Shown here piece after piece: positions 1 through 39,677 of a stretch of DNA of 39,677 nucleotides. A program made the translations under genes and the position numbers. The first letter of the stretch is position 1. Each line of letters starts with the position of its first letter. This DNA comes from a virus. The stretch lies in the IMG/VR virus record IMGVR_UViG_3300028536_000023, positions 1 through 39,677 of that record, one strand, 5' to 3'. The notes below the pieces were generated by a model. It was given only the letters and a program-made list of their open reading frames with translations. It had not been told where the DNA came from and did no database searches.

Positions 1-352
1 AACACGTTGTAAGTGTGCTGGTAGTTCGGCATGGGGTGAGGTTTGTCGCTTCTCTGCGTTTAGTACCCCGTGGTGACTAGCCACACTGCCCTAGGCTTCC
101 TGCCCGGTCCCCGGCTGTTTAGGTGGCCATTGCTGGCCAGCTACCCGGTCTCCACCCCACGCTCCCGCCTGGGACACATATAATAAGGTGCACCGCGCAC
201 CAGTGCAAGGCTTAGATTTTGCCTTTACAGAACAAGGGGTTACACCACTTTATGGTGCAGTCAAATCGCCCCCTGGCACCAGGGTCGTACCAGGGGGCGA
301 AACCGGCTGTTTTTGTACAGCTGGGAAGGCGCCAATAACGCCTGGGCAGGCG
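1..352. other. Non-coding, structured left end
   Basis: I see no convincing gene here. The stretch is rich in short inverted repeats: GGCCA (125-129) with TGGCC (134-138) around a TTGC loop, GGTGG (122-126) with CCACC (152-156), and the long hairpin at 266-300. It lies downstream of the last leftward gene, which ends at 353, so it may hold the end of the leftward transcript. I compared it with tRNA structure on both strands and found no T-loop or acceptor stem. An untranslated RNA or a packaging or terminus region is possible but cannot be shown from this window. Confidence 0.5.
266..300 (-). terminator. Perfect 11-bp hairpin downstream of the leftward operon
   Basis: The arms TCGCCCCCTGG (266-276) and CCAGGGGGCGA (290-300) are perfectly complementary around a 13-nt loop. 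It lies 53 nt past the stop of the last leftward gene, the right place for an operon terminator. The tail after the stem in the leftward sense is only TTTGACT, a weak U tract. In the rightward sense a TTTTT run follows about ten bases after the stem. It could therefore be an imperfect or bidirectional terminator, or a processing or structural RNA element. Confidence 0.5.
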
Positions 353-706
353 CTACGCCGTGGGTGGTGCGGTTACCGCGGCCACGGTGGCATCCGCCTT
401 GTCGGCCTCCGCATTTAGCCGTGCCTGGGCGTCCGCCACTGCGGCAGCAAGGTCCGGGTCACCACCGGCATTGGCCAGGGCTGCAGCCAGTTGCGCAGCG
501 ATATCGCGGTTGCTGCTGGCCAGTGCCGTGTTACTGGCAATCAATGCTTCTTCGCTTGCAACACTGCGGTCGGTTGCGGCTTTGAGTGCGTCTGATGCTT
601 GTGACATGTTATCTAGTCTCCGATTGTTAGTTCGCAATTGCGAAGCAACTTCCATTAGGTTGTGGTTCAAGTCTATCATAGTTACCAGCAGTCTGTGTAG
701 TATCAT
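353..706 (-). CDS. Small coiled-coil/alanine-rich protein, function unknown
   Basis: This is a 117-residue protein if it starts at the ATG at 706. I prefer that start because GGAGATAGGAGG sits directly upstream and it follows the stop of the previous gene (711) by only a few bases; an upstream ATG at 772 would overlap that gene by 62 nt. The N-terminal third is hydrophobic and heptad-like. The rest is Ala/Asn/Asp rich, with repeated Ala-Ser-Asn and Ala-Ala blocks that suggest a helical, probably oligomeric protein. It is last in the leftward operon and has no recognisable enzymatic motif. It could be a small structural or regulatory protein; I do not recognise a family. Confidence 0.55.
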   Translation of the reverse strand: MILHRLLVTMIDLNHNLMEVASQLRTNNRRLDNMSQASDALKAATDRSVASEEALIASNTALASSNRDIAAQLAAALANAGGDPDLAAAVADAQARLNAEADKADATVAAVTAPPTA

Positions 707-710
707 CCTC

Positions 711-1157
711 CTATCTCCGTTTGTAAAATATCGGTGTTTCGTAGCAGGGGCCTCCAATTTCGAACCAGACACACTGCTTGCCTAACACGCCATTTTCAAA
801 ATGAAATTGTGTCACGCCAGATTTGCCCTGCACACTGCAGTGCGTGATCTGTATGCTGCAGTCAAAATTCGTGTTGATCCATATTGGTTCCCCGTTACTG
901 ATGTAAACGTATGGGGCCATACGTTTACGGCTAACCACACCTGTACCAACATTTGCCGTGTATACTGTTGGACCATCAAATGTTCCCCTGGCAATCGTCA
1001 GTATACCAACAGTGCAAATTGCATCGTTCCTGCTCCATTGCACTTCCTGAACCAGATAGGTATTGTCTGGATTTTCGACGTACCAGATTACCTGCGATTG
1101 TGATATCGCCAGCTCTTTCTTTTTCGGTGGATATGCGCGGGGGAATATCTGTTCCAT
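711..1157 (-). CDS. Hypothetical protein, beta-rich, 148 residues
   Basis: The N-terminus is basic (RAYPPKKKE). The remainder alternates hydrophobic and polar residues with many Val, Ile, Thr, Tyr and Gly, suggesting a mostly beta fold. Four cysteines fall in the second half. I recognise no domain. Only a weak ribosome binding site (GAGTAG) precedes the ATG. Orientation is chosen because it fits between leftward genes; competing plus-strand frames here have no good start signals and conflict with the operon. Its job may be host takeover or replication support, inferred only from its position downstream of the helicase gene. Confidence 0.5.
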   Translation of the reverse strand: MEQIFPRAYPPKKKELAISQSQVIWYVENPDNTYLVQEVQWSRNDAICTVGILTIARGTFDGPTVYTANVGTGVVSRKRMAPYVYISNGEPIWINTNFDCSIQITHCSVQGKSGVTQFHFENGVLGKQCVWFEIGGPCYETPIFYKRR

Positions 1158-1212
1158 GTTGCACTACTCGAAAGCGGGGTTTCCTAGGAAATCAGGTCGT
1201 CGTTCTCGTTTG

Positions 1213-1554
1213 TCACGATGCTGTGCCTCTGCTGATGCTAACAATGCGGCGTGCATTGTTCACGGCTTCCTGTATGCTCGCTTCAGTCACATATCGTGCG
1301 GAAGACAACAGGTGCGCGGTGAGCATTTCGATGTGCTCATTATCCATGGTCTTCACAGCTTCATCTGCCATGCGTTCGGCAACCATGTCATCAACCACCT
1401 TGTGAATAAGTGGACTGGTCGTGCTGAATGTAAGGATGTTGTCATGTTCTGTTTCGTTGCGCATGGCCTGGGTGCGCTCTGTGTGTTCGGCGTACTGGTC
1501 CATGGAGTCTGCTACGAACTTCGCATGCTCATCCAAACTGTCTTCGATGCTCAT
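1213..1554 (-). CDS. Hypothetical helical acidic protein, 113 residues
   Basis: The ATG overlaps the stop of the upstream gene in an ATGA quartet, with AGGAG seven to eight bases upstream, so translation is probably coupled. The sequence is rich in Glu, Asp, Ala, His and Met (for example MSIEDSLDEHAKFVADSMDQ) and should be largely alpha-helical. There is no signal peptide, membrane segment or metal-binding motif. I do not recognise a family. Position in the leftward operon led by the TOPRIM/helicase protein suggests early expression. Confidence 0.6.
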   Translation of the reverse strand: MSIEDSLDEHAKFVADSMDQYAEHTERTQAMRNETEHDNILTFSTTSPLIHKVVDDMVAERMADEAVKTMDNEHIEMLTAHLLSSARYVTEASIQEAVNNARRIVSISRGTAS

Positions 1555-1772
1555 TTCTTCTGCTCCTCGTCTGGCGTATGCCAGCTCTTGAGTGTGCCTT
1601 TCTTGCGGGTGTCCTCGGCATTCTTGACCAACTCTGCCAACTTGTTGCGCAACCGGATCTGCCGATCAAACTCCTCCTGATTGAATGACGCATGACTCTT
1701 CGCATGGTATGGCACAGTGTCGTTGTCGCGCCACATCGTGAACGGGTCGTGTTCAGTTAGTTTGATAAACAT
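1551..1772 (-). CDS. Hypothetical charged small protein, 73 residues
   Basis: GGAG lies eight bases before the ATG, inside the 3' end of the preceding 56-residue gene, which this gene overlaps by 16 nt. The protein is hydrophilic and helical in character, with a basic/acidic central stretch (QEEFDRQIRLRNKLAELVKN) and a lysine-rich C-terminus. I recognise no domain. It sits between the Cys-rich small protein and the 113-residue protein, with overlaps on both sides, so all three are probably translated from one message. Confidence 0.6.
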   Translation of the reverse strand: MFIKLTEHDPFTMWRDNDTVPYHAKSHASFNQEEFDRQIRLRNKLAELVKNAEDTRKKGTLKSWHTPDEEQKK

Positions 1773-1927
1773 TTGCGTAGCTCCATACGATATTTGCTAG
1801 CCCTAGTGTTGTGTGGACTTTTTCGTTTCTTTCCACGTTTGCCGACACATGGGTTTCCCGCGTGTGCGACACATGTTGGACACTGACACGTGTCGAACAC
1901 AGCGTTGCGCCATTCATCTATTGTCAT
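1757..1927 (-). CDS. 56-residue Cys-rich basic protein (zinc-knuckle-like)
   Basis: Short ORF found by reading the minus strand between two larger genes. Its ATG overlaps the stop of the helicase gene in an ATGA quartet and it ends 16 nt inside the next gene, which fits a coupled operon. The protein begins MTIDEWRNAVFDTCQCPTCV and has Cys at residues 14, 16, 19, 27 and 53, followed by a strongly basic stretch (GKRGKKRKS, residues 29-37). The CxCxxC...C pattern with a basic tail suggests a small metal-binding, nucleic-acid-contacting protein. That function is inference; the spacing does not match a zinc-finger class I can name. Confidence 0.6.
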   Translation of the reverse strand: MTIDEWRNAVFDTCQCPTCVAHAGNPCVGKRGKKRKSPHNTRASKYRMELRKCLSN

Positions 1928-3939
1928 TTGCCCTTACCCCCATGTGTCTTGCTGTGCAGTTTGTAATGCTCCGCCCAACTCTTGTTGGCTTTGTCGCGCC
2001 ACTCCTTCTCGTTCAGTACGCAGTACAGTGTTATCTGTGGACTGTCACTGGACAGGCGCACCTTGCGCTTCATGATCGGTGTTTCAGTTAGATACCGCGC
2101 AAACTTGTTGATGGTGACGTGCCACCTACTCGAATCTGCGTTCTTGCGTATGAACGTCTGCAGCAGGTCTTCCGCTTTGCGCAGCGACCAATCACTTTCA
2201 TGCCCGTTCACTGTGAATAAGTCTTTGGGATCATGTTGGAGTTGGTGTACGAATATCTCCACAGGGTTCATGCTGACATCGATCACCTGGGCTTTGTATT
2301 CAGTGTGTGGTGCTGCGGCCTTGGGATTGAAGTCGGATAGGGAAAGGTTTTGGAGATAATGCAGTACAGTCCCGGCGCCATCTCCTCGAATCCATTCATC
2401 AAACTCAGTGTATGTACTCTGGGGAAGACGTTCCTCTGGAGCTTCGATAACAAAAAATCTACGGTCGTTCTTTTCAAGCTCGAGGGCGTCTGCATGTTGC
2501 GAGGTAAGATAATAGTTGCAATAGTCTGTGACCCGTATTCGAGGTTGATATAGTTCACGCATCTCCACCTTTTCACGTGTTATCATATCTTTGAGTCTTC
2601 CCATTGCCGCACGACGGTCCTTATAACTGGAAAGGTAGATCTCGTTGGTGACAACAAATTGACGTCGCGCTGTGTAGCTATTGAACTGGCTCTGCAGAGC
2701 GTCGTTATCGAGCCGATAAAAGTTATCCTTCCCATAGACGAACTCCATGACTGGATCGACGATGAGAGTCTTACCGACACCCTGTTGTTTCCCGTGTACA
2801 AAAACGGCACTGAGGAGTTTGGTGCCAGGGTTTTGCACTGGATAGGCGAGCCACTGGAGAAACCACTTGGCATAGTCCGGCTTCCGCATGATGTAGTTCA
2901 CCAAATCCAGCCATTTTGTAGGCTTTTTCTTGACTGGATGAGTGTCTGTTGGTTGCCACAGATTCAGATCGTTGGTTGGGGTTACCTCTTCCGATCCTGG
3001 TATATACAACACATCGTTCACAACACGGCGCGCGGGGTTCTTGTTCCATAGATCAATGGCCAACTCTGTTCGCTTGCCATCTATCACTTCACTGCCCATG
3101 TTGGCAAAGATCTCACGTGCGTGATTGAAGTTGCGTAGATACTTGCCACTGTCGATGCTGAAGTACTTGTCCTGCAGTGTTACTATGCACACACGCTGGT
3201 TCAAGGCTTGAATGCGTGCTGTGCCTTTGTACTCCTGCCTGGGTAGCTTGTCATAGCCATCAACGCCATGGGCAACGAGATAGTCGTCCAGGGATACCTT
3301 GCCATCGTCAGTGGTTTCGGCATCCAGGTACACAAAATGAATGGACAGTGGCGCCTGGGTTTGATTGAGCGTATGTGCCATGGCAGACATGGCCATTCTA
3401 ACTTGGGACTTCTGCATGACATCACTGTCATAACAGATTTCTACGCGGCGTCCCTTCCAATTGATCTGTTGCAACTCTGGCAACATTTCCCAGTCGCGCT
3501 TCTCACTCTTGAATGACCACACACCGCCTAGGGCGATGGTTGGTATCCCCATCTTACAGGCTATAGCCGCTTTCTTTTCGCCTTCAGTGAATACGATTGT
3601 TTGGTCGGTGTCCTTACCAACGGCCTGCCAATCGATATATGGGGGAAGATAAACGTGTGGTGCACTGTTAGCCGGTTGGCTGTAACGATGTGCGCCGTTG
3701 GCTCTGGCAAACCTGCCTTTGCCGTTTTCGAGGAAACGAACACGTGAGTACGCAATAACTTTTCCATCCGCGGCGAAATATGGAATTCTATAGCTCGCGC
3801 GCGGCTCTCCAACATAGTCTTCCGTATCATCTCTATCCAACACCTCCAATCGTAGTTTTTTGAAATCAGCTTTATCCAATCCAGACCGTGCGAGGTCTGC
3901 CAGCGCTGCAGCTAACAGCGCCTCATCATTCTTAGGCAT
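1924..3939 (-). CDS. TOPRIM (DUF3854) / SF3-type helicase replication protein
   Basis: This 671-residue protein is probably the phage replication initiator/helicase. Residues about 110-235 match a DUF3854 TOPRIM-like domain: FTEGEKKA (117-124) carries the acidic metal-binding residue and CYDSD (169-173) the second acidic motif. Residues about 340-510 form an SF3/D5-like P-loop ATPase (DUF5906 type): Walker A GKQQGVGKT (383-391), a beta strand ending in TNE (431-433), sensor-like YYLTSQH (476-482) and NDRRFF (491-496) with the likely arginine finger. No separate archaeo-eukaryotic primase catalytic domain is evident, so whether it primes is uncertain. It is first in the leftward operon, preceded by a G-rich ribosome binding site (GTGGGGG) and the repeat-rich control region. 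Confidence 0.87.
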   Translation of the reverse strand: MPKNDEALLAAALADLARSGLDKADFKKLRLEVLDRDDTEDYVGEPRASYRIPYFAADGKVIAYSRVRFLENGKGRFARANGAHRYSQPANSAPHVYLPPYIDWQAVGKDTDQTIVFTEGEKKAAIACKMGIPTIALGGVWSFKSEKRDWEMLPELQQINWKGRRVEICYDSDVMQKSQVRMAMSAMAHTLNQTQAPLSIHFVYLDAETTDDGKVSLDDYLVAHGVDGYDKLPRQEYKGTARIQALNQRVCIVTLQDKYFSIDSGKYLRNFNHAREIFANMGSEVIDGKRTELAIDLWNKNPARRVVNDVLYIPGSEEVTPTNDLNLWQPTDTHPVKKKPTKWLDLVNYIMRKPDYAKWFLQWLAYPVQNPGTKLLSAVFVHGKQQGVGKTLIVDPVMEFVYGKDNFYRLDNDALQSQFNSYTARRQFVVTNEIYLSSYKDRRAAMGRLKDMITREKVEMRELYQPRIRVTDYCNYYLTSQHADALELEKNDRRFFVIEAPEERLPQSTYTEFDEWIRGDGAGTVLHYLQNLSLSDFNPKAAAPHTEYKAQVIDVSMNPVEIFVHQLQHDPKDLFTVNGHESDWSLRKAEDLLQTFIRKNADSSRWHVTINKFARYLTETPIMKRKVRLSSDSPQITLYCVLNEKEWRDKANKSWAEHYKLHSKTHGGKGK

Positions 3940-3947
3940 TCAAAAAC

Positions 3948-4060
3948 CCCCACAAGTGAACCGACTGGCGACACGATCAAGCAGCAATGGTTGCTCGTGA
4001 ACGCCATGTCGAGCGACAGGCGATGTTGGTTAGACGACGCCAGTCGGCTCACTTGTGAGG
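3948..4060. repeat. 23-bp imperfect inverted repeat upstream of the replication gene
   Basis: The arms at 3948-3970 and 4038-4060 are complementary at 21 of 23 positions and enclose 67 nt. The left arm begins eight bases upstream of the replication protein's ATG, so it would form a large stem-loop in the 5' leader, or two protein-binding half-sites. The shared core is CACAAGTGA plus CCGACTGGCG. Confidence 0.85.
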
Positions 4061-4250
4061 GCTGTAGGTGTTAGTGGGTGCAGCACTAACATCGTCAACT
4101 CTCGCATGCTACAAACGAATCCACACGAACCTAACTCGTCTCGCACAGTGTTCGTCTGTAGCCGTGGCTCACTGTGCGCTGGGGTCGGGCCTTGCATGCG
4201 CTTTGCCGGGTAGCCCACCCGGTGCTGCTTGGCCCAGCAACCATTGCTGC
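3981..4250. repeat. 15-bp perfect inverted repeat pair
   Basis: GCAGCAATGGTTGCT at 3981-3995 recurs as its exact reverse complement at 4236-4250. The left copy sits in the loop of the 23-bp inverted repeat and the right copy lies about 150 nt beyond that structure. The spacing suggests paired binding sites or long-range pairing rather than a simple hairpin. Confidence 0.75.
4070..4090. promoter_or_regulatory. Operator-like 7-7-7 dyad
   Basis: GTTAGTG (4070-4076) and CACTAAC (4084-4090) are perfect inverted repeats separated by seven bases. On the minus strand a TTGACG hexamer lies just upstream, so the dyad would overlap the spacer and -10 region of a leftward promoter. This is the usual arrangement of a dimeric repressor operator. 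No repressor gene is visible in the window. Confidence 0.45.
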
Positions 4251-4419
4251 CGCCATTGTGCCACAAAAGCTAATCACTTGCAAACAAACATTGCAAACCA
4301 ACATGTTAGAAACCCTCTTCACTCCCAATTCAAACTGAGTATATATAGATAGCCGACTCACCTGATGCGCCTGCCTGCGATCACATACACACGTACATGT
4401 ATATTAAGAGATATATTGA

Positions 4420-4599
4420 GCGCATGAGTGTAATCAGCGCATTACAAGAGAAACAAGCCACATTTATGCTTTGCACCATGCGCCAATACTACCAACAGTG
4501 GCTAGAAAACGTTCACTATTGGGCGCACAGCCCTAGTCCAAAAGAAATGAGCGCATTGGCGCATTGGCGCACACCCAATTGAGCGCACAGATTGGCGCA
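4420..4599. repeat. Array of nine GCGCA/TGCGC motifs
   Basis: GCGCA occurs at 4420, 4437, 4523, 4551, 4559, 4567, 4583 and 4595, and its reverse complement at 4479. Several copies share the longer forms TTGGCGCA or GAGCGCA; the copies at 4559 and 4567 are exactly 8 bp apart. Nine copies in 180 bp is far more than expected by chance. They may be iterons of an origin or repeated sites for a regulator. They overlap a possible 52-residue ORF, so coding of a repeated sequence is an alternative. Confidence 0.6.
4424..4582 (+). CDS. Possible 52-residue small protein
   Basis: Starts at an ATG preceded only by a weak AAGAG; an in-frame ATG at 4397 would add nine residues. The product (MSVISALQEKQATFMLCTMR and onward) has an amphipathic character and three Trp residues, and ends in a stretch encoded by the GCGCA repeats. 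It would be the first rightward ORF of the control region and could be a small regulator. The lack of a clear ribosome binding site and the overlap with the repeat array make it doubtful. Confidence 0.3.
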   Translation: MSVISALQEKQATFMLCTMRQYYQQWLENVHYWAHSPSPKEMSALAHWRTPN

Positions 4600-4627
4600 C
4601 GGTTTTGGCATACTGTCTAAATAAACA

Positions 4628-4641
4628 GTTTAAGCTTAAAC
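4628..4641. promoter_or_regulatory. Perfect 14-bp palindrome
   Basis: GTTTAAGCTTAAAC is its own reverse complement, with no spacer. It lies between the GCGCA array and the first confident rightward gene, roughly 100 bp upstream of that gene's leader hairpin. The position suits an operator or a regulator-binding site for a rightward promoter, though no clear -10/-35 pair could be assigned. Confidence 0.4.
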
Positions 4642-4736
4642 AAACACTTGATGTTAGATTGCATGCAGCTTTGATGCACTGAACTACTGTGTAGCTTAGT
4701 TTAATCGTAAGAGGTGGGAAATTCGTGAATGGTATC

Positions 4737-4785
4737 TTAACCTTGTGCCTATTATTTCTTCCAACGCGCCGGCACAAGGGGTTAA
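4737..4785 (+). promoter_or_regulatory. Leader hairpin covering a ribosome binding site
   Basis: The left arm (4737-4749, TTAACCTTGTGCC) pairs with the right arm (4771-4785) along 13 base pairs, with two bulged G residues at 4778-4779 and a 21-nt loop. The right arm contains AAGGGG (4776-4781), the best Shine-Dalgarno sequence for the ATG at 4787, and the stem ends one base before that ATG. The fold should block ribosome entry until opened. There is no U-run after it, so it is not an ordinary terminator. Confidence 0.6.
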
Positions 4786-4786
4786 A

Positions 4787-5242
4787 ATGGGAAGGCTCAG
4801 GTATCCAGTTCGTCACGGACGCTCGTTTCGTTGGTCCGAAACCAACACAACAACTGACGAGATGCAAGCTGCCACACCATGTTTGAAACATCAGTGCCCA
4901 GGACACTCCAACGACAGTGGTGCAGCACTGCATCATGCGGTTTACTTTTGTGAAATAGCAAACATCACTTGTAGGGAAGATGCTCACGAAAAGAAACAGT
5001 GCATTCAATGCGGTGAGTGGACAACTCAACGTGTTGCATTCGTCGACTGTCCATACGGAGACTACATACCCTTGTGCGTACGACACGATGATACACGCAG
5101 AGTGTTGCGGCAGAATCACATGCGGCGTCGTGATTTGATAGACCACACGGACAATCTAAATATAACAATCAACAGATTGGGTAGACCACCTGCAAATCCA
5201 ATACGTGAAATGAGCTTAGAGGAAGAATATGGCCAAGCGTAG
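4787..5242 (+). CDS. Zinc-finger-like protein, 151 residues
   Basis: The start is set at the ATG preceded by AAGGGG at five bases; an in-frame GTG at 4745 lies inside the leader hairpin and is less likely. The protein holds two candidate metal-binding clusters. One is CLKHQCPGH near residues 33-41. The other is CIQCGE near residue 71, followed by CPYGDYIPLCVRH, giving a CxxC...C...CxxH pattern. The C-terminal half is basic (RRVLRQNHMRRRD), suggesting nucleic-acid binding. It overlaps the small terminase gene by 14 nt, so it belongs to the packaging operon. It could be an HNH-related or regulatory protein, but no complete HNH motif is visible. Confidence 0.65.
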   Translation: MGRLRYPVRHGRSFRWSETNTTTDEMQAATPCLKHQCPGHSNDSGAALHHAVYFCEIANITCREDAHEKKQCIQCGEWTTQRVAFVDCPYGDYIPLCVRHDDTRRVLRQNHMRRRDLIDHTDNLNITINRLGRPPANPIREMSLEEEYGQA

Positions 5243-5810
5243 AAAGCCGCCTGTTGGTACAGCCTGGGCGCCCAGGTTGGATACCAAGGGACGAAAGCAG
5301 CTGAGCAAGAAGCGCAAGGCGAACGGTACGCGCAAGTTCAGCCGCTATACACTGCCCAAGGCGCACAGGGGTGGCCCGCACACCAGTGGGTTTGAAATAA
5401 CGCCCAAACCAGGAAGACCACCGTATCAACCAACAGATGGTGATCGTGCATTCATTGCAAAGCTTTCATCGTACGGCATGACCGTAGAGCAAACGTGCTC
5501 GTTGATAGAAGCGCGGTATGGTGAATGTGTTAGTCCAGACACACTGTATAAGTATTTTGGTTTGGAGATACGTGTTGGTACGCCAGAGCTAGTTGCCTGG
5601 GCTGCGGACAAAATTGTGTCGCATGCAAGGCGTGATAGTCTAGCTGCAGCCATATTCATTGCGAAGACCAGGGGACGCTGGGCTGCACAAACCAACATTG
5701 CAGATGCGAACGGCAATGTTATGACTCCACCGAACGTGTTGGTTGTGTTTGGTGCAGAAGAGGAAGAAGAAATAGAAGGCGACACACCACCGGAAGGATC
5801 AGAAGAATGA
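5229..5810 (+). CDS. Terminase small subunit (probable)
   Basis: This 193-residue protein should bind the packaging site and load the large terminase. After a Lys/Arg-rich N-terminus (residues 1-50) comes a helix-turn-helix-like segment around residues 62-115 (GRPPYQPTDGDRAFIAKLSS then GMTVEQTCSLIEARYG). It is followed by RRDSLAAAIFIAKTRGRW, a segment typical of small terminases that use an HTH plus an oligomerisation helix. The C-terminus is strongly acidic (EEEEEIEGD), as in many subunits that contact the large terminase. AGAGGAAGA precedes the ATG. Its place two ORFs before terL supports the call. The main doubt is that small terminases diverge widely and the call rests on architecture. 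Confidence 0.75.
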   Translation: MAKRRKPPVGTAWAPRLDTKGRKQLSKKRKANGTRKFSRYTLPKAHRGGPHTSGFEITPKPGRPPYQPTDGDRAFIAKLSSYGMTVEQTCSLIEARYGECVSPDTLYKYFGLEIRVGTPELVAWAADKIVSHARRDSLAAAIFIAKTRGRWAAQTNIADANGNVMTPPNVLVVFGAEEEEEIEGDTPPEGSEE

Positions 5811-5920
5811 TAACATGGACTGTGCGTGTTGTGACCCAACGCGGTGGTGGAATAGGTAGTGGCAAACTACCGATAACAACGACCATATATTCAGCGACAT
5901 ATCGGTTGTTGGATGTATGA
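5807..5920 (+). CDS. 37-residue translationally coupled ORF
   Basis: This very short ORF starts in an ATGA overlap with the small terminase stop and ends in an ATGA overlap with the large terminase start. GGAAGGA lies just upstream. The product (MITWTVRVVTQRGGGIGSGK then LPITTTIYSATYRLLDV) is basic and beta-prone, with no known motif. It either encodes a real peptide or carries ribosomes from terS to terL; the exact double overlap argues it is translated. Confidence 0.5.
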   Translation: MITWTVRVVTQRGGGIGSGKLPITTTIYSATYRLLDV

Positions 5921-7335
5921 ACGCTAATGTCGAGTGGGCGCCGCGCGTAACTGCGCCTCCAACCATCGCACGGTTTCCACCGAAGCTGAAGTTCTTATTC
6001 AGACCCAAGCGCTACAAGGTTGCGTATGGTGGCCGCGGTAGCGCCAAGTCATGGAACTATGCGCGCGCACTCATCATTAAGATGGTGGAGTGTGTTGGTA
6101 AGCTAAAGACTGAACAACTCCGTATGTTGTGCGCGCGTGAATTCCAGAACTCGCTCAAGGATTCGGTACACCAACTCCTGTGTGATCAGATAGAGTTGAT
6201 GGGATTCAGTCAATATTTCAGTATCACAGACAAGGAAATCAAAACACATTGGGGATCATACATTATCTTCGCCGGCTTACACAACAACCAGACAAAGATC
6301 AAGTCTATGGAGGCGATTGACATATGTTGGGTTGAGGAAGCAGAAAAGGTGAGTGACCGCAGTTGGGAAATTCTAATACCAACACTGCGCAAGCCAGGGT
6401 CTGAGATATGGGTGACGTTCAATCCAGACTCTGAAGACGATCCAACATACAAACGCTTTGTCAAAAATCGTGCAGACCTGGGCGACACCGCACACGTTGT
6501 CAAGTTGTCTTGGCGTGACAACCCCTGGTTTCCCGAAGAGCTGCGAAAGGAAAAGGACTACCTCGCGCGCGTAGATGCAGCTGCATATGAGCACGTGTGG
6601 GAAGGTGAATGCCGAACCAACTCTGATGCGCAGATCATGCGAGGCAAGTATGTCATCCAAGCCTTCGATCCTGGATCAGATTGGGACGGCCCATATCAAG
6701 GCGCTGATTGGGGATTTGCCAACGACCCAACTACACTCGTTAGATTGTGGATACACGACACCAAGCTCTACATTGAAAAGGAAGCGTACAAGGTTGGGTG
6801 TGACATTGATAAAACACCTGAGCTGTTTGATAATGTTCCTGGTGCTCGTAAGTATCGTACTCGTGCTGATTGCGCACGGCCAGAAACCATCTCCTATATG
6901 CAGAGGCACGGTTACCCAGAGGTGGTGGCCACTGGCAAGTGGGACGGATGCGTCGAAGATGGAATCGTATTTATCCGACAATTTGAACAGGTCGTCATTC
7001 ACCCGGAATGTAAACACTCTGCCGAAGAAGCCAGACTGTACAGTTATAAGATCGACAAATTAACAGGTGATGTCAAAGCCGAAGTAGAAGACAAACACAA
7101 CCACATATGGGACGCGGTGCGTTACGCACTCGAGCCCATGATCAAACAAGCCGGGAGTGGACTGCTGACATTCCTGGCCAATAAGAAGAAAGAATCCGAA
7201 GAAGAACAACGACGCCTCGCCGCCATACCAACAAAGGTTGGCGACAACACGATACACAAACAAACGAAGGAGGGCATGACGCCCCCCATCTTCTCAATGT
7301 TACGCCCGTCAAACGGCAAGGGTCAAAAGAAATGA
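5917..7335 (+). CDS. Terminase large subunit
   Basis: This 472-residue protein is the packaging motor ATPase and nuclease. The N-terminal ATPase has Walker A GGRGSAKS (38-45), Walker B ICWVEEAE (136-143) with the catalytic glutamate pair, and the coupling motif TFNP (167-170). The C-terminal RNase H-like nuclease shows the three expected acidic positions: D264 in GADWG, D318 in RADCARPE and D399 in HIWDAVRY. The layout matches the PBSX/Terminase_3-Terminase_6C type. Length is normal for the family and no key residue is missing. The start is the ATG that overlaps the preceding 37-residue ORF. It docks on the portal during DNA packaging. Confidence 0.96.
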   Translation: MNANVEWAPRVTAPPTIARFPPKLKFLFRPKRYKVAYGGRGSAKSWNYARALIIKMVECVGKLKTEQLRMLCAREFQNSLKDSVHQLLCDQIELMGFSQYFSITDKEIKTHWGSYIIFAGLHNNQTKIKSMEAIDICWVEEAEKVSDRSWEILIPTLRKPGSEIWVTFNPDSEDDPTYKRFVKNRADLGDTAHVVKLSWRDNPWFPEELRKEKDYLARVDAAAYEHVWEGECRTNSDAQIMRGKYVIQAFDPGSDWDGPYQGADWGFANDPTTLVRLWIHDTKLYIEKEAYKVGCDIDKTPELFDNVPGARKYRTRADCARPETISYMQRHGYPEVVATGKWDGCVEDGIVFIRQFEQVVIHPECKHSAEEARLYSYKIDKLTGDVKAEVEDKHNHIWDAVRYALEPMIKQAGSGLLTFLANKKKESEEEQRRLAAIPTKVGDNTIHKQTKEGMTPPIFSMLRPSNGKGQKK

Positions 7336-7661
7336 AACAAATGATACGACAGATACTTACGACACTCTTTGTCGTTGGCATCTTCCATATAGCGGTGTAT
7401 GCCGCAGAAGTCCCCATTGAAACCCAACGACCAACGGTGGAAGGTCATCCATTGACGAGTATCGTTGTCACACAGTGCAACTTGATTGTTGCTGTGTACA
7501 TGACGATGTCGGATGGTCGTCTGTTGCGCTTCGACAAGAGTGGCAGCATTCCATCAGGCGAATTGATGGAAATGGCCTACAGCGCATTACGCAGTGAGCG
7601 CGTGGAAGTCAGCTGCAATGAAACAGGAGCCGTGGGATACGAACACCACGATCCTGTATGA
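7332..7661 (+). CDS. Secreted small protein with signal peptide
   Basis: This 109-residue protein overlaps the terL stop by ATGA. Residues 1-25 form a signal peptide: basic KQMIRQ, a hydrophobic core (ILTTLFVVGIFHIAV) and a small-residue cleavage site near YAA. The mature part has two cysteines that could form a disulfide. It is probably exported to the periplasm. I recognise no domain. Its place directly after terL and before the adhesin cassette suggests a host-envelope role such as exclusion or lysis support, but that is only inference. Confidence 0.7.
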   Translation: MKQMIRQILTTLFVVGIFHIAVYAAEVPIETQRPTVEGHPLTSIVVTQCNLIVAVYMTMSDGRLLRFDKSGSIPSGELMEMAYSALRSERVEVSCNETGAVGYEHHDPV

Positions 7662-7828
7662 AGACAAAACTAACACTCGGTCAACGCAAACACCGCAAAG
7701 ACTTGCGACGTCGCGCAATACTCAAGAGACAGATTGCTCGTCTGTTGGGCCACAAACGACTCGTGCGGCCACGACGCAAATTGCCGCTCGGTAATGTTCC
7801 ACATCCAATTTTCATTTCGTTAGCATAG
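7658..7828 (+). CDS. 56-residue very basic protein
   Basis: Short ORF beginning in an ATGA overlap with the secreted protein's stop. Roughly a third of its residues are Lys or Arg, concentrated in QRKHRKDLRRRAILKRQIAR (residues 9-28) and RLVRPRRK (34-41); there are no acidic residues after Asp15. It should be helical with an extreme positive charge, as in nucleic-acid-binding or ribosome-associated peptides. A DNA-condensing or RNA-binding role is inference. The competing longer frame at 7594 starts inside the previous gene and lacks a ribosome binding site. Confidence 0.6.
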   Translation: MKTKLTLGQRKHRKDLRRRAILKRQIARLLGHKRLVRPRRKLPLGNVPHPIFISLA

Positions 7829-7842
7829 GATATCGCACTATC

Positions 7843-8145
7843 ATGTCATATAATGTACGCATGTTGGCGCCTGCCGTTGCCAAGTCTGCTGTAAAGCATG
7901 GCAACGGTCAGTCATTCAACGACGCCCCAGGCACGAGTGTCGACTACGTGGACCACGTTGCCCAGCTATTGGAAGCCAACGGTTATACGCGCGTGGCGCA
8001 GTCTGGCACGACTGCACAACGACCAACAAACAACACTATTCCAATCCTCACCAAGGGAATGTTCTACGTGGACACGACTTTGACACAGTTGATTCAGTTC
8101 GATGGCGCAACGTGGCGCAATCCAATCAGCGGAGCATCAGTCTAA
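7843..8145 (+). CDS. Hypothetical phage protein, possible minor structural, 100 residues
   Basis: The protein has a polar N-terminal half (GNGQSFNDAPGTSVDYVDHV) and a C-terminal segment ending FDGATWRNPISGASV. This resembles the end of phage proteins in which a short beta motif precedes a fibre-like neighbour. AGGA sits 12 bases upstream of the ATG, a long spacing. The stop overlaps the next start (TAATG), so it is coupled to the CBM-like protein that follows. I do not recognise a named family; a fibre-associated role is inferred from the neighbour. Confidence 0.6.
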   Translation: MSYNVRMLAPAVAKSAVKHGNGQSFNDAPGTSVDYVDHVAQLLEANGYTRVAQSGTTAQRPTNNTIPILTKGMFYVDTTLTQLIQFDGATWRNPISGASV

Positions 8146-8717
8146 TGGCAACCATCTCATATTCAAACACAGAGCTGCAAGCGCTGGCCTCACTGTTGGC
8201 ACCGCTCGTTGCACCATTGCTCGCACCAACACCTCCAGTCGTTGTCGTTCCTCCACCGGTCGTTACTCCGCCAGCTGGCGTGTTCTGGTTGTTCAATGCC
8301 GGCAAGTTTGTTGGTGCAGGTGACTACAGCTACGGGAGCGGCAAGGTAACGTATGGTGCAACGATCGTTGTCACAGGTGACGAAGGATTGCAGCCTCGCA
8401 TGCCAGGAGATGACTTCGACACGACGGGATACAACTTCGTGCTGGTGTCAATCAAGCCAACACAGAAACAGACCTGGATTTCAGGTATGGAGAAGATCGG
8501 CGATGTTCCCATTCCAGGCAACCATGGACCAGTGGACATCACGCCGTATGGACCAAAGACTCTGGTACTGAATACATGGAATGACTTCAAGATTCCAATT
8601 GGACTGTTCGGCAACATGCCGACCCATATGTACAAGATCATGTTCCAGGGACAGAACGTGGCTTCGCCATCAACCAACAAAGTGGAGTTCGACAAGATCG
8701 GATTCTCACCGAGTTGA
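8145..8717 (+). CDS. Proline-linked CBM-like beta-sandwich protein
   Basis: The start is the ATG in the TAATG overlap (190 residues). Residues 1-17 look like a short attachment segment. Residues 18-45 form a Leu/Val/Pro-rich linker (TPPVVVVPPPVVTPP). Residues 46-190 are a beta-sandwich resembling carbohydrate-binding modules, with NTWNDFKIPIGLF followed by MYKIMFQ and a closing VEFDKIGF strand. The same order of motifs recurs in the C-terminal domains of the proteins at 11278 and 12193: a Gly/Gln-Pro strand, a hydrophobic strand ending in Pro, TW..(Y/F).IP, and a final D.I strand. It is probably a virion surface protein that binds host or environmental polysaccharide. Confidence 0.65.
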   Translation: MATISYSNTELQALASLLAPLVAPLLAPTPPVVVVPPPVVTPPAGVFWLFNAGKFVGAGDYSYGSGKVTYGATIVVTGDEGLQPRMPGDDFDTTGYNFVLVSIKPTQKQTWISGMEKIGDVPIPGNHGPVDITPYGPKTLVLNTWNDFKIPIGLFGNMPTHMYKIMFQGQNVASPSTNKVEFDKIGFSPS

Positions 8718-8725
8718 GGTAACCA

Positions 8726-9091
8726 ATGAAGCCCGCTAACAATGGACCATTCTATGCTGCAGGACTATATGTCAAGCTGGCGGAGTTATTTCGTACACAC
8801 GGATATGCATTGGCAGTGCATGGGTCTGTCGGTAACGACTTCGATTTAATTGCTGTTCCATGGTGTGACGAAGCTGGCAAGCCTGAGGATGTGGTTGCTG
8901 AGTGTTTGAAAAAGTTCGCGTTTGAACAAATACCAGATCAAACAAACCCAAAACCTAAGCCGCACAGTAGAGTTGCATATTCACTGCACATGAGCTTTGG
9001 TAATTGTTATCTAGATATTAGCTTCACTCCACGGACAGGTAAGTGGTGGAGTGAAGCTAGAGTTATTGAGGTGAGGGAAACTACGCTATGA
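8726..9091 (+). CDS. Nucleotidyltransferase-like small phage protein
   Basis: GAGG five to six bases upstream supports this ATG. The 121-residue protein has the core AVHGSVGNDFDLIAVPW (residues 30-46): a Gly-Ser pair followed by D38 and D40, the pattern of the nucleotidyltransferase fold, and the last lines carry YLDISF as a possible third acidic strand. Similar small proteins are common in phage genomes and are usually left unnamed. Whether it transfers nucleotides is unknown; some relatives are probably inactive or use another substrate. It is followed by an ATGA overlap with the PagL-like gene. Confidence 0.65.
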   Translation: MKPANNGPFYAAGLYVKLAELFRTHGYALAVHGSVGNDFDLIAVPWCDEAGKPEDVVAECLKKFAFEQIPDQTNPKPKPHSRVAYSLHMSFGNCYLDISFTPRTGKWWSEARVIEVRETTL

Positions 9092-9609
9092 ACAAATTTA
9101 TTACATGGCTGGCCACGAGTTGGATTGGGAGGTTGTTTGGAAACTCAAAAGCGGTCATTCCAATCATCGTTACTTTTATCGTACTGTTTGTTGTCTTCGG
9201 CATTCGCTGTAGTCATGCTGGGGAACTTCATCTTGAAACAGGTGCTCAGCTCGTCACTGGTAGAGGCCCATACGTTGGTCTCTATTACACCTGGGCTGAT
9301 CCTGCTCTCGAGCATGTTGGTTTCCAAGTGGGGACTTACATGTTGGGTAGGACCGATAAGACAGCTAACAACTGGTCACCCTTCGGGGCGATTACTGTTG
9401 GTAGAGGTCCGTTCACTGCCGGACTGGGATTTGCGTATCTACAGGACATTGACGCCTTGGACGGGTCGCATCTCAACTACACCCTTTATCTACGAAGTAA
9501 AACACCGTGGTACAGGGCTGCTGTGGCTATACGACACATTTCCAACGCAGGAACAACTGAGTCAAATGTCGGCCGCAACATGCTCGCTGTTGACTGGAGA
9601 CTGCAATGA
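9088..9609 (+). CDS. PagL-like outer-membrane lipid A deacylase homologue
   Basis: This 173-residue protein has an N-terminal hydrophobic segment (residues 22-39) and then alternating beta strands ending in a terminal barrel strand, typical of an eight-stranded outer-membrane barrel. AIRHISNAG (147-155) matches the AIHYSNAG region of Pseudomonas PagL, giving H150 and S152 as the catalytic His and Ser. The position of PagL's catalytic Glu appears to be N164 here (VGRN). PagL removes the 3-O acyl chain of lipid A. The gene begins in an ATGA overlap. The N-terminal segment is longer than a normal signal peptide and may act as an anchor. Activity is uncertain because of the Glu-to-Asn change. Confidence 0.72.
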   Translation: MNKFITWLATSWIGRLFGNSKAVIPIIVTFIVLFVVFGIRCSHAGELHLETGAQLVTGRGPYVGLYYTWADPALEHVGFQVGTYMLGRTDKTANNWSPFGAITVGRGPFTAGLGFAYLQDIDALDGSHLNYTLYLRSKTPWYRAAVAIRHISNAGTTESNVGRNMLAVDWRLQ

Positions 9610-9878
9610 CACCGCACAGACTGCAACGAGCGTATGAGTGGAAAGCCTGGGGATGGCAGCCCTATCAATCCGACTCTGTTCCAATTGTGGGACAGGCGGT
9701 GGATGTACGTCTACCGAACAACCAACTTCGCATCGCTGTGTACGATCCCAAGTGGGAAAATGGTTTCTGCACTGTTGATAAAACCGAAGCCCTACCCGTG
9801 AAGCCATTGATGTGGCGCAATCGTGTTGGCGGCATGGGCCACAGGGCATACAGGCCAGACGCGGAGCACATTGTATGA
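9606..9878 (+). CDS. Hypothetical protein, 90 residues
   Basis: Starts in an ATGA overlap with the PagL-like gene and ends in an ATGA overlap with the next. It is Trp/Tyr/Pro-rich (for example EWKAWGWQPYQSDSVPIVG) and basic overall, with no signal peptide or membrane segment. The composition suggests a compact beta protein. I recognise no family. Double coupling makes it likely to be translated. Confidence 0.6.
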   Translation: MTPHRLQRAYEWKAWGWQPYQSDSVPIVGQAVDVRLPNNQLRIAVYDPKWENGFCTVDKTEALPVKPLMWRNRVGGMGHRAYRPDAEHIV

Positions 9879-10327
9879 ACACGACATTCCAATGTCCCAC
9901 GTGCAAGTTGATTTTGAAGGGCGAAGCCAATCCAAGAACAGCGAAGGAGAATGCGTATGTTCAGTTGCTGGCACACTTCAAGGGAGTGCATGCAGGTACT
10001 GGACACACATGCGGCCGACGCATTGAAGGCTTTGGACACGTTGACGATGTACCTAACAGTGATTTCTTTCGTAGTGATGATAACTGTTGCAGTTATTGCG
10101 GCAGCATGTCGGAGGAAGAATTCTTCAAACGCGTCGATGCAGGAGAAGAAGTAACACCAACAGACAAAGGATACAAAGCATATGTTGGAAACATGGGAAA
10201 GTTCTATTTCCAACATCTAGCATGTGAGGGACAACAGTTGTTTGTGGATTACATCAATCAACGGAAATTCAAGTTGGCGCACCCAGGTTACTTCTATGTG
10301 CGACCGTACTTCGTTTCCAAGAACTAA
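9875..10327 (+). CDS. Zinc-finger-like protein, 150 residues
   Basis: The start is the ATG overlapping the previous stop; an upstream in-frame start at 9812 would overlap the neighbour by 67 nt. Residues 7-42 contain CPTCK followed by a paired-histidine stretch (LLAHFKGVH) and HTCG, a C2H2-like arrangement. A second cluster, CCSYCG, falls near residue 70. The rest is charged, with aromatic residues near the C-terminus (HPGYFYVRPYFVSKN). It is probably a metal-binding cytoplasmic protein with a nucleic-acid or protein contact role. The exact class is not clear to me. Confidence 0.6.
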   Translation: MNTTFQCPTCKLILKGEANPRTAKENAYVQLLAHFKGVHAGTGHTCGRRIEGFGHVDDVPNSDFFRSDDNCCSYCGSMSEEEFFKRVDAGEEVTPTDKGYKAYVGNMGKFYFQHLACEGQQLFVDYINQRKFKLAHPGYFYVRPYFVSKN

Positions 10328-10346
10328 AAATCAGGAAAACACTATA

Positions 10347-10679
10347 ATGTCTGCAATGGAAGACCAACCCGCACCGCAAGCTCAGCTCACTGGCGAAGCT
10401 CTGGCAAAGCTCGTTCAGGAGGCTGCGAACGCTGTCATACAGAACCTTCGCGTAGCTGGCCGCAACCGTGCGGTGGCAATGAAGGCGATCGACGACAGAC
10501 TGCAAGAAACGATTGCGCTGACTACGCTAGTACACTGCCATCTCGATGCACTCACCAAACTGTTGGTTGCAAAGGGTACGGCAACGCAGGACGAAATCAA
10601 CATGTCAATCGTTGCTGAGTTTGCATCGAAAGCCAACGAACTCGCGGGACGTCCGCAACTGGTGGTACCACGACTCTAA
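10347..10679 (+). CDS. Helical hypothetical protein, 110 residues
   Basis: The ATG at 10347 follows AGGAAAA with about seven bases of spacing; a second Met is three codons later. The sequence is almost entirely helix-forming (EALAKLVQEAANAVIQNLRV) with heptad-like Leu/Ala/Val positions, suggesting a coiled coil or small helical bundle. There are no enzyme motifs. A 54-nt gap then separates it from the next gene. It could be a minor structural or chaperone-like protein of the cassette; I do not recognise it. Confidence 0.6.
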   Translation: MSAMEDQPAPQAQLTGEALAKLVQEAANAVIQNLRVAGRNRAVAMKAIDDRLQETIALTTLVHCHLDALTKLLVAKGTATQDEINMSIVAEFASKANELAGRPQLVVPRL

Positions 10680-10733
10680 CACGCACGCAAGCATGTTAGT
10701 GTTGTTTTTGATTAACAAGAGGATTCATTCATC

Positions 10734-11210
10734 ATGATGATTTACAACGTACAACGTCAGAACACTGCGCTCAGCACGACCGCAGATTTCATGACGCTGA
10801 TCTCGGGCGCCACGCGCTCGTTCCTCATCCTCGAAATTGACGCAGAGGGCGATGGCACGAGTTCGTTGTACAACGAGTTCGCCCTGTATCGTGTTGCAAC
10901 GGCGGGAACGACAGGTGGTGGTGCGCTCACTCCGGTGGCCATCGACTCACCCAACATGACGGGCACGACGCCCGCCATTGCGTTCTCCGGTGTGGTGGAC
11001 ACGACCTGGACGGGTCAGCCAACACTCGGTGCACTGATCCATCAGGTGCCGATCAACAACAACGGTCAGCGATACTTCTGGCGCGCGAACCCCAACCTGA
11101 GCAACGCCATCGTTGTCCCAGGCGGAGCCAACGCGGCAGGCAGCATCAGCCTTCGATCCATCACCGGCACCGGCAACACTTCGGTTCGTCTGCAGATCGC
11201 AGAGTTCTAA
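10734..11210 (+). CDS. Beta-rich phage structural protein, 158 residues
   Basis: AGAGG precedes this ATG. The protein is Gly/Thr/Ala-rich with beta-strand patterns (ATRSFLILEID, YNEFALYRV, RYFWRANP, SVRLQIAEF) and no Cys or Lys, a composition common in virion decoration and fibre proteins. I recall similar short proteins in other phages described only as structural or hypothetical. It is followed by a UUCG hairpin at 11230-11255, so it may be expressed more strongly than what follows. A capsid decoration or fibre role is inference. Confidence 0.6.
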   Translation: MMIYNVQRQNTALSTTADFMTLISGATRSFLILEIDAEGDGTSSLYNEFALYRVATAGTTGGGALTPVAIDSPNMTGTTPAIAFSGVVDTTWTGQPTLGALIHQVPINNNGQRYFWRANPNLSNAIVVPGGANAAGSISLRSITGTGNTSVRLQIAEF

Positions 11211-11229
11211 TCGGGGCCTGTTGGTTTGT

Positions 11230-11255
11230 AGTGTGGGGGCTTCGGCCCCTACACT
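11230..11255 (+). terminator. 11-bp hairpin with UUCG tetraloop
   Basis: AGTGTGGGGGC pairs with GCCCCTACACT around TTCG, with one G-T wobble. UUCG-closed stems are very stable. No T-run follows, so it is more likely a partial terminator, an mRNA-stabilising element protecting the upstream 158-residue protein's message, or a processing site. The next gene begins 22 nt later. Confidence 0.6.
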
Positions 11256-11277
11256 CATTGATGGAGTTCGCTAGGCT

Positions 11278-12192
11278 ATGACGTACCACATAACATTCAG
11301 CGGCGGACGCGGACGCAACAGCCAGCAGCAACCGCCAACACCACAGAACCTTCAGGTGTTGCTGCAAGGGCAGACTGCACCCAATAGCACAACGAGCCCA
11401 CCGACTCCAGCCTCACCCAATTACACATTGTTGGGCTGGGACAATGTTCCAGGTGCGACATATAACATCTATCGCAGTACGATCTCCGCTATATCAGGAT
11501 TCAGCCTTTACGACACGAGCCCAACCAACAGTTACGCGGACACCGCTGCCAACAACTGTGTCAACGGAACATTCGGTAGCGGGCCACAGTTTTATCCAGG
11601 GACGACATACTGGTATCGTGTCACTGCTGTCATCAACAGTGTGGAAAGCTACAAGTCCGACACGCAGAAGTTTGTCATCTATCAGAACGGCACATACAAC
11701 TGGGGTGGCGACTTTACGCCTGCCAACACGACAGTGAACTACGCGGATACTGTTGGTGGCCCACAGGGTGGAGTGGCAGACATTGCTGTCTCCTTCACTG
11801 CACTCGGGGGCGCGTTCGTACCATTCAGTGGCAACTTGGCTACGCAATATAACTTCTGGGCTGGAGCGTTTGCGTTCCTTTCCCTAGACCTGCGACCCAG
11901 CATCGTTAGTCAGTCGTGGCGCATGTTTGCGCAGCGCTACAGTAATGTGTCGCTATACGATAACACTGGAACACCGTACACGATAGATCCAACGGCGTTT
12001 GGTCCAGCGCCAATCAACGGCACCTGGGCGACATATAAGATTCCACTCGCAGCATTCCTGAGTGATTTCAGTCCAACGGGCAATGTTGGTCCAGCTGTTC
12101 AGCTGGCAATGTTTGAATTTGATCTAGCAGACAACACCGGCAACTCGTCCGGCACATGGTATGTAGACAACATCATCCTAACAGGTGCATGA
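11278..12192 (+). CDS. FN3 plus CBM-like surface protein A, 304 residues
   Basis: After a polar N-terminus (HITFSGGRGRN) and a Gln/Pro-rich linker comes a fibronectin type III-like domain (about 40-145). It contains LGWDNVPGATYNIYRS and a later TYWYRVTAV strand, the usual FN3 landmarks. Residues about 146-304 form a CBM-like beta-sandwich with AFVPF, a hydrophobic strand ending DLRP, TWATYKIPLAAF and final YVDNIIL. Surface proteins with FN3 followed by carbohydrate-binding modules usually bind glycans. The neighbouring protein starting at 12193 has the same plan, so the two are probably duplicates. It is probably displayed on the virion. Confidence 0.7.
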   Translation: MTYHITFSGGRGRNSQQQPPTPQNLQVLLQGQTAPNSTTSPPTPASPNYTLLGWDNVPGATYNIYRSTISAISGFSLYDTSPTNSYADTAANNCVNGTFGSGPQFYPGTTYWYRVTAVINSVESYKSDTQKFVIYQNGTYNWGGDFTPANTTVNYADTVGGPQGGVADIAVSFTALGGAFVPFSGNLATQYNFWAGAFAFLSLDLRPSIVSQSWRMFAQRYSNVSLYDNTGTPYTIDPTAFGPAPINGTWATYKIPLAAFLSDFSPTGNVGPAVQLAMFEFDLADNTGNSSGTWYVDNIILTGA

Positions 12193-13647
12193 GTGCATTA
12201 CGAAACATATTCAGCTGGCAGAGGTAAGGGCGGCAACACCGGCGGAGGTGGAGGAGGTGGGGGCGGACCCGCGATGCCGCTCAACGTCACGTTCTTCAAT
12301 CAGGGTGGTGCACGCAATGCTGACGACTCCAATCCAAGTGCATCCAACTCTTCAACGCTCGGTGTTCAGTGGGATGAGGTCATTGGCGCTGCGAGCTACA
12401 ACATCTATCGTTCTAAGAATGGTGGACCATACACGTTCCTAGCCAACGTTGCAAAAACAACATGGTCAGCACACTTCTCTGGCAACACCATGACTGTAGA
12501 CTCTGCGCCTGTAGGCGGAGCACAACCGATATATCCAGGAGTTAGATTCAGTGCGCCTGGGCTGTTGGCTGAAACCATGGTCTACGATGCATGGCAGAGC
12601 CAGAGCACGAGTGGCCAGGGTAGCACTGGCACGTACCCGATCAACCGATCGCAGACGCTAGGCACGATTGCATGCAGTGCATGTTATTACGTGGACCAAA
12701 GTGCAACGAATGCAGTGAATGCAGACAAGGCACGACCTGACGACATCTACGATTACAACATAACAGCCGTTGATGCCAGTCTCAATGAAAGCCTGCAAAG
12801 TAACAATATGGTTCAATGGGCATACCACAACGGCTTCACCAATTGGGGTAAGGGCTCCAACAATGGTGACGAAGTGTCGTTTGGTAGTCCATTCCCCAAC
12901 ACGATATACAACTCCACTGCTGGTAGTCCACAAGGTGGGCCATTCAGCATGGAGTATCAGATCAATGGTGGATTCCAACCTTCTGCATCGCGACCACAGA
13001 ATCCGCAGTGGACAATGGAAGTAGGTTGGGCAAAGTACATAATCTTCGATTTCAACCCAGGCGCTTCATATACAGGGTGGGCGCTGAACATCGGTGTTGT
13101 ATCAGGCACGCCTGAGGGTGATACCTTCGGAGACCTACCGCAAGTCAACATTTTCAATGGCACCACAACATACGGCCCTATCCCCCAAGCCAACACCTGG
13201 GGCAGATACGTTATTCCAATAGCGTTGTTAGGATATGGACGCAACTCATTTACTGGATCGCTTGGGGATGGCCTGGGTGGATCAGGCTCTCAGTTATCCG
13301 TTGCAACTGTTGGCCCAGGTCTATTCGGTGCCGCAGGATTCTTTGACAACGCATCACTCATAACTGGCACTGGGCTTCCTGTGCCACTCTGGGCTCACAG
13401 CAAAGTGTCCAATGGTTCAGGCCCAGGCGGAACAGGCCCAGGCGGAAAGTGGACAATGTGGGGTGCGCCATACACCCCTGGAGTTCACCCTCCAGGTGGA
13501 ACCGTACAGAATGCAGGACCTGTTAGCTCTGACGGTACTTGGATGATGAATAAGACACAGTGTTATAAATTCTCCATCTTCTGTAGTGGAGGCCCCACAC
13601 AACAGTCCTACATGAACAACCTCGGGTTCATAAGGGTAGCACCATGA
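12193..13647 (+). CDS. FN3 plus CBM-like surface protein B, 484 residues
   Basis: I choose the GTG directly after the previous stop because the resulting N-terminus (HYETYSAGRGKGGN) resembles that of the upstream paralogue (HITFSGGRGRN). A poly-Gly linker (residues 17-26) leads to an FN3-like domain (WDEVIGAASYNIYRS, later DYNITAVDAS). This domain contains a large loop or insertion. A CBM-like domain follows, with GGFQP, IIFDFNPG and NTWGRYVIPIALL. The C-terminal 80 residues are a Gly/Pro-rich stretch (GPGGTGPGG) and a short Cys-containing end. It is longer than protein A through the FN3 insertion and the tail. A glycan-binding virion or fibre protein is the best guess. Confidence 0.68.
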   Translation: MHYETYSAGRGKGGNTGGGGGGGGGPAMPLNVTFFNQGGARNADDSNPSASNSSTLGVQWDEVIGAASYNIYRSKNGGPYTFLANVAKTTWSAHFSGNTMTVDSAPVGGAQPIYPGVRFSAPGLLAETMVYDAWQSQSTSGQGSTGTYPINRSQTLGTIACSACYYVDQSATNAVNADKARPDDIYDYNITAVDASLNESLQSNNMVQWAYHNGFTNWGKGSNNGDEVSFGSPFPNTIYNSTAGSPQGGPFSMEYQINGGFQPSASRPQNPQWTMEVGWAKYIIFDFNPGASYTGWALNIGVVSGTPEGDTFGDLPQVNIFNGTTTYGPIPQANTWGRYVIPIALLGYGRNSFTGSLGDGLGGSGSQLSVATVGPGLFGAAGFFDNASLITGTGLPVPLWAHSKVSNGSGPGGTGPGGKWTMWGAPYTPGVHPPGGTVQNAGPVSSDGTWMMNKTQCYKFSIFCSGGPTQQSYMNNLGFIRVAP

Positions 13648-14363
13648 GCGCAAGCGCAGGTACGGTAAGGCAATCGTCAGTTGGTAGTACCGGTGTCACC
13701 AACATTGCACAGTCAGGCACATACACTGCAGGCAGCAGCTATCTTGCCATTGCACTCGGACCGTCGGGGACGACGTGGACTGTTGCATCCACCAACAGTG
13801 GTTCATTTGGTGCGCCGAAAGCCGGCATCACAACTATTGGTGGTGGCGAAGTTGGCGTGTGGACATTGGATGGAATCACTGGTGGAGCTGATAGCATCAC
13901 TGCGACACCCAATGGCGGATCATCGACCGCATTCATTGGTCTTGCAGTTGTAGAGATACTGGGTACAGGTGGATACGACGGTGTTGGTACGACTCCTGTC
14001 AATCTGCAGACGAGCGGCACTACGCGCACGGGCACGAACGCGGCGCCCAGCACCACGAGTGGATTGGTAATTGGATTCCTGTATAACGACACACAGAACA
14101 ACTCGGGCAGTGTGGACACAGGTAATTCGTATTCTGCATTGACTGGCAGTGGGCTGACTGCAGGTCAGTTCATGGACTTCAGTAGTGGTAACACGTTCTG
14201 TTGTTTGGAAGGTAAAAACTACGCAATTAACACTCCACTTCCTGCGACGTTCATTACTGTTGTAACTGGATCGACTACTGGTGGCGTGACCATCATCTTC
14301 AAGGATGCTGGTGGCCCAGTGGCCGACGGTTCGTATTCGTTTGGCGACGATGTTTACATGTAA
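13644..14363 (+). CDS. Fibre-like beta protein C, 239 residues
   Basis: Starts in an ATGA overlap with the preceding protein. It is rich in Gly, Ser, Thr and Ala with regular beta patterns, two adjacent cysteines (FCCLEG) and very few charged residues. It ends GSYSFGDDVYM, echoing the SYRVSGGDLYM end of the next protein, so the two are probably paralogues sharing a C-terminal attachment motif. The composition suits a trimeric fibre or decoration protein. No enzymatic residues are evident. Confidence 0.6.
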   Translation: MSASAGTVRQSSVGSTGVTNIAQSGTYTAGSSYLAIALGPSGTTWTVASTNSGSFGAPKAGITTIGGGEVGVWTLDGITGGADSITATPNGGSSTAFIGLAVVEILGTGGYDGVGTTPVNLQTSGTTRTGTNAAPSTTSGLVIGFLYNDTQNNSGSVDTGNSYSALTGSGLTAGQFMDFSSGNTFCCLEGKNYAINTPLPATFITVVTGSTTGGVTIIFKDAGGPVADGSYSFGDDVYM

Positions 14364-14372
14364 GGAATCAAC

Positions 14373-15332
14373 GTGCCAGCATCCTTTGTACGACAGATAG
14401 CGCAGTACGATCCGGCACCGAGTAATATCGGGCCAGTATCGGCGCACTCCTTTGCGTGTTTCAATCAAGCTACGCTGCCTGGTAGTTTAATAATCGGGTT
14501 CGGCACCATATCGTTTTTCGTTGGCACTGTTGGCAACGGTATGACTGACTACAATGGGCCAACCAGCAATCCAGTGAATGGTGCATACGCACTAAAGCGT
14601 GTGATGCAGACGAGCGGCAACGTGGATCTTCGAGCTTACAAAGTAGCGAATGCGCTCTCACTGCCAGCTGGGTCGACTGGACTCGCTACATCAACCACCA
14701 CTACATCACTGTCAGATACGAGCAAGAACTGGACCACCAATCAATGGGCTGGATATACAGTCACCGATGCGATAGATAGAACCAACGTAGTTGCATCCAA
14801 CACTGCAACGACGCTGACATACACTGCAGCTGGAACTGACTATGGCACTGGAGCGATGTATGCCGTTGGTGGAAACATCATTGCGAGCAATACGGGTGGC
14901 GGTGGAGAAGACTACCCTGGCACAGTGATAATTGAAATTGCAAATGCCTTGGACTACGTCGGTGATTCCTATGCCGCGGTGATTGCAGCCAGTGGCACGG
15001 ATAACATCAACCCAGGTAACACGCCAACACTGCCAGCAGGCAGCTATGGTGTACTCGGCTTTGCATTGAATGACAACACTGGTACAGGTGCTCAGGTGAA
15101 TGCGCCGAGTGCCGGTACAGGGAATGTTAGTAATGGCACATTCTGGACCTGGGACATCGCCCAGAATAATGTGCGTGTCCAATTCAAAAACCAAGTGTTG
15201 GGCAGCCCTGGCACGTTGACGTCGTTATTCAGTTCCAACTTCAGTGCGGAGTACATGACAATCGCCATCGCGATATCCGAACCATACATCCCACCCTCCT
15301 ACAGAGTGAGCGGTGGCGACCTCTACATGTGA
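14373..15332 (+). CDS. Fibre-like beta protein D, 319 residues
   Basis: A GTG start with AAGGA six bases upstream. It shares the fibre-like composition and C-terminal SY...DLYM motif with protein C. Residues about 108-170 contain a module with SLSDTSKNWTTNQWAGYTV and then VASNTATTLTYTAAG. I associate this with beta-helix and tail-fibre proteins; a related module appears as an insertion in the large tail protein at 29849. It is probably an exposed virion or tail-associated protein. Confidence 0.6.
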   Translation: MPASFVRQIAQYDPAPSNIGPVSAHSFACFNQATLPGSLIIGFGTISFFVGTVGNGMTDYNGPTSNPVNGAYALKRVMQTSGNVDLRAYKVANALSLPAGSTGLATSTTTTSLSDTSKNWTTNQWAGYTVTDAIDRTNVVASNTATTLTYTAAGTDYGTGAMYAVGGNIIASNTGGGGEDYPGTVIIEIANALDYVGDSYAAVIAASGTDNINPGNTPTLPAGSYGVLGFALNDNTGTGAQVNAPSAGTGNVSNGTFWTWDIAQNNVRVQFKNQVLGSPGTLTSLFSSNFSAEYMTIAIAISEPYIPPSYRVSGGDLYM

Positions 15333-15341
15333 GAAACCAAC

Positions 15342-15536
15342 ATGGATGAATGTTGTGATCTAGATGATTGGGTTTGTTGCACGGTGCATAGTGCGCCTGT
15401 GCGCGGTCCCTGTGTCAAGTGGGTGATGGCGCCGGAAGTAGCGGCCATCACGTTCGTTGAGTCTGCGTATCATGGGCTCATGTCACTGATGTTGGGTAGC
15501 ATTCAGGCCAATGCGCCCCCGGTGATGTATGGATGA
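15342..15536 (+). CDS. Cys-rich 64-residue protein
   Basis: The ATG follows a weak GAGA signal. The N-terminus is acidic and Cys-rich (MDECCDLDDWVCC, then a fifth Cys at CVKWV), and the C-terminal half is a hydrophobic helix-like stretch (AAITFVESAYHGLMSLMLGS). The last eight bases overlap the start of the acidic repeat protein. It may be a small partner of that protein. I do not recognise it, and its reality rests mainly on gap filling and coupling. Confidence 0.5.
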   Translation: MDECCDLDDWVCCTVHSAPVRGPCVKWVMAPEVAAITFVESAYHGLMSLMLGSIQANAPPVMYG

Positions 15537-17568
15537 GCTGCTGTTTTTCTTTGATGAAGATATTACTCCACTCATTGTCCCATCTGACTTTGATCAGATA
15601 AACAAGGACAATTCGATCGAAGATCCTTGGCCGCACAATGATGCGGAGTTTGAGGACTTCGATTATCAAACTCTTGACATACCAACACTGCCCAGTGGTC
15701 CGGCCGGTATTCCGCCCGATGATCCGTGGCAGGTTGAAAATGACATCGAGGATTTCGACTACTCGGCCATAGAGCCGGGTCAGGTCGTTGCCAACGCTGC
15801 ACAGTTGCCCGGCGTTGTGTATAGTGAAGAATGGTACGAAGACGAAACTGAACAGCAACAGTTCTTTGGTTCGCGCATCCAACGCAATGCTATACCACAG
15901 CCTCCAGACGATGCGTGGCCGCACGATGACTACACTGAAGAAGATTGGCTTTGGACCAACGATGAAAACTTCGCCATTGGTTACCCGCCAGCAGTGTTGG
16001 CTTTCATCAATCACGAAGCTGACTTTACCCAGGACGACTATGTAGAAGACTTCCATGCTGACCACTTCAGCAACGAAGATGTTGGTTCGATACCTGAAGA
16101 TGCATGGAACTTCGATGCCGACTGGATAGAGGACGAGTGGTGGGTTGATGACACTACGCGCGTGAGCGTGAACCTGTTGGTTTACAGTGACCAGCAGGAT
16201 TGGGCATTCGATGAAGATGCTGCTGATGAAATAGTGTTGGATGAATATCCACTCAGCACTGTTGGTATCTTCCCATACAACATCGAAGACGGTTGGGTGT
16301 GGGATGAAGATGTAGAGTCACAGTACCTCCCAGGCTCGCGCCTGACGTTCGACGGCTTGCCGCCGCCAGTGGTGGCGCTACAGTACAACGATATAGGCTT
16401 CGAGTTCCTGGCTGACTACGAAGTCGAGGACTTCTTTACCAACCATTACGGCACGGAAGAACCGCCACCGATTGTAGAAGATCCATGGCCATGGGATGAC
16501 TACACGGATGAAGATTGGATTGATGATACCAACATTGGTGATGGGACACGACCATACAACATCGACGACGCTTGGCCGCATGATGATAGTGTTGAAGATG
16601 AGTGGTTAGACGATACCAACATCGGTGCCAGCATCTTTGGCTATACCAACGAGGATGCGTGGCCACACGATGATACGGTTGAAGATGAACAGCTAGATGA
16701 TACCAACATCGGTGCTAACGCGCCAACGCTGGCATACATCAGTGAAGACCCGTGGCCGCACGATGATAGTGTTGAAGATGAGTGGTTAGACGATACCAAC
16801 ATTGGCGGTAACTTTGTAGCTCCGCCAGACACAGCAGCATTCAATGAGGTTGGTTTTGAGTTCCTGGCCGACTACGAAGTCGAAGACTTCTTTACTAACC
16901 ACTACACAGCAGAGGAAACACCGTTCCCGCCTGACGATGGCTGGGTGTGGGATGACGATACTACTGATGAGTGGTTTGTCGAAGACAACATAGTAGACCG
17001 CCCATCGGTATTCGAAGATGCATGGTCATGGGATGATTTTGCTGAAGATGATTGGTACATCGATGAACTGATCGGTGCAACACTACTGTTGACCAACACC
17101 AACAGCTTTGAAGATTGGCTGTACGATGAAGATGTGGAAGACCTGTTTGTTGTAGATGAAGTGCAACAGCCATTCGTTATAACACCTAGCGTTTTCGAAG
17201 ATGCCTGGGCGCACGATGATGAAGTCGAAGATGACTGGCAGTGGTGGCTGGATGCCCAAACGATACCGGAAGTGTTGTATACGGTAACGGATGATCCAAC
17301 AGATTGGCAGGAAACAGTTGATGATGACTGGCAGTGGTGGCTGGATGCACAGGTCGGCGCAAGCATACCACCCGGCGCAATACAGTACTTTGGTGATGAG
17401 GCGAGTTACCTCGAAGAGTGGTTGCAGATAGACGATGACTGTGATTGGTACAATATCAGTAACTTGGTAGTGGACGCGGCCAAGTCTTGCATCTGCATAC
17501 TGCAGGATAACGACACCATAGTTGTCTTGCAGGATAATGATGAAATCGTAATCATAGGTGGAAACTAA
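15529..17568 (+). CDS. Extremely acidic Trp-rich repeat protein, 679 residues
   Basis: About 15 divergent copies of a short motif, D(A/P/G)W.(H/W)DD..(V/E)EDEW..D, are spread along the protein, many preceded by PP, IE, VE or FE. The most regular run, DDAWPHDDSVEDEWLDDTNI, lies near residues 345-425. A second unit, GFEFLADYEVEDFFTNHY, occurs twice almost identically (starts near residues 289 and 443). I count only two Lys and six Arg in the whole chain, so the pI must be near 3. Two Cys lie in the C-terminal end (CICILQ). There is no signal peptide, so it probably acts in the cytoplasm or virion. I recognise no family. A DNA mimic, a metal-binding structural protein or a scaffold are all possible. 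Confidence 0.75.
   Translation: MDELLFFFDEDITPLIVPSDFDQINKDNSIEDPWPHNDAEFEDFDYQTLDIPTLPSGPAGIPPDDPWQVENDIEDFDYSAIEPGQVVANAAQLPGVVYSEEWYEDETEQQQFFGSRIQRNAIPQPPDDAWPHDDYTEEDWLWTNDENFAIGYPPAVLAFINHEADFTQDDYVEDFHADHFSNEDVGSIPEDAWNFDADWIEDEWWVDDTTRVSVNLLVYSDQQDWAFDEDAADEIVLDEYPLSTVGIFPYNIEDGWVWDEDVESQYLPGSRLTFDGLPPPVVALQYNDIGFEFLADYEVEDFFTNHYGTEEPPPIVEDPWPWDDYTDEDWIDDTNIGDGTRPYNIDDAWPHDDSVEDEWLDDTNIGASIFGYTNEDAWPHDDTVEDEQLDDTNIGANAPTLAYISEDPWPHDDSVEDEWLDDTNIGGNFVAPPDTAAFNEVGFEFLADYEVEDFFTNHYTAEETPFPPDDGWVWDDDTTDEWFVEDNIVDRPSVFEDAWSWDDFAEDDWYIDELIGATLLLTNTNSFEDWLYDEDVEDLFVVDEVQQPFVITPSVFEDAWAHDDEVEDDWQWWLDAQTIPEVLYTVTDDPTDWQETVDDDWQWWLDAQVGASIPPGAIQYFGDEASYLEEWLQIDDDCDWYNISNLVVDAAKSCICILQDNDTIVVLQDNDEIVIIGGN
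16582..16802 (+). repeat. Pair of 41-bp exact DNA repeats inside the acidic protein gene
   Basis: Positions 16582-16622 and 16762-16802 are identical, 180 bp apart, and encode the same repeat segment (DDSVEDEWLDDTNI). A third, diverged copy (DDTVEDEQLDDTNI) lies between them at about 16672-16712. The near identity at DNA level indicates recent duplication or gene conversion within the array. Confidence 0.9.
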
Positions 17569-17569
17569 C

Positions 17570-17920
17570 ATGGCATGCAGTGGCAACACTAACAGCCCAC
17601 AGACCGAACAGAACATCAATGATGGCAGTGAGTGCTATCCGCAGATTTCGTTTTTCGACGCGGATAACAACCCTTACACCCCGAGTTCGCTGCAGTATCG
17701 TATTGATGATATAACAAACAACCTGCCAGTGGTGCCGCTCACGTCGCTCACGCCTGCACAGGTGGTGCGTGTCGTTGTCACCGGTACGCAGAACATAATG
17801 AACGTCGCCAGCAGACTGCGCGAACGCCGACAGGTGCTGTTTGTCGTTGGTATCCCAGGTGGCAGCGTGCGCTATGACGACAGTACATATTCCCTCGTTC
17901 GTAAAGTTGGGACACCATAA
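17570..17920 (+). CDS. Conserved phage protein upstream of the portal, 116 residues
   Basis: The start ATG has AGGTGGA upstream; an in-frame ATG at 17558 lies inside the previous gene. The protein begins with a short polar Cys-containing region, then a beta-domain with ISFFDADNNPYTPSSLQYRI, LTPAQVVRVVVTGTQN and RRQVLFVVGIPGGSVRYDD. This pattern is familiar from small proteins that sit beside portal genes in other phages, probably Ig-like. It overlaps the portal start by TAATG. A role in head or decoration is inferred from position. Confidence 0.65.
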   Translation: MACSGNTNSPQTEQNINDGSECYPQISFFDADNNPYTPSSLQYRIDDITNNLPVVPLTSLTPAQVVRVVVTGTQNIMNVASRLRERRQVLFVVGIPGGSVRYDDSTYSLVRKVGTP

Positions 17921-19506
17921 TGGCAATCAAAGACATCAAGAATAATTCGCCGTTGTTCAAGAAGCTGACCCAGGCTATCCGCTACGGGTTCGGTGACAGC
18001 AGTGGTTGGTTCAGCCCACAAACACCAATAGCAGGGCAGGCGCCGCAGACAGCTGGGCGCGCGCTAGACTACCGTCCTGGCTATAACATCGACATACGCC
18101 CGCGTCGTGAAAGCAACATTTCGTTCGAAGAGTTGCGCACACTAGCCAATAACTACGACATCTTGAAGTTGGTTATCGAAACGCGCAAGGACCAGGTCGC
18201 TGCGTTTGATTGGGACATAGTGCCTGAGGAAGAATTGGCGCAAGGCAAGAATCCAGCGTCTGACATACAAGCTTCTATCGATGCAGCCAAGGCATTCTTC
18301 AAGTCGCCCGATGGACGCTTGACGTGGCATACATGGTTACGCAAAACGCTGGACGACTGTTTCATTGTGGACGCTAACGTGTTTTGGCCAGTGTACCAGG
18401 GCAACAAGTTGGTTCGGCTGGAGACAGTTGATCCAGCCACCGTCATGAAGTTCATTGATGAGTCTGGCCGCACACCGATGCCGCCACTGCCCGCGTATCG
18501 TCAGGTGTTGCATGGTGTGCCAACATCCGACTATCGCGATGATGAGATGTTTTACTTCATACGTAATCCGCGTAGCAACACCATCTACGGCAACAGTCCC
18601 GTAGAACAGATCATCATGACCGTCAACATCGGTCTGCGCCGCGAGCTGACACAGTTGGAGTACTTTACCAAGGGCAACATACCTGCAGCCATTGCAGGCG
18701 TTCCGGAAACGTGGACGCCAGAACAGATCGCAATGTTCCAGGATGGTTGGAATGCAATGTTTGAAGGTGACACCGGCGCCAAGCATCAGATGATGTTTGT
18801 GCCGAACGACGCCAGCAAGATCATGCAACTCAAAGATGCGGAGTCATTGTTGAAAGGCGAGTTTGATGAATGGCTCGCGCGCATAGTGTGCTACTCATTC
18901 AGTGTTAGCCCAACACCATTTGTCAAGCAGATGAACCGCGCCACTGCTGAGAGTGCCAGCACGTCCGCCAAGGAGGAAGGCTTGCAGCCACTGTTAGATT
19001 ATCTGAAGGACATGTTTGACCAGATAATCAAAAAAGCACTGCGACTCGACGGCATCCAGTTCATGTGGAACATGGAGGAAGAGCAGGACACTGCATCGCA
19101 GGCAACGATTGATACAGGATACATCGAGCATGGTGTTTGGGGTATCGACGAAGTGCGCGAGCGCATGGGTATGACGAAGTTGGGTGTTGGCCCAATGATA
19201 TGGGTGGCGGGCAAAGGCCCCATACCTGTCAAGATGTTTGCTGGTGATGGTGCCGCAGCCATGGCCATAATCGCACCGCCACCACCTGATCCAACAATGG
19301 GTGGGGGACCACCCAAGCCAGGGCAACCAAAGCCGAAACCTGGGCAACCAACACCGGCTAAAAAGCCAGGAGGTGGAAGCTCCGGCTCCAAGAGCTTTCG
19401 CAAAGCGTGGTACGGTAACGCCTCTGGGAAATCGTATCGCTCCACGCGTCAATACTTTGTCAAGAAAGTTACACGCGACGTTGCAGAAGATAGCTCTGGA
19501 GGTTAG
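17920..19506 (+). CDS. Portal protein
   Basis: This 528-residue protein would form the dodecameric ring at one vertex through which DNA enters and leaves. The stretch from about residue 60 (SNISFEELRTLANNYDILKL, then ETRKDQVAAFDW), the YFIRNPRSNTIYGNSPVEQI region and the later SFSVSPTPFVKQMNRATAES are typical of a large portal family in phages of Gram-negative bacteria. The C-terminus is a Pro/Gly/Lys-rich tail. The last 206 bases overlap the next gene in the +1 frame. The gene is directly upstream of the MuF-like gene, as expected. I see no missing core segment. Confidence 0.92.
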   Translation: MAIKDIKNNSPLFKKLTQAIRYGFGDSSGWFSPQTPIAGQAPQTAGRALDYRPGYNIDIRPRRESNISFEELRTLANNYDILKLVIETRKDQVAAFDWDIVPEEELAQGKNPASDIQASIDAAKAFFKSPDGRLTWHTWLRKTLDDCFIVDANVFWPVYQGNKLVRLETVDPATVMKFIDESGRTPMPPLPAYRQVLHGVPTSDYRDDEMFYFIRNPRSNTIYGNSPVEQIIMTVNIGLRRELTQLEYFTKGNIPAAIAGVPETWTPEQIAMFQDGWNAMFEGDTGAKHQMMFVPNDASKIMQLKDAESLLKGEFDEWLARIVCYSFSVSPTPFVKQMNRATAESASTSAKEEGLQPLLDYLKDMFDQIIKKALRLDGIQFMWNMEEEQDTASQATIDTGYIEHGVWGIDEVRERMGMTKLGVGPMIWVAGKGPIPVKMFAGDGAAAMAIIAPPPPDPTMGGGPPKPGQPKPKPGQPTPAKKPGGGSSGSKSFRKAWYGNASGKSYRSTRQYFVKKVTRDVAEDSSGG

Positions 19507-20713
19507 CAAACATGTCGCCGCAGGTAGTGAGTTGGTCAAAGCAAAGGATAAACGACGTACTGTGGACGCGGGTGTGGATGCCGCTGATTGGACTGCAGTC
19601 GATGATACGGTTGCTGCTGATCTAATCAAACAGTTTGAACATGCTGCACGTGTTGAGGTTGATACAAGTGGCACGGACATATCGTTCGACATATTCAGCA
19701 AAGCTGCGCGAGATTACGCCGAAGAGCGCGGGGGCGAGTTGGTCACTGACCTTTCGGACAGTACACGCGAAATGTTACGTTCATCGGTTGCGGAGGCGAT
19801 CGAGAACGGTCAAACGAATTCGCAGTTTGCGAAAGATCTCATGGACAACTATGCGTTCTCTGAGGAGCGAGCGCTCACAATCGCTCGTACGGAGTTGGCA
19901 TTTGCCGATGTCGCCGGGCACAAGGAGAGCAGTAGTGCGGCAGGCGCCGTCGGCAAACGTTGGTTGTTGAGCAGCGACCATGACTTTGAAGATGAATGCA
20001 ACGATAACGAGGAAGAAGATGTTATTGCATTTGATGATCTTTTTGCATCCGGCGATGATTTTCCGCCTAGTCATCCTAACTGTCAATGCGACTTCGAAGC
20101 CATCTACGCTGACGATCCAGATGCCGAAGACTTGTTGGATATGGCTGAAGAGGACGAAGAGGAACAGGCTGGCAAAGTTAGGAAGCTCCAGGTCGATCAC
20201 CCAGCGCATGAGGCAGCGACGTCCAGCCTCAACCTACGGAACCAACCTTCACGCGCGCAAGTACGCGCGGGCAACTACAGGATGGGACACATAAATGTTA
20301 GTGGGCTTGACATCACCATCGAGAACCCTGCCCAATCCGTTCGTCGAGGAGTCGACAGTAGTGGTACACCCTGGATTAGCCAGCTTACTCACCACTATGG
20401 ATACATCCGACGAACCGTGGGAGCCGACGGAGACCACGTTGATTGCCTCGTATGTGTTGGCATTGATGATGGCTACTGCGGCCCCGTGTGGGTTGTGGAC
20501 CAGCATGTCGATGGACAGTTCGACGAACACAAGTGTTTGGTTGGGTGGCCTGACGAAATTCGTGCTCGCAGCGCCTACATGGAACAGTACCAACCTGGGT
20601 GGAAAGGTATCGGCAACATAACACAACTCAGCATGCAAGAGTTCAAAGATTGGCTGCGCAGTGGCGATACTACGCAACCATTGAAAATCCAGAGAGACAA
20701 CGGATCGGCTTAG
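19301..20713 (+). CDS. MuF-like head morphogenesis protein fused to an InPase-type domain
   Basis: The frame is open from an ATG at 19301, but that start has no ribosome binding site and lies inside the portal gene. The true start, or a frameshift from the portal, is unresolved. Residues about 35-265 match the SPP1 gp7/Mu F family: an Arg/Lys-rich helical region, ALTIARTELAFADVAG (191-206) and the terminal SHPNCQC (257-263). Residues about 325-460 match the phage inorganic-pyrophosphatase-like (InPase) domain: IENPAQSVRRG, HHYGYIRRTVGADGDHVD and FDEHK. MuF-like proteins sit beside the portal inside the head and may be ejected. The InPase part may have lost or changed its enzymatic function. 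Confidence 0.82.
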   Translation: MGDHPSQGNQSRNLGNQHRLKSQEVEAPAPRAFAKRGTVTPLGNRIAPRVNTLSRKLHATLQKIALEVSKHVAAGSELVKAKDKRRTVDAGVDAADWTAVDDTVAADLIKQFEHAARVEVDTSGTDISFDIFSKAARDYAEERGGELVTDLSDSTREMLRSSVAEAIENGQTNSQFAKDLMDNYAFSEERALTIARTELAFADVAGHKESSSAAGAVGKRWLLSSDHDFEDECNDNEEEDVIAFDDLFASGDDFPPSHPNCQCDFEAIYADDPDAEDLLDMAEEDEEEQAGKVRKLQVDHPAHEAATSSLNLRNQPSRAQVRAGNYRMGHINVSGLDITIENPAQSVRRGVDSSGTPWISQLTHHYGYIRRTVGADGDHVDCLVCVGIDDGYCGPVWVVDQHVDGQFDEHKCLVGWPDEIRARSAYMEQYQPGWKGIGNITQLSMQEFKDWLRSGDTTQPLKIQRDNGSA

Positions 20714-20734
20714 TATAATGTCAGGTATAAAGCT

Positions 20735-22183
20735 ATGAACACAGCAAATCTATTTCTGCCGATTACCAAGGTTGACGAAGCCAAACGCCTCGTCTATGGT
20801 CGTGCGGCACATGAAGTGATAGACCATTCGGATGAAGTGTTTGACTACAACACCAGCAAAGGCAACTTCGTCAAGTGGTCCGACTTGATGAACAAGGAAA
20901 GCGGCGGCAAGAGCTACGGCAACATCCGTGGCATGCACAGCAACATTGCCGCCGGCAAAATTGCCGAGCCACTGAAGTTTAATGACAAGGAAAAGGCAAT
21001 CGACATCGTTGCCAAGGTGGTTGACGACAACGAGTGGGAAAAAGTGTTGGAGGGTGTATACACCGGTTTCAGTATGGGTGGCTCATACGCACGCAAGTGG
21101 GCCGATGTTATAGGCGGCAAGAGCGTCACCCGCTACACTGCCAATCCCAACGAGGTTAGTTTGGTTGACCGCCCCTGCATACCAACAGCCAAGTACTTCG
21201 ATATACAGAAGTCGGATGGCACTGTGTTGCAGAAGATGTTCAAGTCCGCGGAAGTGGAGATGGCGATGTTGGCCGGTGCAGTGCACGAACAGCGCAAGGC
21301 GGGTTTCGAGCAACCAACATCTGCCACCAGTGGCCTCAACCATTACGACCAGGAGGGGGCTAAGAAGCCCAAGCCAGTGGACCCAGACGAAGACGTCGTC
21401 GATAAGTTTATCGAAAAGCTTTTGGAGAAACGAGGTGCTCGAAACAGTTCCTCGGATCTCGGAATGCTACAGTCCGTGCATGACACGGTGTGCAAGTTAG
21501 GTGCAACCTGCTCTTCGATGCAAAAAGAAGACGGGGAGCAAGTTGGCAAACGAAGTGAGGATACAAACATGGCTGATGATAAGGGCGTCGCAAAGGACGC
21601 TATCAATGCGGAAGGTGCCAAGCGTGGTGCCACTGTGACCAACGGTACGACCGGTGCAGGACCGGAGTCCAGCAATGCTGCACAGGGTGATCCGCCAGAT
21701 GGCGATCACGGTGCGGATCGTGGTGTGAATGGCAAAAAGAAGAAAAACCCTTTTGCCGACATGGACGATGACGACCAGGAAAAGGCAGCCAAGATGTGGA
21801 AAGCCTTCAAGGAGAAAGAGGCAGCTGACGCCCAGGCGTCTTCAGAAGAGCGCATCGCCAAGTCGGTAACCAACATTGTGTTGGCCGCACTGACGGAAGC
21901 TGGTGTGCTGACCAAGAAGGCCGCTGCAGTGAAGGATGACGACATCGATCTCAGCAAGATCACGAAGGCAGACAACGATGGCAAGAAGCCAGTGCTGATG
22001 GTCGTTGGCAAGGATGGCAAGGTTGAGAAGGTCGACGGAACCGGCGAGGATGAAAGCAAGTTGGTCAAGGTGGCGACTGCAGCATTGCCCGGTGAGAAGA
22101 CCACCGACGAAACCAACGCGGCAACACTGATCAAGGCTGCGTTTCGCAAGCCAATGACACACGACCAACTCTTCGGTCGTTAA
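20735..22183 (+). CDS. XkdF-like prohead protease plus scaffold-like C-terminus
   Basis: Residues 1-157 look like a phage head maturation protease of the XkdF type: RGMHS with H68, a following GVYTGFSMGG with S113 and the NEVSLVDRP strand (139-147). The His/Ser pair is assigned by pattern. The remaining 325 residues are Lys/Asp/Glu/Ala-rich, helical and low-complexity (KKKKNPFADMDDDDQEKAAK), typical of an internal scaffold that is removed after assembly. The order MuF, protease/scaffold, capsid is standard. A TATAAT sits in the 21-nt gap before it but has no -35. AGG nine bases upstream precedes the ATG. Confidence 0.8.
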   Translation: MNTANLFLPITKVDEAKRLVYGRAAHEVIDHSDEVFDYNTSKGNFVKWSDLMNKESGGKSYGNIRGMHSNIAAGKIAEPLKFNDKEKAIDIVAKVVDDNEWEKVLEGVYTGFSMGGSYARKWADVIGGKSVTRYTANPNEVSLVDRPCIPTAKYFDIQKSDGTVLQKMFKSAEVEMAMLAGAVHEQRKAGFEQPTSATSGLNHYDQEGAKKPKPVDPDEDVVDKFIEKLLEKRGARNSSSDLGMLQSVHDTVCKLGATCSSMQKEDGEQVGKRSEDTNMADDKGVAKDAINAEGAKRGATVTNGTTGAGPESSNAAQGDPPDGDHGADRGVNGKKKKNPFADMDDDDQEKAAKMWKAFKEKEAADAQASSEERIAKSVTNIVLAALTEAGVLTKKAAAVKDDDIDLSKITKADNDGKKPVLMVVGKDGKVEKVDGTGEDESKLVKVATAALPGEKTTDETNAATLIKAAFRKPMTHDQLFGR

Positions 22184-22214
22184 CACTCACGTACTAGCGG
22201 AGTCTAACAGGAAC

Positions 22215-23684
22215 ATGGATACGAATCAATTGATGGCGCTGGTGCGCGCAGAGTTGGCCAAAACCAACTACACCGGCTTCACAATGCCAGCCAACGCGAC
22301 GACTGGCATCAACTACTACGATCTGGAGGCAGGCGCCAAGTCGCTGTTCCCGGTCATCACCCCATTGCGGAATCGTATTCCGCGCGTGGGCGCTCCTGGT
22401 GGTACACAGGCCAACTGGCGTGCGATCACCGGCATCAACGTCAACAACATTGTTGCTGGCGTGTCGGATGGCAACCGGTCTGCGGTCGTAACGACCAGCA
22501 CGCAGGACTACACTGCGGCATACAAACAGATTGGTCTCGAGGACTTCGTCACGTTCGGTGCCGATCTGGCCGCGCGTTCGTTCGACGACGTCAAGGCAAT
22601 CAGCGCGCGGAATCTGTTGTATGCGCTGATGATTGAAGAGGAGAAGATGCTCCTCGGTGGAAACAACTCACTGCAGCTGGGTACGACTGGCACGCCATCG
22701 CTGGCTGCGAGCACGACCGGCGGATCACTAGCCACAGCCACGTACTCCGTCATCTGTGTTGCATTGAGCTTCGACGGGTTCCGCACGGGTTCGGTGGCGG
22801 GTGGCATTCAGGCTGCTGTGTCACGTACCAACAGCGACGGCTCCACCGACAACTACGGTGGTGGATCGGCACAGAAGTCCGCCAGTGCAACTGTTGCGGT
22901 CACGGGACCAACAGGTAGCATCGGTGCAACCGTTGCACTGAAGACAGGGGCTGTGGCCTATGCATGGTTCTGGGGTGCGGCAGGTGCGGAAGTGTTGGGC
23001 GCCATCACGACGATCAACAGTGTTGTGATCACCACGACGGCAACTGGCACGCAGACGGCGGCATCGCTGCCTTCGAGCGACCAGTCCACCAACTCGTTGG
23101 AGTTTGATGGTCTTCTGACCATGAACGCCAACAGTGCGTATGGTGGTTACTACGTGCAACAGGCCACCGGAACGGCCGGTACTGGCACACCGCTGACCAG
23201 CGACACCGAGGGCGGCATCACCGAGATCGACGTCGCGCTCAAGTACTTCTGGGACGTGTACCGCCTGTCTCCAACTGACATCTTCGTCAGTTCGCAGGAG
23301 CAGCAGAACATCTACAAGAAGATCCTCACGTCCACGACTGCGAACTCGCAGCGGTTCGTCTACAACGTGGAACAAGGAATGTTGGCGGGTGGCGCAATGG
23401 TGCGCAGCTACCTGAACAAGTTCAGCATGAGCGGTGCGAAGGATATCCCAATCCACCTGCATCCCAACATGCCACCGGGCACGATCATGTTCTTCACGGA
23501 TACACTCCCGTACCCGCTGTCGAACGTGAGCAACGTGTTGCAGGTTCGCACGCTGCGAGACTACTACCAGATCGAATGGCCATACCGCACGCGCAAGTAC
23601 GAGTACGGAGTTTACAGCCACGAGGTGCTGCAGAACTTCTTCCCGCCTGCGTTCGGTGTGATCACCAACATCGGCAACGGCTAA
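22215..23684 (+). CDS. Major capsid protein with an inserted domain
   Basis: This 489-residue protein has a HK97-type plan: a helical N-arm, then the E-loop-like TQANWRAITGINVNN region, a spine-helix-like segment (RNLLYALMIEEEKMLLGGNN) and a C-terminal P-domain/A-domain stretch (DIFVSSQEQQNIYKKI). The part between about residues 155 and 290 is Gly/Ser/Thr/Ala-rich with beta strands, an Ig-like or surface-displayed insertion not present in minimal HK97 capsid. CGGAG and AGGA lie upstream of the ATG. The gene is followed by a strong terminator, fitting its expected high expression. Confidence 0.87.
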   Translation: MDTNQLMALVRAELAKTNYTGFTMPANATTGINYYDLEAGAKSLFPVITPLRNRIPRVGAPGGTQANWRAITGINVNNIVAGVSDGNRSAVVTTSTQDYTAAYKQIGLEDFVTFGADLAARSFDDVKAISARNLLYALMIEEEKMLLGGNNSLQLGTTGTPSLAASTTGGSLATATYSVICVALSFDGFRTGSVAGGIQAAVSRTNSDGSTDNYGGGSAQKSASATVAVTGPTGSIGATVALKTGAVAYAWFWGAAGAEVLGAITTINSVVITTTATGTQTAASLPSSDQSTNSLEFDGLLTMNANSAYGGYYVQQATGTAGTGTPLTSDTEGGITEIDVALKYFWDVYRLSPTDIFVSSQEQQNIYKKILTSTTANSQRFVYNVEQGMLAGGAMVRSYLNKFSMSGAKDIPIHLHPNMPPGTIMFFTDTLPYPLSNVSNVLQVRTLRDYYQIEWPYRTRKYEYGVYSHEVLQNFFPPAFGVITNIGNG

Positions 23685-23708
23685 GGGCATTCCCAAGCGG
23701 GGGTCTTT

Positions 23709-23742
23709 GAGGGAGGAGTGCGGATACTCCTCCCTCCTTTTT
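23709..23742 (+). terminator. Rho-independent terminator after the capsid gene
   Basis: GAGGGAGGAGT (23709-23719) pairs perfectly with ACTCCTCCCTC (23726-23736) around a 6-nt loop, and a TTTTT run ends it at 23742. It lies 25 nt after the capsid stop. It should reduce transcription into the neck and tail genes, giving the usual excess of capsid protein. Confidence 0.9.
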
Positions 23743-23755
23743 GTAAGTAGGAGTT

Positions 23756-24025
23756 ATGAAGATGGTTGATGAAACAAAGAAAGATGAAACACCGGCACCC
23801 GATGCAACACCGGCTGAAATAGTCGAGGCTGCGCGCAAAGGGAGAAACGTTCGCGTTCAAATGCCGGAAGGCACCACGTCGATTTCCCACGACGGTGTCG
23901 AATACAAGGCTGAGGAAGAAGACGGGTATTTCCACATGTTCATCAAACATGCGCTGCATGCGGTGGAAGCCTTCGGCGGTCGTATCGTTTCTGATCTGAA
24001 GCCGAAGTCGGCGTTCAAGAAGTAA
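23756..24025 (+). CDS. Small acidic/basic hypothetical protein, 89 residues
   Basis: AGGAG three bases before the ATG supports the start; a second Met is two codons later. The N-terminus is Glu/Asp/Pro/Thr-rich and disordered (DETPAPDATPAEIVEAARKG). The C-terminal part has a short beta-like VEYKAEEEDGYFHMF region and a basic end. It lies between capsid and the gp6-like connector, where phages often carry a small head-completion or decoration protein. I recognise no domain. Confidence 0.6.
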   Translation: MKMVDETKKDETPAPDATPAEIVEAARKGRNVRVQMPEGTTSISHDGVEYKAEEEDGYFHMFIKHALHAVEAFGGRIVSDLKPKSAFKK

Positions 24026-24030
24026 CGGTC

Positions 24031-24666
24031 ATGTCCAACGATGCACTGTGTGAGTTGTCCGATGTCAAGGAGTGGCTCGGTATCAAACCAACAGAGGCTG
24101 AACAAGATGACGACCTCGATTGGCTGATACAGTCATGCTCTGAACAGATTGGACAATTCTGCGGCAGGGACAACCTGGGCACAGTTGGCACTTATTCGGA
24201 AAACTATAGGCCAAGGATGGCCACTGCCAGACCCCGCATAATCTTGCGGCACTATCCTGTCGTTGCGATCGTCAGTATCACGTGGGCCAATACGCAACAG
24301 ACCATCTTGAGTGCCGCACAGGTACAAGCCAACACAACAAACGGAGTGTTTCTCGAGGACGACAATCGCACCTTGTCGTTCCTCGGTTCTTTGTTTGCGC
24401 GCGGGTTCGGTGGCAGCAACGGTGTTGTGTTGGTCAACTACACTGCTGGCTACAGCATGGACTCCAACAAGACACCATTTGGATTACGGCAGGCAGCGAT
24501 TCAATTTGTTGGTGAGGTGTACAAGTCTAGGGGTTGGATTGGATTTCGATCGAAGTCGTTGGCTGGTGAAACAACGACGTTCGAAGGTGGCGCAGCCTGG
24601 GGTATGAGTCCACGTACAAAAGCAATGTTGCAACCGTACGTGAACCGGATGCCACCCTACGCATGA
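24031..24666 (+). CDS. HK97 gp6-like head-tail connector
   Basis: The 211-residue protein begins with a helical motif typical of gp6/gp15 connector proteins (LSDVKEWLGIKPTEAEQDDD followed by a Leu-Ile-rich helix and FCGRDNL). It then has a beta loop region with YPVVAIVSITWAN and ends with an amphipathic C-terminal helix containing KAMLQPYVNRM. It should form the ring attached below the portal. The stop overlaps the next ATG in ATGA. The length is within the range of the family. Confidence 0.8.
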   Translation: MSNDALCELSDVKEWLGIKPTEAEQDDDLDWLIQSCSEQIGQFCGRDNLGTVGTYSENYRPRMATARPRIILRHYPVVAIVSITWANTQQTILSAAQVQANTTNGVFLEDDNRTLSFLGSLFARGFGGSNGVVLVNYTAGYSMDSNKTPFGLRQAAIQFVGEVYKSRGWIGFRSKSLAGETTTFEGGAAWGMSPRTKAMLQPYVNRMPPYA

Positions 24667-25172
24667 AAGCGCTGACGCTAAATGTTCAGGGTGCAGACAA
24701 ACTGCTCGACAAGCTGCGCGCGGCACCGTCGTCCATACCGCAGGCAGTGTTGCAGGAGATGAAGAATCAAATGGCGCGAGCGGCAGACTGGTCCCGCGCT
24801 AATAGGTTGTCCGGGGACCCTTTGCATCGCCGCTCCGGACGGTTGTCGCGCTCTGTCACGGGCAATGCAACTCTCGAAGGCTATGTTGTACGTGGCACGC
24901 TGTCCAGTAACCTGCCATACGCGCACGTGCACGAGGATGGCGGAACGTTTGAGATACCGGCCTACTCACGGCGTCCACCACGTAGCAGAACACCAGGGGG
25001 TCGTCTTCGCAAGCGCACGGAAGCACAACAAGAATCGAGTGTGACAGTACAGTCGCACAGCGCGACGTTTCCACAACGTGCATTCCTGCGCCCTTCGTTG
25101 GTTGCCAACAGGGACAAGATAGTCAATGGACTGTATGTTGCGGCCATCACGGCATTCAAGAGGGGCAGATGA
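24663..25172 (+). CDS. HK97 gp10-like neck/head-closure protein
   Basis: The 169-residue protein has the helical N-terminus, basic middle and late FPQRAFLRPSL signature of the HK97-gp10/tail-component family. YAHVHEDGG (around residue 86) is another family landmark. It probably acts as head closure or adaptor between connector and tail terminator. Start and stop are both in ATGA overlaps. There is nothing unusual in length or residues. Confidence 0.8.
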   Translation: MKALTLNVQGADKLLDKLRAAPSSIPQAVLQEMKNQMARAADWSRANRLSGDPLHRRSGRLSRSVTGNATLEGYVVRGTLSSNLPYAHVHEDGGTFEIPAYSRRPPRSRTPGGRLRKRTEAQQESSVTVQSHSATFPQRAFLRPSLVANRDKIVNGLYVAAITAFKRGR

Positions 25173-25621
25173 ATCGCACACAGATATACTGTTCGTTGGT
25201 GCAGCAGCTCAGCAACCTGCGCGGTGCACCATACAGTCTGGACATACCAACCATAGAGTTGGGTTTGGACAATGCCGAAAACGCCGTGCAGCCTGCCATC
25301 TACATTGCACCCATGAAGGAGAAAAGCTCCAACGTGCGTGGCCTGCCCAACAAGTGGACATTGTTGGTTGAGGTGTATGTGTATGTCAAACAGAGCGGCA
25401 GCAAGACAGGTGTAGAAAACATTCTCCCGCTGTTAGATGCTATCGATACAGTTACGAGTCCACAAGTAAACAATCGCGGTCCCGGCAGCTTCGCAAACGA
25501 TCTCGGGTTGCCAAACATCGTCACACACTGTGCCATCGCAGGAGAAATAGAAATCTTCGGTGGCTACCTGGGTGGACAAACGATTGCCCGCGTCCCTTTC
25601 GAGATCTTGACAGTAGGGTAA
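25169..25621 (+). CDS. Tail terminator/completion protein
   Basis: The 150-residue protein follows gp10-like in ATGA overlap and precedes the tail tube, the usual slot for the tail terminator that caps the tube and links it to the head. It is mixed alpha/beta (MNRTQIYCSLVQQL; KWTLLVEVYVYVKQ; IEIFGGY) and matches the family by position and by its strand-rich core. The specific family cannot be confirmed from sequence alone. Confidence 0.65.
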   Translation: MNRTQIYCSLVQQLSNLRGAPYSLDIPTIELGLDNAENAVQPAIYIAPMKEKSSNVRGLPNKWTLLVEVYVYVKQSGSKTGVENILPLLDAIDTVTSPQVNNRGPGSFANDLGLPNIVTHCAIAGEIEIFGGYLGGQTIARVPFEILTVG

Positions 25622-25634
25622 GAGGAACAAAGTC

Positions 25635-26375
25635 ATGCCACAGTTTTCATTCGGCTCTGGCTTTCTCTACGGCATTCCGTCGGGCGCCAATCCGACACCA
25701 GTGCTGTTTGGAACGCTGCAGGATGTTAGCCTCAGTATCAGCTTCACCATCAAGAAATTGATGGGACAGTTTCAGGCGCCTGTTGCTGTTGGTCGCGGAG
25801 CAGCCAGCTACAGCGGAAAGGCGAAGGCTGCCAGCATCAGCTCGGCTGCATACAACACCATCTTCACTGGCGTGCAAAGCAGCCAGGGTGGTTTGCTGAC
25901 CGTCAACGGTGAAGCGTTCGCTCCATCGACCGGCACCTACACAGTAGTGAACGGTGCACAGTTCAACGATGACCTGGGTGTCATCTACGCGGCAACGGGC
26001 AACGGCCTCGCGCGCGTAGCATCTGCACCAACGATCGGACAGTACACGATCAACACCAGCACCGGGGTCTACGGTTTCAACACCAGCGACAACGGCACTG
26101 CGATGCAGGCCAGCTATACTTATCGTACGAGTGCGGCACCAACACAAAACATCACGTACGCGAACCAGCTGATGGGCAGTGCGCCGGTATTTGCCATTGT
26201 ACTCAACGTACCGTTCAACCAGTTCGGTACGGCGATCACATACAAGTTCTTCCAGGCCATCAGCACCAAGTTGTCCTTCGACTTCAAGAACGAGGACTTC
26301 ACGGTTCCGGAGTTTGATTTTGAGTGCTATGCCAACGCGGCAGGCAACATCTATCAGGCAACGTTCAGCTCGTAA
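25635..26375 (+). CDS. Major tail tube protein
   Basis: The 246-residue protein is beta-rich with Gly/Ser/Thr, lies just upstream of the tail chaperone pair and has features expected of tubes: an N-terminal GSGFLYGIP segment, VSLSISFTIKKLMG strand pair, a central loop region that may be an inserted domain, and a C-terminal KLSFDFKNEDFTVPEFDFEC strand. AGAGG precedes the ATG by 9 bases. It should polymerise as hexamer rings around the tape measure. The size is slightly larger than minimal tubes, in line with an insertion. Confidence 0.82.
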   Translation: MPQFSFGSGFLYGIPSGANPTPVLFGTLQDVSLSISFTIKKLMGQFQAPVAVGRGAASYSGKAKAASISSAAYNTIFTGVQSSQGGLLTVNGEAFAPSTGTYTVVNGAQFNDDLGVIYAATGNGLARVASAPTIGQYTINTSTGVYGFNTSDNGTAMQASYTYRTSAAPTQNITYANQLMGSAPVFAIVLNVPFNQFGTAITYKFFQAISTKLSFDFKNEDFTVPEFDFECYANAAGNIYQATFSS

Positions 26376-26391
26376 TACAAGGATCAATAAA

Positions 26392-26802
26392 ATGAAATTC
26401 GACTTCTCGCTTGAGTGTGTGGATGTAGTGATCGACGGTCGTGCCTTGAAGTTCTATCCGCTGAACTTCAAGGCGCTGCGTACCATGGCCGGTGAGCTGA
26501 AGGCGATCAAGGACAGCAACGACCCTGGTTCGCAGTTTGTTAGCATCTGCAAGGTGTTGGCTGCCAGTGCCAATCGCAAGGCACAGACCATCACGGAAGC
26601 TGAGTTGGAAGAAATCCTCAGCGTTGAGTGGGCCAACAAGATCATTGGCGCCATCAACGAGCTGAGCGGGTTTACGAAACCGGAGGGAGCCAGCGACCCA
26701 AAAGTGTTGGTGCCAGCGATGTTGAGCCCATCAACTGGGGCCGCATCTACAGTGCAGTCGTCTGTGCCACTGGATGGACCTGGGAGCAAGTTGACGAACT
26801 AA
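26392..26802 (+). CDS. Tail assembly chaperone G
   Basis: The 136-residue product is translated from an ATG with AGGA nine bases upstream. It opens with a beta-like region (KFDFSLECVDVVIDGRALKF), then helices ending GAINELSGFTKPEGAS, as in lambda gpG analogues. It coats the tape measure during tail assembly. The gene holds the CCCAAAA slip site at 26697-26703, where part of the ribosomes shift frame. After the slip site its own frame adds about 32 low-complexity residues. Confidence 0.85.
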   Translation: MKFDFSLECVDVVIDGRALKFYPLNFKALRTMAGELKAIKDSNDPGSQFVSICKVLAASANRKAQTITEAELEEILSVEWANKIIGAINELSGFTKPEGASDPKVLVPAMLSPSTGAASTVQSSVPLDGPGSKLTN

Positions 26803-26990
26803 CAATGCCACAGTATTTGGCGATGGCCGAGTACTGGGCAGAGTTTCCGCCGCCGTACAAGTTGTTGAGAATGATGGCAGAGGGGTTGTTTGGTAAGGCT
26901 GTTGGTACGGTAACAGCGGCGCCATTCAAACCCTCTACTCCTGAAGAACTGATGCAGGGACTTGGAGGCCCAGGAATGTATGGCAGATGA
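26392..26990 (+). CDS. Tail assembly chaperone GT (-1 frameshift product)
   Basis: A -1 slip at CCCAAAA (26697-26703) joins the first 104 residues of G to about 95 residues read from 26703, giving a roughly 199-residue GT fusion. The downstream frame begins SVGASDVEPINWGRIYSA and contains a T-domain-like region (WTWEQVDELTMPQYLAMAEY, then FPPPYKLL). This is the role played by lambda gpGT, which recruits tube subunits to the tape-measure scaffold. The T frame ends ten bases into the tape measure gene. The frameshift efficiency is unknown, but the two-frame organisation leaves little doubt. Confidence 0.85.
26697..26703 (+). other. -1 ribosomal frameshift slippery heptamer
   Basis: C CCA AAA lies exactly in the G reading frame (X XXY YYZ pattern), so tRNAs can re-pair to CCC AAA. 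The new frame leads without a stop to the T-domain. No strong downstream stem-loop or pseudoknot was worked out. Confidence 0.85.
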
Positions 26991-29250
26991 AGACGTCGTA
27001 GTTGGTATATCAGCTAACATCGCTGAGTTGTTGGCTGGGTTCAACCAAGCTGCGGAAACAATCACAGCCAGTCTAGCGAGCATTGAGTCGCGCGTTAACG
27101 ACGCTTCATCTGCTCTAGAAGAAAAAATGGCGCCTGCAGCGGAGCACGCTGCAGAAAGCTTACACCACATACATGAAGAAAGCGAAGGTGTGGGTGGTGC
27201 GCTCGAAGATCTAAAGGGCAAGTTTGAATCGGCCATGGAATTCACCGGCCTCGCGCTTGCCTACGAAGCGTTGGAAAAGCTTAAGGAAAAGTTGGATGAG
27301 CTGAGTGAGCGTGCCATTGAGTTTGAGCACCTGGGGGAAAGTCTCAGCATCGGCGCTGTTGCCATGCAGGGGCTGGAAGCTGCAGCCAACGAATCAGGTA
27401 TCAGCACCAGCAAACTCGAACGTGTTATGTTCACGCTCACCCAGCGTATGGAACAAGCGCGAGCTTCGGGTGGTGCAGCTGCAGAGAAGTTTAACGACCT
27501 CGGCATATCTAGTGACATGCTGGGTGATAGTTCGTTCACAGCTGTCAATGCAATGGAAGTGTTAGGTAGGGAAACCAACAGCAACGCAGAACTCATAGGG
27601 CTGTTGGGCGCACGCATGGCCATGATTGTGCCCATGATGCGTGAGATGGCTGAGAACCATAATTTGGCCGCAGAAGGTGCTGCCAAGGTAAATGCACTGT
27701 TGCCCAGCGAAATTGCTGAGATGACAGAGTACCACGCACTCATTGCCCAGCTCACTGAACAGTTTGAAAACTTTGCCAGTCGTTTGCTCACCAGTGTGAT
27801 ACCGGCAATCAAAGAATTCTCTGCCGACTTTAAGGAGCTGTTTACTGTTGGTGAAACCGGCCAGTTCGTATTTGCAGAAATAGTTTATGCCGTACAGGAA
27901 GTAGTGCTTACCGTCACGGAGTTGGCATACGCATTCAAGGGTGCTATCGATGTTATAATCAATGGATTGGCTGTCATCGTAAAGCCCATTGCGGGTGTTG
28001 CAGCGGCGATGGCAGCAATGGCGCGCGGCGAGTTCATGGATGCTTGGCACATCATGGCCGACACCGTCACCGACACCGGCAAGACGTGGGACAAGATATT
28101 CGATGACTTCGACAAGGATGTTGCAAAGGGCGAAGCTGCTGTAAATCGTATGAAGACGGGGCTCAGTGGTTTGGATGAAGTCCATCCCAACCTCAAGAAG
28201 GAAGAAGAACCCGAGCACAAGTCTGTTGGTCAGTATGACGACAGTGCGTACCTTGCCAACCAGAAGGAACGCATCAAGATACATGAGGGAATGATTGCTG
28301 AAGAACTCAAGGAAGATCAGGACTACCTAACACTGTCGATAAAGAATGCCAATGATCAAGCCAAGGGTGTGATGGATGCTCAGCTCGGTGCCATTAAGAT
28401 CCAAGAGGACATTGTTGGTCAGCGCGTCAAGACAGAAATGTTTGGCAACGTGCAGGAGCTGGGTGAATACAAACGACTGATTGATCAGAAGCTCGCTGCG
28501 CAGCTGGCGTACTACAATCAAGAAGAGGCAATGGCTCGAGCCGAAGGCAAGGACACTGAGAAGTACGAAGCCGACAAGATAAAGGCCACTCAGGCTTCGG
28601 CCGAAGCGCGCGTGAAGGCTGAGCAGAAAGCTACACAGGATATAAAGACAGCTTGGGACGGTGTGTTCAAGCCCATACAGGCGAGCTTTGCAGACAACAT
28701 AACAAAGATGATCGAAGGCACGGAAAGCTTCGGGCAGGCATGGCGCAACATTCTGGCCGGCATACTCGATGCCTTCATCAAGACGATAGCCAACCTCGTC
28801 GTTCAGTGGCTGTTAGGCATGTTGGAAAACATGGTGGTCAGCAAGACAACTGCCATGTCGCAGATCATGGCCAACGCAGGTGTTGCAGCCAGCGCAGCTG
28901 CAGCCAGCGTTGCGGCTATTCCATTTGTTGGTTGGGCGATGGCGCCGGAAGTGGCAGCCACCACGTTCGCAGAGACTGCAGCATATGCGACGAGTATCAG
29001 CGCCGCAGGAGGTGCAGACATCCCATCCGGTGTAAACCCAAAAGCCCAGTTGCATGAAAAGGAAATGGTGTTGCCAGCCAATATCGCAGACCCACTACGG
29101 CAGATGGTGTCCGGTGGCGGCAAGAATGGAAAGCATGTGTTGCAGGTTATGAACGGTGGTGACCATTACGTGATAACGAAAGCCAACCTGCACCAACACA
29201 TCAGTGACCTCAACACTCGATTTGCATTTGGCACCAAGGGGCCATTCTAG
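26980..29250 (+). CDS. Tape measure protein
   Basis: The start is the ATG with AGGA four bases before it; an earlier ATG at 26962 lacks a signal. The 756-residue protein has a helical, Glu/Ala/Leu-rich N-terminal third, hydrophobic segments around residues 298-350 (VYAVQEVVLTVTELAYAFKG; ..GLAVIVKPIAGVAAAM), charged coiled-coil regions (about 400-560) and another hydrophobic Ala-rich stretch near 600-680. The C-terminal segment GADIPSGVNPKAQLHEKEMV is typical of tape measure ends. Length sets tail length, and by the usual rule of about 1.5 angstroms per residue a tail near 110 nm is predicted. It is encoded right after the chaperones. Confidence 0.9.
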   Translation: MADEDVVVGISANIAELLAGFNQAAETITASLASIESRVNDASSALEEKMAPAAEHAAESLHHIHEESEGVGGALEDLKGKFESAMEFTGLALAYEALEKLKEKLDELSERAIEFEHLGESLSIGAVAMQGLEAAANESGISTSKLERVMFTLTQRMEQARASGGAAAEKFNDLGISSDMLGDSSFTAVNAMEVLGRETNSNAELIGLLGARMAMIVPMMREMAENHNLAAEGAAKVNALLPSEIAEMTEYHALIAQLTEQFENFASRLLTSVIPAIKEFSADFKELFTVGETGQFVFAEIVYAVQEVVLTVTELAYAFKGAIDVIINGLAVIVKPIAGVAAAMAAMARGEFMDAWHIMADTVTDTGKTWDKIFDDFDKDVAKGEAAVNRMKTGLSGLDEVHPNLKKEEEPEHKSVGQYDDSAYLANQKERIKIHEGMIAEELKEDQDYLTLSIKNANDQAKGVMDAQLGAIKIQEDIVGQRVKTEMFGNVQELGEYKRLIDQKLAAQLAYYNQEEAMARAEGKDTEKYEADKIKATQASAEARVKAEQKATQDIKTAWDGVFKPIQASFADNITKMIEGTESFGQAWRNILAGILDAFIKTIANLVVQWLLGMLENMVVSKTTAMSQIMANAGVAASAAAASVAAIPFVGWAMAPEVAATTFAETAAYATSISAAGGADIPSGVNPKAQLHEKEMVLPANIADPLRQMVSGGGKNGKHVLQVMNGGDHYVITKANLHQHISDLNTRFAFGTKGPF

Positions 29251-29852
29251 TGAGCAGTTTCATATTTCCATCGCTGCAAGGAGTAACTTGGCCGCAAGGC
29301 AATTCCATCAGTTACAAGACGCTGACTGACGAAGCGATGAGCAAACGATTGGCATCGTTGGCGCTGCAGACGTATCCAATACACACGTGGACACTCAGCT
29401 ATGACATACTCCGTGATGATGTCAATACTTCGGATATCCGTAGCATTGTTGGGCTCTTTAATGCTTGTCGTGGTCGCTATGATTCTTTTCTGTTTTCTGA
29501 TCCCACTTTTAATAGTGTGGTTGGTCAGGTGTTTGGGGTTGGCGATGGTCAGACAAAAGCATTCCAGTTGGTGGCTACGTTCAAAAATGTGAACGGGGCC
29601 GGTGGCCCAGACATCATACAGAATTTCAATGGTGCACCAACAGTCTTTAACGCTGGTGCATCTGTGCCGTACTTCCTGGGGCCAACAGGCATCGTCAACT
29701 TTACTACTGCTCCAGCAATTGGAAACTCGTTGACTTGGACAGGCGGGTTTTACTACAGATGCCATTTTCTGGCTGACTCATTACAGGTGCAACAGTTTAT
29801 GAATCAGTGGTGGAGCACACAGAACTTACAGTTTAGGAGCAGGCTGCTGTGA
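29250..29852 (+). CDS. DUF2460 tail protein, copy 1
   Basis: GTG start overlapping the tape measure stop (TAGTG). The 200-residue protein is a DUF2460 family member, the distal tail component located after the tape measure in phages and gene transfer agents. The core is LLRDDVN-like helix, then FNACRGRYDSFLFSDPTFNS, GVGDGQTKAFQL and the closing TWTGGFYYRCHF and FRSRLL. It is closely similar to the C-terminal domain of the protein at 34481. The normal DUF2460 length is kept. Confidence 0.87.
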   Translation: MSSFIFPSLQGVTWPQGNSISYKTLTDEAMSKRLASLALQTYPIHTWTLSYDILRDDVNTSDIRSIVGLFNACRGRYDSFLFSDPTFNSVVGQVFGVGDGQTKAFQLVATFKNVNGAGGPDIIQNFNGAPTVFNAGASVPYFLGPTGIVNFTTAPAIGNSLTWTGGFYYRCHFLADSLQVQQFMNQWWSTQNLQFRSRLL

Positions 29853-32485
29853 CAGCTTTCGGTAATCAAAACCAACTACTCGTGCCGACCCCGCGCGGTT
29901 ATATTGATTCAACTTTCCCAGCTGGCAACGATGGATCTGGCGTTGTTCCGGTGTGGGCACTCACTGGATTCCCGAGCCTAACAGTGTTGTCCGTTGGCAC
30001 GGCATTTTCAATTGACCTGTCAGATTTTTTTACGGACCCAGGCTCGCCAACTTCAGAGCTGGGGTTCTATGATGTTAGTGGTCAGTCAGCGCGTGCTGCA
30101 GGGTGGTCCATTTCCGGCACGACGCTTTCCAACAGCAATGGCTTGGCCACGAGCGGCGTATTCCAACTCGTAGCGGTGCGCAACGGCATCAGTGTGCTGA
30201 GTTCACCGATATCGTTCGCCATCAATGCTACAGCCACCACAGACACCATTGCACCCACTGTGCCCACTGGTGTGGTGGCCACGCAAGGTTCGGTAGCAAA
30301 CACCATCACGCTTTCGTTTGATCAACCGTGTGACATCGCGCCCAATGGTGCGGCTGCGAGTGGTGTAGCACACGTCGATGTGTTGGTGAATAGTACGGTT
30401 TCGGCGCCCAGCCCGATAGCCACCGCAGCCAATTCCATGCCGTTCCCAGGCAACACCAACATCGGCAATGCCACGATACAACCGACGATTCTGCAAAACG
30501 CGAAACAGTGGCTGATGACGGCTGGTGGTTCTGGTATCATTGCTACGACAGCTGAGCAGATTCTTGCGTCGCCGTTTGGACAGTACACTGGCGCGCAGAC
30601 ATTCATCGCCAAGTTGGATGCGTATGGTGCAGCTGGTGCACTGAATGCGCTGTCTGGCATCTGCATACATGAAACCAACGTGTCTGGCGGTCGGTTCGTT
30701 GCTGTAGCGCTGCGCCCTCTAGGTTCCGGCACACCTGGGCTCGTCATTGTTACGCGCGCCACCCCAGGCGCCGCGAGCGTGCAACAGTCTGTAACTGCTC
30801 TGGACATCAATGGACAGACAATAACCGCAGCGTATGTACGCCTGTCGCGGTCTTCAAACCTGAGCAGTGTGTTGGTTTCGTACTCGTTGGACCAGAGCCA
30901 GTGGATAGACATCTCCACACAGACTGTCGCAATGGCCAGCAGCGTGTTCTATAACTTGATGCTGACGTCCGCAGCGGCCGGAGTAGCCGTCACATCCAGT
31001 GTTGAAGAGGTGGCGATAACCAGTGCACCACGACTGACGACCACCATATCATCCAGCGTGCAGGTAGCGTTGCAGTTGCGCGCGGTTGATAACGCTGGCA
31101 ACACATCAGGACTCAGCACTTCGATTGTTGGTATTCCAAAGCCGCCGGTGACAGTACCTCCTGGATCGCCACGCATCCACCCAGGCCATCGGTTCTGGTT
31201 AGACAATCAATTCTGGCCAGGGAATCAGAGTGCTGCGCTAAACGCCGTGCTACCTATCGTTAGCAATCTGACAAACAAGTTCAACGGCGTCGGTGTGCTG
31301 TTCACGTGGGCCAATGTCTCTGATCCTGCGCTCACTAACGGCAAGCAAACATTCAACCTTTTCCGTTCAAACTTGACAGACATTCTTGGTCGACTACGTG
31401 CCATAACAACCAAGAAGATATATCTAACCGTGAAAATGTTTACTCAAGCGTTCTATCAAACGTCATCTGGCACCACAACGTCTGTTTCAGGCAACACGTT
31501 CACAGACACGACTGCAGCCTTTGGAACGGGTTGGACACAGTGCAATATCGGCGGGCACACACATACCGTCGTTTCTAGCACGGCAACGACAGTAACGCTC
31601 GCAGATGCTGTTGGTGCAGGCGCAGGCGCCAGCTACTTACTCGGCAAAGCGAAGGTTAATGACACGAGCTTCTGGCCAGCATGGCTAGTTGCCAAGAGCC
31701 CAGTATGGGTGGACGCATTCTTTCAGACTAACACCAACTCGCGCGGTCAGTTGGACTACGATAATGTAGCTGTCTGGACTGCCATGACAGAAATGTTTCA
31801 GGGTATGGCCCAGATTATCAACGAGCTTGACACAGACAATCGCATCGACATTGTTGCAACCATGGATGAATCCATTGCAGCAAGCTCGGACATCAACAAT
31901 GTTGGTATCATAAACGCAGCCAATTACAACACCAAATTCACGCAGCTGCACTTAGATGTGAAGGCTGCCTTTCCAACACGTACCATCTGGTGTCCGTTGT
32001 CGTATCTTCCAGGTACTGAAGTGCCTGCACAGATCAGTACGTTGCAAACTCTACAGGCTGCGTATCCAACGGGGTTCGGCTATGGCGGTCCAGACACTCC
32101 ATTGTTTGGTGTCCACGGTGATCCAACTGAATGGTTCACTACGTTCCTTGACATTATTACCGGTATTACTGGTACGTTGGGTGATGTGCGTGACAACTAC
32201 CTGCGCATAGGCAATACGGAAGGTCCTGGCCTGGGGGCTGGCACTGGGCAGAACTGTCCGCCGGCATTAGGTACAGCACAGAATATCTTCAACGATGTCA
32301 TGACTCGTCAAAATATTGCTGCCACTGGTGGTCGTTCCGCGCATTCTGGTATGGGGTGCTCTGTCATGCATTGGGTGTACGCCACGCGGTTCTGCCTCCA
32401 ATACACCGACGAAATTACGGTAGTGAATGCCAACAATGGTTCGTTCACGCCGTTACCTCCAGGTAGCTGGGATACTTCGGCCTAA
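29849..32485 (+). CDS. Large tail protein with glycosidase-like barrel and split FN3
   Basis: GTGA start overlap; 878 residues. Residues 1-130 are an Ig-like tail-attachment part. The FN3-like domain starts APTVPTGVVATQGS (135-148) and appears to resume at VQVALQLRAVDNAGNTSGLS (404-423), with a lectin/DUF1349-like domain between about 185 and 392. Residues about 443-860 resemble a (beta/alpha)8 glycoside hydrolase: HRFWLDNQFW, the GVGVLFTWANV strand, IYLTVKM and DIVATMDES, whose Glu may be catalytic. A small module (about 537-600) interrupts the barrel. It is probably a tail-tip depolymerase or glycan-binding protein. No certain catalytic residue assignment is possible. Confidence 0.72.
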   Translation: MTAFGNQNQLLVPTPRGYIDSTFPAGNDGSGVVPVWALTGFPSLTVLSVGTAFSIDLSDFFTDPGSPTSELGFYDVSGQSARAAGWSISGTTLSNSNGLATSGVFQLVAVRNGISVLSSPISFAINATATTDTIAPTVPTGVVATQGSVANTITLSFDQPCDIAPNGAAASGVAHVDVLVNSTVSAPSPIATAANSMPFPGNTNIGNATIQPTILQNAKQWLMTAGGSGIIATTAEQILASPFGQYTGAQTFIAKLDAYGAAGALNALSGICIHETNVSGGRFVAVALRPLGSGTPGLVIVTRATPGAASVQQSVTALDINGQTITAAYVRLSRSSNLSSVLVSYSLDQSQWIDISTQTVAMASSVFYNLMLTSAAAGVAVTSSVEEVAITSAPRLTTTISSSVQVALQLRAVDNAGNTSGLSTSIVGIPKPPVTVPPGSPRIHPGHRFWLDNQFWPGNQSAALNAVLPIVSNLTNKFNGVGVLFTWANVSDPALTNGKQTFNLFRSNLTDILGRLRAITTKKIYLTVKMFTQAFYQTSSGTTTSVSGNTFTDTTAAFGTGWTQCNIGGHTHTVVSSTATTVTLADAVGAGAGASYLLGKAKVNDTSFWPAWLVAKSPVWVDAFFQTNTNSRGQLDYDNVAVWTAMTEMFQGMAQIINELDTDNRIDIVATMDESIAASSDINNVGIINAANYNTKFTQLHLDVKAAFPTRTIWCPLSYLPGTEVPAQISTLQTLQAAYPTGFGYGGPDTPLFGVHGDPTEWFTTFLDIITGITGTLGDVRDNYLRIGNTEGPGLGAGTGQNCPPALGTAQNIFNDVMTRQNIAATGGRSAHSGMGCSVMHWVYATRFCLQYTDEITVVNANNGSFTPLPPGSWDTSA

Positions 32486-32501
32486 CACGAGAATATGGTC
32501 T

Positions 32502-33710
32502 ATGTCACAAACTATCGCAGGAAGTAACCACTACACAGGTGCAGTACCCTTCACAGGGACGCCCTACACCTTCAGTGTCGTCATTGCCGCCCCAGGCGGG
32601 CAGGCACGCAAGTACATCTCTGTAGGCAACTCCGGCGATTCTAACAATGCGGTTGTCGTTGGCACGGACGTCACTGCTGCAGCAACCAATAGACCATCGT
32701 TGTTCACGACGGCCACGTCCGGCAACAATCAGGTTACTGCTGGCGTTGCCATGGACATTACTGGCAATTACAATTTCATTTGCGCAGTAGCCGCGAGCAG
32801 CTCCAGTCGCGCGGTGTATCTGAATGGCTCCAACAAAGGAGCCAGTGGTTCAGTCGCTGCATTTCCAACAGGTATCGATGCCTTCGTCATATCTGGTCGC
32901 GTAACAGATTTCACCAGTGGCATTGCTGGATCGATCGCGCACATGGCGCTGTGGCTGCGCGCGCTATCAGATGCCGAAGTGGCCTACCTGGGTACGGGTG
33001 GCAATCCACGTGCTATCAAAGGCTGCGTCAGCTACTGGAAGTTCAACGGTACGGACTTGACAACCGTACCTGATGATATTGGAACCAACGATCTAACAGT
33101 TGTCGGCACTGTGACTGCTGGCAGCACCAATCCCAACTTTGAAACGTTCATGACGGGCACTGCGCTCGCCAACCTGAATTTGACACAAGGTACGGCATTT
33201 GCCGGTGTCAACTCAGGGTTCGACAATGTCACGTCACCGTTCACTGTTTCATTGTGTCAGCTCAACGCACCAACGACGCCAACGGCAACCACCCAGGCAC
33301 TAACCAACGTACGGGAAGTTCCCGTTGCAGCGGTCACCGGTCTGGTGGCGGACAACTACATCAAGATCGCAGGTAATGCCAACCCTGCAAGAATTCTGAC
33401 GGTCAATGCAACTGCACTCACTGTACTGGTTGATAAAGATCAAACATTCACCAGTGGCGCAGCCATCAGCTACTACACTGTAAACCCGCTCACGTTGTCA
33501 GGGCTCAACACTGCAACACTGGCAGGCACACCGGCCACGTCGGGCACGTTCAATCTGTGCTTCCTGCGCGCCAAGTGCAATGCGGATACGACTATCGTAG
33601 CAGATACCAACATCATCAACATAACAATTGCAGCCAGTGGTGGCGGAGGCGGGTCTGCAGGCGTCATGCTCGTTGCCGGCTCGTACTGTGGCGGATTTTC
33701 TGGAGGCTAA
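32502..33710 (+). CDS. LamG-like lectin plus Ig-like tail protein
   Basis: The start at 32502 avoids a long overlap of the upstream gene; an ATG at 32427 lies in its coding sequence. In the 402-residue product, residues about 1-215 look like a concanavalin/LamG-type domain (YTFSVVIAAPGGQARKYISV; AHMALWLRALSDAEVAYLG; SYWKFNGTDL). The C-terminal part has an Ig-like region with SGLNTATLAGTPATSGTFNL and a Gly-rich end. The set is typical of virion surface and tail-fibre proteins that bind glycans. Its location among tail-tip genes suits receptor recognition. Confidence 0.7.
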   Translation: MSQTIAGSNHYTGAVPFTGTPYTFSVVIAAPGGQARKYISVGNSGDSNNAVVVGTDVTAAATNRPSLFTTATSGNNQVTAGVAMDITGNYNFICAVAASSSSRAVYLNGSNKGASGSVAAFPTGIDAFVISGRVTDFTSGIAGSIAHMALWLRALSDAEVAYLGTGGNPRAIKGCVSYWKFNGTDLTTVPDDIGTNDLTVVGTVTAGSTNPNFETFMTGTALANLNLTQGTAFAGVNSGFDNVTSPFTVSLCQLNAPTTPTATTQALTNVREVPVAAVTGLVADNYIKIAGNANPARILTVNATALTVLVDKDQTFTSGAAISYYTVNPLTLSGLNTATLAGTPATSGTFNLCFLRAKCNADTTIVADTNIINITIAASGGGGGSAGVMLVAGSYCGGFSGG

Positions 33711-33713
33711 CTC

Positions 33714-34481
33714 GTGTCAATACTTCAGCGTTTAAACGGTTCGCAAAACCATTGCATCCCAATCTGGTTGGCGGACAGTTCCTCCACCACCGGCAACGGC
33801 AAGACTGGTCTTTCCGGTGCGTCAGCGGGACTCATCATCGCCGTGCGCGCAGATGGCCAAGCTGCGCCCACTGTGTACACTACTGCGGCCGGGACCATTG
33901 ATACCATTGCAACGATCGGAACATATGTCGCACCAACAGCTGGCAAGTGTCGGTTCAAGGAGGTGGACGCTACCAACGAGCCTGGGTCGTACGAGTTGCA
34001 GTTGCTCAACACTTTGTTCAGTACACCAGTCAGCGCCTCATGGGTGAAGATAACGATCCAGGCGCCTGCAAGCAATGTCCCGGTGCAACAGTTTCTGTAT
34101 GACCTACAGCCGCAAGTGGACGTGCGTGCGTTCGGTGGTCAGGCGGGCCACTTCCAGAATGGTCTGCCCAGCGTGGATGTGGACAGCATCAACCAAGGCA
34201 CCACCACAGTGGATACGTTGTCTGCAGAGTTGGATGCTCGTAAAATCGGCACCATCACCAACACTGGCATCGTGGCGACGAACAGCGTGTTTGAATGTTC
34301 CGATATAACAGATGCATCGGCAAATGTGTATCAGAATGCTGGTGTGCTCGTCATATCTGGCGTCAACATTCGGCGCCGCAGCTATGTCATCTCGGATCAA
34401 GTTGGCACTGCTGGCCACAGGTTCACGATTGCTGCGCTGCCTGTCGCATTCGGTAGTGGCGACAAAATAGTGCTTCTGTAA
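33714..34481 (+). CDS. Conserved phage tail/structural protein, 255 residues
   Basis: GTG start three bases after the preceding stop, with GGAGG upstream. The segment TIATIGTYVAPTAGKCRFKE and the following VDATNEPGSYELQL closely resemble a repeated motif in tail or upper-baseplate proteins of many phages. The second half has Asp/Thr/Ala-rich stretches and two to three Cys residues. Its stop overlaps the next start in TAATG. It is probably part of the tail tip or fibre base. I know no specific enzymatic function. Confidence 0.65.
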   Translation: MSILQRLNGSQNHCIPIWLADSSSTTGNGKTGLSGASAGLIIAVRADGQAAPTVYTTAAGTIDTIATIGTYVAPTAGKCRFKEVDATNEPGSYELQLLNTLFSTPVSASWVKITIQAPASNVPVQQFLYDLQPQVDVRAFGGQAGHFQNGLPSVDVDSINQGTTTVDTLSAELDARKIGTITNTGIVATNSVFECSDITDASANVYQNAGVLVISGVNIRRRSYVISDQVGTAGHRFTIAALPVAFGSGDKIVLL

Positions 34482-35917
34482 TGTTGCACGGAATCAACCA
34501 TGGGATCATAGGTCCCCCGCGCGGGTTAGCAGGGCGAAGTTTGTTGGGGCGACAAACGATCATGGTGAATGGTACGCCAGCCGTTGGTGCTGATTCCTTC
34601 ATCACGCGTATGTCGCCCAACTTGGCCCAAGGCGATGTGATGATCTTGAGCATTGCCATTTCACCGAGCAATGCCATGCTAGGCGTGCGGCCGAATGGCA
34701 CGTACTACGCCAACGTGAACGGATCATTGGTGCCGCAAACATTGCAGGCTGATGCCTACAGCAGGACGCTCGGCCTGTATGGTGAAGGCACGTTGGTTAT
34801 CAACGATCGTGCGCCGGTGCCAACCAACGGTCACGACTTTCTCGGCAACACAACATTCGCACTAGGCGCACCGGTCAGCCTACAGCTGCAAGCCACTGAT
34901 CCAGATAACAATCCGATCAAGTGGACCATTCAATCTGGCGTATTCCCGCCTGGGTTGTCGTTGGGCTTGAATACTGGATTGGTTACCGGCACACCGACGA
35001 CTCTCGGCTCGTTTGGTTTTGTCATCCGTGTTACAGATCCGTTTGGTGCGTTCACTGACGTGGCAGACTCAGCCATAGTTTCCAGCGTGTTGCCCAACTT
35101 CGTTGGTCAGCAACTGAGCGTCGCCACCCTGGCAGTGCAGGCATTGGGACTAACAGTGTTTTCCAGCCAGACTGGCTCCGGGTTGACACTCAACCAGATC
35201 ATCACACAGTCGCCACCAGCCAACACGCCGATCACCAGTGGCACTACTGTAGTCACGTTCATTGTGTCGGATGGTAGTGGATTCGTCGGCTTGACCACAC
35301 TGTTTCCCAATAACATACTCGGTCTCACGTGGAACGGTACGCGCGAAACAGATTTCACGTCCACTTACCAAGAGGCCATCACAGGCAAGGTTAGTTCAGC
35401 TACATACACCAAGTATCCAACAACCATGTGGGATCTAAACTATGAGTTGCTGAACCAAGCCGCGGCACAGGATGATCTGAAGAAGATCATGGGACTGTTC
35501 AACCAACAGCAGGCACAGGCCATCAACTTCCTGTATCAGGATCCAGCGTTCAACTCCGTGGCCAACGAAGTGTTCTTCATTGGCGATGGTATCAAAAAGC
35601 AGGCACAGCTGACCGCTCAGTATCGTGTCCCTGGTGGCCCAGGCTTAGCTGAGAAGATACAGGCATTGAATCCAACCGTGCTGTTTGTCATGAAAGACTT
35701 GACTGCTGGCATCACACTGGTGAATGGTGTGGACTACTTCGTCGGTGCGACTGGCAACATAACTTTCCCCGTGGCTCCGGCATTGAACCACCAGATTGCG
35801 TGGACCGGTAGTTTCTATTACATCTGCAAGTTCGTAACAGACAACATTGATCCAGAACAATTCATGCAGAACTTCTGGCAGATGCAGTCCATCAGTTTTA
35901 GGAGTGTTATCATATGA
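34481..35917 (+). CDS. He_PIG/PASTA protein fused to DUF2460, copy 2
   Basis: This 478-residue protein combines an N-terminal region of unknown fold (1-120), a putative Ig domain of the He_PIG type (about 122-197: FPPGLSLGLNTGLVTGTPTT), a PASTA-like domain (about 203-265: LPNFVGQQLSVATLAVQALG then SPPANTPITSG) and a full DUF2460 domain (about 273-478). The DUF2460 part aligns along its length with the 29250 protein (WDLNYELL, FLYQDPAFNS, WTGSFYYICKF, ISFRSV). PASTA normally binds peptidoglycan or muropeptides. Fusion to a tail component suggests a second distal-tail-like protein with wall-binding ability. Confidence 0.82.
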   Translation: MLHGINHGIIGPPRGLAGRSLLGRQTIMVNGTPAVGADSFITRMSPNLAQGDVMILSIAISPSNAMLGVRPNGTYYANVNGSLVPQTLQADAYSRTLGLYGEGTLVINDRAPVPTNGHDFLGNTTFALGAPVSLQLQATDPDNNPIKWTIQSGVFPPGLSLGLNTGLVTGTPTTLGSFGFVIRVTDPFGAFTDVADSAIVSSVLPNFVGQQLSVATLAVQALGLTVFSSQTGSGLTLNQIITQSPPANTPITSGTTVVTFIVSDGSGFVGLTTLFPNNILGLTWNGTRETDFTSTYQEAITGKVSSATYTKYPTTMWDLNYELLNQAAAQDDLKKIMGLFNQQQAQAINFLYQDPAFNSVANEVFFIGDGIKKQAQLTAQYRVPGGPGLAEKIQALNPTVLFVMKDLTAGITLVNGVDYFVGATGNITFPVAPALNHQIAWTGSFYYICKFVTDNIDPEQFMQNFWQMQSISFRSVII

Positions 35918-36921
35918 AGGTAGCTTCCCCCGCTGCTTTCGCAATCATGACTGCCGGGCAGTCGTGTCGCATCGATCTATACCAACTCACGTTGGCCGGT
36001 GGCTTGGCGTCGTTCTATTTCACCAGCCACCAGGAGGCAGTCACCTACAACGGCAATCTGTATAACACCGGGCTCGTCATAACACGTGGCGCATGCAAAC
36101 AGAAGGTTGGCATCGCCGTGCAGTCGATGGATCTGACAATGAGCCCACAGACGGACAACTCTACTGGAGTGCCGTTGGTAGCTGGGCTGCCATTCCTTGC
36201 CGCAGCCCAGGCGAAAGTATTCGATAGCGCGCACGTGTTGTTCAGCAAAGGGTTTTTCAATAGCTTCGACGACCGCAGTCCCGGGTTTATACCGTGGGTT
36301 CAAGCGCGTATAGACACTGTGAAGGTGGACAGACTCAGCGCGAAGTTTACTTTGATGGATGACACCATCATTCTAAACAACGCGGGACCACCAAACATCA
36401 TACAGCCAGGATGTGGGCACACACTGTTTGATGCAGGCTGCACACTGAATGCTGCCAACTTTGTGAAGTCCGGCACTGTGATCTCTGGCAGCAACAACAC
36501 TGGCGCACTGACCACATTGACTCAGCCGGAAGATTACTTCACACTCGGCAGACTAACATTCACATCGGGCGCCAATGCAACCACGCCATCGACCACATAC
36601 TACATCCGGCAATACAAACATGCGTTTGGTACACTCATCCCAATCAGGCCATTCCCCAACGTACCACAGGCAGGGGACACGTTCATAATTTTACCTGGAT
36701 GCCCGCACACTCGCGCCGCATGTATCAACACTGACGAAGCAATCGGCCCAGCGTTCAACAATGGCCCACACTTCGACGGTGAGCCGTTCGTGCCAGCCCC
36801 GGAGACGCTGTACGATGGTGGCGTGCCTACGGGTGGCAATGCCAACGGCAATGGCCTGGGAACCAGTGTCGGCAGTCCGTTCAGCAGTGGCCTGGGTCCG
36901 AAGAATACGTACAAGGCATGA
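35914..36921 (+). CDS. DUF2163 tail-tip protein
   Basis: ATGA overlap at the start. The 335-residue protein matches the DUF2163/BR0599 family in tail-tip modules: an N-terminal beta region (SCRIDLYQLTLAGGLASFYF), ITRGACKQKVGI, then the C-terminal Cys motif GCGHTLFDAGC and GCPHTRAACI. These Cys residues could form a metal site or disulfides. The protein is the hub component next to the NlpC/P60 enzyme. The C-terminal Gly/Asn/Pro tail is longer than the minimum. The gene order DUF2460-DUF2163-NlpC/P60-tip protein is standard. Confidence 0.88.
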   Translation: MKVASPAAFAIMTAGQSCRIDLYQLTLAGGLASFYFTSHQEAVTYNGNLYNTGLVITRGACKQKVGIAVQSMDLTMSPQTDNSTGVPLVAGLPFLAAAQAKVFDSAHVLFSKGFFNSFDDRSPGFIPWVQARIDTVKVDRLSAKFTLMDDTIILNNAGPPNIIQPGCGHTLFDAGCTLNAANFVKSGTVISGSNNTGALTTLTQPEDYFTLGRLTFTSGANATTPSTTYYIRQYKHAFGTLIPIRPFPNVPQAGDTFIILPGCPHTRAACINTDEAIGPAFNNGPHFDGEPFVPAPETLYDGGVPTGGNANGNGLGTSVGSPFSSGLGPKNTYKA

Positions 36922-37349
36922 TCATGGATGCACAAACAAGAATCAGAGTCATTGATGAAGCCTTGAGCTGGCTGCACACACCATACGTGGACTGCGGTGA
37001 CATCAAAGGCCCGAAGGGTGCGGTCGACTGTGCAATGCTATTGGTTCGTGTATATGCCGATCTGGGGCTCATACCCAAGGACTACGACCCACGACCATAC
37101 AAGCCGGATTGGCATCTACACAACAATGAAGAGTTGTACATGGCTGGGCTGGAGAGGTTTTCCCACCCAGTGATGACAGCACGGTCTGGTGACATCGCCA
37201 TGTTCAAATTTGGTAAACATGCCAGCCATGGCAGTATCATCATATCGGACGACTTGATGATACATGCCAACAAGACGGCAAGGCAGGTGGAAACTGTGGA
37301 ACGGCGAGCATATATGGATCGCCTTGTTGGTTATTGGAGTCTCACGTAA
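36918..37349 (+). CDS. NlpC/P60-family tail peptidase
   Basis: The 143-residue protein starts in an ATGA overlap with DUF2163. It has the core VDCAMLLVRVY with catalytic Cys38, and HGSIII with His104, plus a later MIHA that may supply a third polar residue. NlpC/P60 tail enzymes cleave peptidoglycan during DNA entry. It is a tail component by position between DUF2163 and the tip protein; a lysis role is less likely. The length is normal for the tail class. Confidence 0.88.
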   Translation: MIMDAQTRIRVIDEALSWLHTPYVDCGDIKGPKGAVDCAMLLVRVYADLGLIPKDYDPRPYKPDWHLHNNEELYMAGLERFSHPVMTARSGDIAMFKFGKHASHGSIIISDDLMIHANKTARQVETVERRAYMDRLVGYWSLT

Positions 37350-39677
37350 TGGGTGGTCTGTTCGGCAAGAAGACTCAGTCCAGCACGCCGATTCGCTTCA
37401 ATGCGATGCAGATCAATCAGTCGGCGTATGGCAACGTCATCCCATTGTTGTATGGCACGGACCGTTTGCCGATCACACTCATCGACTACCAGGACTTCAA
37501 GTCGAAGGCAACGACCAGCCAGAGTTCCGGCGGCAAGGGTGGTGGCAGCCCCACGACCAGCGGATACACCTACAGCGCTAGTTGGGTAGGGCTGCTGGCC
37601 AATGGCCCCATCGGGGGGATCCTACAGGCGTACAGCGACCAGACACAGTGCACCCTGGCCACTGCACCGGGCGGACCGTTGGTGCTATTCAATGGTACTG
37701 GCGGGCAGGCTGCATGGACCTACATGGTCAACAACCACCCGACACATGCGCTGTCGTATGATCACCGTGCCTACATCGCCGCAGCCAACTACTCGTTGGG
37801 TAGCAGCGCTGCCATGCCCAACCTAACCTTTGAAGTGCAAGGGCTCAAGCTGTGGAACGGCGGTCCCGACTCGCACCCGCGCGACATTGCGGTGGACTAC
37901 TGCACGGATCCCAACCACAGTGTTGGATTCCCGTATCTAGACATGCCAGGGTTTGACGCCCCCAACGGATGGCGCGACTACTGCACGGCAATGGGGTTCC
38001 TGGTTTCGCCATCCGAAACAACTCAGCGCAGTGCAGCCAGTTTCCTCAGTGAATTATTCCAGGAAACTAACAGCAATTGCGTCTGGTCTGCAGGTGTTGG
38101 ATTGCGTGTGGTGCCGTATGGTGACCAGGTTGTCAGCGGTAATGGTGTTACATACACTCCGAACTTGGATCCAGAATTCACGTTCATCGATGATGACTAC
38201 TGTCCGCCCAACGGCACTCCACCGGTTCAGATAAGCATCTCACCGGCCAGCCAGACGTACAATGTTTGGAACGTTGAGTTTCTAGATCGCACCAACCAAT
38301 ACAACACGGCGATCGAGACTTACCGTGATGAGCAGGACATTGCCGTCAACGGTGCGCGCATAGCGCCAACGATCAATTTGCACGCCATCAAGATACGTGC
38401 CATCGCTGCAGTGGTTGCCGCCTTGGCTGCGCAACGCAACCTGTACATTCGCTCCACCTACACGATGACGGTCCGCATGGACTACTCGTTGTTGGAGCCC
38501 ATGGATCTGATTGCGTTTAGCGACAGCGCAACCGGCATCGTCAATAAGCTGGCGCGCATAACAGAGACCACAGACAATCCGGACGATACGTTCACCATCG
38601 TTTGTGAAGAAATGTTGGTTGGCCCAGCGCACGCACCTATCTACAACACGCAGTTCGCGGCAGGCTATGCGGCCAACTATGGCGCAGACCCTGGCTCGGT
38701 GGACGTACCGTACATCTTCACCATCCCGCCACTACTGGCCCGTGGCAGCACCGGATACGAGTTGGGGATTGCTGTTGGTGGCCTGAGCGGCTTGTGGGGT
38801 GGCTGCACTGTGTATGGTAGCTTGGACAACTCCAGCTACGAAGTCGTTGCGATAGTCGAGACTTCCGCACGCTATGGCAGATTGACCGGTCCAGTAACGT
38901 CAGGATCTGACCCGGACACTGTTAGTTTTGTGAACGTGCAGGTGAACTCCACTGCGCAGGATTCAATGATCAGCGTCACCAGGGCAGACGCCGACAACCT
39001 ACGCACGCTGATGGTGGTCGATGGCGAAGTGATGGCGTATCAGATATCCACTCCGCTGGGCAACGACTCCTTCAAGCTGAACTATCTGCGCCGTGGCCAA
39101 TACAACAGTCCGATCACACAGCACCCTACCAACAGCCAGTTCACGATGTTGGATGGCAACGTGGCGCGCGTGGAGTTTGATCCCGGCCTAGTTGGTCAGC
39201 CGGTATGGTTCAAGTTTGTCAGCTACAACATCTTCGGTGGAGGCGTGCAGGACATCTCCACACTGCCCGCATACCAAGCCATCTTCCAGGGACAGAATAG
39301 CGGTCAACTGTTGGCCCCAGGTGCTACGCCACTGATCGCACGCAACTTCTGCGTACAGAATGGCAGCAAGATCTATAAGCAGGCTAACGGTACATTTCAA
39401 TGGGACAGCGATTGCTACAGTCTGGATGCATTCGCCGCTGGCTGCACCATGAAGTTCCAGACATGCGTGTTGGGTGGCCCCAGTGGCGGGTTTGATCTAA
39501 TGATGGGGCTCAACAGCGATCCACTGTCTGATCAATCATACACGTCGTTGGACCATGCGTGGCACATAACGTCCAGCGATGCACGTGCGTACATTTACGA
39601 AAACGGTGTGTTCGTAATGGCGACTACCACCTACACGACAGCCACCGTGTTTGAGATTCGCTATGATGGCAAGTTTG
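37349..39677 (+). CDS. Tail-tip/host-specificity protein, truncated by the window end
   Basis: Starts at the ATG of a TAATG overlap and stays open for 776 codons to the right end. The opening is a tip-attachment pattern: MGGLFGKKTQSSTPIRFNAM, then NVIPLLYGTDRLPITLID and a Gly/Ser-rich loop. Later come a hub domain with DYSLLEPMDL and DGEVMAYQI, YLRRGQY and a late beta-sandwich region. It matches the lambda gpJ-like/phage-tail_3 hub that binds NlpC/P60 and carries receptor-binding domains. The visible part is probably over half of the full protein; no stop is present. Confidence 0.85.
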   Translation, partial: MGGLFGKKTQSSTPIRFNAMQINQSAYGNVIPLLYGTDRLPITLIDYQDFKSKATTSQSSGGKGGGSPTTSGYTYSASWVGLLANGPIGGILQAYSDQTQCTLATAPGGPLVLFNGTGGQAAWTYMVNNHPTHALSYDHRAYIAAANYSLGSSAAMPNLTFEVQGLKLWNGGPDSHPRDIAVDYCTDPNHSVGFPYLDMPGFDAPNGWRDYCTAMGFLVSPSETTQRSAASFLSELFQETNSNCVWSAGVGLRVVPYGDQVVSGNGVTYTPNLDPEFTFIDDDYCPPNGTPPVQISISPASQTYNVWNVEFLDRTNQYNTAIETYRDEQDIAVNGARIAPTINLHAIKIRAIAAVVAALAAQRNLYIRSTYTMTVRMDYSLLEPMDLIAFSDSATGIVNKLARITETTDNPDDTFTIVCEEMLVGPAHAPIYNTQFAAGYAANYGADPGSVDVPYIFTIPPLLARGSTGYELGIAVGGLSGLWGGCTVYGSLDNSSYEVVAIVETSARYGRLTGPVTSGSDPDTVSFVNVQVNSTAQDSMISVTRADADNLRTLMVVDGEVMAYQISTPLGNDSFKLNYLRRGQYNSPITQHPTNSQFTMLDGNVARVEFDPGLVGQPVWFKFVSYNIFGGGVQDISTLPAYQAIFQGQNSGQLLAPGATPLIARNFCVQNGSKIYKQANGTFQWDSDCYSLDAFAAGCTMKFQTCVLGGPSGGFDLMMGLNSDPLSDQSYTSLDHAWHITSSDARAYIYENGVFVMATTTYTTATVFEIRYDGKF

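Follow-up and report, generated by a model that had tools for sequence, protein, structure and literature searches.

The window, meaning the whole stretch of DNA analysed, is the 39,677-base IMG/VR virus record IMGVR_UViG_3300028536_000023; the phage is known from metagenomes only. Its tail gene row contains two genes of the DUF2460 distal tail (Dit) family, of which copy A follows the tape measure gene and copy B precedes the hub gene, as follows.

26962..29250, + strand: 762-aa tape measure protein, counted from the listed TTG start (PHROG 2854 'tail length tape measure protein', E 3.9e-30)
29250..29852, + strand: copy A, a 200-aa distal tail (Dit) protein with DUF2460 as its only domain (Pfam DUF2460, 1.3e-24)
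29849..32485, + strand: 878-aa probable receptor-binding/depolymerase protein with a conserved N-terminal anchor and an exchanged C-terminal domain (block identities, five relatives)
32427..33710, + strand: LamG/concanavalin-type protein, 427 aa from the listed ATG (Pfam Laminin_G_3, 4.2e-8)
33714..34481, + strand: 255-aa protein whose N-terminal ~130 residues form a domain present in many other viral contigs
34481..34804, + strand: copy B residues 1-108, N-terminal motif and small beta domain (conserved in five relatives)
34805..35086, + strand: copy B residues 109-202, Ig domain, He_PIG/cadherin-like (Pfam 8e-8; SraP fold, Z 12.1)
35084..35281, + strand: copy B residues 202-267, PASTA domain (Pfam 1e-7; PknB PASTA fold, Z 11.2)
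35291..35917, + strand: copy B residues 271-478, DUF2460 distal tail domain (Pfam 1.8e-18; R4C Dit fold, Z 14.9)
35914..36921, + strand: baseplate hub, phiJL001_Gp84_N/DUF2163 and BR0599 (Pfam 1.3e-21 and 2.7e-12)
36918..37349, + strand: NlpC/P60 tail peptidase (Pfam 1.3e-6)
37334..39677, + strand: gpJ/megatron, Rcc01698-like, running off the window (Pfam Phage-tail_3, 2e-22; Rcc01698_C, 1.7e-10)

Across positions 28001-38000, the GC skew is about +0.08 until the cassette formed by the 878-aa, LamG and 255-aa genes begins; there it turns slightly negative, and it remains negative as far as the hub/gpJ region extends. Downstream of the corresponding genes in the related contig L006, there is a weak match to an Rz-like spanin, which fits, together with the RcGTA-type baseplate, a Gram-negative host without proving one.

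Copy B is an open frame (34481-35917) of 478 aa, in which Pfam recognizes DUF2460 at residues 280-476, He_PIG at 122-190 and PASTA at 203-263, with the E-values listed above and all above the curated cut-offs. The DUF2460 profile scores 87.3 bits for copy A and 67.2 bits for copy B against a cut-off of 30.4, and BLASTP aligns the two with 36% identity and 56% positives over 207 aa (E 7e-43), covering the whole length of the short copy, which bears out the claim of a preliminary description that DUF2460 is duplicated within one genome. The PASTA score of copy B is 32.2 against a cut-off of 23.2 bits, and the domain is matched in all five B orthologs scanned, four of which lie above the cut-off and one (L087, 19.9) below. 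By phmmer, copy A matches the R4C Dit (8gtc_G, 8e-6) and RcGTA Rcc01695 (6tba, 0.004). A search of copy B against PDB sequences gave no significant match (best E 0.037), and a structural comparison was therefore needed. Phage records returned matches at the level of DUF2460 only. In the AlphaFold2 model of copy B, built from 25 sequences, the Ig and PASTA domains are mostly at pLDDT 76-94, while residues 1-108 are of low confidence, poor for 1-60. The predicted fold of residues 271-478 corresponds to the R4C Dit 8gtc_G (rmsd 4.2 A over 185 residues), that of the Ig domain to the SraP domain 4m03, and that of the PASTA domain to the PknB PASTA 5e12 (rmsd 1.5 A over 65 residues). Both copies thus belong to the DUF2460 family of RcGTA/R4C-type distal tail proteins. 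The He_PIG-type Ig and PASTA-like domains that had been proposed for the second copy are likewise upheld, the latter by the domain search and by the presence of a PASTA fold in the predicted structure. Residues 1-108 are kept in the relatives, in which residues 1-30 are 50-80% identical to those of the window, and the protein starts with the motif MLHGI..G..GPPRG.AGRSLLG (residues 1-24). Duplication and fusion are therefore real and conserved, as confirmed by sequence and predicted fold.

Regarding the relatives, searches of viral contigs recovered full-length B orthologs, 43-64% identical, in L006, L007/L019/L096, L087/L094 and L088/L095, with L092 being the same as L006 over copy B. In addition, the B protein of the 6.5-kb contig 3300012927_000225 (L003) is identical (100%) to that of the window, and this contig is probably the same virus. 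No B ortholog was found in the genome contigs searched, and a broader search of genome contigs yielded only two single-copy relatives, in a Nitrosospira sp. and a Formivibrio MAG. In a maximum-likelihood tree built on 51 DUF2460 domains, the A copies, five in number, group together (98/96) and the five B copies make up a clade of their own (100/99); the gene order of this A/B clade is the same in all: TMP-A-rbp-LamG-255-B-hub-NlpC-gpJ. The duplication is old, as is shown by the split into supported A and B clades and by the synteny common to the five related viral contigs. These represent only about four well-separated lineages, as L087 and L088 are close. Copy A is closer than copy B to the single-copy relatives in the window and L006, but not in L007, L087 and L088; these distances give no clean answer as to which copy is ancestral. 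Two other pairs are mutual nearest neighbours in the tree. One (L024, 5781-10618; 100/97) is devoid of Ig or PASTA domains and flanks three genes of 230, 480 and 460 aa, for which Pfam and PHROGs gave no family match; a profile comparison of two of them with the window cassette revealed no relationship. The other (L028, 9935-11223; 100/99) consists of two DUF2460 genes in direct tandem. These pairs look like duplications separate from that of the main clade, and gene conversion could alternatively unite them in the tree.

Single-copy DUF2460 loci have the order TMP-DUF2460-hub. In 38 of them that extend 6.5 kb or more to each side, some being near-duplicate contigs, and also in shorter ones, the DUF2460 gene is generally followed directly by the hub, NlpC/P60 and gpJ genes. 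In the A/B clade three genes and copy B are inserted at this point, between copy A and the hub. Of the DUF2460-bearing loci retrieved, only those of the A/B clade match the profiles for the B arm and for the three cassette genes. The N-terminal ~430 residues of the 878-aa protein are conserved throughout the relatives. From residue 420 on, the protein is 46-68% identical to that of L096 and 7-32% identical to those of L006, L087 and L088, even though L006 is the nearest relative of the window outside this C-terminus, which marks the exchange of a binding or enzymatic tip. The model of this C-terminus resembles GH35/GH5 TIM barrels; as its mean pLDDT of 52.7 denotes low confidence, the glycosidase-like match serves as a lead only. 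The LamG protein is conserved in five of five relatives, which align from residue 26. The domain at the start of the 255-aa protein (~130 residues) is shared with the viral contigs L106-L142, where the proteins carrying it range from ~130 to >1200 aa. Copy B has no comparable variable part, its N-part, Ig, PASTA and DUF2460 regions being about equally conserved, so that it looks like a scaffold instead of a specificity determinant.

Three further virus records (L106, L155 and L156) contain the unit of N-domain, Ig and PASTA without DUF2460, and an rbpN homolog adjoins it in the first two. L106 encodes a free-standing 275-aa homolog of this unit (BLASTP 1e-10), and a 620-aa frame of L155 has the unit after a LamG-like region; both records contain a P22-type portal and no DUF2460. 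In L156 (2404-12278), the unit lies inside two neighbouring adhesin-like frames of 1841 and 1448 aa, the first of which has additional Ig-like repeats. The first ~24 residues of copy B are missing from the L106 homolog and may belong with the Dit fusion. Given its occurrence without DUF2460 in other phage types, the arm behaves as a mobile adhesin module, and PASTA is here a component of that arm and not a Gram-positive signature. The earlier view that PASTA is unusual outside Gram-positive bacteria is weak in any case, since the family matches 9 of 14 control genomes, including Bacteroides, Thermus, Deinobacterium, Thermotoga and two archaea. Other DUF2460 proteins are also decorated. One (L032:9989-10927) has a C-terminal collagen-like GYSGYSG repeat (Pfam Collagen, 1.7e-8) in a frame open at the contig end. 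In three others (L037:9971-11200, L042:9977-11194 and L091:10001-11743), an insert of ~160-315 residues, with no significant Pfam match, splits the second half of DUF2460, which is another mode of Dit decoration.

The second copy is always encoded with swappable surface-binding genes, which suggests that the ring protein, the one closing off the tail tube, was duplicated to mount extra host-binding equipment. The best explanation, to which we assign a probability of roughly 0.6, is that copy B is a second Dit-type subunit turned adaptor that docks an accessory receptor-binding cassette. Observed, and the basis of this reading, are the domains, the duplication, a synteny common to the relatives, the linkage to the cassette, the exchanged tip and the occurrence of the arm elsewhere without DUF2460. 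Copy A would form the ordinary Dit ring from tail tube to hub, and in copy B a duplicated Dit domain would have received its N-terminal arm from a mobile phage adhesin module, copy B being acquired or retained jointly with the three cassette genes. The DUF2460 part of copy B would enter the tail-tip axis as a second ring beside copy A and the hub, and its arms would point outward and hold the cassette proteins, whose task would be to bind surface sugars, and perhaps to cleave them, ahead of the opening of the envelope by hub and megatron. The B domain could also replace A subunits within one ring rather than add a ring, a stacked second ring and a heteromeric ring being equally possible. The small number of well-separated lineages and the poor modelling of residues 1-108 were weighed against the adaptor reading. 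If it is true, the phage gains host-binding equipment while its conserved tail tip is left undisturbed, by a route in which a ring protein is duplicated, fused to a mobile adhesin arm and loaded with a swappable cassette.

Several alternatives were considered. PASTA binds cell-wall material in Gram-positive kinases, and by analogy copy B itself might be the receptor-binding protein, its PASTA and Ig domains contacting peptidoglycan or a surface sugar of the host envelope directly. Dit insertions of other phages do bear sugar-binding modules (PMC7291167), but copy B lacks the receptor-type diversification seen in the exchanged 878-aa tip, and its single PASTA, which also occurs mid-way in giant adhesins, is spacer-like, making this role improbable. 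Alternatively, A and B may alternate in one A3B3 hexamer, so that two genes instead of two conformations fix the step from six-fold to three-fold symmetry at the hub. Odd and even Dit subunits of RcGTA differ in conformation to meet the hub and megatron (PMC7296036), a long loop of the R4C Dit copes with the same mismatch (PMC10276861), and the separate second pair in L024 fits a recurrent use of paired subunits. One gene nevertheless suffices in single-copy relatives, and phage p2 has two stacked Dit rings from one gene (PMC7472080), so that such a hexamer is possible though unlikely. A combined form, in which the alternating ring is a genetically encoded six-to-three-fold adaptor and copy B alone bears three arms for the swappable cassette, is doubtful. 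The presence of two homologous genes in one genome would also agree with copy B being a relic or an alternative tail-tip subunit used in some virions only. However, both copies are intact and in fixed order in five contigs, within one gene row that has a single hub and a single gpJ/megatron downstream, and the alternative tail-tip raised in the preliminary description is accordingly disfavoured as very improbable. The adaptor reading remains preferred.

Among known systems, the closest are RcGTA and R4C, in which a Dit hexamer links the tube to a three-fold hub (PMC7296036; PMC10276861) and, in RcGTA, the N-terminus, long loops and C-terminus of Dit contact the hub and megatron (PMC7296036). 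RcGTA Rcc01695 and the R4C Dit 8gtc_G have family, fold and neighbours (tape measure, hub, NlpC/P60, megatron) in common with the window. However, they are encoded by one DUF2460 gene, whereas the window has two with three genes between them, the second with a 270-residue N-terminal arm. In the literature searched, mostly non-subscription papers, no direct precedent was found for two Dit genes or for PASTA in tail proteins. The lactococcal phage p2 carries two stacked Dit hexamers at one tail tip (PMC7472080), both from one gene, in contrast to the two genes of the window. The PASTA domains of PknB/PrkC agree with that of copy B in fold and Pfam match, but copy B has one PASTA in a phage structural protein with no kinase or penicillin-binding domain. 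As duplication seems to have occurred separately more than once (main clade, L024 and L028), paired or mixed tail rings become a testable question. In phages of lactic acid bacteria, decorated 'evolved Dit' proteins contain sugar-binding modules in the galectin domain (PMC7291167), and copy B is alike in that its Dit domain also bears added adhesion-type domains; a Pfam search of copy B found Ig and PASTA, which lie N-terminally, and no carbohydrate-binding module. In an 'evolved Dit' the galectin domain of the sole Dit takes up the insertion, whereas the window has an N-terminal fusion on a duplicate within an RcGTA-type baseplate, which would extend an idea documented for phages of Gram-positive hosts to RcGTA-type baseplates.
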